A stretch of DNA of 64,000 nt from a bacterium (GCA_027485645.1 JAIXQR010000002.1:248001-312000); one strand, 5' to 3'; shown: positions 1 through 64,000, counted from the first letter of the stretch. The notes: generated from the sequence alone by a model not told the origin. Numbers and translations are program-made.

Positions 1-351
1 TACGCTAAGAAGCGGGCTTGCCATCTTTGGCCGTCAATTCACGATTTTGAACCCTGAAAGCATAAAATTTGATCAAAAGCAAGTAACGTTGCCATATTTG
101 ATCGCCTTTTTTGTGTGACTCGCTTATGTGATATGTTTGGAAAACTAGTATTTGTGCTGAACGTGATGTATTCGTTGAACTCTGCAAAGATAGCTATCCA
201 ATAGGGCTTTGCCGAAGACGAATGAGTGTGGCTTTTTGATTTGAGTTTTATAGGTGAATTCTAAAAAGGTGATCGATGTATTTCGAAAATTAAGTTGTGA
301 GATCTTGTAAACTCGATCCTTGAGAATTTTTAAGCGATACATAAATGAGAA
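1..351. other. AT-rich region with no supported gene
   Basis: This stretch is visibly richer in A and T than the rest of the window. The only open frames are two short minus-strand ones of 60-65 codons, with no recognisable protein motif, no good ribosome-binding site and unusual codon use. I see no tRNA, repeat or insertion-sequence end. It may be an intergenic region or decayed foreign DNA to the left of the helicase gene. Confidence 0.5.
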
Positions 352-383
352 AGAGCTCCCAGACCGGTGGTCTTGGGAGCTCT
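352..383 (-). terminator. Rho-independent terminator of the DEAD-box helicase gene
   Basis: A 10-bp inverted repeat (AGAGCTCCCA at 352-361 pairing with TGGGAGCTCT at 374-383) encloses a smaller GACC/GGTC stem. On the minus strand it is followed by a T-rich run (TTTCTCATTT). It lies 35 bases after the helicase stop codon. Confidence 0.75.
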
Positions 384-417
384 AATGTACGCCGACTAGG
401 TGGCTATTTTGTAACGA

Positions 418-2154
418 TTACTCAGCTGGAGGGCGAGCGAGCTGGACCTTGACTTTCTTGTTGCGCAGCTTCGTGTTCCGAAGCGCCTGCACCACTCGCT
501 CGCCTTCGGCGAGCGGGACTTCGACAAACGCGGTGCGGTCGAGAACGTCGATGACGCCAATCGCCTTCGAAGCGATTCCCGCTTCGTTGACAATCGCGCC
601 AACAATGTCGCCCGGGCGGAGACCATCTTGTCGGCCGAGGCCGATGAAGATTCGGGTCATGCCCATTTCTGGCTGCTCGAAATCGGCATCTAACTCCTCA
701 GCCGCGGCCGGAGTCGAGTGCTGGTTCTGCCAGAGCAAGTGAAGCGCGGCAGCGGCGATCTGTGCGGGATCGAAGTCCTCGGCCAAGTCATCAACCGTCG
801 CGAGGTGGGCCTCGAACTGTCCGGCGGCAATCGCTTCGCGAAGGGTGTCCTTAAACTGATCGCGTCGTCGAGCAGCAATATCCGCGGCGGTTGGAATACG
901 CGCCGGTTTGATCTTTGCGCCGGTAACCCTTTCGATGGCTTCGAGCTGACGTCGCTGTTTGCCTTCGATGAGCGTGATCGCGTCGCCGGTTCGTCCCGCT
1001 CGGCCGGTTCGACCGATTCGGTGGATGTAAGCCTCAACGTCGAACGGAATGTCGTAGTTGATGACGTGGGTGACGGTTTCGATGTCCAGTCCACGCGCCG
1101 CAACGTCCGTCGCAACGAGCAAGTCGGCCGCGCCATCGCGGAATCGTCGCATGACCCGATCTCGCTCCTGCTGGCTCATGTCGCCGTGCAGGGCTTCTGC
1201 GTTGTATCCGCGAAGTCGGAGGTTGTCCGAAAGGTCGTTGGTTTCCTGACGAGTTCGGCAGAAGACGATGGTCGGCCCAGGGCTCTCCATGTCGAGCACT
1301 CGGCCTAAGGCTTCGAGCTTCTTGCCCTTCGGCACTTCGTAGTACGTCTGGTTTGTCGTTTCGACCGTTCGTCGCTTGCTCTCGATGCTAACGTGCTTCG
1401 GATTCTTAAGATAAGTCTTGGTCAGCGCGGCAATCTTCGGCGGCATGGTGGCGGAGAAGAAGGCCAACTGTCGCTCTTCGGGCAACTGCGCCAGAATCGC
1501 TTCCATGTCCTCGGCAAAACCAAGGGCCATCATTTCATCGGCTTCGTCGAGAACGCAGAACTTCACCGTGCCGAGATTGAGCGAGCCGCGACGAATATGG
1601 TCTAAAACGCGACCTGGCGTTCCGACCACGACATGCGCGCCGGACTTCAGGGCTCGGAACTGTCGGTCGATGGGCTGTCCGCCGTAAACCGGCACCACGC
1701 GGATTCCGGTGTGCTTGGCCAGATCCCAGATTCCGCCGGCAACCTGCACCGCAAGCTCTCGCGTCGGTGCGAGAATCAGGGCTTGGGTGTCGTTGGTGGA
1801 AGGGTCAACGCGCTGAATGATCGGAAGCGCAAAAGCGGCGGTCTTTCCGGTTCCGGTTTGCGCTTGGCCAATGAGGTCGCCGCCTTCGAGCAGGACCGGA
1901 ATGGCGCGGGCCTGGATCGGGGTCGGGCATTCATAGCCCATCTCGACGATGGCTTTGACGATCGAATCTTTTAGACCGAGTTCGGCGAACGTTGGAAGAT
2001 CTGCAGGAGTTTCCTCAACAACGGGTGCTGGTGCGGCCTTCTGGGCGTCGGGGTCTAGTGGCTTTTGGAAAGCGGGTTTGTTACGTTTTGGCTTGCCCGC
2101 AAACTTGTCTCGCGGTTGGAATTTGCCTTTGAATTCTGGCTTAGGTTTTCTCAT
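418..2154 (-). CDS. DEAD-box ATP-dependent RNA helicase with DbpA-type RNA-binding domain
   Basis: ATP-dependent RNA helicase of 578 residues, expected to remodel RNA or ribosome assembly intermediates in the cytoplasm. A basic, proline-rich N-terminal tail (about 50 residues) precedes the helicase core. Visible motifs are the Q motif (PTPIQ), Walker A AQTGTGKT (98-105), PTRELA, TPGR, DEAD (203-206), SAT, and ATDVAARGLD and HRIGRTGRAG in the second RecA domain. The last 80 residues resemble the RRM-like DbpA/CsdA RNA-binding domain. The frame stays open to 2448, but that would overlap the SDR gene and add about 98 low-complexity residues; ATG at 2154 gives a sensible start, with a CACTAT -10-like hexamer at 2174-2179 upstream. 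The family assignment is firm; which of DeaD, CsdA or DbpA it matches is not. Confidence 0.93.
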   Translation of the reverse strand: MRKPKPEFKGKFQPRDKFAGKPKRNKPAFQKPLDPDAQKAAPAPVVEETPADLPTFAELGLKDSIVKAIVEMGYECPTPIQARAIPVLLEGGDLIGQAQTGTGKTAAFALPIIQRVDPSTNDTQALILAPTRELAVQVAGGIWDLAKHTGIRVVPVYGGQPIDRQFRALKSGAHVVVGTPGRVLDHIRRGSLNLGTVKFCVLDEADEMMALGFAEDMEAILAQLPEERQLAFFSATMPPKIAALTKTYLKNPKHVSIESKRRTVETTNQTYYEVPKGKKLEALGRVLDMESPGPTIVFCRTRQETNDLSDNLRLRGYNAEALHGDMSQQERDRVMRRFRDGAADLLVATDVAARGLDIETVTHVINYDIPFDVEAYIHRIGRTGRAGRTGDAITLIEGKQRRQLEAIERVTGAKIKPARIPTAADIAARRRDQFKDTLREAIAAGQFEAHLATVDDLAEDFDPAQIAAAALHLLWQNQHSTPAAAEELDADFEQPEMGMTRIFIGLGRQDGLRPGDIVGAIVNEAGIASKAIGVIDVLDRTAFVEVPLAEGERVVQALRNTKLRNKKVKVQLARPPAE

Positions 2155-2208
2155 GAAATTGGGTGGTGTCCCTATAGTGACAGACCCAGCCCTCAGAAAC
2201 CCCGTTTT

Positions 2209-2236
2209 GCCCCTCCTTCGGACACGAAAGAGGGGC
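2209..2236. other. GC-rich hairpin between the SDR and helicase genes
   Basis: GCCCCTC (2209-2215) pairs with GAGGGGC (2230-2236), and an inner TTCG/CGAA stem extends it around a GACA loop with one mismatch. On the minus strand it follows the SDR stop codon but has no T run after it, so it may be a weak terminator or an mRNA 3'-end stabiliser. Confidence 0.4.
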
Positions 2237-2248
2237 AGGTTGCGCTTT

Positions 2249-3001
2249 CTACGCGGCGGTAAAACCGCCGTCGACGGGGAGACTGACTCCAGTAATAAAG
2301 GAAGCAGCATCAGAAGCGAGGAAGACGACCGCCGCCGCAATTTCCTCGGGTCGGCCAAGTCGACCGATCGGATGCATTCCAGCAACGTAATCTTTGTGAT
2401 CGCCCAAGGCTCGGTCAGCCATCTCGGTTTGAATCGCTCCCGGCGCAACCGCGTTGACGCGGATGCCTGCCTTGGCTAGCTCTAGTGCGGCGGTCTTGGT
2501 GAGCCCTTCAATGGCGTGCTTGCTGGCATCATAGACTCCCGCGCCAGGGAATCCGATGTGACCTGCGATGCTGCTCGTATTGACGATCGCCCCGCCGCCC
2601 GACTGGAGCATCGCCCGGACTGCGTGCTTGTGAACGAAGAGAAGTCCCTTCACGTTGATGCTAAAGACGTTGTCGTAAACGTCTCCACCGTTCTCGTGGA
2701 GCGGTGAACTGAAGCTGCCTTCAACCCCTGCATTGTTGAAGAGAATATCGATCCGTCCGAACTTCTCAATGGTTTGGTTGACGGCGTTTTCGGCCTGCGA
2801 CTCGATCGAAACATCGGTCTGGACGAAGATGGCTTCACCGCCGTTCGCGAGAATTTCGGCAACGACCTGCTCACCTTCGGCCTGCCGACGACCGGTAACG
2901 ACGACCTTGGCCCCTTCGGCCGCAAAGGCGAGGGCAGTAGCGCGACCGATTCCTGAGGTTGCACCGGTGATGAGAGCGATTTTGTTTGAGAGTTGATTCA
3001 T
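2249..3001 (-). CDS. Short-chain dehydrogenase/reductase (SDR)
   Basis: NAD(P)-dependent oxidoreductase of the classical SDR family, 250 residues, with Rossmann fold. Seen directly: cofactor motif TGATSGIG (12-19), NNAG (89-92), catalytic Ser about 144, Tyr157 and Lys161 (YDASK), and the C-terminal PVDGG typical of the family. The substrate cannot be read from the sequence. The frame could start further upstream, but ATG at 3001 begins immediately before the first beta strand and leaves room for an operator-like palindrome at 3008-3019. It lies 65 bases downstream of a TetR gene on the same strand, so regulation by that repressor is likely. Confidence 0.9.
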   Translation of the reverse strand: MNQLSNKIALITGATSGIGRATALAFAAEGAKVVVTGRRQAEGEQVVAEILANGGEAIFVQTDVSIESQAENAVNQTIEKFGRIDILFNNAGVEGSFSSPLHENGGDVYDNVFSINVKGLLFVHKHAVRAMLQSGGGAIVNTSSIAGHIGFPGAGVYDASKHAIEGLTKTAALELAKAGIRVNAVAPGAIQTEMADRALGDHKDYVAGMHPIGRLGRPEEIAAAVVFLASDAASFITGVSLPVDGGFTAA

Positions 3002-3007
3002 TTTGTG

Positions 3008-3019
3008 TACCGTTTGGTA
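3008..3019. promoter_or_regulatory. Candidate TetR operator before the SDR gene
   Basis: The 12-bp element TACCGTTTGGTA has inverted TACC/GGTA half-sites. A near copy, TACC-N4-AGTA, lies before the tetR gene at 3670-3681. The same box before both the regulator and its downstream neighbour is what an autoregulating TetR repressor would need. Inference from pattern only. Confidence 0.5.
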
Positions 3020-3066
3020 TGTTTTGATTTTCACGCGTAAAAGGTCATCGCTACGGTGGGTAGGGA

Positions 3067-3645
3067 TTACGGAAGGAGGGCAGAGAGCCCGCATTCAGCG
3101 CGGGCGGTCAAGATTGCGGGGTCGGCAGTCGTCCTTGCTGTGACGTGCAGGCCATGAATGAGGGTCAGGAGGTAGCCCGCCGCGTCCATCGGAGACAGAT
3201 CGAGGGAGATTTCTCCCGCCGCCTGTCCGGCAGAAACGTATCGCGCCAGCAAGGTTTGAACCTGAGCGAAGTGCTTCTGAAGCACTTCTTGAATTTCGGC
3301 TTCGTGCGAGGCGGTCTCGATGGACGCGTTCACGCAGAAGCAACCTTTTCGGTCATTGACGCTATTGGGGATGGCGGTGGAGAGGAATCGCCGAAGGGAG
3401 TCGACGGGAGTCGCTCCTTCGGCGAGTAGCTGCTCTAACTGCGCTCGTGCTCCGGCCTGGTAGGCCATCAACGCGTCGCGGTACAGCTCGGCCTTAGATC
3501 CAAAAGTGTCGTAAAGACTGGGCCTCTGGATCCCCATTTCTTCGGTGAGGTCGGAAAGGGAAGCGGCTTCGAAGCCTTTGTGCCAAAAGACATCGGTCGC
3601 TTTCGCGAGCGCGTCTTCGACTTTGAACTGCTTGACTCTTCCCAT
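3067..3645 (-). CDS. TetR/AcrR-family transcriptional regulator
   Basis: DNA-binding repressor of 192 residues. The N-terminal 60 residues are a typical TetR helix-turn-helix, including SLYDTFGSKAELY as the recognition region. The C-terminal ligand-binding half has a GCFCVN segment and helices like the AcrR subfamily that controls detoxifying reductases. The start is well supported: AGGAGGAAGG lies just before the ATG and TATTAT lies further upstream. The operator-like box 3670-3681 overlaps the promoter, implying autorepression. The gene is co-directional with and upstream of the SDR gene. Confidence 0.9.
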   Translation of the reverse strand: MGRVKQFKVEDALAKATDVFWHKGFEAASLSDLTEEMGIQRPSLYDTFGSKAELYRDALMAYQAGARAQLEQLLAEGATPVDSLRRFLSTAIPNSVNDRKGCFCVNASIETASHEAEIQEVLQKHFAQVQTLLARYVSAGQAAGEISLDLSPMDAAGYLLTLIHGLHVTARTTADPAILTARAECGLSALLP

Positions 3646-3669
3646 TCCTTCCTCCTGACAACTATAATA

Positions 3670-3681
3670 TACCGAAGAGTA
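3670..3681. promoter_or_regulatory. Candidate TetR operator in the tetR promoter
   Basis: TACCGAAGAGTA matches the box at 3008-3019 in the form TACC-N4-RGTA. It sits next to the TATTAT -10-like element of the tetR gene, where bound repressor would block transcription. Confidence 0.5.
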
Positions 3682-3697
3682 CAGAAAAGTTCCGGTT

Positions 3698-4675
3698 TTA
3701 TTTGCCGGAGTACCAAAATGCGCGTCGCCAGTTGTGGCGGCGCAGGCGAATCATCAAGTCGGTATCCAAATCGGGCAGGTCCGACACCGCACAGTTAAGC
3801 TCCGCTTGCTGCACGTTTCGAATTCCAGGAATGACCGTGCTGACGGCAGGGTGCGCGAGCGCGAACTTGAGCGCGACCTGCGCCATGCTGTAACCGCTAC
3901 CTTCCACATCCTTTCGAACTTCCTCGGCCCGCTCAACCGCTCTGGACAAACGATCTCCGGCGAAGTAGTTCCGACGGAAATCATCTTCGGCAAACGTTGT
4001 TTCGGCGGTGAACTTGCCGGTCAGCACCCCTTCGTCAAAGGCGACTCGCACGATGATCGCCGTGCCCGTTTCGCCTGCGACATCGAGAAGTTCGGCGGCT
4101 GGTTCTTGCTCGAACAGGTTGTAGATGACTTGAACGGTGTCCACCCACCCTCCGCGCATCAGATCGATGACCGCATTCTGGTCATGCTCGGGGGTGGAGA
4201 TTCCGATGAGGCCGATCTTGCCTTCGGCTTGGATATTGCGGAGATGCGCAAACGGCTTCGGGTCGCGATTCCAGGCCCGCGTCCAAGTGTGAAGCTGTAG
4301 GATGTCGACCTTGTCCGAAGCCAAGTTGGTCAGTCGTTCGGCAAGGTTCTCTCGCAGATACATTTCGCAGTACCGATCTTCTGGATCGTCGTACGGAGTT
4401 GGCGGCCAGGCACCGGAGGCCGGTGGCGTCTTGGTGGCGACATGGATCTTCTCGCCGCCACGCTCGCGCAGAACCTCACCGATGATCCGTTCGCTCTTGC
4501 CTCCGCCGTAGCCGGCGGCGGTGTCTATAAAGTTCACGCCAAGATCAAGCGATTTCTTGAGGGCATCTACCGAGTCGCTATCGGACTGGGGTCCCCAGCT
4601 GCCGCCAATCGCCCATGCTCCAAACCCAATTTCCGAAACGTCGAATCCGTGCTTGCCGAACGGCCTGAACTTCAT
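3698..4675 (-). CDS. Aldo/keto reductase
   Basis: Cytoplasmic NADPH-dependent aldo/keto reductase with a TIM-barrel fold, 325 residues, the usual family length. The catalytic tetrad is visible: Asp51 and Tyr56 (DTAAGY), Lys82 (ATKTPP) and His129 (LQLHT). The C-terminal half keeps the PGIRN cofactor-binding segment. It is 14 bases downstream of the TIM-barrel gene 4690-5487 and probably in its operon, suggesting both act on sugars or sugar-like carbonyls. The exact substrate is unknown. Confidence 0.92.
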   Translation of the reverse strand: MKFRPFGKHGFDVSEIGFGAWAIGGSWGPQSDSDSVDALKKSLDLGVNFIDTAAGYGGGKSERIIGEVLRERGGEKIHVATKTPPASGAWPPTPYDDPEDRYCEMYLRENLAERLTNLASDKVDILQLHTWTRAWNRDPKPFAHLRNIQAEGKIGLIGISTPEHDQNAVIDLMRGGWVDTVQVIYNLFEQEPAAELLDVAGETGTAIIVRVAFDEGVLTGKFTAETTFAEDDFRRNYFAGDRLSRAVERAEEVRKDVEGSGYSMAQVALKFALAHPAVSTVIPGIRNVQQAELNCAVSDLPDLDTDLMIRLRRHNWRRAFWYSGK

Positions 4676-4689
4676 TCCCGAAGGTTAAC

Positions 4690-5487
4690 CTAAATGTACG
4701 GTTCAAGCGCACTCATCTGAACTTTCAGGCTCTCCCACTCGCTCCCGGTTTCGCCATGAACCAGGGTGTACGGGCCATTGAATCCGACTTCTTGGGTGAG
4801 GTCGAGGCACTTGGTGAAGTCCTCCAGGTCTGGCTTGCCGTCGATGAAGTTGCATTTCGCGTGGCACGACTCGGCCAAGTGGACGATCTGGCCGAGGTCG
4901 GCGTACTTGTTGTCGCCACCCCAGTTGCCAAAGTCAAAGCACAGGCCAAGCTCGTCGCCCAACTCGCGGGTCACGTGCAGGACGGCCTCGGGGGTGGACA
5001 TGAGCGGGAACCAGTTCTCGATGACGACCCGAATCCCGCGAGCCTTAGCGTAGGCGGTGAGGTCCTTAAGGTGTTCCGTCACCCGCTCCAAGGCACCTTC
5101 CGGGTTGGTCTTGCCCGCGATCACACGAACGCGGGCAAACCCGGCTTCGGCGGCGACATCAACCCAGCCTTTGATCCAGGCAAGGTCTCGCTCATGGTTC
5201 TCCGGGTCCGCGATGTCACCGTCGTCGATGAGCAACTGGTACAGATGAACTCCCGCTGCTTCAGCGGCGACCTTCAGCTCAGCGGCGCGAGTGCGAGGAA
5301 GGTGAAAGTGGCAGACTTCCAAGTTCCGAATGCCGAGCTTGGCGGCTTCGGCGGGCACTTCGCCGAGTTTGCCAAGCGGCTCTTCTCCGCCCAACTCCGC
5401 TCCTGGTTTGTCCCAAAGCGACTGCCCAATCCAGCCATTTACTGCCCAAGTGGAAAGGGAAAACCGTCGCGGGGTGGAGACTTGCAT
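4690..5487 (-). CDS. Sugar phosphate isomerase/epimerase (AP-endonuclease-2-like TIM barrel)
   Basis: A 265-residue protein of the xylose-isomerase-like TIM-barrel superfamily, which isomerises or epimerises sugars with a divalent metal. Supporting segments are VVIENWFPL and LCFDFGNWGG, which carry the usual Glu and Asp metal ligands, plus the late HAKCNFIDG and the Glu near the C-terminus (VHGETGSEW). No signal peptide. First gene of a two-gene unit with the aldo/keto reductase and divergent from the hydrolase-caspase operon. Superfamily call good; substrate unknown. Confidence 0.85.
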   Translation of the reverse strand: MQVSTPRRFSLSTWAVNGWIGQSLWDKPGAELGGEEPLGKLGEVPAEAAKLGIRNLEVCHFHLPRTRAAELKVAAEAAGVHLYQLLIDDGDIADPENHERDLAWIKGWVDVAAEAGFARVRVIAGKTNPEGALERVTEHLKDLTAYAKARGIRVVIENWFPLMSTPEAVLHVTRELGDELGLCFDFGNWGGDNKYADLGQIVHLAESCHAKCNFIDGKPDLEDFTKCLDLTQEVGFNGPYTLVHGETGSEWESLKVQMSALEPYI

Positions 5488-5516
5488 GAGTCTGCAAAAG
5501 TTACCCGCGATAATCG

Positions 5517-5545
5517 TTGCCTTCCTTCCGCTTCCGGGTTAGAAT
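5517..5545 (+). promoter_or_regulatory. Promoter of the hydrolase-caspase operon
   Basis: TTGCCT (5517-5522) and TAGAAT (5540-5545) are separated by 17 bp, close to consensus spacing. The ATG at 5553 begins 7 bases after the -10 hexamer, so the transcript is probably leaderless. Confidence 0.65.
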
Positions 5546-5552
5546 GCGGAAG

Positions 5553-6746
5553 ATGCAAGTTGTTTTTGTCCATGGAGTTGCGAATCGTCGAGAAGGGGAC
5601 GGCACCGCGTTTGACCGCGACGTAGCGAACCGATCTCAGCTGCTTTCGAAAATCACCTTTGATGGCAAGGCCAAAGTTCGGAACCCATATTGGGGAGATC
5701 ATGGCGGACGGCTGCGTTACGATGGGGCATGCGTGCCGACCGCCGACGGCGCCGAAACCCTTGGCGAAGAAAAGACCCTTGAAGTCCTCGGGGACCCCTC
5801 CGCAAAGTCTGGGCTAAAGGGAAATCAACTCCTGACCATCGCCCGCAAACCCGCGACAGATGGTAGCGAACCGAGCGGAAAAGAACAACTGATTGATCTC
5901 ATCGTCAGCGGCATGGAGCAAGCCGACAATGACACGGAGGAATCCTACGGCGAGGCGGTCAAGATTCTGTCCGAGTACGCAAAGGAAGGCGACTGGACTT
6001 GGTTGGACTCGGTAAACACGGATGCTGAACTGATCGATGAATTGTTGCCTCAGGTCAACGCTTTCCAGCAACAAAGAGAAACCGAAAAGGTCAAAGAGAG
6101 CCTGGGCGGGTTTCCATTTCTCGATAAAATTTCCGATGGATTCAAGAAAGCCGTCGGCAGCGTTGTCGACCGGCTGTCGGACAAGTTCATGCTGAAGACC
6201 AAGAGCACTATGACCCTTGGTGCGGCGAAGTTCCTTGGCGATGCTTTCGTCTATCTCAATTCGCGCGGTGCCGCCAATGCGCCGAACGAGATCACCAAAG
6301 TCGCCTTGGCCGACATCACGGCAGCTTGGAATGAAGCTCAAAAGAACGGCGAAAAATTGGTGCTCGTCGGTCACAGTTTTGGCGGAACGGTCATCTGGGA
6401 CATCCTAACCCACCACCGCGACCTTCTGCCAGCGGGCTTCTTTGCGGATGCTGTGGTCACCGGAGGAACGCAAGTCGGCCTCTTCATGGAGCTCGACGTC
6501 TACGGACAAAAGCTGAGCGTCAAGCCACCAGCAAAGACCTCTAAGCCCGACAATATTGGCGTTTGGCTCAACTCCTACGACTTCGCTGACCCGCTCGGAT
6601 TTAGGTTGGAACCGATGCTAGAAGGTGCGCATGACTTCCAGTTCAACACCGGTGGTTCGCTGATCAACGCGCATAACCTGTACTTCGGCTTGCCAAGCTA
6701 CTACACCCGCCTGAAGGTCCGGCTACAAGAGTTTAAGGTCATTTGA
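5553..6746 (+). CDS. Serine alpha/beta hydrolase, first gene of a caspase operon
   Basis: A 397-residue predicted serine hydrolase with no signal peptide. It opens with beta strand QVVFVHG, the usual oxyanion-hole HG. The nucleophile elbow is GHSFGG with Ser275; Asp346 (or Asp343) in YDFADP and His374 in NAHNLY complete a triad arranged as in lipase/PGAP1-like hydrolases. Between strand one and the nucleophile lies an unusually long insert of about 200 mostly helical, charged residues. ATG 5553 is chosen because it sits 7 bases after TAGAAT; ATG 5544 would overlap that hexamer. Its stop overlaps the caspase start (TGATG), so the two are translationally coupled. Lipase, esterase or peptidase activity is unresolved. 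Confidence 0.85.
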   Translation: MQVVFVHGVANRREGDGTAFDRDVANRSQLLSKITFDGKAKVRNPYWGDHGGRLRYDGACVPTADGAETLGEEKTLEVLGDPSAKSGLKGNQLLTIARKPATDGSEPSGKEQLIDLIVSGMEQADNDTEESYGEAVKILSEYAKEGDWTWLDSVNTDAELIDELLPQVNAFQQQRETEKVKESLGGFPFLDKISDGFKKAVGSVVDRLSDKFMLKTKSTMTLGAAKFLGDAFVYLNSRGAANAPNEITKVALADITAAWNEAQKNGEKLVLVGHSFGGTVIWDILTHHRDLLPAGFFADAVVTGGTQVGLFMELDVYGQKLSVKPPAKTSKPDNIGVWLNSYDFADPLGFRLEPMLEGAHDFQFNTGGSLINAHNLYFGLPSYYTRLKVRLQEFKVI

Positions 6747-7846
6747 TGCTGGTGTTCGACGGAAATCTTGGCGCTTCGGCGGCGGTCCATGTCCTCTGCA
6801 TCGGGGTGGGGGACTACTTCTTCATGCCGAAGCCCAAGGAAACAATGCCCGCGGCATTGAAAGGGAAGTACTACAAAGAAGTTCCGATCATGAACCGGTT
6901 GACGTCGCCGCAGCCGTCGGCGCGGGCGGTGGCGGACTGGTTCATTGCCAACCAAGATCGACTTGAAGTCCCGCTAGGAACAGTCCAACTCCTCATCGGG
7001 AACGATCCAACCGGGAAAATCGCCAGCGGAGCGACCCTCGCCGAAGTCAAAGCCGCCGCTCGAGCTTGGTCGGATCTCTGCAACCAGAACGCCGACAACG
7101 TGGCGATTTTCTACTTCTGTGGCCATGGCGTCTCCGACCCAAACACTAGCGAGAGCCTCTTGTTGCTTCAAGACTTCGGCGACGCTGCGGAGGAGTTTTG
7201 GCGCAACGCGGTGAACTTCGAGCAATTCAAGCGGTCGATGGGTTCGAACGAAGCCATGACCCAGGTGTATTTGGTTGACGCCTGTCGAAACGTCCCCAAG
7301 TCTTACATGGACATTCCACGCCAAGGTCTGAGCACCCTGCTTACGGCAAGACCGTTGCTGATCAGCGGCAAGAACGTGCCGGTGATTCGTGCGGCGACCC
7401 TCAACCAAACGGCGGAAGGGACGGTGAATTCCCAAACCCGATTCTGTGAAGTCCTGCTGGACTGCTTGAGCCACTACGCAGCTACCGAAGTTGGAAATCG
7501 GTGGCAGGTTACGGTCGACTCCCTTGGTTCGGCGGTGAAAGCCGTTGGCAATCCGCACCGAAGACAAAAGCTGCCGGCATTATTCGAGGTAGGTGGGGAA
7601 ACGGTCTGGGAGCAATCGTTGGTGAACGTGCAGGAGCCGAAAGCATTTGCAAAAGTGTTCTTCGAAGCCACTTCCCCCGGTCCAAAAGTGGGAATTGAGG
7701 CGAAAGGGCTGGGTCGGTTTGTTGGCGACGACGAGCCGGTGACGTTTTCGGCCCCGGTCGGGCCGCTGGACGTTCAGCGACCCGGCAGCCCGGACTGGAA
7801 AACCTGCCACGCCAAACCGCCCGTGTTGGTTCTGGAGGACTTCTAA
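6746..7846 (+). CDS. Caspase-like cysteine protease (peptidase C14, metacaspase-like)
   Basis: A 366-residue cytoplasmic protein with a caspase-fold p20 domain. The His-Cys dyad is clear: His127 in FYFCGHGVSD and Cys180 in YLVDACRN. The N-terminal strand VHVLCIGVGDY and the helix with PSARAVADWF match the start of bacterial metacaspase domains. The C-terminal 100 residues have no recognised domain. Start and stop codons overlap those of both neighbours (TGATG and TAATG), so the three products are probably made together and may form one complex. Caspase-like proteases in bacteria often act in regulated cell death or defence; that role here is inference. Confidence 0.88.
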   Translation: MLVFDGNLGASAAVHVLCIGVGDYFFMPKPKETMPAALKGKYYKEVPIMNRLTSPQPSARAVADWFIANQDRLEVPLGTVQLLIGNDPTGKIASGATLAEVKAAARAWSDLCNQNADNVAIFYFCGHGVSDPNTSESLLLLQDFGDAAEEFWRNAVNFEQFKRSMGSNEAMTQVYLVDACRNVPKSYMDIPRQGLSTLLTARPLLISGKNVPVIRAATLNQTAEGTVNSQTRFCEVLLDCLSHYAATEVGNRWQVTVDSLGSAVKAVGNPHRRQKLPALFEVGGETVWEQSLVNVQEPKAFAKVFFEATSPGPKVGIEAKGLGRFVGDDEPVTFSAPVGPLDVQRPGSPDWKTCHAKPPVLVLEDF

Positions 7847-9207
7847 TGGCCCAACTCAATATTCGACTAGACCTGGGCGGAGGCGAGCAGCCGGTAGTGC
7901 CGGTGACGATTACCCACATGGACCGAACGGTTCAGCGCACCCCCATCAGTGCGGCTGTGCCAGCTTCGGGATACTTGGATGTCGACGACCTTCGGCCCGG
8001 TACCTACACCGTTCAAGCGCTTCTGCCCAATGGCAGTAGCTTGCGAAGGGAAGTGGAAGTCGGCGACGGCTATGCCCAAGTGGTCTTGGACAATCCGTAC
8101 CGTTCGCCACGAGAGACTTTGGCGGCGGCCGTTGCGACCAGACCGGTGCTCAGCGAAGCAGCGACGATCACCTTTGAAAGCATTCGGCCACGACGCGAGC
8201 TTTTCCTCGAGCTTTGGCGGAAGGAACAGGACGGCTGGCGGACGGCTCCGCTTTCGTCTGGCGTTGACTGGATGTCCCAGGATCCAAGTAACTCACTGAC
8301 CGCGCGGATTGAGATTCCCCCAGATGGCGTGCAGCGAGTTCTCAAAATCGGAGGCCCGAAGGTGCCGGTGAGGTTCGTCATGGTCCCGCCGTATGTGCCG
8401 AGCCAAGTGGTCGTATTCCCTCGACCCGCCGGTCTGGAGTCGCCGAAGCAGCAACAGCAATCCGACGGTTCTCCGCTGGAGAGCACGCGCGATCCGATTT
8501 GCGTGAGCGTGATCACGATGAATCCGGCGGCGGAAGGGCTCCTTTCGTACGCCCTGCAAGGTCAACACGGCGCAGTGCGCGCCATTCAAGACACGGTCGC
8601 CCGTGAACTGATGAACCGGAAGTTTCAAGACCCTGTCGGCGCAACGGCCGGCGCTTACGCGATGCTTCAATCAGGCGCGATTTCGGACGTCCTGGACTGG
8701 CTCGCGAACCTAACCGACGAGTTTGAAGCTCTGTCGGATGGCTTGCTGATCATCTCCGCCCTCGCCATTGGTAGCCGGATTCCGGAGGCGAAACTTCGCC
8801 AACTCCCCGCCATGCGCGGTCTTCGATTTAAGTCCGAGAGCGACGAGCAAGTTCGCCGCGAGGTCATTGCCATGACGTGCTTAGGCATGGCCTACGAACG
8901 CGGACTGCCGCTATACACCGAAGGCTTGCGGCTCCATCTCGGCATTCTCGACATGCTCGATTTTGGTGCTCCCGAAGGAAAGCGACGCCACGAATGGGCT
9001 TACGAGAAACTGCAAAACATCAAGGCCCTTAACCGAAATTTGAAGTACCGGCAGTGGCCCTCTCGGATGCGTTTCACCCTAGAGGCGAGCGAACAGACCG
9101 ACTGGTTTGCCCGAGTGACGACCGTTTACAGCGATCGTCCGGATCGAATCTCGAAGCGCCGCACCTTCTGGCGAGAGCCCGGCGAGTTCACTCATTCGGA
9201 ACGGTAG
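7846..9207 (+). CDS. Unrecognised third protein of the hydrolase-caspase operon
   Basis: A 453-residue protein I do not recognise. The first 90 residues look like a small beta-sandwich resembling carboxypeptidase-regulatory or Cna-B-type domains (DVDDLRPGTYTVQALL). A second beta-rich part runs to about residue 200, followed by a helical C-terminal half with repeat-like Ala/Leu helices. No catalytic motif, signal peptide or membrane helix is seen. Its ATG overlaps the caspase stop (TAATG), so it is obligately co-translated. It could be an adaptor, sensor or caspase substrate; function not known. Confidence 0.75.
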   Translation: MAQLNIRLDLGGGEQPVVPVTITHMDRTVQRTPISAAVPASGYLDVDDLRPGTYTVQALLPNGSSLRREVEVGDGYAQVVLDNPYRSPRETLAAAVATRPVLSEAATITFESIRPRRELFLELWRKEQDGWRTAPLSSGVDWMSQDPSNSLTARIEIPPDGVQRVLKIGGPKVPVRFVMVPPYVPSQVVVFPRPAGLESPKQQQQSDGSPLESTRDPICVSVITMNPAAEGLLSYALQGQHGAVRAIQDTVARELMNRKFQDPVGATAGAYAMLQSGAISDVLDWLANLTDEFEALSDGLLIISALAIGSRIPEAKLRQLPAMRGLRFKSESDEQVRREVIAMTCLGMAYERGLPLYTEGLRLHLGILDMLDFGAPEGKRRHEWAYEKLQNIKALNRNLKYRQWPSRMRFTLEASEQTDWFARVTTVYSDRPDRISKRRTFWREPGEFTHSER

Positions 9208-9254
9208 CGAGGACAAAACGTAAAACCTAATAGCACTCCGAAACGGCGTGTAGA

Positions 9255-11645
9255 ATGAGTTGGGAGCATTACGGGACAGTGGCGTCACCGATTTACACTC
9301 TGTTTGGGTTAGCGGGCATCAGTCTCTTTTTAGGGATGTCCGCCTTCACGCCCGGACAAGCCAAGCCGAAGCCCAAAGCACCCGCTCAAGCCAAGACCGG
9401 TGCCCAGATCTATCAAGCAAAATGCGCACCGTGCCACGGCGTGAAGGGTCAGGGGGGAGCCGCGTATCCCAAGCCGCTGACGGGCACCCAATCCGTCGGT
9501 GATCTCAGCAAGTTCATTGCCCAGCAGATGCCTCCAGGGCCGGTGAAATGCGCTGCGCCAGACGCTGCGAAAGTCGCGCAGTACATGTTCGACACGTTCT
9601 ACTCGTCGCTGGCCCAAGAGCGAAACCGCCCGGCAAGAGTGAGCCTCAGCCGTCTCACCGTTCGGCAATTTAAGAACTCCGTCACCGACCTGATTTCGGG
9701 AATGCAACCGAGTTGGGGCCGGGGTACCCGCGGCGGACTCAGCGCTACTTACTTCCGCGGCCGACTCTGGGAAGGAAAAGATCCGATCAAGCGCGTGGAT
9801 AGCAGCATCGGCGCGCAGTTTGGAACGGAGGCCCCCAAAGTGCCGGGGCTAGATCAGGTAGATCCGCATAAGTTCTCGATCCGATGGGTTGGAAGCGTGG
9901 AGGCTCCCGACACGGGTGAATATGAGTTCATCGTCCGATCGGATCAGGCGGTTCGCCTTTATCTAAACGGTCAGTCGAAACCGTTCATCGATGGCTGGAT
10001 TCGTAGCTCGAACGATAACGAGTTTCGTGCATCGGTCCCGCTTATTGGCGGGCAGGCGTACCCGATTGTCCTTGAATTCTCGAAGTCGACGGTCGGCGTG
10101 GATGACACCGAAAAGCGAAAGAAGCTGAAGCCTGCTCCCGCATTCGTGGAACTGCAATGGAAGCGGCCGAAGCTTGCGGTTGAAACGATCCCATCGAGAT
10201 TCCTGTTTTCACAAGAAGTCCGAGAGTCGTACGTCGTTTCAACCCGATTCCCGGCCGATGACCGAAGCATTGGTTACGAGCGCGGCAGCAGCGTCAGCAA
10301 GGCTTGGGACGACGCGACCACCGAATCCGCGCTCGACGCCGCGGGCTACGTCGCCTCGCACTGCAAGCTCGTCACCGGAGTTGACCCCAACGCGGCAGAC
10401 GCAAAGAAGAAACTGGCCGAGCTGTTCTTACGAACGGCAGAACGGGCCTTCCGCCGCCCGCTCACCCCGGATCAGAAGCAACTTTACGTTGAGAAGCATT
10501 TTGTCGATTCGGTTTCGACAGAGTCGGCGATCAAGCGATCGCTACTGATGATCCTGAAATCGCCGCGATTCTTGTACCGAGAGATCGGACAGGCCGAGAA
10601 AGATACCTACCTGGTCGCGTCGCAGTTGGCCTATGGCCTTTGGGACACCTTGCCGGATGAGGAGCTGATGCGGGCCGCGGCGGCCGGAAGCCTGGTGACC
10701 AAAGAGCAAGTCGAAGCCCAAGCTAACCGAATGGTGCGCGATCCAAGAGCGTGGGCAAAGCTGCGAGAGTTTCTGCTTGCTTGGCTCAAGGTCGACGAGA
10801 TTCCGGACCTCGTCAAGAGCGCGAAACGGTACCCCGAATTCGATAACGCCACCGCATCGGATCTGCGCCAGTCACTCGAAATCTTGCTTCAAGAAACCGC
10901 CGGATCGGAGGCATCGGACTACCGCCAACTGATGCTTACCCAAGAAATGCCGATGAATGGGCGACTAGCCCAAATCTACGGCGGCGGATTGCCGAAAGAC
11001 GCGGACTTCCAGCCCGTGAAACTTGGCGACGATCGGGCCGGCGTCCTGACGCACCCGTACATGCTGAGTCGGCTTGCGTATCTGGAAACAAGCTCCCCGA
11101 TTCATCGTGGCGTGCTCGTTGCCCGTAGCATGCTCGGAAGAACCTTACAGCCACCGCCTGCCGCATTTGCCCCCCTCGCACCGAGTTTGCATCCGGGACT
11201 TACCACTCGCCAACGGGTGGCGATGCAGACCAAGCCAGACGCATGTAACTCGTGCCACAGCATGATCAACCCGCTTGGGTTTGCCTTCGAGCGGTTCGAC
11301 GCAATTGGGAAAGCGCGAAGCGAAGAGAACAGCAAAGCGATCGACTCCACGGGCTTCTACCGAACTCGAGGCGGCGCGGTGGTCAAGTTCTCCGGTCCCG
11401 CTGACCTAGCCAACTATCTGGCGAACAGCGATGAAGCCCACGCCGCGTTCACGGAAAAGCTGTTCCACCACATGGTCAAGCAACCGGCCCTCGCCTATCG
11501 GCCGACATTAATTTCCGAGTTAAAGACCAGCTTTGTCAAAAATCAGTTTAGTATTAAAAGGTTGATGGCCGAAACGGTCGTGCAAACCAGCCTCGCAACG
11601 GAGCGAAAGCCAGCCGTGCAAACCCCAAAGGGAGCCGCGAAATGA
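9255..11645 (+). CDS. Planctomycete-type cytochrome c / PA14 / DUF1592-DUF1588-DUF1585 protein
   Basis: A large exported haem protein of up to 796 residues. An N-terminal hydrophobic export segment precedes a cytochrome c motif CAPCH (57-61). Next comes a DUF1587-like region, then a PA14-like sandwich (about 155-310, carbohydrate or glycan binding). DUF1592, DUF1588 with a second haem motif CNSCH (664-668) and DUF1585 complete it. This order is typical of Planctomycetes surface proteins. ATG 9255 lies inside a TAGAAT hexamer (9251-9256), so GTG 9279 may be the true start and still leaves a signal peptide. The stop overlaps the start of the DUF1552 gene (ATGA). Confidence 0.85.
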
Positions 11646-12961
11646 GAATTGAAAGAACCCGACGAGAATTCATTCGAGACATGGGCCTGAGCGCGGCAAT
11701 GCTGCCGTTCGTCACGAACCTCCCCAGCGTCTCCGAACTCGCCTTGCTTCCACGAAAGAAGCGACTGGTGATCATCTTTAGTCCCGACGGGATCGTTCCC
11801 AAGACCTTCTGGCCTGACCAGGTTGGAACGAACTTTGAACTTAAAGAGAGCCTGAAACCGCTTGAGCCATTTAAGAGCAAGACCCTGATTCTCAACGGCG
11901 TTTCCGACCGTGTTCGCGGAGACGGCGATAACCACATGCGCGGAATCGGCTGTTTGTTGACCGGCATTGAACTCTTTCCGGGCAACGTCCAAGGCGGATC
12001 GGACACGCCTGCGGGTTGGGCGAGTGGCCACTCGATCGACCAAGAAATCAAGAACCATCTCCAAAAGTCGATGGTCACGCGAACTCGCTTTGGCTCGCTT
12101 GAGTTCGGCGTCATGGTCCCAGAGCACGCCGACACCTGGACCCGAATGGTTTACGCCGGGCCAAACAAACCGATCGCACCTATCGACGATCCGTACCAAA
12201 TGTTTGGCAAGCTCTATGGCCAAATGAAGGACCAAGAGACGCTTAAGAGCGTGCTCGACGACCTTCAGGCGGATATGGCGAAGGTCAAATCGCAGCTGAG
12301 TGCTCAGGACAGGCTATTGCTCGACGAGCACGCGTCGCTTGTTCGGGATATGGAGAAAGAGATTCAGGCATCGCGGAAAAAGGATGTGGGCCACAAGGTG
12401 CCGGAGATGCCCGCCGGAGTTCGACGCGATAACGACAAAATGCCGGAGCTGAGCAAGCTGCAAATCGATCTGATGGTCAGCAGTTTCGTTGCAGATAGCA
12501 CGCGGATTGCGACGTTACAGTACACGAACAGCGTCGGGCAAGCCCGAATGTCTTGGCTTGGAATCAAGGAAGGGCAGCACGACCTTTCGCACGAACCGGA
12601 TTCCAACAAGGAAGCCCAAGAGAAGCTCACAAAGATCAATCGCTGGTACTGCGAGCAGCTCGCCTATCTGTGCAAGCGACTCGCCGAAACGCCGGAGAAT
12701 GACGGCACCGGCAACATGCTGGACAACACCACGGTGGTATGGACCAACGAACTTGGGCAGGGCAACTCTCACACGCTGGAGAACATTCCGTTCGTCCTGG
12801 TGGGGAACGGGCTCGACTTCAAGATGGGCCGCTCCGTGAAGTTCAACTCGCTCCCGCATAACCGATTGCTGATGTCCCTCGCCCACGGCATGGGACACCC
12901 GATCAAGCGGTTTGGAAACGGTGACTTCTGTGGAGACGGTCCTCTTCCCGGCCTCGCTTAG
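11642..12961 (+). CDS. DUF1552 protein, Tat-exported
   Basis: A 439-residue DUF1552 protein, the usual partner of DUF1592-family cytochromes. It begins with a twin-arginine signal ([11 protein letters not shown]) and a hydrophobic stretch, so it is probably exported folded. The body has the alkaline-phosphatase-like look of the DUF1501/DUF1552 group ([22 protein letters not shown]). The start overlaps the cytochrome stop by four bases (ATGA). The stop overlaps that of the convergent uvrB gene. Biochemical function of the family is not established. Confidence 0.88.
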
Positions 12962-15033
12962 CTTCGCGGTTTGAATCGCCGGTTGTGCCGTTTTTCCTGG
13001 CCCAATCGGCCCGAACTGGTTCCGTTTAGCTTCCGGAGTTCGCCAATTTCGTCGCGAACTTTCGCGGCTTTCTCAAACTCCATCGCCTTCGAGAGGTCCT
13101 TCATTTCCTTCTCAAGGGCATCGATCAGCAGCGGAATATCTTCGACCCGGACCGGCGCGCCGTCCTTTCCGATTGCTTCGCGGACCTCGTCGGAGTACTG
13201 GTTCGCGACCTCGTTGACGGCATCGTAAGAACGCACGGTTTCTCGGACCATCTTGGTCACGGTCTTGGGGGAGATTCCATGCTCGTCGTTATAGCGCTGT
13301 TGGATGGCTCGCCGACGGTTCGTTTCGTCAATCGCCGCCTGCATCGCGTCCGAGATCACGTCGGCGTACATGATGACTTTGCCGTCCACGTTTCGGGCGG
13401 CTCGTCCAACGGTCTGAATCAGCGCGGTGGCGCTACGCAAAAATCCCGTTTTATCGGCATCAAGGATCGCGACCAAGGTGACCTCCGGAAGGTCTAAACC
13501 TTCTCGGAGCAGGTTGACACCTACGACGACGTCGTACACCCCAAGCCGGAGGTCGCGCAAGATTTCTGGTCGCTCTAGGGAGTGAACGTTGGAGTGGATG
13601 TAGTTGACCTTGACGTTGATGTCTTGGAGGTAACCCGTAAGGTCCTCTGCCATCTTCTTGGTCAACGTCGTTACCAGCGTTCTCTGGTTCATCGCCGCGC
13701 GCAGCTGGATTTCGTTGAGCAGATCGTCGATCTGGCCCTTGCTCGGGCGAATATCGATTTCTGGGTCAACGATGAAGGTTGGGCGGATGATTTGCTCCAC
13801 CACCTGGCTCTGCACCTCGGCCTCGAACGGACCGGGGGTTGCCGAAACAAAGACGACTTGAGGAACACGCTCTAGGTACTCATCGAACTGAAGCGGACGG
13901 TTATCGAGCGCCGACGGCAGTCGGAAACCATAGTCCACCAGAACCGATTTGCGTTGTCGGTCGCCGTTGTACATCGCCCGGATTTGGGGCAATGTTTGGT
14001 GGCTTTCGTCGATAAAGACGAGTGCATCTGAGGGAAGGAAGTCCAGCAACGTGTACGGCGGGTCGCCCGGCTTTCGGCCGTCAAAGTACCGGCTGTAGTT
14101 TTCGATGCCGTTACAGAAGCCGACCTCTCGCATCATTTCGAGGTCGAACTCCACGCGCTGTCGGATGCGCTGCGCTTCCAACAATTTGCCCTGCGAGATG
14201 AACATCGCTTCCTGCGCTTCAAGCTCGGCCTGAATCTGTGCCGTCACCACCTCCATCTTTTCCCACGGCGTCACGTAGTGGGTGGCAGGGAAGACGGAGA
14301 TGCGGTTGGGTTCGTCGATGACTTCGCCGGTCAAAGGGTCAACAAGCCGAATGCGCTCAATCGTGTCGCCAAAGAACTCGACGCGGGTGACGATCTCTTC
14401 GTCCTTGGGTTGAACCTCCAAAGTGTCCCCGCGCACCCGGAACGTGCCGCGCTCCAGAATGAGCGCGGTGCGCGTGAACTGCATTTGGCTCAGCTTCTTC
14501 AGCACGTCGTCGAGCTCAATGGTCTGGCCCTTCTCAAAGGTCACAACTGCCTCGGCGTACTCGCTCGGCGAACCTAGGCCGTAAATGCAGCTCACGGAGG
14601 CGATGACGATGACGTCCTTTCGCTCCAAAAGACAGTGGGTTGCGGCGTGGCGAAGTCGCTCAATCTCGTCGTTGACCGAGCTGTCCTTTTCGATATAGAG
14701 GTCGGCGCTCGGCACGTACGCCTCTGGCTGATAGTAATCGTAATAGCTGATGAAGTACTGAACCGAGTTGTCGGGGAAGAAGGCCCGGAACTCTTGGCAC
14801 AGCTGGGCGGCCAGGGTTTTGTTGTGCGCGATGATAAGCGCCGGACGCTGGGTCTCGGCGATGACGCTGGCCATCGTGTACGTTTTTCCCGTACCGGTTG
14901 CGCCTAGCAGGGTCTGGAAACGGTAGCCCGCATCAAGTCCTTCCACCAATCCCGCGATGGCGGTGGCTTGGTCTCCACGCGGGGTGAAGTCTTTTGCAAG
15001 CACCAAGGGGGTGTCGTACTTAACGATGCTCAT
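12958..15033 (-). CDS. uvrB: UvrABC system protein B (excinuclease subunit UvrB)
   Basis: Damage-verification helicase of nucleotide excision repair, 691 residues, which takes DNA from UvrA and recruits UvrC. Seen: Walker A GATGTGKT near residue 43, the beta-hairpin region [12 protein letters not shown], helicase motifs FIDESHQ and [24 protein letters not shown], and the C-terminal UVR motif ([20 protein letters not shown]) that binds UvrC. A TAAAAT hexamer lies 9 bases before the ATG. The gene converges with the DUF1552 gene, the two stop codons sharing TTAG. Confidence 0.98.
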
Positions 15034-15045
15034 CTGTCTACTATT

Positions 15046-17058
15046 TTAGAACGCAAAGACAACTTTTACGCTGACCCGGGACACAAATTCCTGAGTATTC
15101 GGGTCGCCGACGATCAAGTAGTACTCCGTCCCGCTCCCGCCGCCGTTCCGGAAGGCAAGGTAGCCATTTCTACGGCCATTGCTGTCCACCAATCGCCCGG
15201 TGACGGACATGGTTCGGGAGAACTCGTAACCGAGGGTGGCGATGGTTTGGCGGTCGGTATCGCCCACTGTAATGACCGAATGGGACAGCCCGAGGTCCAT
15301 GCGCTTGAACAAGCGATAGCTAGCCTGCAGGCTGGTGAAGTTGCTCGGCACCCCGCCGCGTTGTCCAGCCTCGGTGTAGATCGAGAATTTTCGGAATCGG
15401 TTGCTTTGGTTCGGGGAGACGAACAAACCAAAAACGCGGTCCAGCTTTCCGAAGAACCGCGTGTTGGTATGGTTCACGCCTACTCGCATGTCGTTTCGCG
15501 TCGTAAACCCAGCGGAAGATTCGAACCCTTTTTCCTGCTCCCGGCCATCGTACTGTTCGAAGTACGTTCCGAAGATGTTCGCATTCACGTCCCGGACTCC
15601 GCCCTTTCGGAACTCACGGAAGTACTCGGTGTAAGACGAAAACCCCTTTCGGTCGGTCCATGGGATAAAGCCAAGCGGGGGAGCAAAATCCGGTTTGATC
15701 CAGCGGTAAGTCACGTCGGAGAACCAGTTCGGGACCTGATAGTTCATCGAAACGTTGCCAGCAGAACTGTAGGCTCTGGACTGATCCTTCTCGATAGCGG
15801 CGTTCCCCGACCACGCAAACGATCCTCGCTGGGTGTAGTAACTGCCACCGAGGGCCTCGTGCCGATAACCGCCGGGTCGGTTGAGGGTCGTGCCGAACAG
15901 CGACATATCGCCGCGCTGGCCTGGATCTTGGTGGATTCGGAACACGCCCACAGATTGCTTCCCGGTGTCATTGGCAACGAGGGCACCGTAATCCAATCGG
16001 TTGGTGATGCGGCCAAAACTCTTTGCGCCCCAGTCCATTTCCTGAATTCGGTTGGAGTAGAAGAGATTCCCGTAGCCAAAGAATCCGCCCGTGCGGAAGA
16101 AGTCCGAACCCTCCGTGAAGAACGGCCGGACGTCGTTTAGGAATCTCTCGGTTCGGGTGAAGTCGATGCCGGCGATTTGGGCTTCGATGTTGCGGAAATC
16201 TGGGTTAACCGAGAGCAAACCGGTGACGGTAGAGGTCGGTTGGTACCGTACGTCCAACCCGGCTCGCACTCCAGAAGAGGTGCGATCGTACTCTGGCGCA
16301 ATGTAGCCGAGGTACTGAAACGGCTTCAGAGCGGCCGGTGGAGGCGAAACACCTAACCAACGGGCCGAACGGTCGCTGAACTCTTGCAAGCCGATATTTG
16401 GCCAGAAGGACTTTGCCTGGCGCTTGCCTTCGACGCGACCAAAGATCACGTCCATGTTGAGGTCCTTGCCGCTCGGATAGTTCAGGACCTTCCAGGGGAT
16501 GCGCATTTCGACGGACCAGCCGTCCTCAAGTCTCTTGGCACCAGAAGTCCATTCGCCTCGCCACTCCCGCTTCGAAGATCTGCCCCCAGCGATGTCATCG
16601 CTTTGAGTGTTTAGCGGGTTAACAAAGAATTCGCTCGAGCCAGAACCGCTACGGGTTCCGAAGGGGTTGATCGTAAATCCAACGTAGTCTTCGCCTTCAA
16701 ACTCTGCCCCGATGCGAATTTCTCGAGCGATGATATCGCTCGGCTCCAGCGCATAACATCGAAAGGCCACAAAGAGCGCCTCTTGGTTGTAGGTGAGGAA
16801 AACCTTCGTCCGGTTTCGAGCGCTTTGACCAGTAACCGGATCAAAAAGGCCGTCCTGCACAAATGCGCCTTGCCACTCGGTCTCTTCAATCTCGCCGTCA
16901 ATTTTGATGATTTGGGTAGTTTGTGCAGTTTTGATCTCAGGAACGGATGAAGGAGCTTGCCCAAAGCTGCTCGACATGAGAAGCAATAAGACAAAACATA
17001 ACAAAATTCGGTCTCGGCAGAATCTGAAGAAAGGCAAGGCACGCAGTAGTACCACCAT
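15046..17058 (-). CDS. Outer-membrane beta-barrel protein with CBM9-like N-terminal domain (DUF5916 type)
   Basis: About 670 residues. A long hydrophobic leader ends at SSSFGQA, consistent with a signal peptide. Residues about 40-210 resemble a family-9 carbohydrate-binding domain (IIKIDGEIEETEWQGA at the start). The rest has the alternating aromatic beta strands of the DUF5916 outer-membrane group (FFTEGSDFF, LDYGALVANDTG) and ends in Phe (VKVVFAF), as outer-membrane barrels do. ATG 17058 is preferred over the adjoining GTG. It ends 12 bases upstream of uvrB on the same strand. Ligand unknown; a glycan or glycoside is a guess. Confidence 0.8.
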   Translation of the reverse strand: MVVLLRALPFFRFCRDRILLCFVLLLLMSSSFGQAPSSVPEIKTAQTTQIIKIDGEIEETEWQGAFVQDGLFDPVTGQSARNRTKVFLTYNQEALFVAFRCYALEPSDIIAREIRIGAEFEGEDYVGFTINPFGTRSGSGSSEFFVNPLNTQSDDIAGGRSSKREWRGEWTSGAKRLEDGWSVEMRIPWKVLNYPSGKDLNMDVIFGRVEGKRQAKSFWPNIGLQEFSDRSARWLGVSPPPAALKPFQYLGYIAPEYDRTSSGVRAGLDVRYQPTSTVTGLLSVNPDFRNIEAQIAGIDFTRTERFLNDVRPFFTEGSDFFRTGGFFGYGNLFYSNRIQEMDWGAKSFGRITNRLDYGALVANDTGKQSVGVFRIHQDPGQRGDMSLFGTTLNRPGGYRHEALGGSYYTQRGSFAWSGNAAIEKDQSRAYSSAGNVSMNYQVPNWFSDVTYRWIKPDFAPPLGFIPWTDRKGFSSYTEYFREFRKGGVRDVNANIFGTYFEQYDGREQEKGFESSAGFTTRNDMRVGVNHTNTRFFGKLDRVFGLFVSPNQSNRFRKFSIYTEAGQRGGVPSNFTSLQASYRLFKRMDLGLSHSVITVGDTDRQTIATLGYEFSRTMSVTGRLVDSNGRRNGYLAFRNGGGSGTEYYLIVGDPNTQEFVSRVSVKVVFAF

Positions 17059-17178
17059 CACGCGTTAAAAGGTGCCCGCATAGGACCGAAAGGGCAGGAA
17101 CCGGTATTCTCCTGAGCAGTGCCAGGTTCGGGAAGCGATCAGCAGCGAGTTTGTACATATGATCCCCTCATCGAGCTG

Positions 17179-18804
17179 ATGTCTCGATTCGAGAACGTCC
17201 GAGCCAGTAGCGATGCGACCGACGCCTTTGCTGGGCTAACGATTGAGGACCAACTCAAAAAGCACATCGTCAATGGCGTGAAGAAGGGGCTCGATTCTCG
17301 CCTTCAGATCGCGCTGGAGACCTACGCGCCGCTTGCGATCATCAACGACATTCTGCTGGACGGAATGAAGACGGTCGGTGAGCTTTTCGGCGCGGGCAAG
17401 ATGCAACTGCCTTTCGTTCTGCAAAGCGCGGAAGTCATGAAGACGGCGGTCCGATTCCTGGAACCGCTCATGGAGCGAGTTGAGGGGAGCGAAAAAGGGT
17501 CCATCTTGCTCGCAACCGTCGCCGGAGATGTTCATGATATCGGGAAAAACCTTGTCGATATCATCCTCAGCAACAACGGATACCGGGTGGTGAACATCGG
17601 GATCAAACAGCCGATCAACACGATTCTCGACAAGTACCGAGAAAGTGGTTGCCAGGTCATCGGGCTCAGCGGGCTCCTTGTGAAGTCGACGCTCATTATG
17701 AAGGAGAACCTGCTGGAGATGAACAGCCGGAATCTTTCGCACGTACCGGTGATTCTCGGCGGCGCAGCCCTCACTCGCTCGTACGTTGAGCAGGATCTGC
17801 GGAACCTATACAAAGGCAAAGTCTTCTACGCGCAAGACGCCTTTGAAGGGCTTCGAGTGATGGAGGAAATAGCCGCCGCCGATCTTGCACCTGCACCCGA
17901 GGTGGAAGCCGAAGAAGTACCGGTGGAGCGCGTTCGAAGTCACCGGCTCGACGTTCTCGATCCGTCACTTTACGTTTTCAACGGTATTCGATCCGACGTG
18001 CAGCCGCTCGCAGAATCTCCTGCGTTGCCCTTCTACGGCGCGAAGCGGCATACGAACTTCGACATCTTCGAACTGTACAAGTACATCAACCCGATTGCCC
18101 TTTTCCGCGGCCAATGGCAGTTCAAGCGACCGGAAGGGATGGGCAACGTTGAATTCACGGCGTGGTTGGATGCCCAAGCTCGCCCGGTATTCGAGCGACT
18201 CCAGCGTGAACTCGCCCGGGTGCTCGAACCCAAAGTCGTCTGGGGCTACTTCCCCTGCAACTCCGAAGGCAACGACCTCATCATTTACGAAGAGGACGCC
18301 AAAACGGAGCGGCTACGGTTTTCCTTCCCGCGACAACGGGATCACCGAAACCTCTGCCTCAGTGACTTCTTCCGCCCGGTCGGCCAAGCTCCTGATACCG
18401 TTGGCTTCCACGTCGTCACCGTGGGCAAGAAGATTTCAGAGCACGAACAGAAGCTCTTTGCGGAAGGGGATTACCAGGACTACCTCTTTGTGCACGGTAT
18501 GGGCGTCGAGACGGCGGAGGCGCTCGCCGAGTACTGGCATCGCCAAATTCGCTTGGAAATGGGCATCGGCGATCAGGAGCCGGACGATTTTCGGCTTATG
18601 TTCAGCGCGAAGTACCACGGCTCGCGCTACTCATTCGGATACCCGGCTTGTCCAAACTTGGAAGATCAATCCAAGCTATTTGAGCTCTTGAAGCCCGAGC
18701 AGATTGGTTTGGAATTGAGCGACGAGTTCATGCTGGTGCCCGAGCAGAGCACCAGCGCGATCATCGTTCATCACCCTGAGGCGAAGTACTTTAATATTCG
18801 CTGA
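17179..18804 (+). CDS. metH: Cobalamin-binding and reactivation half of methionine synthase (split MetH)
   Basis: A 541-residue protein with only the C-terminal modules of cobalamin-dependent methionine synthase. First comes the four-helix cap domain, then the B12 Rossmann domain with DVHDIGK (His119 is the axial cobalt ligand), then the AdoMet-binding activation domain with RYSFGYPACPNLEDQ. The homocysteine and methyltetrahydrofolate domains, usually fused N-terminally, are absent, and the upstream gene is on the other strand. A separate gene must supply them. An acidic linker of about 25 residues joins the B12 and activation domains. ATG 17179 is chosen; a TATGAT hexamer at 17158-17163 precedes it. 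Confidence 0.87.
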   Translation: MSRFENVRASSDATDAFAGLTIEDQLKKHIVNGVKKGLDSRLQIALETYAPLAIINDILLDGMKTVGELFGAGKMQLPFVLQSAEVMKTAVRFLEPLMERVEGSEKGSILLATVAGDVHDIGKNLVDIILSNNGYRVVNIGIKQPINTILDKYRESGCQVIGLSGLLVKSTLIMKENLLEMNSRNLSHVPVILGGAALTRSYVEQDLRNLYKGKVFYAQDAFEGLRVMEEIAAADLAPAPEVEAEEVPVERVRSHRLDVLDPSLYVFNGIRSDVQPLAESPALPFYGAKRHTNFDIFELYKYINPIALFRGQWQFKRPEGMGNVEFTAWLDAQARPVFERLQRELARVLEPKVVWGYFPCNSEGNDLIIYEEDAKTERLRFSFPRQRDHRNLCLSDFFRPVGQAPDTVGFHVVTVGKKISEHEQKLFAEGDYQDYLFVHGMGVETAEALAEYWHRQIRLEMGIGDQEPDDFRLMFSAKYHGSRYSFGYPACPNLEDQSKLFELLKPEQIGLELSDEFMLVPEQSTSAIIVHHPEAKYFNIR

Positions 18805-18809
18805 GCGGG

Positions 18810-19391
18810 TTAAAGGATCCGAACAGAGATCGGATGAGTTCGCGAAATCGTTGACTTAATCACCCGTGCTTCGGCATCGGGAGCAATGCTGGCTTGCGCT
18901 TCCGCGACCGCCGCCAGCGATTCTGCAACCGCTTTTTGCGACTCGGCCTCGGCGCGAGCGATATCGGCCTCTGCTCGGGCGACTTCGGCTGCCGCTTCAG
19001 CCTCGTAGGCCGAAGGCGGGACCGGAGGTGCCGGAGGCGCAACTCTTGATCCCAGCGTGATCACGCGTACTTCTGGTCCCTGGACTTCGTGAATGGCGAC
19101 AACCTCGGTCGGCGCGGACCGGTTCACGCGGATGCCACCCGCAAACAGCGTGAACAAGGCGAAAGCGGTTGCGGCCGCCAGTCCGGCGCTCAGCCGAGCC
19201 GCCCTGTCGAAACCAAAGCGATCCGTTTGAGCGGTGGCCTTTAGGAGTCCATTCAGCGTTTCGTCGTCGACGCCAAGCAGATTCTTGAGTTGCTCGCGAT
19301 CAATTTCTTGCTCCGCAGCTCCATCCTCTCGCTTTAAGCGCAGACGTAGCACCTTTAGTGCCTCCGACAAACTTATCTTGCTTTGATCCAT
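18810..19391 (-). CDS. Predicted single-pass membrane protein with Ala/Glu-rich coiled coil
   Basis: A 193-residue protein I do not recognise. The N-terminal 60 residues are charged and may form a small cytoplasmic helical domain. One transmembrane helix (about 63-86) follows, then a proline-rich spacer (APPAPPVPPS) and a heptad-like Ala/Glu-rich helix of about 50 residues. The frame extends upstream, but ATG 19391 has a GAGGCAAGAA ribosome-binding site. It converges with the metH-like gene, leaving only 5 bases between, and is divergent from ilvA. Confidence 0.6.
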   Translation of the reverse strand: MDQSKISLSEALKVLRLRLKREDGAAEQEIDREQLKNLLGVDDETLNGLLKATAQTDRFGFDRAARLSAGLAAATAFALFTLFAGGIRVNRSAPTEVVAIHEVQGPEVRVITLGSRVAPPAPPVPPSAYEAEAAAEVARAEADIARAEAESQKAVAESLAAVAEAQASIAPDAEARVIKSTISRTHPISVRIL

Positions 19392-19501
19392 TTCTTGCCT
19401 CGATCTGAGTATGTGATGGAAGTACCGAAATCGGTGATTCAATAGTTCCGAGGTCCTATACGTGCAGATTCTGGAAACTCGGCGTAGACTCACTGTCATC
19501 C

Positions 19502-20707
19502 ATGGAGCCTTCTTTTGATCAGATTGTCGCCGCTCGCTCGCGAATTGCCAGTGGCATTCTGACCACGCCTTGCCGAGAGTCTTCGGCGCTCTCCGAACTG
19601 ACCGGCTACCGAGTTTTCACCAAGCTGGAGTACCTGCAGCGCACCGGTTCGTTCAAGGAGCGTGGCGCGCGTAACGCCCTCTTGCAACTCAGCCCAGAGC
19701 AACGTGAGCGCGGAGTTGTTGCGGCTTCTGCGGGCAACCATGCTCTCGCCCTCAGCTACCATGGCCGCGATCTCGGCATTCCGGTCACTGTGGTGATGCC
19801 GGTCTTCTCGCCGTTGGTTAAGCAATCGCGCTGTCGCGGCTACGGAGCCCGAGTTGAGCTATCGGGCCAAAACATCGGCGAAGCCAAAGAACTGGCCGAC
19901 GAGTTTGTGGAGAAAGAAGGGCTCACTTACGTTCACGGATTCGACTCGGCGGAAGTCATCGTTGGCCAAGGCACCATCGGCCTAGAAATCATGGAGCAGG
20001 TGCCCGAGGCCGATGCGGTTCTCATTCCGATTGGCGGTGCAGGATTGATCGCCGGGGTTGGCCTCGCGATGAAGACAATGCGCCCCGGTATTGAAATCAT
20101 CGGCGTCGAGCCAGAAAACGCGGCAACGTACACCGCCGCAATGAAGCACGGCGGCCCGGTGCTATGTGGAATGAAGCCGAGCCTTGCCGATGGCCTGAGC
20201 GTGCCGACCGTCGGGGCCCGAGCGTTTGGTATTGCTCAGAAAGTGGTCGATTCCGTGGTCCAGGTGGATGAGGAGTCGATTGCGCTCTCGATCCTCCGGC
20301 TATTGGAGCTTGAGAAGGGCGTCGTGGAAGGCGGTGGTGCCTCTTCACTCGCGGCCATTCTTGCGAATAAGGTGCCGCACCTGATCGGGAAAACGGTGGT
20401 TCTCATCTTGTGCGGAGGAAACATCGACCCTGCGATTCTCGGCCGGGTCATCGAGTACGGATTGGTTGCGGATGGCCGCTTGGCGCGGTTCCGAACCGTG
20501 ATCTCGGACCGTCCCGGAGGGTTGGCCAAACTGGCGGCAGTCCTTGCCGAGTCTGGCGCTTCGGTGAAGCAAATCATCCACGACCGCGCATTTGCCAGTG
20601 CCGACGTATCGACGGTGGAAGTGGAATGTACGGTTGAAACGCGCGACCTTGCTCACCTCAACTCGGTGAAAGAAATGCTGACCCAGCGCGGCATGGTATG
20701 CAAATGA
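19502..20707 (+). CDS. ilvA: Threonine ammonia-lyase (threonine dehydratase)
   Basis: PLP enzyme of 401 residues that converts threonine to 2-oxobutanoate, the first step of isoleucine synthesis. The PLP lysine is Lys52 in GSFKERGARN; SAGNHA and the glycine-rich GGAGLIAGVG bind substrate and phosphate. A C-terminal ACT domain (about 330-400, starting near RFRTVISDRPGGL) suggests allosteric control, and the length fits the short single-ACT form. The stop overlaps the start of tag (ATGA), so the two are co-translated though functionally unrelated. Confidence 0.93.
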   Translation: MEPSFDQIVAARSRIASGILTTPCRESSALSELTGYRVFTKLEYLQRTGSFKERGARNALLQLSPEQRERGVVAASAGNHALALSYHGRDLGIPVTVVMPVFSPLVKQSRCRGYGARVELSGQNIGEAKELADEFVEKEGLTYVHGFDSAEVIVGQGTIGLEIMEQVPEADAVLIPIGGAGLIAGVGLAMKTMRPGIEIIGVEPENAATYTAAMKHGGPVLCGMKPSLADGLSVPTVGARAFGIAQKVVDSVVQVDEESIALSILRLLELEKGVVEGGGASSLAAILANKVPHLIGKTVVLILCGGNIDPAILGRVIEYGLVADGRLARFRTVISDRPGGLAKLAAVLAESGASVKQIIHDRAFASADVSTVEVECTVETRDLAHLNSVKEMLTQRGMVCK

Positions 20708-21282
20708 GTCATCGTTGCGCTTGGCCCAAGCACGAACTTGAGATCGCGTATCACGATGCCGAATGGGGCGTTCCGGTTTTTGATGACATGGTGCTCTTTG
20801 AATTCCTCACTCTTGAAGGGGCCCAAGCCGGCCTGAGTTGGCTGACCGTGCTGAAAAAGCGAGACGGCTATCACCGTGCCTTTAGCAACTTTGAGATTTC
20901 GAAAGTGGCAGAAATGACGGATGAGGATCTTGCTGAAGTCTTAGCGACCGGCGAGATCGTTCGAAATCGGGCGAAGGTGGCCAGCACGCGACTCAATGCC
21001 CAACGGCTGCTCGAATTGCGAGCCGAGCACGGTTCGTTTTCGAATTACTGGTGGAGCTGGACCGATGGTCAGCCGGTGAACAATGAGTTCAAATCGATGA
21101 AGGATCTGCCAGCCAAGAGCAGCCTTTCCGAAACCATCAGCAAAGATCTGCTCAAGCGAGGCTTCAAGTTCGTCGGCCCAACGATTATTTATGCGATGGC
21201 CCAGGCAACGGGTTTAGTCAACGACCATACGACCGACTGTTTTCGGCACCAGGAATGCCTTCACCTAGCAACGCAAAAGTAG
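20704..21282 (+). CDS. tag: DNA-3-methyladenine glycosylase I
   Basis: Base-excision repair enzyme of 192 residues that removes 3-methyladenine. The N-terminus RCAWPKHELEIAYHDAEWG and the C-terminal HTTDCFRH give the Cys/His ligands of the structural zinc seen in Tag. Glu residues of LTLEGAQAGLSW line the base pocket. ATG 20704 overlaps the ilvA stop by four bases; an ATG two codons earlier is possible but less natural. Confidence 0.95.
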   Translation: MSHRCAWPKHELEIAYHDAEWGVPVFDDMVLFEFLTLEGAQAGLSWLTVLKKRDGYHRAFSNFEISKVAEMTDEDLAEVLATGEIVRNRAKVASTRLNAQRLLELRAEHGSFSNYWWSWTDGQPVNNEFKSMKDLPAKSSLSETISKDLLKRGFKFVGPTIIYAMAQATGLVNDHTTDCFRHQECLHLATQK

Positions 21283-21306
21283 CGCGGCTGGTACCCTGAT
21301 CTTTTG

Positions 21307-22923
21307 ATGAAGCAGACGGTCCTCGTTCTCGGGTCAGGCCCGATTCGAATTGGTCAGGGGATCGAGTTTGATTACTCTTGTGTCCACTGCGTTTGGTCCC
21401 TTCGAAAGATGGGCTACCGAGCGATTATCATCAACAACAACCCGGAAACGGTCAGCACCGACTTCGACACCGGCGATGGACTCTACTTTGAGCCGGTCAC
21501 GCTAGAAGACGTTCAGGACGTCATCGCGCACGAAAACCCCATTGGCGTGGTGTGTCAGTTCGGCGGCCAAACGGCGATCAACCTGGCAGAAGGTTTGGCA
21601 AACGAGGGTGTCCAAGTGCTAGGCACCTCGCCAAAGGCAATCGCCACCGCAGAAGACCGAGAGCAGTTTGAAGCCCTTCTCGAAGGGCTCGGCATTCGCC
21701 GACCTAATGGTAAAGCCGTCCGTTCCCTCGCCGAAGCGCGAGAAGCTGCAGCCGAAATCGGCTATCCGGTTCTCGTCCGACCCTCGTTCGTCCTCGGTGG
21801 CCGGGCCATGGAAATCGTTTTTTCCGAAAGCCAGCTTCAGAACTTTTATCAGGAAGCGGAAGACGCCAATCCCGGCCAGCCGGTTTTGGTAGACCAGTAT
21901 CTGCTTGGAAAGGAAGCGGAGGTCGATGTGATTTCGGATGGCGTTGATACGCTGGTTCCGGGAATCATGGAGCACATCGAGCGCGCCGGCATCCACAGCG
22001 GAGACTCGATGGCGGTTTACCCACCGATCTCGTTGAGCCCGGAGATTCAGGCAGAGATGGTCCTCAGCGCGGCGAAAATCGCCCGTGCCCTCGAAGTTCA
22101 TGGCCTCATGAACATCCAGTTCGTCATTGTGGACAACGTGCCGTACGTGCTGGAGGTGAACCCGCGCGCCAGCCGCACTGTGCCGTACCTGAGCAAAGTC
22201 ACCGGTGTGAACATGGTCGACTTAGCTACGCGATGCATGATGGGCCAGAACCTAAAGGACCTCGGCTATGGCAGCGGTCTTTGGAACCCGAAGGTTGGAG
22301 TGATCGGCGAAGCTGAACTCGCCGCCGGAAACTGGACCCCGCCTGATCTTGGATTCTTCGCGATCAAGGCGCCGGTCTTTAGCTTCCAGAAACTAGCAAA
22401 GGTCGAGCCGTCCCTCGGCCCCGAAATGAAGTCCACCGGAGAAATCCTGGGCATGGACCGCACCTTCGAAGGCGCGCTGTATAAGGCGATGATCGGCAGC
22501 GGGATTCACTTCAAAGGCGACGGCCTGGTCTGCTTGACCGTGAAGAACGGGGACAAAGACCGTGCGTTGGAGATTGCAAAGGGGCTAAAGGCATCCGGTC
22601 GCGCTATCGCGGCGACTCCGGGAACGGCGAAATACCTGATTGAGAATGGAATCGAGTGCGAGATCCTGCGGAAGATTCAGAACGGCACGCCGAGCATTTT
22701 GGACGCGATCATGGCGGGACGAATTTCGCTCATGATCAACACCCCGAGCCTGAATGAGACCGCCGAAAGCGAAGCCGCTCGCATTCGCCGCGCCTGCATT
22801 GAAACCGGGGTGCCGTGCGTCACGTCCATCGACACCGCGGTTGCGCTGATCCGAGCCTTGGATGTGTTCTCCGATCCGACGAAGGCAGACTGCCTTCGCT
22901 TAGAAGAGTACATCGGGAACTAA
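21307..22923 (+). CDS. carB: Carbamoyl-phosphate synthase large chain, C-terminal half (split CarB)
   Basis: A 538-residue protein matching only the second half of CarB. The ATP-grasp domain that phosphorylates carbamate (start GSGPIRIGQGIEFDYSCVH, then PVLVRPSFVLGGRAM) is followed by the MGS-like allosteric domain (about 405-538, TPGTAKYLIENGIECE). A normal CarB is about 1070 residues. The upstream neighbour is tag and no N-terminal half is nearby, so the gene is genuinely split rather than frameshifted here. The N-terminal carboxy-phosphate half and carA must be elsewhere. Start ATG 21307; TTG 21304 is an alternative. Confidence 0.93.
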   Translation: MKQTVLVLGSGPIRIGQGIEFDYSCVHCVWSLRKMGYRAIIINNNPETVSTDFDTGDGLYFEPVTLEDVQDVIAHENPIGVVCQFGGQTAINLAEGLANEGVQVLGTSPKAIATAEDREQFEALLEGLGIRRPNGKAVRSLAEAREAAAEIGYPVLVRPSFVLGGRAMEIVFSESQLQNFYQEAEDANPGQPVLVDQYLLGKEAEVDVISDGVDTLVPGIMEHIERAGIHSGDSMAVYPPISLSPEIQAEMVLSAAKIARALEVHGLMNIQFVIVDNVPYVLEVNPRASRTVPYLSKVTGVNMVDLATRCMMGQNLKDLGYGSGLWNPKVGVIGEAELAAGNWTPPDLGFFAIKAPVFSFQKLAKVEPSLGPEMKSTGEILGMDRTFEGALYKAMIGSGIHFKGDGLVCLTVKNGDKDRALEIAKGLKASGRAIAATPGTAKYLIENGIECEILRKIQNGTPSILDAIMAGRISLMINTPSLNETAESEAARIRRACIETGVPCVTSIDTAVALIRALDVFSDPTKADCLRLEEYIGN

Positions 22924-23391
22924 GGTCGGGGTGACGATGACGAGCCGGCGCTTGCCGTCGGCATCGGTCACCGTCAGCGTGTAGGATTTTCCGGTCTTAA
23001 GCACGGTTTTGATCTCATGGGTCGTGCTCTTCGGCCCGTAAGCACGTTCGACGCTCGCGTCGATCTTGATTTCGTCCTCGGTTACGCTAGGTAGGAACTT
23101 CCAGGTTTTCGTCACTTCCAGAGTCGGCGAGTTTGCTGGTCCCCAGCCGGCAGGCTTATCTGAGATGGTTCGGACGGATGTATCGGCAACCTTCTTTGCG
23201 CGCCGTAAGTCGACCATCGACTGCATCGACTTCATGATCTTGGCCGTGTCGACGACAGCTCGAACGGTGTTGTCCTTGGAACGGGTCACGCTGACTTCCG
23301 TCAGCTCGAACTTGGCCGACACTTCGTACTCGACCACGTTAATGTTGAACTGCTTGATGTCAGCTAGTAAGTGCAGTGCGAGAAGGACCAT
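22900..23391 (-). CDS. Hypothetical protein downstream of lon
   Basis: A 163-residue protein with no recognised family. It has a short hydrophobic start, then strand-rich sequence with alternating charged and hydrophobic residues (TYTLTVTDADGKRRLVIVTP near the end). Its 3' end overlaps the end of carB on the other strand by 24 bases. The proposed start codon falls inside the hairpin downstream of lon, so the true start may be later, or translation may depend on read-through. Confidence 0.5.
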   Translation of the reverse strand: MVLLALHLLADIKQFNINVVEYEVSAKFELTEVSVTRSKDNTVRAVVDTAKIMKSMQSMVDLRRAKKVADTSVRTISDKPAGWGPANSPTLEVTKTWKFLPSVTEDEIKIDASVERAYGPKSTTHEIKTVLKTGKSYTLTVTDADGKRRLVIVTPTLVPDVLF

Positions 23392-23418
23392 CCCTCGTTA
23401 GACGCGGCTAACGAGGGA
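23391..23418 (-). terminator. Perfect 11-bp hairpin after lon
   Basis: TCCCTCGTTAG (23391-23401) and CTAACGAGGGA (23408-23418) form an uninterrupted stem around a 6-base loop, 8 bases after the lon stop codon. No strong T run follows on the minus strand, so it may attenuate rather than fully stop transcription into 22900-23391. Confidence 0.55.
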
Positions 23419-23425
23419 ATCATTC

Positions 23426-25867
23426 CTACTTTTCGAGGGCGAGTTTCAAAACCTGGTCGGCGTGCTTAACGAAGTGAACCGTGAGCTTCTCGCGAATTTC
23501 GGACGGAACGTCCTCCAAGTAGTCCTTCTGATTTTGATCCGGAAGGATCAGCGTTTCGACTCCTGCCCGGAAAGCCGCCAGCACCTTCTCCTTGATTCCG
23601 CCGACCGGAAGAACCTGGCCAGAGAGGGTGATTTCTCCCGTCATCGCCAATCGCTTCTTCACCGGTCGATCGCTGAAGAGGGAAGTGAGGGCAGTCAGCA
23701 TCGTCACACCCGCGCTTGGGCCGTCCTTTGGAACCGCACCGGCCGGAACGTGCACGTGAATCTCGGTCTTGTCCAGATTGGAGAGATCAAGTTTCAGCTT
23801 CACCGCGTTGCTACGGGCGTAGCTCATTGCGGCCGTGATCGATTCTTTCATCACGTCGCCGAGTTGTCCGGTGACGATCAGGCCACGTGTGCCCGGCATC
23901 TTGGCGCTTTCGATGAACAAGATGTCGCCACCGACCGGCGTCCAGGCTAGGCCAACCGCGGTTCCCGGATTCAGCTCCCGTTCGAGAACCTCGTCGTGGA
24001 TGAATCTAGGCGCGCCAAGCGCGGTTTCAACGTACTTGGTGGTCACGTTGATTTTGGCTTTGTTTCCTTCGGCGAAACGTCGCGTGACTTTTCGGGTCAC
24101 CGTGCCGATTTCTCGCTCGAGGTTTCGCACTCCGGCCTCGCGGGTGTAGTGACGAACGATCTTCTGGATCGCCTCGCGCTTAAAGGCGATTTGGCTTGGA
24201 CGAAGGCCGTGCTCGTCTACTTGCTTTGGCACGAGGTGCCGAACCGCAATCTCGATCTTCTCTTCTTCGGTGTAGCCGCCGAGTTCGATGATCTCCATTC
24301 GGTCGCGCAACGGCGCGGGAATCGTGTCGAGCCGGTTGGCGGTCGCGATGAAGAACACGCGGCTCAGGTCGAACGGCACGTCCACGTAATGGTCGCGGAA
24401 GGTGATGTTCTGTTCCGGGTCGAGCACTTCGAGCAGGGCAGAAGATGGGTCGCCGCGGAAGTCGTTGCCGAGCTTGTCGATCTCGTCCAGGACCATCACC
24501 GGGTTGCCGCTCTCGACGCGCCGCAGGGCCTGCATGAGCTGGCCAGGCATTGCCCCGATGTAGGTGCGTCGGTGGCCGCGGATTTCGGCTTCGTCGCGCA
24601 TCCCGCCAAGGCTGATGCGCGCATACTTGCGATCCATCGCGGTGGCGATGCTTCGACCAAGCGAGGTCTTTCCGACGCCGGGAGGGCCGACGAAGCAGAG
24701 AATCGGCTGTCGAATCGTGCCGGTCGTCTTGACCTTTCGAACCGCCAAGAATTCGATGATTCGATCCTTGATTTGCGCGAGTCCGTAGTGGTCGGCATCA
24801 AGAACTTCCTTTACATTTGCGAGTTCTAAGCGGTCAACGGTGGTCGTATTCCAAGGCAAGGAGACCATCGTGTCGACGTAAGTCCGCGCAACGGTGTATT
24901 CCGGCGCACCTGGGTTCATGCGGCGTAGGCGGTCAAATTCTCGGTTGACTTCCTTCAGCGCGGCTTCCGGCAGATTGGCTTCGAGAATTCGCCCCTGGAG
25001 CTCGTCGAGCTCTTCGCCGCGATCATCCGATTCGCCGAGCTCTCGCTGGATGGCCTTCAGCTGCTCACGCAGGTAGTAGTCGCGCTGGGTTTTGCTGAGC
25101 TCGGTGTTGACTTCGCTTTGGACTTTGCTGGTGAGCTCGAGAACGCGAACTTCCTTGACGAGCAACTCTAGAAGCAGACGCAGTCGCTCTTCGACATCTG
25201 AAATTTCGAGAATCCGCTGCTTGTCTTCCAAGGTGAGCGTCATGTGCGCGGCCACTAGATCGGCCATGACGTTGGTTTCTTTGACTGCCTGCGTCAGCGA
25301 TCGGAGCTCGTCGGGCAGGTTTGGCGATAGGCGGATCGCTTGCTCAAATAGAGCGGCAATGGAACGGCGCAGCGCCTCAATTTCCTCGGCTCGGTCCAGG
25401 CCCGGCTGAACGTCTTCGATGACCTCAATGCGGGCGGTCAGGTACGGCTGATCCTGAACCTGCTCAATGATTCGGAAACGCGATACTCCCTGAACGATCA
25501 ACCGAGTCGCATCCGGCATCTTTACCAAGGTTCGAATAATGACGGCGCAACCGTATTGGTAAACGTCGTCAAATCCTGGCTGATCCATCTGCGGGTCTTT
25601 CTGCGCGACCACGCCGATGATGCGGTTGTTTCCGACCACGCTTTCATCCACCAGCTGAACGCCGGCGTCTCGCCCAACCGAGAGCGGTGCGATGAGCATC
25701 GGATAGATGACGCTATCGCGCAACGGCAGAATGTTCAGGATATTCGGAACATCCGGCTTTGCTTCCTGCTCGGTCCCGTCTTCAACGTCTGGGGTCGGCA
25801 AGTCCTCGCTAACGGATTCTTCTTCGATGACCGGGAGGATAACTTCGGTAAGGGTGTCTTCGGGCAT
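23426..25867 (-). CDS. lon: ATP-dependent protease Lon
   Basis: Cytoplasmic AAA+ serine protease of 813 residues that degrades misfolded and regulatory proteins. It has an acidic 45-residue N-terminal extension, the LON substrate-binding domain, a coiled-coil region, Walker A GPPGVGKT and Walker B VMVLDEIDK. The protease domain has catalytic Ser in KDGPSAGVTM and Lys in GGIKEKVLAA. The ATG overlaps the hsp20 stop by one base (TAATG), coupling its translation to the small heat-shock protein. Confidence 0.98.
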   Translation of the reverse strand: MPEDTLTEVILPVIEEESVSEDLPTPDVEDGTEQEAKPDVPNILNILPLRDSVIYPMLIAPLSVGRDAGVQLVDESVVGNNRIIGVVAQKDPQMDQPGFDDVYQYGCAVIIRTLVKMPDATRLIVQGVSRFRIIEQVQDQPYLTARIEVIEDVQPGLDRAEEIEALRRSIAALFEQAIRLSPNLPDELRSLTQAVKETNVMADLVAAHMTLTLEDKQRILEISDVEERLRLLLELLVKEVRVLELTSKVQSEVNTELSKTQRDYYLREQLKAIQRELGESDDRGEELDELQGRILEANLPEAALKEVNREFDRLRRMNPGAPEYTVARTYVDTMVSLPWNTTTVDRLELANVKEVLDADHYGLAQIKDRIIEFLAVRKVKTTGTIRQPILCFVGPPGVGKTSLGRSIATAMDRKYARISLGGMRDEAEIRGHRRTYIGAMPGQLMQALRRVESGNPVMVLDEIDKLGNDFRGDPSSALLEVLDPEQNITFRDHYVDVPFDLSRVFFIATANRLDTIPAPLRDRMEIIELGGYTEEEKIEIAVRHLVPKQVDEHGLRPSQIAFKREAIQKIVRHYTREAGVRNLEREIGTVTRKVTRRFAEGNKAKINVTTKYVETALGAPRFIHDEVLERELNPGTAVGLAWTPVGGDILFIESAKMPGTRGLIVTGQLGDVMKESITAAMSYARSNAVKLKLDLSNLDKTEIHVHVPAGAVPKDGPSAGVTMLTALTSLFSDRPVKKRLAMTGEITLSGQVLPVGGIKEKVLAAFRAGVETLILPDQNQKDYLEDVPSEIREKLTVHFVKHADQVLKLALEK

Positions 25868-26304
25868 TAGATTCGGTTAATCGTTACGGTCAGGCGTTCC
25901 ATTTTCGGGATCATGATGAGCAGGAAGCCATTCCGGTACTGTGCGCGAATTCCTTGGGAGTCGATGGCTCCTCCGGGCAAGGTGATTTCGCGGTGAAACT
26001 CTCCATAGAGGATTTCGAGTTGATGAATGCCGATGCGGTCGCCGTCGCTGAAATCCTCATTGCGCACGCCGTGAAGCACGACGGCATTTCGCTCGGGTGC
26101 ATAGGCAAGTTGGATATCTTCAGATCGGACGCCGGGGAGTTCGGCTTTGATGAGGAATCGGTGCGCTTCTTCGAGCACGTCCACGCGAGGTTGCCAGTAA
26201 CGACTTCCGGCCAGCCTAGGTCGGCTAGAAGTCACTTCGTCGGTGGCACGGTCAAGGTCTCGGCTGGTGATCCACAGCCACTCTTCGACCTCGCGACTTC
26301 CCAT
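25867..26304 (-). CDS. Small heat-shock protein (Hsp20 / alpha-crystallin family)
   Basis: ATP-independent holdase chaperone of 145 residues. The alpha-crystallin domain spans about 40-135, with the consensus ending GEFHREITLPGGAI followed by YRNGFLLIMIPK. It precedes lon with a one-base stop/start overlap, so a holdase and the main quality-control protease form one stress operon. TAATAT lies exactly 6 bases before the ATG, suggesting a leaderless message from its own promoter rather than only read-through from the MFS gene 40 bases upstream. Confidence 0.92.
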   Translation of the reverse strand: MGSREVEEWLWITSRDLDRATDEVTSSRPRLAGSRYWQPRVDVLEEAHRFLIKAELPGVRSEDIQLAYAPERNAVVLHGVRNEDFSDGDRIGIHQLEILYGEFHREITLPGGAIDSQGIRAQYRNGFLLIMIPKMERLTVTINRI

Positions 26305-26310
26305 AGGGAA

Positions 26311-26316
26311 ATATTA
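26311..26316 (-). promoter_or_regulatory. -10 element of the hsp20-lon operon
   Basis: TAATAT on the minus strand ends 6 bases before the hsp20 ATG at 26304. No clear -35 box is seen, so an alternative sigma factor is possible. Confidence 0.5.
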
Positions 26317-26344
26317 CTTGACCGGCCTAGCTTCCGGGGATGTC

Positions 26345-27658
26345 TTAGGTTAGATCTCGCAATACGCGGCGGTTGGCGAAGCCGAAGATCGCCCCGCCAA
26401 TCATCAGGCAAGCTCCGATGTGCATGGCCAGCGGAAGGCCAGAGCCGAAGATGCCGAAGCTTGTTTCGCGCGTTTGGCGGGCGACCGTTCCGAGGAGCGT
26501 GACGCCAAATGGGGAAAGGCCATTAAGCGCCCAGATGTGCGCCGAAAGCGCTCGTCCGCGCAGGTGCTCCGGAGCGATGGTCTGGAACAGGGCGTTGGTC
26601 GTGTTGAACTGCAATACCGTACAAGCCCCGATAACCGACATCAGAGGGAACGCAAGCCAAGGGTTTCGGACGTTCGCAAGCAGCCAAAGGACCAATCCAC
26701 TGACCGCCATTCCAACGGTAATGAATCTCCCTTTCCGCTTCGCATCCGTGATTTGGGTCATGAGGAGCAACGTGCACAGGGCTCCGACGCCAATCGCGGT
26801 GTATGCATTGCCGATGGCCAGCTTTCCCGCCGGAGTTTCGTGAGGGATCTTCAGGACCTGATCGATGTACGCCGGCATCATTGGAATGTAGAAGATGCCA
26901 AAGAGGGCGGTCACGCTTTCCATGATGAGGAGAGTCCGCAGCCGAGGCTCGTTCCAGGTGTATCGAATCCCTTCTTTGAGTAGGGTCATGAACGGAACCC
27001 GCTCGGTGGTAGCCGGGGACAGATCCGCCTTCATCGCGGAAACGCAGGCGATCAGGGCGAAGAAGGTCACGGCATTGACCAAGTAGCCAACCGGCACGCC
27101 AACGTTGGCAAGGAGAATTCCGCCGATGGCCGGCCCGATGATCCGGGCGGTGTTGAAGGTCATTGCCTGAACCGGGATGGCGGCGGACAAGTACTCGGTC
27201 GGCACGACTCGGCTGACGATGCTCTGTCGCGTTGGCGTCTCGACGCAACTGACGGTGCCGAGCATAAATGCGACAAGGATCACCTGCTCGTAGGTCACAA
27301 ATCGGAAGTGCGTTGCGGCCGCCATGTAGAGCGATGCACAAGCGAACAGGATTTGGGCGCCGATTAGGATATGTCGTTTATTGCGGGTATCAACCAACGA
27401 TCCGGCAGCCAGCCCAAATAGGAAAAATGGAAGCGAGTTTGCGGCGCTGACGTAAGCGAGCTTGGACTCATCCTTGGTCATCTCGTAAATGAGATAGCTT
27501 TGAGCGACGTTTTGAACCCAACTGCCGGTGAAACTAAAAAATGCACCGATCCACAGGAGTCGGAAGTCTCTTATGGAAAAGACTTGAGCCAGCGGATTAC
27601 CAGCAAGCTTTGCCTTCCAACTCGGCTTTGGGAGCCCAGAGTTGGAGGATGATTCCAT
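26345..27658 (-). CDS. MFS transporter (EntS/MFS_3-like exporter)
   Basis: Inner-membrane transporter of 437 residues with about 12 predicted hydrophobic helices. The MFS signature loop between helices 2 and 3 (GSLVDTRNKRH) and the motif SRVVPTEYLSAAIP are typical of the enterobactin-exporter-like MFS_3 family. Substrate unknown. It is divergent from the glycosyltransferase gene across only 21 bases. TACTAT on the minus strand lies 5 bases before its ATG. Confidence 0.88.
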   Translation of the reverse strand: MESSSNSGLPKPSWKAKLAGNPLAQVFSIRDFRLLWIGAFFSFTGSWVQNVAQSYLIYEMTKDESKLAYVSAANSLPFFLFGLAAGSLVDTRNKRHILIGAQILFACASLYMAAATHFRFVTYEQVILVAFMLGTVSCVETPTRQSIVSRVVPTEYLSAAIPVQAMTFNTARIIGPAIGGILLANVGVPVGYLVNAVTFFALIACVSAMKADLSPATTERVPFMTLLKEGIRYTWNEPRLRTLLIMESVTALFGIFYIPMMPAYIDQVLKIPHETPAGKLAIGNAYTAIGVGALCTLLLMTQITDAKRKGRFITVGMAVSGLVLWLLANVRNPWLAFPLMSVIGACTVLQFNTTNALFQTIAPEHLRGRALSAHIWALNGLSPFGVTLLGTVARQTRETSFGIFGSGLPLAMHIGACLMIGGAIFGFANRRVLRDLT

Positions 27659-27663
27659 GACTC

Positions 27664-27670
27664 ATAGTAT
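27664..27670. promoter_or_regulatory. Overlapping divergent -10 elements
   Basis: The heptamer ATAGTAT reads TAGTAT on the plus strand (27665-27670), 9 bases before the glycosyltransferase ATG. On the minus strand it reads TACTAT (27669-27664), 5 bases before the MFS ATG. The whole gap between the start codons is 21 bases, so both genes must use this near-symmetric element or transcribe across each other. Confidence 0.5.
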
Positions 27671-27679
27671 GAACCTTGA

Positions 27680-28819
27680 ATGGTATCCTCGCTGGATTAC
27701 GGTTCGGGGAAAGAAGGAACGGAAAATTTGAGCAACGACGGCCAGTTGAGAGTCCTGCAACTTATCTCCAGCAGCGCAACCTCCGGCGCCGAGCGGCACG
27801 TTTCGTCGCTATCTAACCTCCTTCAGCAGAACAACCATCACGTTCAGGTCGTGACTCCCGGCGGCGGTTGGTTACCCGGCGCGCTTCGATCGAGTGGCAT
27901 TCCGGTGACCGAGAGCCGCATGAAGGGCTTCGGCTGGTTGCACACCATGACCGGGCTCGTGCGAGAGATTCGCCGGAACGACATCCAAGTGGTGCACACG
28001 CATCTCACTCGCGCGGCCTACATCGGCCATGCGCTTGGACTTCTGACGCGCGTCCCGATTGTCACCAGCGTTCACATCGCCAACAACGACCAGATCTATC
28101 GGCGTTTGGCCCACCGAAACAACCGACTGGTTGCCGTTAGCAACTACGTCGCAGGCATGTTGCGCGGAAACGGGATTCCTGAACGTTTCGTGCGGACCGT
28201 ATATAACGGTACAGATTTCATCGACTTCGCCCCGGCAGATCGGAACGAAGTGCTCACCGGGCTAGGAATTCCCACTGACCGAAAAGTAATCGGACTCGTC
28301 GGTAAGGTTTGCCGAGATAAGGGGCAACTTGAGCTCATCACGGCGATGAAGCAAGTGCGCCAGGATCACCCAGACGCTCATGTCCTCTTCGTGGGCAAAG
28401 TCGAGGAAAGCGTTCAGGCCGAAGTTAATGCTGCGATTGACGACTCCGGGCTGCGGGATCACGCGACGCTAACCGGCGTTCGACACGATATTCCGAGCCT
28501 CCTGGATGCAATGACGATCAGCACTTTGCCGAGCGTGATGGAGACTTTTGGTGTTGCGGCGATTGAAGCCATGGCCCGCCGACGAGCCGTCGTTGCCACC
28601 CGAATCGGAGCCTTGCCGGAGGTTGTTCAGCACAAGCAAACCGGGCTGCTCGTCGATCTACGACCGTCCAGCATTGCCGAAGCCATTCACTACCTGCTTG
28701 AAAACGAAGATGAGCGCGAACGCATGGGGCGGACCGGACAAAATGTCGTCCGCCAAATGTTCACGCTCACCGAAATGGTCAAGCGGTTTGAGGTGGTTTA
28801 CCGCGACGTGCTCAACTAA
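27680..28819 (+). CDS. Glycosyltransferase family 4 protein
   Basis: A 379-residue GT-B glycosyltransferase of the GT4 group, probably adding a sugar to a cell-surface glycan or lipid. The N-terminal Rossmann half starts LRVLQLISSSATSGAERHV, and the C-terminal nucleotide-sugar domain has GLVGKVCRDKGQLELI. The conserved E-x7-E loop is in METFGVAAIEAMARRRAVV. No membrane helix. ATG 27680 is used; TTG 27728 with GGAACGG upstream is an alternative. Its stop overlaps that of the convergent GH78 gene by 8 bases. Confidence 0.9.
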   Translation: MVSSLDYGSGKEGTENLSNDGQLRVLQLISSSATSGAERHVSSLSNLLQQNNHHVQVVTPGGGWLPGALRSSGIPVTESRMKGFGWLHTMTGLVREIRRNDIQVVHTHLTRAAYIGHALGLLTRVPIVTSVHIANNDQIYRRLAHRNNRLVAVSNYVAGMLRGNGIPERFVRTVYNGTDFIDFAPADRNEVLTGLGIPTDRKVIGLVGKVCRDKGQLELITAMKQVRQDHPDAHVLFVGKVEESVQAEVNAAIDDSGLRDHATLTGVRHDIPSLLDAMTISTLPSVMETFGVAAIEAMARRRAVVATRIGALPEVVQHKQTGLLVDLRPSSIAEAIHYLLENEDERERMGRTGQNVVRQMFTLTEMVKRFEVVYRDVLN

Positions 28820-31400
28820 GCAACGGCGCGGTAAACGTGTACTTTCCAGAACCTACGGCTTGGCCGGTGAACGGCTCGCCATTCAGAGTTCCGCCCGCTA
28901 TCGGCGGCTGGATATCCGCAGTGGTGTTGGGCGGGACCACGAAGCTCCAACTAAAGGTTCCTTCCGTGACCGACCAACTCGAGTGAACTAAGCCAAAGGG
29001 CGTGTCCTGGGAAGCGCTGACCGAGGTCAAGTTGCCACCCACGTGCGGAGCGAGACGCAGCTTTGCAAATCCGGGAGCGGCGAGGTCGATTCCGGCCAGT
29101 TTCTGCATCATCCAATCGCCAATCGCACCGTAGGCGTAGTGATTGAAGCTGTTCATGCCTTTGTCCTGGAAGCCCTTGTCGTGGGTCCAGCCATCCCATC
29201 GCTCCCAAATCGTCGTGGCGCCTTGGGTGACGGCGTAGAGCCAGCTTGGCCATTCGGTTTGGTGAAGCAGCTTGAACGCGACGTCGGCGCGACCGTGGTT
29301 GAGTAACACGTGGTTCAGATACGGCGATCCGACGAAGCCGGTGCTGAGCTTGTAACCGCGTTTTCCGATGTCGTTGACGAGGGCCTGAACCGCAACTGGC
29401 CGAAGGTCTTCCGGCAACAAGTCAAAGTGCAACGCGAGCACGTAGGCCGTTTGAGTTCCGCTGAGGATGAACCCGTCGGCGGTTACAAATCTGCGAAGGA
29501 ACGCTTCCCGGATCTCACTGAAGCGGGTCTCGTAGTGTTCCACTCGATCCTCGCGTCCGACAACCCGACAAATCTTCGCCATCAGGTCGGCGCTACGGGC
29601 ATAGAAGGCAGTCCCGATGAGCTCGATTGGCGTGTCGGCATTGATGCTCAGCCAGTCGCCAAACCCGAGGAAGCCGGGCTGATTCGGATGACTGCGAATA
29701 TCGTCAATCGCTGCTCGATCGAGCGAGCGGAAGTACGCCTCAAAGCTCGCAAAATGCCGCTCCAGAATGCGCGCATCGCCGGTGGCTTCGTAGACCGTCC
29801 ACGGGCAAATGAGTACGGCATCGGACCAAGCGGGGCCGCCGTCCGAGTCTTCGAAGATCGCCGTGTCTGGGGCAGTGGGAGGAATCTTGCCTTGAGGGCT
29901 TTGGCTGTCGGCGAGGTCCACTTGATACTTTTCCCAGAACGATTGGGTGTTGGCGATCGTCAGGGCAGTTCGGACGAAAACTTGGGCGTCTCCGGTCCAA
30001 CCCAGGCGCTCGTCCCGCTGAGGGCAGTCGGTGGGAACGTCCACGCTGTTGCCACGCCAGCCCCAGCGGATGTTTTTCCACAACTGGGTCAGCAGCGGAT
30101 CGGAGCAAGTGAAATCTCCCGGCATCTCGTAGCCGGTGTGGAGCACGACCGCCTCGACGTCATCCGTGGAAAATTCTCCGGGAAAGTTCTGGATTTCGCA
30201 GTACTGGAATCCATGGAAGGTGAACTTCGGCTCGAAGATTTCCACCCCTTCTCCACTCAGGGTCACAAAGTCGGTTTGGGTAGCGGAACGCAAGTTCTCT
30301 GTGTAGAGGTTGCCGTTGTTATCCAGCTTTTCCCCAAAGCGAATACGAATCGTGTCTCCGCGTTTTCCGGAGACTTTCAACCGGACGCGGCCGACCAGGT
30401 TCTGGCCGAAATCGACGAGATAGATGTCCGAAGGCCAAGTCGGAATGCGGCGAACGCTGACGGCCTGGAGCGTTTCAGTGGCCTGAATTGGTGGGCAGTT
30501 GTACGCCACGAGCGCGCCGACGTTTGGCGCGGCAGATTCCGCTGGGAGCCAGTTGCTGGCGTCAAATCCCGGGGCATCCCAGCCGGGGAAGTTCAGTCGG
30601 TTGTCATGGTGTTCGCCCATGAGAATGTCGGCTTGCACGATTGGGCCGTAGTTATGGACCCAATCTTCGTTGGTCACGACTTCGACGCGGCCACCTTCGG
30701 TTTCGACAACGAGTTGCGCTAGGAGTTGCGGCCGATCACCATAGAGTTGGCGTCCCCGCCATTCAACATTTCCGCAGTACCAACCGTCGCCGACGGCTAC
30801 GCCTAGAACGTTTTCACCTTGCTGCAGGTGCTCGGTCACGTCGTAGGTCAGATAGCGAACCCGCTTTCGATACTCGGTCCAACCCGGGCTGAGTTCATCG
30901 TTACCGATGGGAGTACCGTTCACCCGTGGGTCCATCACGCCGAGACAGGTGATGTAGAGGCGAGCGCGAAGAATAGGACTATCTAGGTTAAACGATCGCC
31001 GGAAGAACGGTGCCGGAACCATCGCACGGCGACCGCCGACAAACCGGCCCTGAATCCAGCTTGCGGTCCATTCCGCGGGCGATAGCAGTCCGGTCTCGAA
31101 CCAAGTGGGCTCGGATTGAACCACGGCTTCTCCTGACCGGACGGTGATCGTAATGTGATAGCGGGTAGCCGAGAGAAGGGCAGGCCCGAGATACTCCTGG
31201 CGTTGGACCGACTGCTCAATCTCGCCGGAGTCCCAGACGGGAGTTCCGTCCTCCAAGGTGACTCGAACCCGACAGGCGTCTTGTCGCCAATCGGACGCGT
31301 CCGTTTCGATTCGCCAAGTAAATCGTGGCGACGGCTCGTTAATGCCGAGCGGCTCGGTCGCGTTTTCGGTTTGAACTTTTACGATCTTGAAGTTGCTCAT
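28812..31400 (-). CDS. Alpha-L-rhamnosidase, GH78 family
   Basis: An 862-residue glycoside hydrolase that removes terminal alpha-L-rhamnose. Two beta-sandwich domains occupy the first 350 residues, with the second N-terminal domain around TWFETGLLSPAEWTASWIQG. The six-hairpin catalytic barrel carries the family motif DVPTDCPQRDERLGWTGD, with the acidic catalytic residues, and a C-terminal beta domain follows. No signal peptide is seen, so it is probably cytoplasmic and acts on imported rhamnosides. Its ATG overlaps the stop of the upstream GH78-like gene (ATGA). Confidence 0.95.
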   Translation of the reverse strand: MSNFKIVKVQTENATEPLGINEPSPRFTWRIETDASDWRQDACRVRVTLEDGTPVWDSGEIEQSVQRQEYLGPALLSATRYHITITVRSGEAVVQSEPTWFETGLLSPAEWTASWIQGRFVGGRRAMVPAPFFRRSFNLDSPILRARLYITCLGVMDPRVNGTPIGNDELSPGWTEYRKRVRYLTYDVTEHLQQGENVLGVAVGDGWYCGNVEWRGRQLYGDRPQLLAQLVVETEGGRVEVVTNEDWVHNYGPIVQADILMGEHHDNRLNFPGWDAPGFDASNWLPAESAAPNVGALVAYNCPPIQATETLQAVSVRRIPTWPSDIYLVDFGQNLVGRVRLKVSGKRGDTIRIRFGEKLDNNGNLYTENLRSATQTDFVTLSGEGVEIFEPKFTFHGFQYCEIQNFPGEFSTDDVEAVVLHTGYEMPGDFTCSDPLLTQLWKNIRWGWRGNSVDVPTDCPQRDERLGWTGDAQVFVRTALTIANTQSFWEKYQVDLADSQSPQGKIPPTAPDTAIFEDSDGGPAWSDAVLICPWTVYEATGDARILERHFASFEAYFRSLDRAAIDDIRSHPNQPGFLGFGDWLSINADTPIELIGTAFYARSADLMAKICRVVGREDRVEHYETRFSEIREAFLRRFVTADGFILSGTQTAYVLALHFDLLPEDLRPVAVQALVNDIGKRGYKLSTGFVGSPYLNHVLLNHGRADVAFKLLHQTEWPSWLYAVTQGATTIWERWDGWTHDKGFQDKGMNSFNHYAYGAIGDWMMQKLAGIDLAAPGFAKLRLAPHVGGNLTSVSASQDTPFGLVHSSWSVTEGTFSWSFVVPPNTTADIQPPIAGGTLNGEPFTGQAVGSGKYTFTAPLLS

Positions 31401-33757
31401 CTTTCGAGTCGGTGAGTGCCACCGTTAGCATTGATCACTTTGTTGCCAAACATGATGATTGCAGGCAGGTCATCGGGCAACGAAACGTCGAGGACGTTGT
31501 TGCTGATCGAAGCCGTAATGTTGCCGCGAGGGGTGACGAGGGTGCCAGAAATCTCCTTCAAGGAAGAATCGGCGGGGTTGATGATTACCTTGCCAAAGTT
31601 GGCCTCCGTCGGACGGATGCCGAGCAAGCTGGCATAGGTGTGATAGATCGGGTGTGCGCCCCAAGCGTGGCAGTCCGACCGCGTTGGCTCCGGCATTTCG
31701 ATCGTCGTCTTCAGCCCGTTCTTAACCAGCCCGCGCCAAAGGTCGAGCCGATCGAGAATGGCGTTGCCTTCGCCAAGGATCCAGAACGCCTCAAACAGAT
31801 AGTGAGTGAAGTAGATCGTGGTCTTTTCGAGTCCGGGCTTCTTGAGCGCTTCGCGCGTTTCTGCTCGCGTCAGGACGTCCGTAAGCAAGCCGAGCGCTTG
31901 GGAATGCTCGCTGAAGTGCTTGTGCTCCAAGTCGTCGCAAAGGAGTCCGAGTTCGGGGCTCCAGAAGTGCTTTCGAATCGCCGGTTTCAGGCTGGAGTAC
32001 TGCGATTCCAGTCGGCTTTGCAGCAGAGGTTCATCGGCTTGGGCCTCCAACTCCGACATGGCATTGAGTGCGAGGTAGTACTGCAAATTGATCGGCGCAG
32101 TTGGCCGATCAGCGCTGGTCGGGGGCATGCCGTTTCGCCAACTTGGAACCCAGTCGATGTAGTTCCAGCCCGGTGGTGGGGTGAGCAAGCCGTCCTCGTT
32201 CACAAACTGGCGGAAGTAATCGAGCACGATTCTCGCGCCCGGGAGGTGTCGCTTGACTTCGTCAAAATTCTGCCCGTACAGCATTGCGTCGTGGAGCATG
32301 CAAATCCACCAAAGCGAGAACGGTGGAATGACTTGCCGGACGCGGCTTGGATAGCGTGAGTGGGTTATTCCTCGGTTGCGGCGGGACTCATTGAAGGCCC
32401 TCAGCGCCTGCTGCGGCAGCCGGTGGTCTTGTCCAAGGGTGTAGGTGGTGAGCACCTGCAAACGCGTGTCCCCGACGTACTGAAGCTGCTCATAGTACGG
32501 GCAGTCCATGTACGTTTCATGAGAACACATCTCAAGGGTGCGAATGCCGATGCGGTGGATATCGGCAAGGTCGGGATCACTCGACTTGAACGAAGACGAG
32601 AACTCGTACGGGTAGTGGGTTTCGATGAACCCAAGCCCGGTGATGGTGAGTGACTCGGCTTCGGTTTCAATCACGACCTCTACGTAGCGCCCAGCGTGCC
32701 ACCAAAGGCTGCGGAACTGGCCGACGTGCTCCGCAATGACTTCATCGCCAATGCCGTCTTCCCAGGACCAAATCGTCGAGAAGTGCTTGCCTTCAAGCTC
32801 GTCTCGGTTGCCCTTGCTCATGTCCTTATCCTTGATGAACAGGGCTTCTTGCCAGTTCAGGCGAACGGTGCCGCTTCCGTTCCAGCCGATCCAGTGACGG
32901 GCGCAAACATAGTCGTTCAGGTCCAAAATCGCCCGAACCCGGGTGCGAGGCGGAATTTGGATCGAGGAGCCAGCTAGCAACTGGGTGAACTTTTCGGTCC
33001 ATGTTTCCGAGGAATCAGCTTGGCGTACGGGAATGAGGTGGGTTGGACCATCGGCAATTTCTTGGGCATGTCGCACGGTGGTTTTCGTCCAATCCGCTTC
33101 GTACATCGCCGGAAGCGTGGCCGGGCGAAGGAGGTGAATTCGATCAAGTTCGCTCTCGGCAATGTTCATCACGCCCGGATGCAGGCGCTTGGCGGAGAAC
33201 CACTTGGCTTGATCCCGCATGCTTGCAACAAACCGAATGCGGTCGCCCGTGCCCCACGCCGATTGCGGGGCTTTGAACGTGAACTCTGGCAAGACCATGG
33301 CCTTCCAATCGGCCTTGCCGGTGTTGATGGCGTCGATGAACGACGGGTGCTCGGTCGCGAGAAGAAATCCGTGGCAGATGGAATGTTGTGCATAAGCTTT
33401 TGTTTCTCCCGCTGACCAGACGAGGGCTGAAATCGTGTGCACACCGGCGTCAAACGTGGCCTCGTAGGTTTCGAATGCCCAATTGTCTTCATCGCCGCGC
33501 TCCGGCCCTCGGCCTACAAGCTCGCCATCCAAGTACAGCTCGTAGCGATCATCCCCGGTGACGTGCAAGTTGAGGTTTGCCTTGTCGGCAAACTCCACTT
33601 TTAGGGCGTATTCAACTGCGATAGGCCCCTCTTTGACCTCTGGGTGCGAGATCCAGTTTGCGGGCCAAATCCCTTCTCGGTTCCAGCCCTCGCCTCGCCG
33701 TAGCCCGAATGGATCTGATGAAAGAATTAGCCGTCGCGCCGTCGCGATTTTTGCCAT
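31397..33757 (-). CDS. Alpha-L-rhamnosidase-like glycoside hydrolase (GH78-like)
   Basis: A 786-residue relative of GH78. The N-terminal domain has the LYLDGELVGRGPERGD lectin-like segment common in rhamnosidases. The six-hairpin domain carries MDCPYYEQLQYVGD in place of the canonical DCPQRDERLGWTGD, so the active site is divergent. No signal peptide. It is followed by the canonical GH78 gene with a four-base overlap. ATG 33757 is chosen; ATG 33796 is possible. It is divergent from the uncharacterised hydrolase-like gene at 33898. Confidence 0.88.
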   Translation of the reverse strand: MAKIATARRLILSSDPFGLRRGEGWNREGIWPANWISHPEVKEGPIAVEYALKVEFADKANLNLHVTGDDRYELYLDGELVGRGPERGDEDNWAFETYEATFDAGVHTISALVWSAGETKAYAQHSICHGFLLATEHPSFIDAINTGKADWKAMVLPEFTFKAPQSAWGTGDRIRFVASMRDQAKWFSAKRLHPGVMNIAESELDRIHLLRPATLPAMYEADWTKTTVRHAQEIADGPTHLIPVRQADSSETWTEKFTQLLAGSSIQIPPRTRVRAILDLNDYVCARHWIGWNGSGTVRLNWQEALFIKDKDMSKGNRDELEGKHFSTIWSWEDGIGDEVIAEHVGQFRSLWWHAGRYVEVVIETEAESLTITGLGFIETHYPYEFSSSFKSSDPDLADIHRIGIRTLEMCSHETYMDCPYYEQLQYVGDTRLQVLTTYTLGQDHRLPQQALRAFNESRRNRGITHSRYPSRVRQVIPPFSLWWICMLHDAMLYGQNFDEVKRHLPGARIVLDYFRQFVNEDGLLTPPPGWNYIDWVPSWRNGMPPTSADRPTAPINLQYYLALNAMSELEAQADEPLLQSRLESQYSSLKPAIRKHFWSPELGLLCDDLEHKHFSEHSQALGLLTDVLTRAETREALKKPGLEKTTIYFTHYLFEAFWILGEGNAILDRLDLWRGLVKNGLKTTIEMPEPTRSDCHAWGAHPIYHTYASLLGIRPTEANFGKVIINPADSSLKEISGTLVTPRGNITASISNNVLDVSLPDDLPAIIMFGNKVINANGGTHRLER

Positions 33758-33897
33758 TGCGTCGCAAGCATAGCTAAACAAGCGATCTCGGCGCATCAGA
33801 TCGTTTCGCCACTTTCTTTCCTTCGTTCTGCCGAGAGCCGAGTAGTATGCTGAGCCGAGAGAAACGACCGGATTCAAGAAGTCTGGCGGGTTAAAAA

Positions 33898-36357
33898 ATG
33901 CGATACAAACTCACTGAACTTGTCGACCGCTACTGCATTTTGGAACCGCTAGACACGATCCTCCATGACTTGCCCGATGGTGGTGCGCTCACCGTTTTTG
34001 AAGCATTTGATAACCCGTATGGTGCGGTCCTGCCCGGCGAGTCGATTATCGCGGGTGGCGTCGGTGGCGAACACCGAATCTCCGATGAGGACGGCGAAGT
34101 GGACATCCGATTCCGGCTGGAGCCACAGACCAAGATTTGCGAATCGACCCAGGAGTTTGAAAGGCTCTTCCAGCGACTCATCTACACGATGACCAGCGAG
34201 CCAATGGAGCGTTCGCTCGTTGACTTAGCGGGATCGCTCGGACAGCCGAAAACCTACCGATTCTTCGTCTGCTGGCTACGCGACCACGTTCATGTCCTTA
34301 AGGGGATGAAGTACTTCGAAGCGTCGCTGAAGAGCGCGCTTGAGTTGTACCGAGACACCCAGCGCGAGGACGGAATGATCTTCGACAACTGTTATTCGCG
34401 GAAAAGCTGGCCGAACTATTGGGACATGCGGTTTGCGGACGGTGATTACACGCGGCCGTTCAAGGACCGCTCCTTCGAAATGAAGCGAATCCCGGTTGAG
34501 GCAGACGTGGAGTACCTCTACGTCGAAGGCATATACGCGACTTGGAAGGCGACCGGAGACGACGGTTGGATGGCGAGCTTCTTGGCATCGGCAGAGCGGG
34601 CGATCAACTACGTGCGATCAAGCAACGTTCGGTGGTCGAGCAAGTACAAGCTCGTGAAGCGCGGCTACACGATCGACACTTGGGATTTTCAGAACTCGTT
34701 TGACTCCGTGGTCGCCGGGGACGCCATGCGAATCGATCCGGAAAAGACGCGCTTCGGCGTCATGTTTGGCGACAACACGGGTCTAGCGGTTGCGCACGAT
34801 CAGCTCGCCGAAATGTACGAAGCGCTTGGCAACGAGCGCCAAGCGAACGACCACGCCAAACGAGCAAGGCAAGTCCGGATTCGCCTTCGAGAAGTGGCTT
34901 GGCAGCAACACTTCTTCCGGCACTTCGTAGCCGAAGACGAGCAGCCGAAGCCAGAACTCGGGGTGAACGAGTCGTCGCAGGTGTCGCTCTCGAACGCTTA
35001 CTCGATCAACAGGAATCTCGATCCGGATCAGATTCAGAGCATCATCGGAACGTACAAAGCGATCTACCAGGCCGCGCCAGAAGGCAGTCCCGGCGAGTGG
35101 TACACGATCTTCCCGCCATTTGAGAGAGGTTTCGAGAGCCACGGCGATAAGTGGCAGTACATGAACGGCAGCGTTACACCCATCGTGGCCGGAGAGCTTG
35201 CCCGAGGCGCGCTGAACGCTGGCCACGAGACTTATGGAATCGATATCCTGCAGCGGGTTGGCACGCTGGGCGAGGCGGACGAGCCAACGCTGCACTGTAG
35301 CTACGTCGGGGCAAGCATCGAGCGACCATCGACCCAGTTTTCTCCGCTTGATCTGAGACCGATTGTCAACGCCGCGCTGCGGTCGGACGAGAAGGTGGAG
35401 ATTCCTTGGACGGCCGAAGAAGAGAACGATCTGCAGGCGCTTGAGCCCGGAATGATGGACGGGCATGGGGTTCCGCTTGACGTGCTGGACCCAGAGGGGA
35501 ACGACGGAAAAGCCGCCCTTATTCTTGCCAACCATGGCTCCTACGCACGGTCAGCCGAGATTCTGATCGGAGAGCAGGTCACATCGCTCTACCTGATGCA
35601 CTTGCTCTCTCGGCCCGGAAGCTCGAGCCTCGCCGGGTCATTAACTTGGCTTTACGAGGATGGTACGGAATGTAGCGCCTACGTTGTGAATGGAGACTCG
35701 ATCCTTCACTGGTGGATGCCGGAGAAGCCGAAGACCACGGGCACGCGTCGGGTCGATTTTGTCTGGCTAGGCGAGAATCCCAAGTGCCTCAACGTTGGCG
35801 TGTCGATGGGGTATTTCGATAATCCTAGCACAGAAAAGCTAGTCAAATCGGTTAGGCTCGAAGCGGCGAAGGATGGTGCAATTTGGGCTGTTTTAGCGGC
35901 GACAGCGTCTGATCAGCCGGGGTTCATTCCGCCGGGCGAAGTGTCGTTTGGAATTCCAAACGGCTGGGGTGCCGCTGCAGTGATGTACGCGATGGTTGAA
36001 GGTCTGGCCGGCGTGTTGGACACCTCGACGGCGTTGCACACCACTGAAGTTTCCCCACGCTGGGATCTCACCGAGGCGGAAGACGCCCAGGTTTGCATCT
36101 GCTATCCAGCGAGCAAAGGTTATGTGGCCTATGACTGGCACCGTGCGGAGGACGGTCAAGAATTGCTTATCACGACGTCCGGGCACGACATGACGCTCCG
36201 GATTCCGGTGGAAGACGATTCGGCCCGACTGTTCGTAAACGGAGCCGAGCGAGATTTTGAGGTCGAGCTGATCAACGAGCAAAGCTATGCGGTTTTCGAT
36301 TTCGAGGAAGCCGATCTCTACGGACCAACGAAGGTTCGCGTTGTCTTCGACGATTGA
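33898..36357 (+). CDS. Uncharacterised large protein, six-hairpin glycosidase-like
   Basis: An 819-residue cytoplasmic protein I cannot assign to a family. The middle (about 110-480) is helix-rich and has features of (alpha/alpha)6 glycosidases: YLYVEGIYATWKATGDDGW, aromatic-rich NYWDMRFADGDYTRPF and repeated helix pairs. N- and C-terminal parts look like beta-sandwich domains. Divergent from two rhamnosidase genes across 140 bases, so a role in the same plant or bacterial glycan breakdown is likely. Catalytic residues cannot be named. Confidence 0.6.
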   Translation: MRYKLTELVDRYCILEPLDTILHDLPDGGALTVFEAFDNPYGAVLPGESIIAGGVGGEHRISDEDGEVDIRFRLEPQTKICESTQEFERLFQRLIYTMTSEPMERSLVDLAGSLGQPKTYRFFVCWLRDHVHVLKGMKYFEASLKSALELYRDTQREDGMIFDNCYSRKSWPNYWDMRFADGDYTRPFKDRSFEMKRIPVEADVEYLYVEGIYATWKATGDDGWMASFLASAERAINYVRSSNVRWSSKYKLVKRGYTIDTWDFQNSFDSVVAGDAMRIDPEKTRFGVMFGDNTGLAVAHDQLAEMYEALGNERQANDHAKRARQVRIRLREVAWQQHFFRHFVAEDEQPKPELGVNESSQVSLSNAYSINRNLDPDQIQSIIGTYKAIYQAAPEGSPGEWYTIFPPFERGFESHGDKWQYMNGSVTPIVAGELARGALNAGHETYGIDILQRVGTLGEADEPTLHCSYVGASIERPSTQFSPLDLRPIVNAALRSDEKVEIPWTAEEENDLQALEPGMMDGHGVPLDVLDPEGNDGKAALILANHGSYARSAEILIGEQVTSLYLMHLLSRPGSSSLAGSLTWLYEDGTECSAYVVNGDSILHWWMPEKPKTTGTRRVDFVWLGENPKCLNVGVSMGYFDNPSTEKLVKSVRLEAAKDGAIWAVLAATASDQPGFIPPGEVSFGIPNGWGAAAVMYAMVEGLAGVLDTSTALHTTEVSPRWDLTEAEDAQVCICYPASKGYVAYDWHRAEDGQELLITTSGHDMTLRIPVEDDSARLFVNGAERDFEVELINEQSYAVFDFEEADLYGPTKVRVVFDD

Positions 36358-36446
36358 GGCAGTGGTTTCTCGCCTAATGATCTAAGGCGGAAGGAAGGAA
36401 TCCGGCCAGAATTGTTCGGATTCCAACTCTGCGGCGGCGTCGGGGC

Positions 36447-36452
36447 TATAAT
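36447..36452 (+). promoter_or_regulatory. -10 element of the tRNA-Cys gene
   Basis: A perfect TATAAT lies 10 bases upstream of the mature 5' end of tRNA-Cys. A convincing -35 box was not found. Confidence 0.6.
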
Positions 36453-36462
36453 CAGATTGGTT

Positions 36463-36539
36463 GGTGCCGTGCCCAAGTGGCCCAAGGGGACGGTCTGCAA
36501 AACCGTTATTCGGCGGTTCGAATCCGCCCGGCACCTCCA
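36463..36539 (+). tRNA. tRNA-Cys (GCA)
   Basis: Cloverleaf read by eye: acceptor GGTGCCG (36463-36469) pairs with CGGCACC (36529-36535). The anticodon loop is CTGCAAA, giving anticodon GCA. The T arm is GCGG-TTCGAAT-CCGC. The discriminator base is T, followed by an encoded CCA (36537-36539). Confidence 0.95.
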
Positions 36540-36630
36540 TCCTCCCTCTCGCCAACCTAACCGCCTTGCGCACTGGCCGCTTCAAAATTTGCGGCTTTCG
36601 AACCCAGTGAGTCGTCCAGATTAGGGCAGG

Positions 36631-37425
36631 ATGGCTCCCCGATCAGAAACCTTGGAAAGTCTTGACCGGCCAAGTCATTCGGTTACGGCGCTTGGCGTGG
36701 TTGCACCACCGCCGATTCACATTTCCACGCCGGTCTTTGATGGCTCGCTCGCGATGCTTTTCTCCTGCGTCCGAGACCACCGGGTCGATCTGCTGGACAT
36801 CCCGCTTGCGCCGGTTTGCGAGGCTTATTTCCACTACCTCCTGAACCTGCCAGATGCAGATTTTGATGAAGCAGCGGCGGCTCTGGCCGCATTGGCGTAC
36901 CTGCTTGAGCGAAAGGCCTGGTTACTTCTGCCGCAAGAAGAGCCCGAGCCGGACGCCTACGAAGACTCGTACGAGCCCGAACCCAGCTCTATCGGCGACT
37001 TCGCGATGGCGATGGAGGTCCTGACGGCATGGCAAGAGGAGCGAGCCGAGTGGTACTTCCGGAGCCCAGATGCCGGTCCCGGAACCTACGAACTGCCGTA
37101 CCAACTGGCGAACGTGAGCGCCGCGGATTTGTCGCGCGCATTTCAGCGCGTTCTCGACCGCGCGGTGCCGCAAGACATGCCTCTGCTCAGCAAGCCACGC
37201 CGGTCGCTCAATGAGGAAATGCAGGTTGTGCTTGATCGCCTCAATGGTCAGTGGCAGTCGCTCACGTCCGTATTTGGCGAATCGGCCACTCGAACCGACT
37301 GCGTTTACTGGTTCTTGGCTTTGCTTGAGCTCGTGCGCCAAGGCGACGCGGAAGTGAAGGTCCTGGACGAAGAACCCGTCTTTGCAAGAAACCAGGCACC
37401 TCGGGCAAAGGTGGTGCTTGATTGA
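36631..37425 (+). CDS. scpA: Segregation and condensation protein A
   Basis: Kleisin subunit of the bacterial SMC-ScpAB condensin, 264 residues. The N-terminal part has the kleisin signature STPVFDGSLAMLFSCVRDHR. The middle is acidic and variable, and the C-terminal winged helix ends FLALLELVRQGDAEV. GGGCAGG immediately precedes the ATG. The stop overlaps the TTG start of scpB. SMC itself is not in the window. Confidence 0.92.
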   Translation: MAPRSETLESLDRPSHSVTALGVVAPPPIHISTPVFDGSLAMLFSCVRDHRVDLLDIPLAPVCEAYFHYLLNLPDADFDEAAAALAALAYLLERKAWLLLPQEEPEPDAYEDSYEPEPSSIGDFAMAMEVLTAWQEERAEWYFRSPDAGPGTYELPYQLANVSAADLSRAFQRVLDRAVPQDMPLLSKPRRSLNEEMQVVLDRLNGQWQSLTSVFGESATRTDCVYWFLALLELVRQGDAEVKVLDEEPVFARNQAPRAKVVLD

Positions 37426-37958
37426 CACCGGTAGATCGCGTTCTTGCCCTGCTGTTTGTCGCCGACGCCCCGGCGCCCGCTAACTCGCTGGCGTTGGCGC
37501 TTCAGCTCACGGAGGGGCAGGTTGAGCAGGCTCTTGAGATCATGGAAGCGCAGTTGCACGATCGCGGCCCAATCCAACTGGTGAAGCTTGCGGGCGGTTG
37601 GCAACTCAGCACGAAGAAAGAGTTCGCCGCTGACATCGCCGCATTTTTGAAGCCACAGGCGTCGAAGCTCAGCCGCAGCCTGATGGAAGTTCTCGCGGTG
37701 ATCGCCTACCGCCAGCCGATCACGACGAGCGAGCTCGAAGTGATTCGAGGCGTGAGCTGCGACTACGGCGTTCGGGCATTGCTGGAGCGCCGATTGATCG
37801 AAGAAAAGGGCAAGCGACCAACCCCGGGGCGTCCGATTCTGTACGGCACAACCGACGAGTTTTTGCACCAATTCAAAATGAAGGACCTGGGAGATTTGCC
37901 TCCGGTTAGCGAGGGGCTACCTGCCTTGCCGGAACCGGCGGATGCGCCTTCGCGGTAA
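37422..37958 (+). CDS. scpB: Segregation and condensation protein B
   Basis: Second accessory subunit of the SMC condensin, 178 residues. It has tandem winged helices, with the conserved AVIAYRQPITTSELEVIRG and the GRPILYGTTDEFLHQF segment diagnostic for ScpB. It starts at TTG 37422, overlapping the scpA stop (TTGA), so A and B are made in a fixed ratio. Confidence 0.95.
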   Translation: MTPVDRVLALLFVADAPAPANSLALALQLTEGQVEQALEIMEAQLHDRGPIQLVKLAGGWQLSTKKEFAADIAAFLKPQASKLSRSLMEVLAVIAYRQPITTSELEVIRGVSCDYGVRALLERRLIEEKGKRPTPGRPILYGTTDEFLHQFKMKDLGDLPPVSEGLPALPEPADAPSR

Positions 37959-37966
37959 GTTTTGCT

Positions 37967-39166
37967 ATGTCTTCGATCTTGACCGCATTGATCCTCGGGC
38001 AGGCGATTTCTGGCTCAGGAATCGGTGCATCCGGGATCAGTGGGCCAACGATCGACGCTCGAAGCGCGATCATCGTGGATGAAGCATCGGGCAAAGTGCT
38101 GTGGGGCCGGAACCCGAACACGCCGATGTATCCGGCAAGCACCACCAAGATCATGACGGCGATGCTGTTGCTGGAACACTCCACTCCGGGCGAGATCATT
38201 ACCGCCCCGCAGGGCGTTGAGGATGTTGAGCCCAGCAGCATGAATCTCAAGACCGGAGAAAAGGTCCGGGTGAAGGACATGCTTTACGCGCTGATGTTGC
38301 GGTCGGCAAACGACGGCTGCGTCGCGGTTGCTCATCACGTTGCAGGATCGGTTCCGAACTTTGCCGAGCTCATGAACCGTAAGGCCGAACAACTCGGCTG
38401 TACGAATACGTTTTTTACGAATCCTAACGGCCTGCCGGATGAGAACCACGTCACCACGGCTAATGACTTAACTCTAATGGCGCGGGCGGCGATGAAGTAC
38501 CCGCTCTTCCGAGAGGTGGTCCGGACGCGCAAGACCCGCATTGCTCGCTCGATTAACGCCAAGGATCTGTGGATGGTCAACCGGAATAAGTATCTCGCGA
38601 AAGACCCGTCTGCGGATGGGATCAAAACGGGCTACACCAAAGCGGCAAAGAGTTGCTACGTCGGTAGCGCCACTCGAGAAAACTTTCGCGTGATCACGGC
38701 TATTTTGGGCAGTGAGGAGTGGGTTGTTGACCATGCCGCGATGCTCAGATGGGCGTACAAAAACTACGACCGCCAAGTGGTTTTCCGGGCCGGTGCGCAG
38801 GTGGGGCAAATCGAGCTTTCGGGTCTGGCGAAGCCGATCTCTGCCTTCACCGGGATCAACATCATCTCGATTATTCGTCCGGGTAAGACCGATGGCACGC
38901 TCAAGATAGAGGCGTTGCCCGATCTTCGAGGGCCAATTCTTAAGAAGCAAAAGGTCGGTGAAGCGACTTGGACGGACAGCGATGGATTCGAACAGCGGTT
39001 CGCCGTCTTCGCTTCCGAGGCGGTTGATTTGGCTCCGGTCCGGGGTAACTCGCTATTAGGCGGTACCCTCTGGCTAGGCGTCGGCGTTGCGGGGGGAGCT
39101 TGGTTTCTCCAAAATCGAAATCGACGCCGGTTCCTTTATGGCCGCAGAAAACGAAAACTCGTCTGA
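37967..39166 (+). CDS. D-alanyl-D-alanine carboxypeptidase (PBP5-like, peptidase S11)
   Basis: Periplasmic penicillin-binding protein of 399 residues that trims the terminal D-Ala of peptidoglycan pentapeptides. The three active-site motifs are visible: STTK (58-61), SAN (113-115) and KTG near residue 222. It has a short hydrophobic N-terminal segment and a C-terminal membrane anchor with a basic tail (RRKRKLV). It follows scpB by 8 bases. The 3' end overlaps the rluB start by 29 bases. Confidence 0.93.
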   Translation: MSSILTALILGQAISGSGIGASGISGPTIDARSAIIVDEASGKVLWGRNPNTPMYPASTTKIMTAMLLLEHSTPGEIITAPQGVEDVEPSSMNLKTGEKVRVKDMLYALMLRSANDGCVAVAHHVAGSVPNFAELMNRKAEQLGCTNTFFTNPNGLPDENHVTTANDLTLMARAAMKYPLFREVVRTRKTRIARSINAKDLWMVNRNKYLAKDPSADGIKTGYTKAAKSCYVGSATRENFRVITAILGSEEWVVDHAAMLRWAYKNYDRQVVFRAGAQVGQIELSGLAKPISAFTGINIISIIRPGKTDGTLKIEALPDLRGPILKKQKVGEATWTDSDGFEQRFAVFASEAVDLAPVRGNSLLGGTLWLGVGVAGGAWFLQNRNRRRFLYGRRKRKLV

Positions 39167-39899
39167 TCTCGAACGAATACACGTTCGAATTGCTCACTCT
39201 GGACTTTGCAGCCGGCGAAAAGCCGAAGAGCTGATTCTGCAAGGACGCGTCTCCGTAAACGGGGAGCAGATCAAGACGGTCGGCGTAAAGGTGAGCCCTG
39301 AGGATGAGGTTGCGGTTGACGGCGAAGTGATTCGACCTCCGACGCGGTTGCTCACGGTGCTGATGAACAAGCCGAAAGGCATCATCACCACGATGCGCGA
39401 CCCGCAGGGGCGACCCACGATTACGAAGTTTCTCCCCGAAATGGCGGCGGTCGTTAAACCGGTCGGAAGACTCGATAAGGAGTCCGAAGGATTGCTGCTT
39501 TGCACCAGCGACGGCGAACTTGCCCACCGACTCACGCACCCACGCTACGGCGTCGAGAAGGAATACATGACCGTCGTTACGGGAATTCCAGATGACAAGG
39601 CGATCAACCGGTTGCGCAAGGGCGTGTTCATCGAAGGTGGAAAGACGGCTCCAGCCGATGTCACGGTCATCCACGCAGAAGCCAAAGCCGGTACGACGAG
39701 CTTGCGCATCATCATTCACGAAGGGCGAAAGCGGCAGGTTCGATTGATGTGCGAAGCGGTTGGCCATCCGGTCATCACGTTGCGGCGGGTCAGAATCGGG
39801 CCGCTGAAAATCAAAGGAATGCACCCGGGCGAAGTTCGTCTGCTTGGTAAGAAGGAAGTTGACGAGTTGAAGAAACTCGTTGGCCTTCCGGTTGACTGA
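39138..39899 (+). CDS. rluB: Ribosomal large-subunit pseudouridine synthase (RluB/RsuA family)
   Basis: A 253-residue rRNA pseudouridine synthase. It has an N-terminal S4 RNA-binding domain (AHSGLCSRRKAEELI) and a catalytic domain with GRLDKESEGLLL (catalytic Asp) and EGRKRQVRLM. Family placement is clear; RluB versus RsuA or RluE specificity is a guess from length and the scpAB neighbourhood, where rluB often lies. ATG 39138 lies within the end of the carboxypeptidase gene. The stop overlaps the next start (TGATG). Confidence 0.88.
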   Translation: MAAENENSSDLERIHVRIAHSGLCSRRKAEELILQGRVSVNGEQIKTVGVKVSPEDEVAVDGEVIRPPTRLLTVLMNKPKGIITTMRDPQGRPTITKFLPEMAAVVKPVGRLDKESEGLLLCTSDGELAHRLTHPRYGVEKEYMTVVTGIPDDKAINRLRKGVFIEGGKTAPADVTVIHAEAKAGTTSLRIIIHEGRKRQVRLMCEAVGHPVITLRRVRIGPLKIKGMHPGEVRLLGKKEVDELKKLVGLPVD

Positions 39900-40378
39900 T
39901 GATTGCGCTTCTTCTCCAAGACCGAATCTTGCTCACCGGCGAGGGGTTTCTCTATCGAATCGATAAGCCCGCGAGTCTGCAGTCCATCAAAGTCAAGCCG
40001 ACCGAAGCGCCGGTCATGGCACGGTTTGTGAATGCAGCCGGGGAAAAGTTCACGATTTTCACCGAAACCAAATCGGCGACCCCGAGCGCGGTTGAGCGAA
40101 TCATTGACGCCCGCTTGGAGAAAATCCGAAAGCAAACCGGAGGGAAAATCCAGTCGAAAGGGAAGCGCGAAAACCTCTTTCGCGAGACGGCTTACTTGTT
40201 TCAGGTCGTGAACCCGGATGAGAGCATTGTCCGGCTGGCGTTCTACGACTCGCCGCGGGTCGTCACAACGTTCCAGGGCGAACTCCTTTCGGCTGCCGAT
40301 CCGTACCCGGGGCTTGAAGATTTTGAGCTCCTGTACTTGAGCTACGGGTTCGTCACCCACAAGATTAAAAAGAAGTAA
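39899..40378 (+). CDS. Hypothetical protein after rluB
   Basis: A 159-residue protein with no recognised domain. It is mixed alpha/beta, has a basic central helix (EKIRKQTGGKIQSKGKRE) and ends in KIKKK, so it could bind nucleic acid. No signal peptide or membrane helix. Translation is coupled to rluB by a TGATG overlap. Last gene of the scpA-to-rluB run. Confidence 0.6.
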   Translation: MIALLLQDRILLTGEGFLYRIDKPASLQSIKVKPTEAPVMARFVNAAGEKFTIFTETKSATPSAVERIIDARLEKIRKQTGGKIQSKGKRENLFRETAYLFQVVNPDESIVRLAFYDSPRVVTTFQGELLSAADPYPGLEDFELLYLSYGFVTHKIKKK

Positions 40379-40382
40379 TCAC

Positions 40383-40453
40383 TTTTCCACACATCTGGAA
40401 AAGGTTGGGGAAAACCCGTTTATGTTATCCACCGCCTGAATCATTTGTCCACC
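40383..40453 (+). promoter_or_regulatory. Cluster of DnaA-box-like sequences before the MoxR gene
   Basis: Three near matches to TTATCCACA occur in the same orientation: TTTTCCACA (40383-40391), TTATCCACC (40425-40433) and TTGTCCACC (40445-40453). They are spaced 42 and 20 bases apart, near whole helical turns. The first copy is also part of a TTTTCCA/TGGAAAA inverted repeat that could end the previous operon. The function is uncertain. Confidence 0.35.
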
Positions 40454-40547
40454 TTATTCAGCCGAAGTACTCAACGGTTTTTACCCGGATAATTCCTGCC
40501 TTTTCCCATTCTATAAGTAGACATACGATTGGTACTATGAATCGACC

Positions 40548-41681
40548 ATGTGGTCACGCACGCACGCTCCCAAGCCCTTAGTCGACCCAGACAAGCTTCA
40601 GTTCTGCATCGAGAACGGATTGAATGTGCTGCTCACGGGAAGGCATGGCGTGGGCAAGACCAGCATCGTTCAGCGCGCTTTTGAACGGGCCGGGAAGCGT
40701 TTGCTGGTTTTTAGCGGTGCGACGATGGACCCTTGGGTGGACTTCGTCGGTGTTCCGCGACCGTTGCTGCGCGCCGACGGTACGACGGTGCTTGAGCTGA
40801 TTCGCCGCGCCGAGCTTGCAGACGATGAGGTGGACGCGATCTTCATTGACGAGTTCAACCGAGCCCCGGCGAAGGTGCGAAATGCGGCGATGGAGATCCT
40901 CCAGTTCAAGAGCGTGAATGGACAACGTTTTCAACGCCTCAAAGCCGTTTGGGCCGCGATCAATCCTGGCGAAGGCACCGAGTACGACACCGAAGAACTT
41001 GATCCCGCGCAGCGAGATCGCTTCCAGATTCAGCTAGAAGTGCCGTACCGACCGTGCCCGCAGTACTTTACGGAGAAGTACGGCGTGGTTGGAAAAGGGG
41101 CGCTGGAGTGGTGGGACGGCCTGAGCGACGCGGCTAAGAACGATGTATCGCCGCGCCGGTTGGACTATGCCGTTTCCGTTGTTCAGTGCGGTGGTGACGT
41201 GCGAGATGTGCTGCCGGACGGAACGAACCCGAAAAAGCTGTTGCAACTTCTTAAGGAAGGCCCCGTCTTTGATCGGCTTCGAGAACTGCTGAAGGCCAAC
41301 GACCGGGAGGGGGCACGGAACCTGATGCAGAACCCGAATACGGGGAGTGAGGCTTTGCGACACATCCTGGGATCGAAGGCGGCGAGCATCTTCTTCTTGC
41401 CTTTGCTCGATCGAGAGCGGCTGTCCTCGCTGATGGTCAACCCGCAGGTGCTGGATACGGTGGTTCGTTACTCGGAGAACGTGCCTGAGTTCTCGGATGC
41501 GTTGATGGGCCTGAGCGCGGCGGCAGGGAATGAGTCGCTGATTAAGAAAGCGGAGCAGTTGGCGAGAAAGCATGGCGTCTCGTTTTCCAATTCGGTTCAG
41601 CCTGCGTTGGTCAGTCCGCTCAGCCCCTTGAACGCGGATGAAGTTGCGGCTCTGGACCCTTATGGACGAATTGCGGCATGA
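40548..41681 (+). CDS. MoxR-type AAA+ ATPase
   Basis: A 377-residue AAA+ ATPase with Walker A GRHGVGKT (31-38) and Walker B IFIDEFNR (98-105). MoxR ATPases act with VWA-domain partners as chaperones that mature enzyme complexes; the next gene encodes such a partner and overlaps it by four bases (ATGA). TACTAT lies 9 bases before the ATG. Confidence 0.88.
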   Translation: MWSRTHAPKPLVDPDKLQFCIENGLNVLLTGRHGVGKTSIVQRAFERAGKRLLVFSGATMDPWVDFVGVPRPLLRADGTTVLELIRRAELADDEVDAIFIDEFNRAPAKVRNAAMEILQFKSVNGQRFQRLKAVWAAINPGEGTEYDTEELDPAQRDRFQIQLEVPYRPCPQYFTEKYGVVGKGALEWWDGLSDAAKNDVSPRRLDYAVSVVQCGGDVRDVLPDGTNPKKLLQLLKEGPVFDRLRELLKANDREGARNLMQNPNTGSEALRHILGSKAASIFFLPLLDRERLSSLMVNPQVLDTVVRYSENVPEFSDALMGLSAAAGNESLIKKAEQLARKHGVSFSNSVQPALVSPLSPLNADEVAALDPYGRIAA

Positions 41682-42907
41682 CCCGGGAAGAGTTCCGCGG
41701 CATGGCCATTGCGCTGGAAGGCTATCACGACATTTTTTCCGCCCTTTGGGAAATGGGCATGCCGGTTTTTACGGATTCCGTCTCCACAGCGGCCATCGTT
41801 TTCAGCAGCTCGGGCGAACCGATCCAGTTCTTGTTTAACCCCGAGTTTTGGGCAGAGTTGCCCAGTTACGATCGCGAGTTTGTCGTGTGCCACGAAATGC
41901 TCCACGTGATTTTAAATCACGGTTTTCGCAGTGTGAGCCTTCCGGAGCAGAACGTCGCTAACGTCGCGGCGGATCTCACCGTGAATCACCTTCTAGTTTC
42001 TCGGTTCGGATTTGTGCGGGAGTTGCTGCGAGATTGGGAGAGTCTGGTCTGGGTTGAAACGGTGTTCCGAGATTCCAGCTCCATCCCGCCTTCCACCCTT
42101 ACCTTCGAAGAGTTTTATGAACTGATTCGGCGCAGTTTCCGCGTACGGTTCTGCCGACTTGCCGATGAGCATTTGTTTCTGCCCGGAGCCGGCAGCGGCT
42201 CATTGAGCAACCCTCGGGCCGCGAAAGAAGTGGATGCGCTCCTGCAAGACTTAGGATCGGTTTTTCTTGAAGACTTAGCGGCGCAGCTTGGTCGAGAAGC
42301 GGAGAAGACGGTTCAGCGGGGAGACCAGATTGTCGGTCTCACGATGAAAGTTGCTCAGCCGGTTCCCGCTAAGATTCCGTGGGAAGCGATCGTCCGGCGC
42401 CGCTGTAAACCGAGTTCGGAGCCAAGAGTCGTTCCGGGTTGGGTGCTACCGGACCGCCGATTCTCTGCGGTAACGGGAATTCTCCCGCCGGGCTTCTCGA
42501 CCCTGACCGGGCGACATCAGGAGAAGCGACGGCAGAAATGCGTCTTCTTTCTTGATGCCTCCGGGTCGGTTTGGGACCTACGAGATCGCTTCTTCGCCGT
42601 CGCGGCATCCTTGCCAGAGAAAGAGTACGAAGTTATCCTCTGCTCCTTCGATTGCTCGGTGTACTTGCTGGACATCAAGAAGCCGGAAGTGAAAGGCGGT
42701 GGCGGAACGAGCTTCGCCATTCTTGAAAAATGGATCGTCAGCAAACTCGGCGGCACGTATCCCGATGTAGTGTTTGTCCTTACCGACGGGATGGGGGATG
42801 TGGTTCGGCCTAAGCTGCCGGAGCGGTGGCACTGGCTGCTAACAATGAACTATCGTCAGTGCATTCCGGCTGGCTCAGCGACGTATCTTCTATCAAACTT
42901 TCTGTGA
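41678..42907 (+). CDS. DUF2201-type putative metallopeptidase with VWA-like domain
   Basis: A 409-residue partner of the MoxR ATPase. The N-terminal half has a zincin-like HEMLHVILNH (72-81), matching HExxH with a third His. The C-terminal half is VWA-like, with the metal-site motif FLDASGSVWD and LTDGMGD. This domain pair matches the DUF2201 family. Start codon overlaps the MoxR stop. Its last 98 bases overlap the 3' end of dus on the other strand. Confidence 0.85.
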   Translation: MTREEFRGMAIALEGYHDIFSALWEMGMPVFTDSVSTAAIVFSSSGEPIQFLFNPEFWAELPSYDREFVVCHEMLHVILNHGFRSVSLPEQNVANVAADLTVNHLLVSRFGFVRELLRDWESLVWVETVFRDSSSIPPSTLTFEEFYELIRRSFRVRFCRLADEHLFLPGAGSGSLSNPRAAKEVDALLQDLGSVFLEDLAAQLGREAEKTVQRGDQIVGLTMKVAQPVPAKIPWEAIVRRRCKPSSEPRVVPGWVLPDRRFSAVTGILPPGFSTLTGRHQEKRRQKCVFFLDASGSVWDLRDRFFAVAASLPEKEYEVILCSFDCSVYLLDIKKPEVKGGGGTSFAILEKWIVSKLGGTYPDVVFVLTDGMGDVVRPKLPERWHWLLTMNYRQCIPAGSATYLLSNFL

Positions 42908-43889
42908 ACTCGGCGGCGTGGAGTTGGGCAAAGAACTCATCCACCGTCATGGCCCGTTTCAGCACGTCGAAGTGCGAAAAGTCTCCGTGTCGCGACGCAA
43001 TGCTGAGCCACTGTTTGAGCCGCTTCACCACGTGGTTGGCAAGGTACTCCTCGTAGTGCTCACACCACTTTAAGAAGCCCCGCAAGAGCGGATCCCACTC
43101 CACGATCGGGTCTGGGTTGAAGGGTAAGCCGAGTTCTCGGGCGACTTGATGAGGCAGCTTCGGATTCGCGAGCGCGCTCCGGCCAAGCATGAATCGGTTG
43201 CAGCCAGTTTCGTCTTGGCATTTGTAGAAGTCATCGATGGTCCAGATGTCGCCGTTAGCGACGACCGGAATGTCCAAGTTTCTTCGAACGATTCCGAGTG
43301 GCTTCCAAAAAACTGGCGGGTTGTAGCCTTGGGCTTTTGTTCGGGCATGAATCGTGATCCAAGACGCGCCGCCTTCAGCGACCATTTGCGCGTTCTCGTG
43401 AATGTCTTCGATGCTTTCCCAGCCGAGACGAAGCTTCGCGGAGACGGGAATTTCTGGTGGTACGGCATCGCGCACCGTGCGCACGATTTCTCGGATGCGG
43501 TCGGGATGCCGGAGCAGGGAAGCGCCGCCGTCGTTTCGGTTTACGGTTGGGGCAGGGCAGCCGAAGTTGATATCGATGCTGTGCGCGCCAGCGCGGCAAG
43601 CGGTCACGGCGCTGATCGCCATCCGCTCGGGATCACCGCCGAGGATTTGGACTTGGACGGGCAGACCGGTCGGCGTTCTGCCCGCGTACTTCAGCTCGGG
43701 CACGTCCCGCAGGAAGACCTTCTTGGGGAGCGGTTCGATGCTGACGCGCAGGAACTCCGTCACGGCGTAGGTGAAGGCCCCAACCTCGCCCTGGAGGGCA
43801 CGCATTGGAGCATCCGTAATGCCGTCCATGGGAGCCAAAACAAGGGCAGCTTCCATCGGAATTTGCGGCATCGTGGCGGACAGCTTCAT
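42810..43889 (-). CDS. dus: tRNA-dihydrouridine synthase
   Basis: FMN-dependent enzyme of 359 residues that reduces uridines in tRNA D-loops. Motifs: APMDGITDAPMR, catalytic Cys in NFGCPAPTVNRNDGGASLL, SAKLRLG, ITIHARTKAQGY and MLGRSALANP. The TIM barrel and C-terminal helical domain are full length. A CACAAT hexamer and purine-rich GAGAGAG precede the ATG. The C-terminal 30 residues are low-complexity and are encoded opposite the VWA gene. Confidence 0.93.
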   Translation of the reverse strand: MKLSATMPQIPMEAALVLAPMDGITDAPMRALQGEVGAFTYAVTEFLRVSIEPLPKKVFLRDVPELKYAGRTPTGLPVQVQILGGDPERMAISAVTACRAGAHSIDINFGCPAPTVNRNDGGASLLRHPDRIREIVRTVRDAVPPEIPVSAKLRLGWESIEDIHENAQMVAEGGASWITIHARTKAQGYNPPVFWKPLGIVRRNLDIPVVANGDIWTIDDFYKCQDETGCNRFMLGRSALANPKLPHQVARELGLPFNPDPIVEWDPLLRGFLKWCEHYEEYLANHVVKRLKQWLSIASRHGDFSHFDVLKRAMTVDEFFAQLHAAEFTESLIEDTSLSQPECTDDSSLLAASATAPAA

Positions 43890-44059
43890 ACGACTCTCTC
43901 ATTGTGGAGAATCCGACTAACATTTCGGATTTTCATTGCGTCTAAAGGGTTGGTGTCAACGATTTCCGCCTTGTGGCGCGTGATTGGTTGGCTTGTTAAG
44001 CTTTTCTTTCGAATTTTGCTCGCCAAGATTCGGCAGAATGGGAATCGAAGAGGAATCTT

Positions 44060-46045
44060 TTGGCAACAGGAAAAACGATTACATCACTACTCGCCCTTGC
44101 AGGGTTAGCGGTCTCTGCGTTCGCGCAGACGACGATTCCGGCAGACCGGACTTATCCGGTGACGCCAGGGCCGAAGCTGGACACTCGCGCATTTGCCCCG
44201 CAAGTTGACAAGAGTTATCGGCTGAAACCTTACAAGCCCGAAAACCCGCTGATCAACGTCCGGCGCGCAGCCAACCCGAACAACACGCTGAAGGCCGGGG
44301 GCATGATCCCGAACATTCGAGCCGCGGCGTTGCAAGGCAACTTCCCGGGAGTCGAAGCGACGGGCTGGACTCCGCCAGACCCAGATTTGGCAGTTGGACC
44401 AACGCACGCCGTCGTTGTCGTTAACAGCTCGATCGGGTTCTTCCGCAAGTCTGACGGAGCAAACACCTTCCTCCGCACTTCGGAAGACTTCTTCGCTGGC
44501 CTGGGAGCAACGAGCTTCCAATTCGACCCGAAGGTTCTTTACGATACGGTCAGCAAGCGATTCTTCATCCTCTTCTTGGAAGCCGATTTTGATGGCAAGC
44601 AGAGCAAGAGCCTCATTGCCGTTTCGGACGACTCGGATCCAAACGGAACTTGGTTCCGGTATCGCGTTGAAAGCAAGCAGACGGTCGGATCGACTGATTT
44701 CTGGCTCGACTATCCCGGCTGGGGCGTCAGCAAGAAGTACCTTGGTTTCTGCGGAAACATGTTCGGATTCGACAACGGTTGGAACGGAAACCAGTTTGTT
44801 GTCATCGATAAGGCCCCTCTTCTGACGGGTGCTGCTGCGACCGCATCCAGCGTTTCCGATACCGGTTCGGCTTCGGTTAAGTTGGTTTCGCAGTCCGACG
44901 TTGATCAACTGATCGCCGTTTCGATGAGCGCCAACGACAGCTTGCGCGTTCACGCGGTGACCGCGACGGCTGCCCAAAGCGTTGAAGTGACGGTTCCTCC
45001 GTTCTCTGGCCCAAGCGGACCAATCCCCGGACCAAGCAACCACAACTTGGACGCACTGGACGGACGACTGTTCAACGCCCACCTCCGAAACGGAAACGTC
45101 GTGACCACGCACGGTGTGCGAGTCGGAAACGACACTCGAGTGGTTTCGCGATGGTACGACGTCAAGCTCAATGGCTGGCCTGCTACGGGTCGACCGGCAT
45201 TGGCTCAGTCTGGAAACGTCACCGGCGGAACCGGACAGTACTTCCACATGCCCGCAGTTGCCCGCAACCGAAAGAACGAGATGGCGCTTGTGTTCACCCG
45301 AACCAGCGCCAGCATCATGGCTGACCTTATGGTCACCGGCCGAAAGCCAACCGACGCGCTCGGCGCGATGGGTGCTCCGGTGCGAATCAAGGGCACGCCT
45401 GCACTTTACGGTGGATCGAGTTCCAGTGGCTACAACCGATGGGGCGACTACTTCCAGGTTGTTGTAGACCCAGTCGATGAAGTCACCTTCTGGGCGATCG
45501 GAATGCTCGGACGAGCTGACGGCAACTGGACCACGGAAGTGTTCCCGTTCAAGATCAGCAGCTACGAAGACGCACTGGTTTCGAAGCCAGCCACTTCGAT
45601 GGCAACTCTCCCGAGTCAGGGCACGCTCCGAACGACCGGAACGACTCGCATCAACACGGCCGATGGCGTTGTGGCAGAAGTCGCTTCGCAGTTCTCGAAG
45701 AACGTTGGTGATGTCACCTCGCTCGAAACCACGATCAACTCTGGCTTGACGCCAGCAACGATTGGTCAGCTTCGCATCAGCACGCTGGACAATGCTCCAG
45801 CCGGTTCTTCGGCGTTCTATTACGCTTGGAACACGCTCACCGGTAAGTGGGATCAGCTCGGTACCTTCCCTGGTTCGTCCACGGCTCGACGCTTCGACCG
45901 AATCGAGAATCAGGCTTCGCCCTACATTGCCGCTAACGGCAACGTGAAGCTGCTCGTTCGCGTGGTACAGCCGGTGCGCTCGGTCTCCCGACCTTACGTG
46001 CTCAAGGTGGACCAGCTCGGCATCTCCGTCGCAACTCGTTCGTAA
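44060..46045 (+). CDS. Secreted beta-propeller-like protein, unknown function
   Basis: A 661-residue exported protein. A signal peptide (SLLALAGLAVSAFAQ) is followed by long strand-rich sequence with Ser/Thr-rich repeats and Trp/Phe-ended blades, resembling sialidase-type or PQQ-like propellers (PPDPDLAVGPTHAV, WLDYPGWGVSKKY). No catalytic residues could be placed. It starts at TTG 44060 behind a strong GAAGAGGA site; a CAGAAT hexamer is at 44034-44039. A very strong terminator follows, suggesting high expression. Confidence 0.7.
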   Translation: MATGKTITSLLALAGLAVSAFAQTTIPADRTYPVTPGPKLDTRAFAPQVDKSYRLKPYKPENPLINVRRAANPNNTLKAGGMIPNIRAAALQGNFPGVEATGWTPPDPDLAVGPTHAVVVVNSSIGFFRKSDGANTFLRTSEDFFAGLGATSFQFDPKVLYDTVSKRFFILFLEADFDGKQSKSLIAVSDDSDPNGTWFRYRVESKQTVGSTDFWLDYPGWGVSKKYLGFCGNMFGFDNGWNGNQFVVIDKAPLLTGAAATASSVSDTGSASVKLVSQSDVDQLIAVSMSANDSLRVHAVTATAAQSVEVTVPPFSGPSGPIPGPSNHNLDALDGRLFNAHLRNGNVVTTHGVRVGNDTRVVSRWYDVKLNGWPATGRPALAQSGNVTGGTGQYFHMPAVARNRKNEMALVFTRTSASIMADLMVTGRKPTDALGAMGAPVRIKGTPALYGGSSSSGYNRWGDYFQVVVDPVDEVTFWAIGMLGRADGNWTTEVFPFKISSYEDALVSKPATSMATLPSQGTLRTTGTTRINTADGVVAEVASQFSKNVGDVTSLETTINSGLTPATIGQLRISTLDNAPAGSSAFYYAWNTLTGKWDQLGTFPGSSTARRFDRIENQASPYIAANGNVKLLVRVVQPVRSVSRPYVLKVDQLGISVATRS

Positions 46046-46060
46046 GAGCGAATACAAATA

Positions 46061-46097
46061 GGTCCACGCTAGCGAAAGCTAGCGTGGACCTTTTTTT
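46061..46097 (+). terminator. Strong intrinsic terminator, probably bidirectional
   Basis: A perfect 13-bp stem (46061-46073 with 46078-46090) is closed by a GAAA tetraloop and followed by seven Ts. On the minus strand the stem is followed by TATTTGTATT, so it can also end the convergent gene 46109-47377. Confidence 0.95.
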
Positions 46098-46108
46098 GTG
46101 CTGCCGAA

Positions 46109-47377
46109 CTAGTTGCCGCCGGGTCGGTCGATGCGGAAGAAGATTCCTTCCTTCGTGAACTTCACAAAGTAGTCATCCTTTTCGGTCAGCGGCTGGATCA
46201 TGAGCTTGTCCGAGATGGTCGGGTGAACCGATCCCAAGTAGCTCCCACCGGAAAAGATCACCCAGTCGCCGCAATTGGTCGCGCCACGCGCACCAGAGCC
46301 GGGAGGTGGCTCGTTTTCGAGCCCCTCAATGCGAGGTCGGAAGAAATTCGATGCGTCGTCCTCAAACAGGAGTAGGCGCTGGGGCATTGAATCCGAAATG
46401 AGTTCGAGCCCGGATCGGTTTGGCGTTATCCCGTATGCCGCAACCGCCGCGACATCTACCAAGAAACTGTCTCGAAGCTGTGGGTCGAAGATTCTGCAGA
46501 CCGTATGGGCTTTGCCAGTCTCAAGGAAACGGCCGGAAACCTTACTTGCGGGAATCCCGACCGCCCGGGCCGCGAAGAGCAGCGGCGTGTTTAGCGCGTG
46601 GCAGTTTCCGATCCGCTGGTAATTGCGGTCAAAGAACTGGTTCATGTCCAGCGTTGGTTCGTCGACGTCCTTATCGTAGAGCGAGTTCTTGACAAAGAAC
46701 ATGCCCATCCGATCGAGCAATTCTCCAACGCGGACCGGTTTTCGATCAATGATTTCATATCCGGCAAGCTGTTCGAGCAGCTTCGGCAGGTCTGCTTTGT
46801 ACTCGTCTTCGGTCGGCGAAAGGTAAGCCGACTTGACCTCAATTGGCAGTTCGGTCTGGAACCCATCTGGAGCCGGAGCACCTATGCGAACTACGGGATG
46901 GATCAGCGTTCCGCTGATGTCCACCGTCAGGTTGATCTTTTCCGTTCCTTCCGGCGGACTCAAGCGGATCGCGATGCAATCGGCTCCGCGTCGCCCTTCG
47001 GTATTGAATGTCCAGTAGTTCGCTTCACCCTGCTTGGGGATTGGGACAAACGGCAGTTCCGTCTCACCGCGGTAAATCTTGACTTCTCGAATCCGCTGAT
47101 CCGGATAGTCGCGAACTCCGGCGTATTTCGCGGGACTGAAACCGAGAGGGCAAGGGAAGACAATGGTCACCGGTCGGCCAGACCAGACCGATCCTTCGGC
47201 AAGGCCGATTTCGCCGGTGAGCCGTGACTGGAAAGCCTCTTGATTACTGCGATCAAGGTGATAGCTGGGCGGTGCCGCCGGGTCAACCAAGGAAATGGGC
47301 AGGGCCGGATCTTGGACCGGCGTTCCTTGAATCTGCGGGTACGCCAGCATCAGAGCGAAAATCGTAGATGAGGCCAC
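46109..47377 (-). CDS. Transglutaminase-like cysteine hydrolase
   Basis: A 422-residue protein with a transglutaminase/papain-like core: Cys259 in GNCHALNTPL, His in GKAHTVCRIFD, Asp in FLVDVAA. About 200 residues of beta-rich sequence precede the core. A short hydrophobic N-terminus (SSTIFALMLAYPQIQG) may be an export signal. It starts at GTG 47377, with TAGACT exactly 6 bases upstream. Such proteins can crosslink or cleave proteins; the target is unknown. Confidence 0.78.
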   Translation of the reverse strand: MASSTIFALMLAYPQIQGTPVQDPALPISLVDPAAPPSYHLDRSNQEAFQSRLTGEIGLAEGSVWSGRPVTIVFPCPLGFSPAKYAGVRDYPDQRIREVKIYRGETELPFVPIPKQGEANYWTFNTEGRRGADCIAIRLSPPEGTEKINLTVDISGTLIHPVVRIGAPAPDGFQTELPIEVKSAYLSPTEDEYKADLPKLLEQLAGYEIIDRKPVRVGELLDRMGMFFVKNSLYDKDVDEPTLDMNQFFDRNYQRIGNCHALNTPLLFAARAVGIPASKVSGRFLETGKAHTVCRIFDPQLRDSFLVDVAAVAAYGITPNRSGLELISDSMPQRLLLFEDDASNFFRPRIEGLENEPPPGSGARGATNCGDWVIFSGGSYLGSVHPTISDKLMIQPLTEKDDYFVKFTKEGIFFRIDRPGGN

Positions 47378-47383
47378 GAACGG

Positions 47384-47389
47384 AGTCTA
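47384..47389 (-). promoter_or_regulatory. -10 element of the transglutaminase-like gene
   Basis: TAGACT on the minus strand, 6 bases before GTG 47377, consistent with a leaderless transcript. Confidence 0.45.
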
Positions 47390-47446
47390 GTCAGTCTGAA
47401 TTCTCGTTGCAACCCGGTAATTTATGTAGGCAGAGCAAAAAACACG

Positions 47447-47452
47447 CACAAT
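47447..47452 (+). promoter_or_regulatory. -10 element of the cvfB-like gene
   Basis: CACAAT ends 6 bases before ATG 47459. The intervening GAGAGG is too close to the ATG to be a normal ribosome-binding site, supporting a leaderless start. Confidence 0.45.
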
Positions 47453-47458
47453 GAGAGG

Positions 47459-48289
47459 ATGCGTTTAGGTGAGTATCACGAGTTGCGGGCTGTCCGAGAA
47501 GGACCGCCAGGGCTGTTTCTTTCGGACGGCCAGACCGACGTGTTGCTTCCGAAGGCCCAAGTTCCGCCGCGCATTTACGTTGGTGATGTCCTGCGCGTTT
47601 TCGTGATGAAGGATTCGGAAGACCGAATCATCGCCACGTCGAAGACCCCTTACGCCATCCCGGGCGAGTTCGCTCGTCTCACCGTCGTCTCCGTTTCGGA
47701 GATCGGAGCGTTCCTGGATTGGGGCCTGGATAAAGACCTCTTTTGCCCGATTAAAGAGCAGATGATGCGCATGCGCTCGGGGCAGGATTACTTGGTCCGG
47801 ATTTACATTGACGAAGTCTCGGAACGCATCGCCTGCACTTCGAAAATTAACCGCTACTTGCGCGCGACCAGCGAAGATTTGGAAGTTGGGCAGGCGGTCC
47901 AGTTGATGATCGCGGATCGGACGGAAGACTTCATTCGGGTCATTATCAACGGCCAATTCAAGGGATCGCTTTTCGCCGACGAATGGATTGATCGGCTGAA
48001 CATGGGGGAGACTCGGCAGGGGTACATCAAGCGGATTCGGCCCGAGGACGGTCGTATTGCCGTCTCACTGCGCCCTCAGGGCTTCAGCGCCGTCCTGGGC
48101 GAGCGTGACCGAATCCTGGCCGCGCTCAAGGACGCTGGCGGAACGCTGCCCGTTTCCGACAAGTCGTCACCCGAGGAGATTCAGCGCCGGTTCGGGCTGA
48201 GCAAAGGGGCGTTTAAGAAGCTCATCGGCGCGCTATATCGAGAAGAGATGATTGAGATTAGCGATCACTGGATCAAACTAAAATCGTAA
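47459..48289 (+). CDS. cvfB: S1 RNA-binding protein of the CvfB/YitL family
   Basis: A 276-residue cytoplasmic RNA-binding protein. Three S1-like beta-barrel domains fill about residues 1-215, with VVSVSEIGAFLDWGLDKDLF typical of the second. A C-terminal winged helix (RRFGLSKGAFKKLIGALYR) completes the CvfB layout. CvfB family members affect virulence and RNA turnover in Firmicutes; the role here is unknown. Confidence 0.9.
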   Translation: MRLGEYHELRAVREGPPGLFLSDGQTDVLLPKAQVPPRIYVGDVLRVFVMKDSEDRIIATSKTPYAIPGEFARLTVVSVSEIGAFLDWGLDKDLFCPIKEQMMRMRSGQDYLVRIYIDEVSERIACTSKINRYLRATSEDLEVGQAVQLMIADRTEDFIRVIINGQFKGSLFADEWIDRLNMGETRQGYIKRIRPEDGRIAVSLRPQGFSAVLGERDRILAALKDAGGTLPVSDKSSPEEIQRRFGLSKGAFKKLIGALYREEMIEISDHWIKLKS

Positions 48290-48362
48290 GATTGGGCGTC
48301 CGAACGGAGTAGCTGTGCGGCTCGGTGCGTAGTACAAAAGTGGCAGAATGGGTGGGATCAAG

Positions 48363-49604
48363 ATGAAAAGAACGGCGATTTTTGGGATGTGCTGCCTGCC
48401 CATTTTGGCGGCAGGTTGGCTGCATCAGTCCGCCCCGACTCCCGCCGTCGATCCCGTTGCCCAACTGAAGAAGCGCGTTGCTTCTGGGCAAGTGAAGCTC
48501 CAGTTCGAGCCAAAGCAGGGCTACCTCCAGAGTCTGCTAAAAGAGCTCGCGATTGATCCCAACTCTCAGGTTCTGGTCTTTTCGAAAACCAGCCTTCAGA
48601 CCGATTTCATTTCTCCAAAAACGCCGCGAGCGCTGTACTTCAACGATGAGGTTTACGTTGGTTGGATTCCTGGCGCGCCCTTGATCGAGATCATGAGCGT
48701 GGATCCAAAGCGAGGCGCGCTTTTCTACACGATTGAGAACGACGCAAAGTCGAAGTTGGCGTTTTCATCTGAAGGATCCGACTGCTTCCGCTGTCACGGC
48801 GGGCGTGGATTTGGCTCTCCGGCCGCGCTGTTTGGACGATCGGTCCAGACCGCGCCGAGCGGCTACTCGCGAGTTTTTGCAAACACGTTCAACATGACGC
48901 CTTCCACCCCGATCAGAAATCGATGGGGAGGTTGGTACGTCTCGGGCACGCACGGAAGCTTGCGCCATATGGGTAACGAGCTCTCGCAAGGAACCGACGA
49001 AAAGCACTCCATCAACACCGAGCGTGGAGCGAACGTGACGAACCTGTCGCGATACTTCGACGTGAAGCCTTACCTGACCCCTCATTCAGACATCGCGGCG
49101 CTTATGGTCTTTGAGCAGCAGATGGAGGTCCAGAACCTCATCACCCGAGCGAACCAAGATGCGCTTCTGATCTTGCGAGGAACGTCGCCCGAAAAGGCGA
49201 GCAAGGAGGCCATTGCCAACATCGAGAGCTACAGCGAAGGGCTAGTAGCGGGGCTCTTGTGCAGTGACGAAGTGAAGCTGTCAAACCCGGTCAAGGGGAC
49301 CACCGCCTTTGCGAAAACTTACTCGGAGTCTGGGCCCAAAGACTCGAAGGGGCGGTCGCTTTATCAGCTCGACCTCACGACGCGGATTCTGCGCTACCCA
49401 TGCAGCCCGCTGATCTACTCACCTTCCTTTGATGCCCTTCAGACGCCCGTGAAGAACTTTGTCTATCGCCGACTCGGAGAGATTCTGACCGGGAAGGATA
49501 AATCGGGCGACTTTGCACACCTGTCCGCCCTCGACCGAAAGAACGTGCTCGAGATCCTCACCGAAACCAAGTCGGACTTCGCGAAGTTCATCGGCTCGAA
49601 ATAA
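48363..49604 (+). CDS. Exported monohaem protein, unknown function
   Basis: A 413-residue exported protein with signal peptide MKRTAIFGMCCLPILAAG. One c-type haem motif, CFRCH (141-145), lies in a segment DCFRCHGGRGFG, as in many planctomycete-like proteins of unknown role. The rest has no recognised domain. ATG 48363 is preferred to 48348 because GGTGGGA precedes it and a CAGAAT -10 hexamer is at 48344-48349. Confidence 0.75.
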   Translation: MKRTAIFGMCCLPILAAGWLHQSAPTPAVDPVAQLKKRVASGQVKLQFEPKQGYLQSLLKELAIDPNSQVLVFSKTSLQTDFISPKTPRALYFNDEVYVGWIPGAPLIEIMSVDPKRGALFYTIENDAKSKLAFSSEGSDCFRCHGGRGFGSPAALFGRSVQTAPSGYSRVFANTFNMTPSTPIRNRWGGWYVSGTHGSLRHMGNELSQGTDEKHSINTERGANVTNLSRYFDVKPYLTPHSDIAALMVFEQQMEVQNLITRANQDALLILRGTSPEKASKEAIANIESYSEGLVAGLLCSDEVKLSNPVKGTTAFAKTYSESGPKDSKGRSLYQLDLTTRILRYPCSPLIYSPSFDALQTPVKNFVYRRLGEILTGKDKSGDFAHLSALDRKNVLEILTETKSDFAKFIGSK

Positions 49605-49665
49605 GCACTTAACCCCCTGGCCGTTGCGGGTCCACGCTTGGAACCTCGAAAGAGCTCGGGGCCTA

Positions 49666-50820
49666 CTACCGGATCACGTGCGGGACAAACCGGCTGAGGT
49701 CGGTAGTGATTCGGCCGTCCGATTCCCGGATCCCGACGCCGGCGGATTCGTCGCCAACAACCCACGACCCGATGACCGCGTGGTTGCCGCCGGCCTCAAA
49801 CAGCGGCGCAAGGGCTTGGTAGATGTACTTCGGCTGGAGTCCGATTTGGGTCGTGTCCGCGTCCGGGGTCTCTTCGGTGGTGGTTCCATCGATCACTACG
49901 CGCACACCGTCCCCTTCGCGGGAGAGCAGTGGCTTTCGAACATAGCGGGTCATTTCGCGTGGGCCATCGAAGTAGGCGGGAAGAAGGTTGGGGTGGTTCG
50001 GGTACCGCTCCCAAAGGATCGGCAAGATGGCCTTGTTCGCCAGCAGCATCTTCCAGATCGGCTCGATCCAGATGTTGCGGAGTTCTGGCTGCAGGGCGTG
50101 GTTGCCGAAGTTCTCGCGGACCATCCACTCCCACGGATAGAGCTTAAACATCTTTCGGATCGCGCCATCACGGGCATCTAGAAACTGCTTGGTCTCTTTG
50201 TTCCAGCCGATCTCGGTCATCAGGAGCCCTTCGGTCTGGAGCCCCGCCTCGGTGGCGGTATCGCGGAGCAGGGCGATCGTCATGAGGTCCTCGTCCGACT
50301 CGGAGTGTGCGAAGTGAACAAAGCCAGGGACGAGTTTTTGGTCCTTCAGCCAGGTCCATCGGGCGATGAGAGATTCCCAGAGGGAGTTGAACTGGTCCGA
50401 GCCCGGGAAGCGGTCTTGGCTCCATTGCCACTGCACGACGGCCGCCTCGAGCAGGGAAGTCGGCGTGTCGGCGTTGTACTCCAGCATCTTCGGCGGATTG
50501 ACGCCGTCGTAGGCAAAGTCAAACCGGCCGTAGAGGTGCCCGGTCGGGTTGGCGGCGTAATCCTCCAGGACGAACTCGCAGTAAGCGGGTAAGTCAAACT
50601 CGCGAAAGCGCCTAGTGCGGATCAGGTCCTGCACGGTTTCCATGCAGAGTCGGTGAAGTTCGTTGGTAGCCGACTCGATGGCGTCTACATCGCGGGAGCC
50701 GAGCGTGTAGTAGGCGCTCTCGTCCCAGTAAGGCTTGCCGAGATGAGTGTGGAAGACGAGGCCCCACTTTTCGACTTCAGCTTGCCAGTTCGGGCGCGGG
50801 TCGATTCGGTGTCGTTGCAC
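49666..50820 (-). CDS. Glutathionylspermidine synthase family protein (YgiC-like)
   Basis: A 384-residue ATP-grasp amide ligase-like protein of the glutathionylspermidine synthase family. The conserved core LEYNADTPTSLLEAAVVQWQ and GDESAGVGIRES mark the family. In Enterobacteria YgiC-like proteins lie beside a DUF1190 lipoprotein; here too a small lipoprotein gene lies immediately upstream, two bases between stop and GTG start. The substrate amine is unknown. Confidence 0.9.
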   Translation of the reverse strand: MQRHRIDPRPNWQAEVEKWGLVFHTHLGKPYWDESAYYTLGSRDVDAIESATNELHRLCMETVQDLIRTRRFREFDLPAYCEFVLEDYAANPTGHLYGRFDFAYDGVNPPKMLEYNADTPTSLLEAAVVQWQWSQDRFPGSDQFNSLWESLIARWTWLKDQKLVPGFVHFAHSESDEDLMTIALLRDTATEAGLQTEGLLMTEIGWNKETKQFLDARDGAIRKMFKLYPWEWMVRENFGNHALQPELRNIWIEPIWKMLLANKAILPILWERYPNHPNLLPAYFDGPREMTRYVRKPLLSREGDGVRVVIDGTTTEETPDADTTQIGLQPKYIYQALAPLFEAGGNHAVIGSWVVGDESAGVGIRESDGRITTDLSRFVPHVIR

Positions 50821-50822
50821 GT

Positions 50823-51092
50823 CTAGCTAAATCCGCTGCCCATGGAGCCGAAGCCACCGCGCGAAATGGAAGGAGTAGAGGAGCCACCAAGGACTCGGCC
50901 ACCAGATTGGGTTCCCCCGTAGATGAATCGCGGGGCACCGTAGTAACCCGCGCCGCCTCGATAGGTTGTACACGCCGAATCGGGCAGTTTTTTGCCGCTG
51001 GCATCCACACAGTCACGTCGTTCGGACCCACAGCCCGCCAAAATAACGCCCGCAAAAGTGACAACCCACGCCAACTTAAATTCTCGTTTCAT
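50823..51092 (-). CDS. Small glycine-rich lipoprotein (YgiB/DUF1190-like)
   Basis: An 89-residue lipoprotein with signal peptide and lipobox VILAGC (Cys21). After it come a Cys-rich stretch (DCVDASGKKLPDSACTTY) and a Gly/Tyr/Ser-rich tail. The position directly upstream of a glutathionylspermidine-synthase-like gene, the composition and the short length match YgiB/DUF1190 lipoproteins, but sequence similarity is weak by eye. Confidence 0.7.
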   Translation of the reverse strand: MKREFKLAWVVTFAGVILAGCGSERRDCVDASGKKLPDSACTTYRGGAGYYGAPRFIYGGTQSGGRVLGGSSTPSISRGGFGSMGSGFS

Positions 51093-51235
51093 CCAGAAAG
51101 TGCCTCGCTAAAAGACAATGTAAGTGTACGTTGTCCTGGTACTGCGGGATGCACCTTTTGCAAGAAATTGGGAGCGATTGCGGCGATGTCCTAGCCAGAT
51201 GCCCCGGCTTGATTTAGAATGTAGGGGAGTCAACG

Positions 51236-52702
51236 ATGACAGCACGCGACAAGATTCTGCACCTCCACCGGCGGCTCGGCTTTGGCCTCACCCCGCCAGA
51301 ACTCGCGGCCGAAGAAAAGCTCGGATTTGACAAATCGGCCCAGCGGCTGCTCGACTTCCAAAAGCTTCCCGATCTTGGCGTTTCCCCGTACGAATTCTGC
51401 TGGCGCAACCGCGAGAAGGAACAGGCCGACGTGGGTTCGTATCGGTTCCGGGCTTGGTGGACCTTGCGCATGGTCGCGACAGAGCGACCCCTGGAAGAAA
51501 AGCTGACGCTGTTCTGGCATTCGCATTTCGCGGTCGGTGACGACAAGGTGGAAGACGGCCCGATGATGCTGTACTACCTGCAAACGCTCTACAAGCACGG
51601 CTACGGAAAGTTCGAGGACCTTCTTTTGGCCGTCTCCAGAGAGCCCGCAATGATGCGCTATCTGGACATGACCCGGAGCGTGAAGGGGAATCCAAACGAG
51701 AATTTTGCCCGCGAAGTCATGGAGCTCTTCACGATGGGAATCGGTAACTACACCGAAGTCGACGTGAAGGAACTCTCCCGCGCCTTGACCGGCTGGGGCT
51801 TCATCCACACCTACTACGAATTGCCAGGCGAGTCGAGCCTTAAGTTGTCGGAGAGCATTCAATACAACCGACCGTTCGCGTCATTCGCCTATCTCACGAG
51901 CATGCGCGACGAAACCGAGAAGACGATTCTCGGGCAGAAGAAAGATTGGGACGGCGAAGCGGCGTTGCGCATGCTAGCGCACAGGCCCGAGACGGCTCGC
52001 TACGTTTCCGGAAAGCTTTGGAGCTACTTTGCCGGGCAAGAAGCCCCGCCAAAAGTGCTCGATCGACTTGTCGCAGTTTGGAAGAAATCGGGCGGCAATA
52101 TTCCTGACATCATGCGGGCGATTGCCCTCGCGCCAGAGTTCTATGCCGAGGAAGGGGTGGGGAACTATCCGAAGAATCCTGCAGACTTCGTGATTGGAAT
52201 TGCCCGGAAGCAGGGCATGGGAAGATCGATGATGGCCAAGCGGCCAAAGGATGCTAAGCCGACGGACGAGATTCCGAAAGAGATCATGGACCAAATGGGC
52301 TACGCCGCTTACCGAATGGACCGGATGGGGCTCACCCTTTTAGTGCCGCCGGATGTTGCGGGCTGGACGTGGGGGGAGAACTTTATCAACAGCAGTGCGA
52401 TGGCGGAGCGGTACCAATACCAAGGATTTTATTACGTGGTGGACAACGTGGAGCAGTGCGGGGCCACGGTCTTTGGCTACCTAAAGAGCCTGCAGCTCAC
52501 GTCAGTTGAAGACATCACGCGCAAGTATGCCGAGTACTACGACACGAAGCTAAACCCAGAAACCGAGAAGGTTCTGAATGCCGTGTTCACTTCGGTAGGC
52601 GGCGTTTCGATGTTCGATTCCGGCAAGGAAGTCCACTGGCCCGGGTGGCATTACGCCACCCTCAAGCTGCTAGTTGCCTCACCGGAAATGCATCTCTGCT
52701 GA
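51236..52702 (+). CDS. DUF1800 protein
   Basis: A 488-residue DUF1800 protein, starting LHRRLGFGLTPPEL and with the conserved NPNENFAREVMELFTMGIG and DVAGWTWGENFIN. DUF1800 genes usually precede a DUF1501 gene; none follows here. TAGAAT (51215-51220) and AGGGGAG give a good promoter and ribosome-binding site for ATG 51236. Function is not known for the family; export is not obvious from the N-terminus. Confidence 0.9.
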   Translation: MTARDKILHLHRRLGFGLTPPELAAEEKLGFDKSAQRLLDFQKLPDLGVSPYEFCWRNREKEQADVGSYRFRAWWTLRMVATERPLEEKLTLFWHSHFAVGDDKVEDGPMMLYYLQTLYKHGYGKFEDLLLAVSREPAMMRYLDMTRSVKGNPNENFAREVMELFTMGIGNYTEVDVKELSRALTGWGFIHTYYELPGESSLKLSESIQYNRPFASFAYLTSMRDETEKTILGQKKDWDGEAALRMLAHRPETARYVSGKLWSYFAGQEAPPKVLDRLVAVWKKSGGNIPDIMRAIALAPEFYAEEGVGNYPKNPADFVIGIARKQGMGRSMMAKRPKDAKPTDEIPKEIMDQMGYAAYRMDRMGLTLLVPPDVAGWTWGENFINSSAMAERYQYQGFYYVVDNVEQCGATVFGYLKSLQLTSVEDITRKYAEYYDTKLNPETEKVLNAVFTSVGGVSMFDSGKEVHWPGWHYATLKLLVASPEMHLC

Positions 52703-52705
52703 GGC

Positions 52706-53605
52706 TTACTTCTTCGGGTTTGCGTCAAAGAAGTCGAAGAGGAGGATGCTGGCGCGGATGCCGCTGGCGGTTTCTTTGCCGCCAACCGTTCGGCCGCCGG
52801 GCCACGCGTGGCCGCCATCCGCCAAGGTGACAAGCTGGACCATTCGACCGTTCTTGCCGTTCTTCCAAGTCTCGGTAACCACCTTGCCGTCGTTGATTTC
52901 TGACTTCTCTGCCGGGGCGGTAATGCCTAGTTGCTTGGCCCACCACTGCGCACTCTTCGGTTGCGAGATGCCTTTAAGGAGGCTCTGGCTATTCTCATCG
53001 TAGGCAACGGTGTTGTCGTTTTTGGCATGGATCATCAAAACCGAGACCGGCACTTTGGGATCGGGGATGATCCGTGGACCAACGCCGGTGGTGCCAGCAA
53101 CGGCGCCGATGGCAGCCAGTCGGTCGCCAATCTGAGTGGCGGCGAAGTGCGACATAAAGGCGCCGTTCGAGTGTCCGCACATGAAGACCCGGTTCTTGTC
53201 GACCTTCACTTCACTCTCGACCTTGTCGAGAATGGCCTTCATGAAGGCGACATCATCTTTTTTCTGCCCAGATAGGTCGATGAACCCGGCGTTCCAGCCT
53301 GGCCGCTCGCCAAGGCCGTCGGGATACACGGCAATATAGCCGCGCTTTTCCGCTTCTTCGGCGGTGTCGGTGTACACCTCGGCCAGTTTTGCGGTGCCGG
53401 TCCAGCCGTGCAGAATCAGGACCAGCGGCAACGGCTTGCCCTCTTCCGCTTTCTTCGGAATCCGCAGAATGTAGCTCCGAGTGACCCCTTCGGAATCAAG
53501 CGTCTCGACGTACCGGCCGGGGCCTTTGGATTGGGCGGTTGTCGGCGATACGCAACCCGCCAAGAGAAGGGCCAGAAGCGGGATTCGGAAAGCGCTAGAG
53601 TTCAT
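52706..53605 (-). CDS. Lipoprotein esterase of the PHB depolymerase/feruloyl esterase family
   Basis: A 299-residue alpha/beta hydrolase with a lipoprotein signal ending LLAGC (Cys18), so it is probably attached to the envelope. The oxyanion HG is in LILHGWTGTA, and the nucleophile Ser in GHSNGAFMSH. Asp is likely in HAKNDNTVAY and His in GGHAWPGG. It resembles LpqC/PHB depolymerase-like esterases that cleave polymer or plant-wall esters. TAGTAT lies 6 bases before its ATG. It converges with the DUF1800 gene. Confidence 0.88.
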   Translation of the reverse strand: MNSSAFRIPLLALLLAGCVSPTTAQSKGPGRYVETLDSEGVTRSYILRIPKKAEEGKPLPLVLILHGWTGTAKLAEVYTDTAEEAEKRGYIAVYPDGLGERPGWNAGFIDLSGQKKDDVAFMKAILDKVESEVKVDKNRVFMCGHSNGAFMSHFAATQIGDRLAAIGAVAGTTGVGPRIIPDPKVPVSVLMIHAKNDNTVAYDENSQSLLKGISQPKSAQWWAKQLGITAPAEKSEINDGKVVTETWKNGKNGRMVQLVTLADGGHAWPGGRTVGGKETASGIRASILLFDFFDANPKK

Positions 53606-53611
53606 CCGTCA

Positions 53612-53617
53612 ATACTA
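53612..53617 (-). promoter_or_regulatory. -10 element of the lipoprotein esterase gene
   Basis: TAGTAT on the minus strand ends 6 bases before ATG 53605, matching the leaderless pattern seen elsewhere in the window. Confidence 0.5.
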
Positions 53618-53672
53618 CACCTTGGCTTTGCTGGTCGCAATCTCGTTGGACCAATGTCGCACTAATTCGGTA

Positions 53673-53728
53673 CCCCAGATCAATCACCCCAGATCAATCA
53701 CCGCATAGCAATCACCCCAGAGCAACCG
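53673..53728. repeat. Four tandem 14-bp repeats
   Basis: Two perfect copies of CCCCAGATCAATCA (53673-53700) are followed by two degenerate copies, CCGCATAGCAATCA and CCCCAGAGCAACCG. The array sits between the divergent esterase gene and the first PEP-CTERM gene and may be a protein-binding array or a replication-slippage product. Confidence 0.75.
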
Positions 53729-53778
53729 CCTCATTGTCGCCGCTGGAATCTCAAATTCTCAAAGGCAACAATGGACTC

Positions 53779-54498
53779 ATGAAATTCGTTGTATCGGCCT
53801 GTTCTGTCTTGTTGACTTGCGCAGTAGCCCAGGTAAACGCACAATCCATCAACCCTTCGAACTTGCTTCGAGGCGGCGATGGCGTGGGTAGCGATCTGCA
53901 AAGTTTGACTCGAGGAACGGGACAGCTAAGTTCGGTCGGTTCTGGATCGAATGTTGGTGATCAAGCTGACGGTCGATTGTTCAATTTGCAAGATCCAACC
54001 ACGGCGCAAACTTGGAAAATTAACTGGCAACGAGCCGGCTTTGCTCCACGCCATATGCTCGGCTACTACACCGATATTACGGCGACCAACCCAAAGATCA
54101 CTTGGGTAATTGGTGGAAGCAACTCCGGACTTCCAAGCTCGGCCCAAGTCAAGATTGACGGCACTTTTGGACTCGTTTTTGGTAGCGGAGACAACAGTGA
54201 CCCAAGAAAGTCGACGGTCTACTACAGCGAGTCTTGGCGAAATCAGAATCAGCAGAACCGAGTAGCCGTTCTGAAGGACCGAGACCTTAACGGACTCCGA
54301 CCTTTCGGCCTAACCGTTTCTTGGGAAGATGGCTACAACCTCGGCGACCAAGACTATAACGACTTTGGACTTCACCTTGACGGTGTTGTTGCTCAGAAAT
54401 ACGCACCAGTTCCAGAACCCGCCCCCTTCCTGATTATTGGAGTAGGCGTCGTAACCATCTTGTCTCAGCGAAAGCGAAGTCATCGCTCAATCGTGTAA
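53779..54498 (+). CDS. PEP-CTERM protein, first of three paralogues
   Basis: A 239-residue exported protein: signal peptide (SVLLTCAVAQVNAQ), then a DUF4114-like beta domain ending WEDGYNLGDQDYNDFGLHL. The C-terminal sorting signal is VPEPAP, a hydrophobic helix and basic RKRSH. Exosortase-type enzymes recognise this signal; none is in the window. Paralogous to 55293-56015 and 56127-56831. The AACAAT hexamer is 6 bases before ATG 53779. Confidence 0.85.
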   Translation: MKFVVSACSVLLTCAVAQVNAQSINPSNLLRGGDGVGSDLQSLTRGTGQLSSVGSGSNVGDQADGRLFNLQDPTTAQTWKINWQRAGFAPRHMLGYYTDITATNPKITWVIGGSNSGLPSSAQVKIDGTFGLVFGSGDNSDPRKSTVYYSESWRNQNQQNRVAVLKDRDLNGLRPFGLTVSWEDGYNLGDQDYNDFGLHLDGVVAQKYAPVPEPAPFLIIGVGVVTILSQRKRSHRSIV

Positions 54499-54531
54499 CC
54501 GCAGCAACGACCGATTGATGAGGTAGTTGAA

Positions 54532-55263
54532 ATGCAAAAACTTCTGTTGATATCGCTTTGTTTGTTCAGCGCGCAGCTTCCGGAAACGGCGCCAATCGTG
54601 AAAGCCGCGAACGATTTAGCAGAAGTCGGCGTGCACGAGGACGCGGAAGTGAAGAAAACCCTGGCGGCCAACCTTGGGACTATTTGGTCTGTTTGGTCCC
54701 CACCACCTCCACGGCCGTCCGAACTCATTACGCGAAGAATTGAAGTTCCATATCGACGGCGGCAAAATTCCGGCGTTAGGGTTCCTGATGCCGGTCCTCG
54801 GCTCGGCGATGACTTTGTGACGCCTTTCAGGAATCCTCTAGAAGCAAAACCCGCAGGAAACACAAATTCTCGATTCCTCCCTGCGGATCCGCTTTTGCTC
54901 AACCTGAGTAATGCATCCGTTACACCGCTCTGGAGTAGTGCAGGGGAAGATATTCAATCCTTAGCGCGGGAAGGATCTTCTGAACTGCTCGAAGATCCTG
55001 CCGAAGTGCTGAACTCGATTGAGAGCTTGGCGGCTAAAACCGAAGAACTCGCCGGGCCGGAGGCATACAGATTCCGTAAAAAGTTGGCAACGGCGAGCCC
55101 CGTGCCGGAACCGGCTGCGATGATTCCCCTTGCCGGAGGTCTGATCTTCGTCGTCGGGCGTCGTCGAACTAAGAAAATCCTTAGTGACGAATTTGCGGTG
55201 ACACCTTTGGGTGAACCCGTTTCGGGCACCGGGGTCATGCGACCACGAACTTGCGACTTGTGA
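54532..55263 (+). CDS. PEP-CTERM protein with extra C-terminal tail
   Basis: A 243-residue exported protein unrelated to its flanking paralogues. It has an N-terminal signal peptide and a proline-rich middle. The sorting signal VPEPAAMIPLAGGLIFVVGRRR is followed, unusually, by about 30 more residues rather than ending there. GAGG upstream serves as ribosome-binding site. It ends 29 bases before the start of the next paralogue. Function unknown. Confidence 0.6.
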   Translation: MQKLLLISLCLFSAQLPETAPIVKAANDLAEVGVHEDAEVKKTLAANLGTIWSVWSPPPPRPSELITRRIEVPYRRRQNSGVRVPDAGPRLGDDFVTPFRNPLEAKPAGNTNSRFLPADPLLLNLSNASVTPLWSSAGEDIQSLAREGSSELLEDPAEVLNSIESLAAKTEELAGPEAYRFRKKLATASPVPEPAAMIPLAGGLIFVVGRRRTKKILSDEFAVTPLGEPVSGTGVMRPRTCDL

Positions 55264-55292
55264 TTCGGTCATTTGGAATCGACAATAGAACC

Positions 55293-56015
55293 ATGAATCA
55301 GTTGAATGTTCTGTCTGTTGCGTTTCTTATCGCGGTGGTATCTGCTCAGGCTCAGGCGCAGTTCATCACTCCCTCCAAGCTGACCACAGGCGGCGACGGC
55401 GTCGGTAGCGATTTGCAGACTCTGACGAAGAACTCGGGACAATTGAGCTCGGTTGGGTCTGGCAGCAACACGGGTGACCAAGCGAGCGGCCGACTCTTTA
55501 ACCTCCAGGACCCAACAAAGGCACAGAAGTGGAACATCAACTGGCAAAGAGCGGGCTATGCATCCCGACACATGCTAGGCTACTACACCGACCTGACGGC
55601 AACTAACCCTAAGATCACTTGGGTGCTCGGTGGGAGCAGCACGGGCTTGCCAAACTCTGCCGACGTTAAGATCAATGGAACGTTTGGATTGGTTTTCGGC
55701 AGCGGGGACAACAACGATCCGAAGAAGTCGACGATTTATTACAGCGAATCCTGTTATTACAGCGAATCCTGGCGCAACCCGAATCAGCAAAACCGCGTGG
55801 CGGTTCTTAAGGATCGAGATCTGAACGGACTTCGGCCTTTCGGCCTCACCGTCTCTTGGGAAGACGGCTACAACCTGGGAGACCAGGATTATAACGACTT
55901 TGGATTGCACTTGAACGGTGTCGTCGCGAGAACCACTGCTCCGGTTCCAGAACCGGCTTCCATGCTGGCCCTCGGTCTTGGTTTGACCGCGCTGGTTCGT
56001 CGCAAAGAGGCTTAA
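55293..56015 (+). CDS. PEP-CTERM protein, second paralogue
   Basis: A 240-residue paralogue of 53779-54498: signal peptide ending AQAQ, the same DUF4114-like domain and WEDGYNLGDQDYNDFGLHL, and sorting signal VPEPASMLALGLGLTALVRR. It carries an in-frame 6-residue duplication (YYSESC then YYSESW) absent from the other two. A GACAAT hexamer lies 6 bases before ATG 55293, and a terminator follows. Confidence 0.87.
   Translation: MNQLNVLSVAFLIAVVSAQAQAQFITPSKLTTGGDGVGSDLQTLTKNSGQLSSVGSGSNTGDQASGRLFNLQDPTKAQKWNINWQRAGYASRHMLGYYTDLTATNPKITWVLGGSSTGLPNSADVKINGTFGLVFGSGDNNDPKKSTIYYSESCYYSESWRNPNQQNRVAVLKDRDLNGLRPFGLTVSWEDGYNLGDQDYNDFGLHLNGVVARTTAPVPEPASMLALGLGLTALVRRKEA
55736..55771 (+). repeat. Perfect 18-bp tandem duplication inside a PEP-CTERM gene
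   Basis: The 18-base unit starting TTATTACAGCG occurs twice in tandem (55736-55753 and 55754-55771), adding six residues in frame. Both sister genes have a single copy, so this is a recent duplication. Confidence 0.95.
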
Positions 56016-56053
56016 TCGGGCGCCCGAAGGTCGGTTCAAACGGAATGTTTTGG

Positions 56054-56081
56054 CGGTCCCACTTTTGTGGGACCGTATTTT
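56054..56081 (+). terminator. Terminator of the second PEP-CTERM paralogue
   Basis: A 9-bp stem (CGGTCCCAC at 56054-56062 with GTGGGACCG at 56067-56075) encloses TTTT and is followed by TATTTT. Confidence 0.85.
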
Positions 56082-56126
56082 CGTGACGCGTAACCAACGG
56101 GGTGGGTCTGCGACACTCGGGTTGAC

Positions 56127-56831
56127 ATGTTTAAGTCCCGTGTTTTCCTTATCAGCCTTGCGCTGGTTGGAGTCGCCGCCCAGTCGCAAGCGCAGCTTGT
56201 GAATACGGCGGGATTGCTCACCAGCCCTGATGGCGTTGGTACCGACCTTCAGACCCTCGTTCGAAACACCGGCTCCTTGAGCTCGGTCGGTTCGGCATCG
56301 AACTTTGGCGACCAGGAATCTGGCCGACTCTTCGAATTCGTTGACCCTAACAAGTCTGCTGACTGGAGCGTTTTGTTCCAGAAAGCCGGATTTGCCAACA
56401 AGCACAAGATCGGCTACTACACCGACCTTACGGCCCTTAACCCACAGATCACCTGGGTCCTTGGCGGAGCTTCTTCGGGCTTCCCAACCACGACTTCGGT
56501 GAAGATCAACGGCACCTTTGGCCTTGCTTTCAGCAGCGGCGACAATGCCACGCCATCGACCGTTTACTACAGCGAAACTTGGCGCAACCCTAACAACCAG
56601 AACCGAGCGGTTGTTCTTAAGGATCGAGATGCCGCCGGCGTGAAGCCAGCAGGCCTGCTCGTTGCTTGGGAAGATCTTCCAAACCTCGGCGACAAGGACT
56701 ACAACGACATCGGATTGAACCTCGGCGGAATTCGAGCGAAGACCACCAACCCAGTTCCAGAGCCAGCTTCCATGCTCGCTCTCGGCGTTGGCGTTCTCGC
56801 AATGTTCCGACGACGAAAGCAGTCTGCCTAA
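56127..56831 (+). CDS. PEP-CTERM protein, third paralogue
   Basis: A 234-residue paralogue of the two above. It has a signal peptide ending AQSQAQ, the shared beta domain with GYYTDLTALNPQITWVLGG and WEDLPNLGDKDYNDIG, and the sorting tail VPEPASMLALGVGVLAMFRRRK. Its codon and amino-acid differences are larger than those between the first two, so it is the older branch. It has its own terminator. Confidence 0.87.
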   Translation: MFKSRVFLISLALVGVAAQSQAQLVNTAGLLTSPDGVGTDLQTLVRNTGSLSSVGSASNFGDQESGRLFEFVDPNKSADWSVLFQKAGFANKHKIGYYTDLTALNPQITWVLGGASSGFPTTTSVKINGTFGLAFSSGDNATPSTVYYSETWRNPNNQNRAVVLKDRDAAGVKPAGLLVAWEDLPNLGDKDYNDIGLNLGGIRAKTTNPVPEPASMLALGVGVLAMFRRRKQSA

Positions 56832-56845
56832 GAACTAAACATGTA

Positions 56846-56884
56846 ATCGGGCCGGGTTGAGTAATCAACCTGGCCCGATTTTTT
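56846..56884 (+). terminator. Strong terminator of the PEP-CTERM array
   Basis: A 15-bp stem with one G-T pair (56846-56860 with 56865-56879) is closed by a GTAA tetraloop and followed by six Ts. Confidence 0.93.
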
Positions 56885-56897
56885 GTTGCCTAAAGGT

Positions 56898-57272
56898 TTA
56901 ACGATTTGCGGTGCCGCGGCGTGAAGTGCGAAGTACACCTACCGTGATCCCAAGCTCGGTCCGCAGGTCCTCGGGAGTGAACGGCTCTTCTTCGGTACGG
57001 TTCGTACGGCTCCAGGCTTCCACGGTCTCGCACACCATGCCAAGCCGCATCATGCCGAGCGCGCGGCAGGATCCCTTCAGCGAGTGGACGGCGCGGTGGG
57101 CGTCGGTCCATCGGTCTTCGCGCACGGCCGTTTCGTAGTCCGAAATCAGGTTCGGCGCGGTGCTCATGAAGACTTCGATGAGCTGTTGCTCGAACTCGGC
57201 ATCTCCCATTGAGGATTCGCTCAGCATGCCCAAGTCTAGGACTTCGTATGATTCTAGTTCCGATTTGTCCAT
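56898..57272 (-). CDS. Hpt-domain phosphotransfer protein
   Basis: A 124-residue cytoplasmic histidine phosphotransfer protein. The phosphoacceptor is His63 in AHRAVHSLKGSCRALG, in the usual four-helix bundle. No kinase or receiver gene is nearby, so it is an orphan relay partner of a hybrid kinase elsewhere. Divergent from proS. Confidence 0.88.
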   Translation of the reverse strand: MDKSELESYEVLDLGMLSESSMGDAEFEQQLIEVFMSTAPNLISDYETAVREDRWTDAHRAVHSLKGSCRALGMMRLGMVCETVEAWSRTNRTEEEPFTPEDLRTELGITVGVLRTSRRGTANR

Positions 57273-57393
57273 CTTAGGGCTCCGCGAAATATATCACGAA
57301 GATACCGTGAACCAAGCGCGACAACATTTATGATGGAGCGAATGGCCGCCGATTCGCAGACTTTTGTGCGCATATGGCCGAACCTTAACCTGT

Positions 57394-57399
57394 CAGAAT
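57394..57399 (+). promoter_or_regulatory. -10 element of proS
   Basis: CAGAAT ends exactly 6 bases before GTG 57406, giving a probable leaderless proS message. The GTG within this spacer at 57400 would leave no room for transcription start. Confidence 0.45.
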
Positions 57400-57405
57400 G
57401 TGCGG

Positions 57406-58905
57406 GTGAGTAGCAACCTTGGGATTCCTTCCCGCGCCGATAACTTTAGCGAGTGGTACAACGAGCTGGTCCAAAAGGCCGATCTCGCCGACTATTCAGC
57501 CGTTCGTGGCTGCATGGTCATTAAGCCGCACGGTTATGCGCTTTGGGAAAATATGCAGCGCGCCCTGGACGATATGTTCAAGGCCACCGGACACCAGAAC
57601 GCCTATTTCCCGCTATTCATCCCGAAATCATTTTTTGAGAAAGAAGCCGAGCACGTCGACGGTTTTGCGAAAGAGTGCGCCGTCGTCACCCACCACCGGC
57701 TTAAGGCGAACCCAAACGGGCCTGGCCTGATTCCTGACCCAGACGCCGTTCTGGAAGAGCCCCTGATCGTGCGTCCGACCAGTGAGACGATCATTTGGAA
57801 CAGCTACAGCAAGTGGATTCAGAGCTATCGTGACCTGCCGATTTTGATCAACCAGTGGGCGAACGTTGTGCGCTGGGAAATGCGCACGCGCATGTTCCTG
57901 CGAACCACCGAGTTCCTTTGGCAAGAGGGCCATACCGCGCACGCCACCTATGACGAGGCAGAAGAGGAAACCAAGACGATCTTGGAGTGCTACCGAAGCT
58001 TTGCCGAGGATTGGATGGCGGTTCCGGTGGTGGTTGGCGTGAAGTCGGAAGGCGAGAAGTTTAAGGGCGCCGACCACACCTACACTATCGAAGCGCTGAC
58101 TCAGGATGGCCGCGCGATTCAGGCAGGAACTTCGCACCACCTCGGGCAGAATTTTGCCAAGGCGTTCGACTGTAAATTCCAGTCGGCGGAAGGGAAGCTC
58201 GAATACGTTTACGCGACCTCGTGGGGCGTTTCGACGCGATTGATCGGCACGCTGATCATGGCGCACTCCGATGATAAGGGCTTCGTTTGCCCGCCACGGA
58301 TCGCTCCAATTCAGGTTGTGATTGTGCCGATGGGCAAGGATGCCGAAACGCGCGAGCGGACGATTGGCGTCTCGCGGTCCATGGCCGAATCACTGCGAGC
58401 GAAAGGTCTTCGCGTGAAGATCGACGAGCGCGAAAAGGAATCGCCTGGTGCGAAGTACAACCACTGGGAGCTCCGAGGTGTGCCGGTGCGTATCGAAGTC
58501 GGCCCACGTGATCTGGATGCCGGTTCGGTCGTTCTTGCCCGAAGAGACACCGCCGAAAAGACGACGGTTTTGCTGGATGAAGTTGTGAGTTCGGTAGAAG
58601 CGATGCTGGACGCCGCGCAGAAGGACATCTACCAAAAGGCCCTCGCATTCCGAGAGGCCAATACACGCCGAGTTGACACCTGGGCCGAGTTCCAGGAGAT
58701 CTTCTCCGGCGAAGGTGGCGCAGGCTTCGTTGTCGCCCACTGGGACGGCACGCAGGAGACGGAGGACGCAATTTCGGACGCCACCAAGGCCACCATCCGC
58801 TGCATCCCGCTTGTGCCGCTTCAGCCTTCGGACGAAGAGCCCGGCGTTTGCGTGTTCAGCGGCAAGAGGTCGGCCCGCCGCGTTGTGTTCGCGCGAGCGT
58901 ATTAA
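57406..58905 (+). CDS. proS: Prolyl-tRNA synthetase, archaeal/eukaryotic type
   Basis: Class II aminoacyl-tRNA synthetase of 499 residues that charges tRNA-Pro. The class II motifs are visible: [15 protein letters not shown], and motif 2 [16 protein letters not shown], which is the archaeal-like ProS form, not the longer bacterial type with an editing insert. The C-terminal extension resembles the zinc-domain region of that type but ends in a short [21 protein letters not shown] 57406 is chosen from the promoter; upstream in-frame starts lie in or before the -10 hexamer. Confidence 0.95.
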
Positions 58906-58911
58906 GCGCTG

Positions 58912-58942
58912 GGATGGGAGGGCGAGTCTTGCCCTCCCATCC
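58912..58942 (+). other. 12-bp perfect hairpin between proS and hisS
   Basis: GGATGGGAGGGC (58912-58923) pairs perfectly with GCCCTCCCATCC (58931-58942), loop of 7. No T run follows, and a hisS -10 hexamer (CATAAT) starts 5 bases later. It may protect the proS mRNA 3' end or attenuate read-through. Confidence 0.6.
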
Positions 58943-58947
58943 ACGAA

Positions 58948-58953
58948 CATAAT
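58948..58953 (+). promoter_or_regulatory. -10 element of hisS
   Basis: CATAAT ends 6 bases before ATG 58960, the same spacing as the other leaderless candidates. Confidence 0.5.
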
Positions 58954-58959
58954 GAATAG

Positions 58960-60210
58960 ATGAAGTTTCAAGCCCAACGAGGGACGGAAGATGTATTGCC
59001 GGCACAGGCAGGGAAGTGGCGGCACGTTGAATCGGCTTGGCTAGAACTCACGCTTCTCTACGGCTACGGCGAAATTCGAACGCCGACCTTTGAGGACACG
59101 CAGCTTTTCATTCGCACTTCGGGCGAGACGAGCGACATCGTCAGCAAGGAGATGTACACCTTCCGCGATCAGGGCGATCGCAGCATCACGTTGAAGCCAG
59201 AAGGAACGGCTCCGGCGATGCGGGCGGTGGTAGAGCACAGCCTTTGCCCACCCGGGACCGTCTTGCGTTTGGCTTACGTCACGCCGTTCTTCCGCTATGG
59301 CCGGCCGCAAAAGGGTCGACTTCGGGAAGCGCACCAACTCGGTCTTGAGCTCGTCGGGGCGAATTCTGCCAATGCCGATGCTGAAGTTTTAGAGGTCGTT
59401 TCACGCTTCTTTGCGAAAATTGGCATCCCGGATTCCGTGATTTTGCTCAACTCGATTGGTCGCACAGAATGCCGAGAGCGTTACCGCGCCGCCATTCTTG
59501 AGCACATCGCCCCTTGGCTCGCGGAGCAAACGACCGAGGACCAGGAAAAGGCGCACAAGAACCCGATGCGGCTGCTGGATTCAAAGGACGAGAAGGTTCA
59601 CGCCGTCTTGGCCGGGCTCGCGCCGGTTACCGACTTCTTGGAGGACGATTCGAAACAGAGGTTCGAGACAATTCAGGCGCTGCTGACCGAAGCCGGAGTG
59701 AAGTACCGACTGGCTCCAGAGATCGTTCGCGGCCTCGATTACTACACCGAGACGGTGTTCGAAGTTCAGAGCGACAAGCTCGGAGCGCAGAGCAGCCTTT
59801 GCGGCGGCGGACGGTACGACAACCTCATCGGCGAAATCGGCGGGGCGGCGACGCCAAGCGTCGGGGTCGGCATCGGAGTTGAACGGGTCCTTCTCGCCTT
59901 GGAAGCCTACGAAGTCGCCATCCAAGACTCGAAGCCGGTTGCCTTCGTTGTCAGCGCCGGGCAGGACGCGGCGGCGCGGAACCTGGTGCGCGAGTTGCGA
60001 GATGCGGGGATTGCCACGGACTGGGACATTGAATCTCGAAGCATGAAGTCCCAGATGCGGCAAGCCGACAAGAGCGGTGCCAGATTCGCGCTGGTGATCG
60101 GCGATACCGAAGTTCAGGAATCGGCGGTGCAGGTGAAAGAGCTTGCCAAGTCCGAGCAGTTCTTGCTTCCGCGCGCGGAGGTGGTTAAGTGGTTGCAAGA
60201 GCGGGCCTAG
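58960..60210 (+). CDS. hisS: Histidyl-tRNA synthetase
   Basis: Class II synthetase of 416 residues that charges tRNA-His. Motif 2 (LKPEGTAPAMRAVVEH) and the histidine-binding RGLDYYTETVFEV are present, as is motif 3 (GVGIGVERVLLALE). The C-terminal anticodon-binding domain follows (from about residue 325). The 3' end overlaps the start of the barrel gene by 22 bases. Confidence 0.97.
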   Translation: MKFQAQRGTEDVLPAQAGKWRHVESAWLELTLLYGYGEIRTPTFEDTQLFIRTSGETSDIVSKEMYTFRDQGDRSITLKPEGTAPAMRAVVEHSLCPPGTVLRLAYVTPFFRYGRPQKGRLREAHQLGLELVGANSANADAEVLEVVSRFFAKIGIPDSVILLNSIGRTECRERYRAAILEHIAPWLAEQTTEDQEKAHKNPMRLLDSKDEKVHAVLAGLAPVTDFLEDDSKQRFETIQALLTEAGVKYRLAPEIVRGLDYYTETVFEVQSDKLGAQSSLCGGGRYDNLIGEIGGAATPSVGVGIGVERVLLALEAYEVAIQDSKPVAFVVSAGQDAAARNLVRELRDAGIATDWDIESRSMKSQMRQADKSGARFALVIGDTEVQESAVQVKELAKSEQFLLPRAEVVKWLQERA

Positions 60211-61064
60211 CAGTTGCCTTTCTCATCGGCGTGGCCCACGCACAGGCCCCCGATGTGCGAGTCAAGGTCGACCTAATGGGGTCGTTACGGTACGAGCGGG
60301 GTGGTTCTTCCTTTTTCCGTGGCTATGACATCTATGGTCGGCCTGGCACGATTGGGTTAACCCTCTTTCTCGAATCTGGCCTTCGCGCCTTTGCTTCGCA
60401 GCGAATTCAGCGCCCAGATTTTGGGACCGACCGCGAGGTTATCGATGAGATTTACGTCGAGGATGAAGGGCTGTGGCGGGTTGGAAAGCAGTACCTCCCG
60501 TTCGGTTATCGGAGCACCATGGCGGAAAGTGCGGTGGCGGTGCGCGGAGACACGAACCTCATTCTGGAAGGACTCCCGATCGCTATTGCGTTTGCCGACG
60601 CCGGGCGTGGACGGGCGAGCGGATTCACGGGTCGGATCGGTTCAACCCAGCTCAGTGCCTCCGTCCTAGTCGGGCAAAACTTCGGCGGGGCCGCGTCTTC
60701 GCTCGGGATCTTGCGTCGCCCTGAGTTTGCGCCGGGCAATGGTCGTGGTTTTGGCCTTATCTACGGTGTCGAGTCCATCAACCGGATCGGGCAGTACACG
60801 GCGAAGTTAGAGGGCTTAGTGCTCACGAGAGGCGAAACAGAACTCGACGAGGGCCAAACGATCTGGGACTTTAGCGTGGCGCGAAAACTGAATCGAGTGG
60901 ATCGTGCCGAGATTGGATTCACGCGTGGTGTTCAATCGGGGTTAGAATTGGTCCGCTTTGGGGCAACTTTTCGGGTCGATGACCGTACAACATTGGAACC
61001 CGTCGTTCGATTACGTCGTGGCACTTATTACGACATCGCGTTCCAAGTTCGATTTAGGTTCTAG
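60189..61064 (+). CDS. Predicted outer-membrane beta-barrel protein
   Basis: A 291-residue protein with a signal peptide (MVARAGLAVAFLIGVAHAQA) and then amphipathic strands ending in Phe (IAFQVRFRF), the outer-membrane barrel signature. No family recognised. Starts at GTG 60189, behind GGAGG and inside the end of hisS. The next gene begins only 3 bases after its stop, so the two are co-transcribed. Confidence 0.7.
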   Translation: MVARAGLAVAFLIGVAHAQAPDVRVKVDLMGSLRYERGGSSFFRGYDIYGRPGTIGLTLFLESGLRAFASQRIQRPDFGTDREVIDEIYVEDEGLWRVGKQYLPFGYRSTMAESAVAVRGDTNLILEGLPIAIAFADAGRGRASGFTGRIGSTQLSASVLVGQNFGGAASSLGILRRPEFAPGNGRGFGLIYGVESINRIGQYTAKLEGLVLTRGETELDEGQTIWDFSVARKLNRVDRAEIGFTRGVQSGLELVRFGATFRVDDRTTLEPVVRLRRGTYYDIAFQVRFRF

Positions 61065-61067
61065 AAA

Positions 61068-61718
61068 ATGAATTGGGTATTTGTTCTGCTCCTCGTGCTC
61101 ATGATCGTTATTGGTGGTGTTTTTCTGGCCTCTATCACCAGCAAGAAGACCGGAATCCAAGAAGATGACCGCGAGGGATTGAACCCAGACGGCCGTTCGC
61201 TGTATTCAAAATCACGCCAGTTGAAGCAGGAAATCGAGAAGCTGGCGGCTGCAGCACCCAAGGGCTCGCCGACCTACTTTGTTGGGCGTGAAGCCGTGGT
61301 CGAAGCCGGTCGAGTGGTCTCGCAGCTTAAGGACACGCTGCTGGTCCGACAGAAGCTGAAGAAGCTTGCGTTCGAAGCCAGCGCGGTGGACATCGAGATT
61401 GAAAAGCTCCAGTCCCAGGCCGATCAGGCGGGGTCAGACGGCGAGCGAAACTCGTTCCTCAGCGCCGTCGAGGCTAAGCAAGCCGAGCGAGCGCACTACG
61501 ATGAAATCACGACGCTCATTGCGACTTTGGACGCGGATATCCGCAAAGCAGAAGCGGGTCTGAGTGAGATGCGCGCTCGACTGGCGGTGGGTGTTGGTCG
61601 AGACAGCACGGCAGGGATGGACACCGAGTCGCTCCGAGAATCGCTTGCGCAACTCAAGGGCTTGAGCCTCAGCGTTGACGACGCGCAAGCCCTTATGAGC
61701 GAAAGGGTGGCATTATAA
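61068..61718 (+). CDS. Membrane-anchored coiled-coil protein
   Basis: A 216-residue protein with one N-terminal transmembrane helix (VFVLLLVLMIVIGGVFLA) and a long charged coiled coil (about 50-175). No recognised family. Directly follows the barrel gene, which suggests an envelope role, for example bridging the inner and outer membranes; this is inference. Confidence 0.65.
   Translation: MNWVFVLLLVLMIVIGGVFLASITSKKTGIQEDDREGLNPDGRSLYSKSRQLKQEIEKLAAAAPKGSPTYFVGREAVVEAGRVVSQLKDTLLVRQKLKKLAFEASAVDIEIEKLQSQADQAGSDGERNSFLSAVEAKQAERAHYDEITTLIATLDADIRKAEAGLSEMRARLAVGVGRDSTAGMDTESLRESLAQLKGLSLSVDDAQALMSERVAL
61711..61716 (+). promoter_or_regulatory. -10 element of the J-like gene
   Basis: CATTAT ends 6 bases before ATG 61723. 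It lies within the last codons of the coiled-coil gene, so the next gene may have its own leaderless message. Confidence 0.45.
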
Positions 61719-61722
61719 AAGC

Positions 61723-62112
61723 ATGAGTGAAGCGAAGCGGGCCTACGATATGTTGCGTGGATTCGTGAATCGCGAATGGGAGCGAATCACGGGGGTGGAC
61801 GATTTGGCCCATCAAGAGCTGGACGAGCCGGTTTACACCACAACCACGAGAGTTGAGACGTCGGCCACGATGAAGGACCCAGACGGTCGCGCGCGGGGCA
61901 TATTGGGCGTCGCCAGCACGGCTAATTTTGAAGAGATCAAAGCCGCTTACGATCGCTTGAACCTGCGCAGTGATCCCGGCAACTTCCCAGACGGATCGGT
62001 GGAAGCGCGGCACGCGGCCGAAATCAACCAGAAAGTCCAGTGGGCCTACCGTCATCTGACGGAGAAAATGGATTCCACCGAGCGACGGTTCCGGTCGCTA
62101 GAAATCGACTAA
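61723..62112 (+). CDS. Small protein with degenerate J-domain-like C-terminus
   Basis: A 129-residue protein. The second half resembles a DnaJ J-domain in helix layout: GILGVASTANFEEIKAAYDRLNLR, then a loop, then VQWAYRHLTEK. The catalytic HPD loop is replaced by RSDPGNF, so it should not stimulate DnaK ATPase in the usual way. Its 3' end overlaps mutY (opposite strand) by four bases. Confidence 0.6.
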   Translation: MSEAKRAYDMLRGFVNREWERITGVDDLAHQELDEPVYTTTTRVETSATMKDPDGRARGILGVASTANFEEIKAAYDRLNLRSDPGNFPDGSVEARHAAEINQKVQWAYRHLTEKMDSTERRFRSLEID

Positions 62113-63119
62113 AGTCGCCTCGCGAGTTCGAGCCCTTTACGATGCGGCGCGGGAATCGCGGAGGCTTCTAGCTCGTCTGCGTCCATCCACGAGTAACTTT
62201 CTAACGGGGTCTCAACCGAAACTAGGACAACCTGCAAGGCAATGCGGTGGTGGGTAACGCTGTGCTTGAAGGTCCCTGCCAACTTTGGCCAAGCCGGGTC
62301 GAAGGGATTCTCGGCAAGGTCATGTGAGTGGGTTCTCGGAAAGCTGATCATGCCCTCCCACCAGTCCCCTCGCGGGAGTCGTTCAGTCGCAACCTTTCCA
62401 CCACACAGGGCAATCCAAAGGGTCTGCTGGAGCTGGACGGTCGCCGTTCGCTTAGCGGGGGTCGGGAAGCCGTCTGGCTTACCGATGGCAAACGCCGCGC
62501 AGCGGTTCTTGAGCGGGCACTTTGGGCACTGCGGGTTCTTTGGGGTGCAAATGGTCGCACCAAGCTCCATGAGGGCCTGATTCCAGTCGCCCGGGCGCTT
62601 GTGATCAAGATTCATCTCCGCCCATTTCCACGCGTTCTGGGTGAGTTTTGGCGGCTCAGTGGCGTCTGCGGTCAGCCGGGCATAAACTCGCTCGACGTTG
62701 CCATCTACGAGCGCGGCGGGCTGGTTCTGGGCGATGCTGGCAATCGCTCCGGCGGTGTACGGGCCAATCCCGGGCACTTCGCGCCAGCCCGCGGCATCGG
62801 CGGGCACGCCATTTTCGACCACGTACTTTGCCCCGGCCAGCAGGTTTCGGCCGCGCCGGTAATAGCCTAAGCCCTGCCAAAACTGCAGCACGTCGTCCTC
62901 ACTTGCGGCGGCCAGATCAGAAATGCTGGGGAAGCGCGCCATCCAGCGTTCAAAGTACGGAATCACGGTTGCGACCTGAGTCTGTTGCAGCATGATCTCG
63001 CTGACCCAGGTTTGGTACGGCTCGGGAGCTTTGCGCCAAGGCAGATCGCGTGCGTTGCGGTCGTACCATCGCAACAAGAGTTGGTGTAACTCGTCGCGTT
63101 GCGGGCTGGGCGGTCTCAT
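62109..63119 (-). CDS. mutY: A/G-specific adenine glycosylase
   Basis: Base-excision repair enzyme of 336 residues that removes adenine mispaired with 8-oxoguanine. Seen: the helix-hairpin-helix VPGIGPYTAGAIAS with ALVDGNVERV (catalytic Asp), the 4Fe-4S ligands in CTPKNPQCPKCPLKNRC, and a C-terminal NUDIX-like 8-oxoG recognition domain (from about 225). Start overlaps the stop of 63116-63520 (ATGA). Confidence 0.95.
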   Translation of the reverse strand: MRPPSPQRDELHQLLLRWYDRNARDLPWRKAPEPYQTWVSEIMLQQTQVATVIPYFERWMARFPSISDLAAASEDDVLQFWQGLGYYRRGRNLLAGAKYVVENGVPADAAGWREVPGIGPYTAGAIASIAQNQPAALVDGNVERVYARLTADATEPPKLTQNAWKWAEMNLDHKRPGDWNQALMELGATICTPKNPQCPKCPLKNRCAAFAIGKPDGFPTPAKRTATVQLQQTLWIALCGGKVATERLPRGDWWEGMISFPRTHSHDLAENPFDPAWPKLAGTFKHSVTHHRIALQVVLVSVETPLESYSWMDADELEASAIPAPHRKGLELARRL

Positions 63120-63520
63120 TTCGAGAGGACGAGATTCCCGACCAGATCATCGTGGCCGACGTAAAAGTGCTGACTCAGGTTGCCCGGCTTTAGCCACACG
63201 AGGGCCGGGGGAACGCCATCTAGAAGAAAAGCGGCAACGCTTTGGCCCTCTTGCACGGTGATCTGCTCTCCCTGAGATTTGGTGACCATGAGGTGCAGAA
63301 GGTCTTCTTCACCTTCGAACTGATAGCGAAAGGCTCCAACCTCGCCAGAATATTGGTTCGGCTCGGCTCCGATGTTGACCAGCGCAAATTGATCAGATGG
63401 TCGGGCAAGCGCAAGATCGAGGTCAGGAAGCTTAATGACCCGGTTAATGTGGATGCTTTCGAGCACCAACTGCATCACTTCTTGGCGTCGAGCTTGCTCT
63501 TCGGGGGTCGCAGAGATCAT
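63116..63520 (-). CDS. Hypothetical protein upstream of mutY
   Basis: A 134-residue protein not recognised. The N-terminal helix (EEQARRQEVMQLVLESIHI) precedes a beta-rich part with DDLVGNLVLSK at the end. No signal peptide. Stop overlaps the mutY start, so it is co-translated with a DNA-repair enzyme. A TAGTAC hexamer is 6 bases before the ATG. Confidence 0.6.
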   Translation of the reverse strand: MISATPEEQARRQEVMQLVLESIHINRVIKLPDLDLALARPSDQFALVNIGAEPNQYSGEVGAFRYQFEGEEDLLHLMVTKSQGEQITVQEGQSVAAFLLDGVPPALVWLKPGNLSQHFYVGHDDLVGNLVLSK

Positions 63521-63564
63521 CAGAACGTACTACGTGCCGTGCACAAGAGGGATCGAAAGAAAGC

Positions 63565-63652
63565 TGGCGGAGCGGGAGAGATTCGAACTCTCGATACGTT
63601 GCCGTATACGCGATTTCCAGTCGCGCTCCTTCGACCACTCGGACACCACTCC
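63565..63652 (-). tRNA. tRNA-Ser (GGA)
   Basis: Class II cloverleaf read on the minus strand: acceptor GGAGTGG pairs with CCGCTCC (one T-G pair). The anticodon loop CTGGAAA gives GGA. A long variable arm (TATACGGCAACGTATCG) is typical of serine tRNAs. The T arm is GAGAG-TTCGAAT-CTCTC, and CCA is encoded at the 3' end (63567-63565). Confidence 0.95.
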
Positions 63653-63678
63653 GCGCCAGGGTTCATTATGACGGATTC

Positions 63679-64000
63679 TTAACCGACCGGGAGTACGGTG
63701 GCCGCAGGGAAACGTCCCAAGTGCTCTTCTGGCACGCGAAATGATCGTCCGGCTTTGGCAGCCATTCGCGCAATTTGGTCCATGCCGCCGCCGATTCCGA
63801 GATGAACAAAGTCGGTCCGATGGGCCAAGCTGGCGATCAGTCGATCGCGCACTTTGTTGTTCACCCCGACAAAATCGGCCTCTGGCCGGAACGGCGTTAC
63901 TACCAAATCGGTCAAGGGGTCGAACTCGTACCGCCACAATCGTGCGGCCCGAAACGGCTCGTTCTTGAGGTCGTCGCCAAGAACCCGGAACAGCCCACGA
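63679..64000 (-). CDS. Partial protein of unknown function, cut by the window edge
   Basis: The last 106 codons of a minus-strand gene whose 5' end lies past the window. The frame has no stop up to base 64000 (the edge reads RGLFRVLGDDLKNEPFRAA). It contains VHLGIGGGMDQIARMAA, but I cannot assign a family. It ends 27 bases upstream of the tRNA-Ser 5' end. Confidence 0.6.
   Translation of the reverse strand, partial: RGLFRVLGDDLKNEPFRAARLWRYEFDPLTDLVVTPFRPEADFVGVNNKVRDRLIASLAHRTDFVHLGIGGGMDQIARMAAKAGRSFRVPEEHLGRFPAATVLPVG

Follow-up and report, generated by a model that had tools for sequence, protein, structure and literature searches.

A gene trio encoding an alpha/beta-hydrolase, a caspase-like protease and a CanB-like partner as a candidate Canu-like module

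The window analyzed here, a stretch of 64,000 nucleotides from an Armatimonadota genome, contains on its plus strand three consecutive genes that encode a hydrolase (P0001, 397 aa; 5553..6746, with its ATG at 5553 and a TGA stop at 6744-6746), a caspase-like protease (P0002, 366 aa; 6746..7846, with its ATG at 6746 and a TAA stop at 7844-7846) and a third protein (P0003, 453 aa; 7846..9207, with its ATG at 7846 and its stop at 9205-9207). The coordinates, the gene order and the TGATG and TAATG overlaps given in a preliminary description of this DNA are all correct, and a second in-frame ATG for the hydrolase is present at 5544. The same description placed the genes behind one promoter, a claim that fared less well, since the only candidate is a single weak sigma-70-like match (5517-5545) where 1.0 is expected by chance. 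Base composition across the trio shows nothing unusual, and the trio is flanked in the window by housekeeping genes, with no defence island; the two genes on its 3′ side encode a DUF1592/1588 cytochrome and a DUF1552 protein. An empty-site comparison in other members of the genus found that the genes flanking the trio are not adjacent there. In addition, a PHROGs search returned nothing meaningful, and a phmmer search against solved structures gave no credible relative for any of the three proteins.

The hydrolase, which is the proposed caged effector, has a catalytic Ser275, Asp346 and His374 that are unchanged in 16 relatives (alignment A4), and the Ser275 codon (6375..6377, plus strand) lies in a GHSFGG nucleophile elbow. 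Its matches to Pfam alpha/beta-hydrolase models fall below cut-off, and assignment to a known housekeeping lipase was rejected because no Pfam model scored above cut-off. The insert within this protein, previously put at 200 residues, is reduced to ~120 residues (about 75-200) when judged against relatives that lack it. These relatives are two orphan hydrolases (L029 and L032), so called natural insert-less forms, which retain the conserved core. Candidate caspase sites are found near both ends of the insert: ETLG at residues 68-71, near its start (5754..5765, plus strand), which is supported by the presence of the motif in A4 and by its enrichment in inserts, and ESLG at residues 182-185, near its end (6096..6107, plus strand), where the alignment is gappy and Gly185 shows conservation of at least 90%. 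Cuts after the Gly of both sites would excise residues 72-185 (5766..6107, plus strand), a segment with predicted, motif-based boundaries that is mostly absent from L029 and L032. An AlphaFold model of P0001 made with one relative had a pLDDT of 36 and was left out as unusable. No relatives of the hydrolase were found in viral contigs or in phage records.

The caspase-like protein matches Peptidase_C14 with E=4.6e-6, above the Pfam cut-off, and the His127 and Cys180 residues noted earlier are both intact and unchanged in 16 relatives (codons 7124..7126 and 7283..7285, plus strand). A second caspase-like protein, with a signal-like N-terminus, is encoded on contig C5 of the window genome (L001:829-2193); it has YFSGVGS where the His motif is expected and is therefore possibly inactive.

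The third protein, which had been described as an unassigned beta-sandwich and helical protein, can now be partly assigned, and both of these regions are present in an AlphaFold model, the helical one at low confidence only. The model is usable for the N-terminal domain alone, a beta-sandwich at residues 1-82 (7846..8091, plus strand; pLDDT about 70-85) with Foldseek matches to beta-sandwich domains and a resemblance to prealbumin-type or carboxypeptidase-regulatory-like domains. It is followed in the model by a second beta region, and a predicted helical region at residues 227-398 (8524..9039, plus strand; low confidence) contains the block that is best conserved across the family. The middle (B) gene of operons that encode a caspase, a B protein and an MBL-fold protein (caspase-B-MBL operons) is a homologue of P0003, and caspase-B fusions exist in L043, L049 and L063. 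All of the confident third-gene relatives examined adjoin or are fused to a caspase, with a remnant (L067) as the sole exception, and a search of genome contigs with the third gene returned the sister genome alone. P0003 is interpreted here as a putative CanB-like partner of the caspase, and it may possibly act as a sensor. Among its relatives, a likely third-gene homologue in the Rhizobium ruizarguesonis trio (L041:10312-12144) ends in a pYEATS domain, and a 1788-aa Bradyrhizobium plasmid protein (L039:9246-14609) consists of a B-family region followed by two trypsin-like domains and PLD domains. Genes for a caspase and an M12 metallopeptidase precede that of the latter, and this operon perhaps represents a proteolytic cascade.

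Alphaproteobacterial plasmids and two further Armatimonadota genomes share this gene order. Of 291 Armatimonadota genomes, exactly 3 contain the caspase together with the third gene, and in each the hydrolase is present and the order unchanged; besides the genome of the window, they belong to a sister species (84-95% identity) and to a member of another genus (about 40% identity). A tblastn analysis of plasmids revealed trios of the same order in Sinorhizobium (including pNGR234a), Agrobacterium and Rhizobium, more divergent ones in Komagataeibacter, Bradyrhizobium and Embleya (the last on an actinobacterial plasmid), and a hydrolase next to a caspase-B fusion in Deinococcus and Agrobacterium leguminum. 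Every full-length plasmid hydrolase (12 of 12) is followed directly by a caspase ORF, which in L048 is a remnant, and a gene or fusion of the B family accompanies 11 of these 12, with the weakest match in L041 (E=0.0016). In the Komagataeibacter trio the hydrolase is split in two frames (L047:6001-7100). The neighbours of the trio on plasmids are of defence type, including TrlF, restriction endonuclease, S8 peptidase/ATPase and TIR genes, and some of the plasmids that carry it are conjugative.

Because the trio arrangement recurs in distant lineages, it is more than chance. The proposal in the preliminary description that the three products act together is, as judged from gene order conserved across phyla, fusions of caspase and third gene, and the placement of the third gene beside or within caspase genes, strongly supported. 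That description also considered that a hydrolase found mostly without the caspase would speak against joint action, and here the picture is divided: the full-length plasmid hydrolases are linked to a caspase, whereas hydrolase relatives without one exist in some Armatimonadota, two of them also without the insert. A profile search for the trio-type caspase in the genomes of these orphan hydrolases, the insert-less ones included, found none.

Profile searches also placed the caspase and B families in operons with an MBL-fold effector (L050-L053, L062-L065), and these caspase-B-MBL operons match the published Canu system. Canu (CanABC) is a caspase-nuclease anti-phage system of Klebsiella aerogenes in which CanA co-purifies with CanB, and the CanAB complex activates the pro-nuclease CanC (PMC12799240). 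Features by which Canu is recognized include a MALT1-like, C-terminal Ig-like domain on the caspase and phage protection that depends on both catalytic sites. CanC contains two gating insertions with a conserved Gly, and mutating either predicted proteolysis site ablates defence, while the Hachiman and AVAST systems provide precedents for activation by cleavage of gating loops (PMC12799240). In a caspase tree, most hydrolase-type caspases separate from the MBL-type caspases, and two fused caspases that occur with hydrolases fall on the MBL side, on long branches. It follows that the effector was exchanged at least once, the number of exchanges being uncertain. One gene run on a plasmid of Rhizobium etli (L068:2841-6092) encodes both an MBL protein and a MoxR ATPase.

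The motif tested at the candidate sites was E-x-[LFMY]-G (ExPhiG), with the MBL set scored for G, S or A at the last position. The inserts of 11 hydrolases linked to a caspase contain 15 occurrences, and the cores of these proteins contain 0, with 1.3 expected in shuffled inserts; the motif can be paired near the insert ends, as ETFG and ETFG in L048 or ESLG and EQLG in L042. The same motif is found at both gating sites of caspase-linked MBL proteins (ESLG/ESLG in L050, ETFG/EAFG in L062 and EEFG/ESYG in L064) and is absent from the gating sites of trypsin-linked Avs1a controls, which have NPIS and YEM instead (NPIS in L066); no enrichment of the motif was seen in caspase or B proteins. Since the motif was first noticed in the hydrolase alignment, its enrichment there is post hoc, and the MBL set constitutes the better and more independent test. 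The suggestion in the preliminary description that the caspase activates the hydrolase gains specific support at the sequence level from the ExPhiG motifs of the hydrolase insert, which recur at the gating sites of caspase-linked MBL proteins, and further support from the Canu precedent.

Comparison of the two sites within the same protein provides a further view of this motif. An unbiased best-match search found that the two insert regions agree better within than between hydrolases (p 0.002-0.01), and the same within-protein comparison with hand-picked sites gave p=4e-5, an optimistic figure. A same-protein match of sites was also seen for the whole MBL set, and none was detected within the caspase-linked MBL proteins alone (p=0.31), all of which share one consensus. 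The insert of P0001 contains two further ExPhiG matches, at residues 77-80 and 130-133, and therefore the exact cuts are uncertain. Four caspase-linked hydrolases depart from the motif (L041, L043, L045 and L049), and L045 and L049 each repeat a variant of their own at both insert ends (SFGL twice and GMGAA twice, respectively), a pattern that fits a co-evolved protease, although with so few sequences chance could also account for it. Among the orphans, L031 keeps both motifs in a genome without the caspase, and L030 keeps the insert with the motif absent; the comparison of motif presence between linked and unlinked hydrolases is suggestive only (Fisher p=0.057). Plasmid MBL proteins at two other loci (L069:5001-6029 and L070:4989-6044) have D-R-L-G or D-L-L-G at both gating sites, and the one in L069 is preceded by a protein of 861 aa that matches no Pfam model and is perhaps its protease partner.

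The interpretation we favor, and hold to be somewhat better than an even bet, is that the trio is a Canu-like, proteolytically armed module, in which the hydrolase is uncaged by caspase cuts, probably upon phage infection, and which ends in cell death or growth arrest. In such a module, the CanA-like P0002 and the CanB-like P0003 would form a complex that senses a trigger, probably phage infection, and the triggered caspase would cut P0001 after the Gly of E-x-[L/F/M/Y]-G near both ends of the insert. Cuts at ETLG 68-71 and ESLG 182-185 would remove about 114 residues that are predicted to hold the serine hydrolase inactive, and the freed enzyme may then damage the cell, so that infection would be stopped by death or arrest of growth. 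Membrane lipids are the likeliest target of this damage, a view taken from the general behaviour of the enzyme class. A broader proposal, to which we give about equal weight for and against, is that Canu-like immunity has a caspase-hydrolase branch, defined by this trio, and that a single code, E-x-[LFMY]-G, marks the paired gating sites of two effectors of unrelated folds, the MBL nuclease and the alpha/beta-hydrolase. If this is true, bacterial caspases may be viewed as interchangeable triggers, with different killers uncaged through the excision of inserted plugs.

Other explanations assign different roles to the same proteins. The hydrolase may not be a caspase substrate at all, but a constitutive enzyme or itself a trigger, with the caspase and third protein acting on other host or phage proteins; the existence of hydrolase relatives without any caspase and the lack of ExPhiG in some linked hydrolases are in keeping with this idea, which we nevertheless consider unlikely given that all 12 full-length plasmid hydrolases are caspase-linked and that the motif is shared by MBL effectors related to KaeCanC, which its caspase complex activates. 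It is also conceivable, with a probability that we place lower still, that the trio is a caspase-regulated signalling or housekeeping module, for example one for membrane-lipid remodelling or a stress response, with neither an anti-phage nor a suicide function. The genes that flank the trio in the window, which are housekeeping genes, and its ordinary base composition speak for this explanation, but a patchy distribution (3 of 291 Armatimonadota genomes), carriage on conjugative plasmids, the TrlF, restriction endonuclease, S8 peptidase/ATPase and TIR neighbours, and the Canu precedent all argue against it, as does the presence of the hydrolase family in the VMAP ternary system, a proposed conflict system.

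It would be quite surprising, in our estimate, if the insert were cut only to inactivate or mature the product, with the caspase serving as an off-switch or constitutive trimmer. Activation and inactivation are indistinguishable from sequence, but gating-loop cleavage is activating in the Canu, Hachiman and AVAST precedents, and the natural insert-less hydrolases keep the conserved core. If the activating model above is correct, the principle of pro-enzyme gating extends beyond nucleases.

Several known systems share parts of this arrangement. The trio caspase is distantly similar to the caspases associated with EACC1 (NF047832), but membership in that group was rejected, as the caspase_w_EACC1 NCBIfam model gave 34.5 bits against a cut-off of 140, and no EACC1 gene was recognized adjoining the trio caspase. 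In Hachiman, AVAST and Lamassu, a partner protease likewise removes gating loops of a pro-enzyme effector (PMC12799240), but the protease is trypsin-like, the effector is an MBL protein, and the cut-site sequence is another one (NPIS in L066, not ExPhiG).

The VMAP (vWA-MoxR) ternary systems, which are proposed conflict systems, also share features with the trio: those that bear a caspase were noted to be invariably accompanied by an adjacent alpha/beta-hydrolase (Kaur et al. 2020, PMC7159879). In Kitasatospora (L105), a hydrolase that matches the trio family along its entire length lies beside a VMAP-C protein, MoxR and FxsC, and the VMAP-C frame also matches the caspase profile near its N-terminus. 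The trio resembles these systems in that its hydrolase adjoins a caspase and belongs to the same family as that of L105, but its caspase is encoded as a protein of its own and is paired with a CanB-like one. VMAP-C was found in neither P0002 nor P0003, and MoxR and vWA were absent from the flanking genes scanned, so VMAP membership was rejected. On a plasmid of Hymenobacter (L102:3933-8880), two CHAT-domain genes enclose a gene for a hydrolase of this family. The inserts of L105 and L102, two cases only, have no obvious ExPhiG pair, as would be expected if a different protease is used.

The closest counterpart is Canu, as compared through the caspase-B-MBL operons. Like Canu, the trio has a gene for a caspase-family protease with intact His and Cys; the gene that follows belongs to the B family of the caspase-B-MBL operons and encodes a putative CanB counterpart. 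As in Canu, its effector has an insertion with conserved Gly residues at the candidate cut sites (ETLG 68-71 and ESLG 182-185), and its relatives occur among defence genes on plasmids. It differs in lacking the MBL-fold CanC, whose place is occupied by an alpha/beta-hydrolase that is unrelated to it and is encoded upstream, and in that hydrolase-type caspases mostly group apart from the MBL type. The trio is therefore classed as a Canu-like variant and not as Canu itself, since it lacks the nuclease from which the system takes its name. Previously, Canu was known with a nuclease effector only, and the VMAP caspase-hydrolase pairing (2020) had been described without a mechanism. The trio links the two, and it predicts both the exact residues at which a caspase would cut the hydrolase and a cut-site rule common to two unrelated types of effector.
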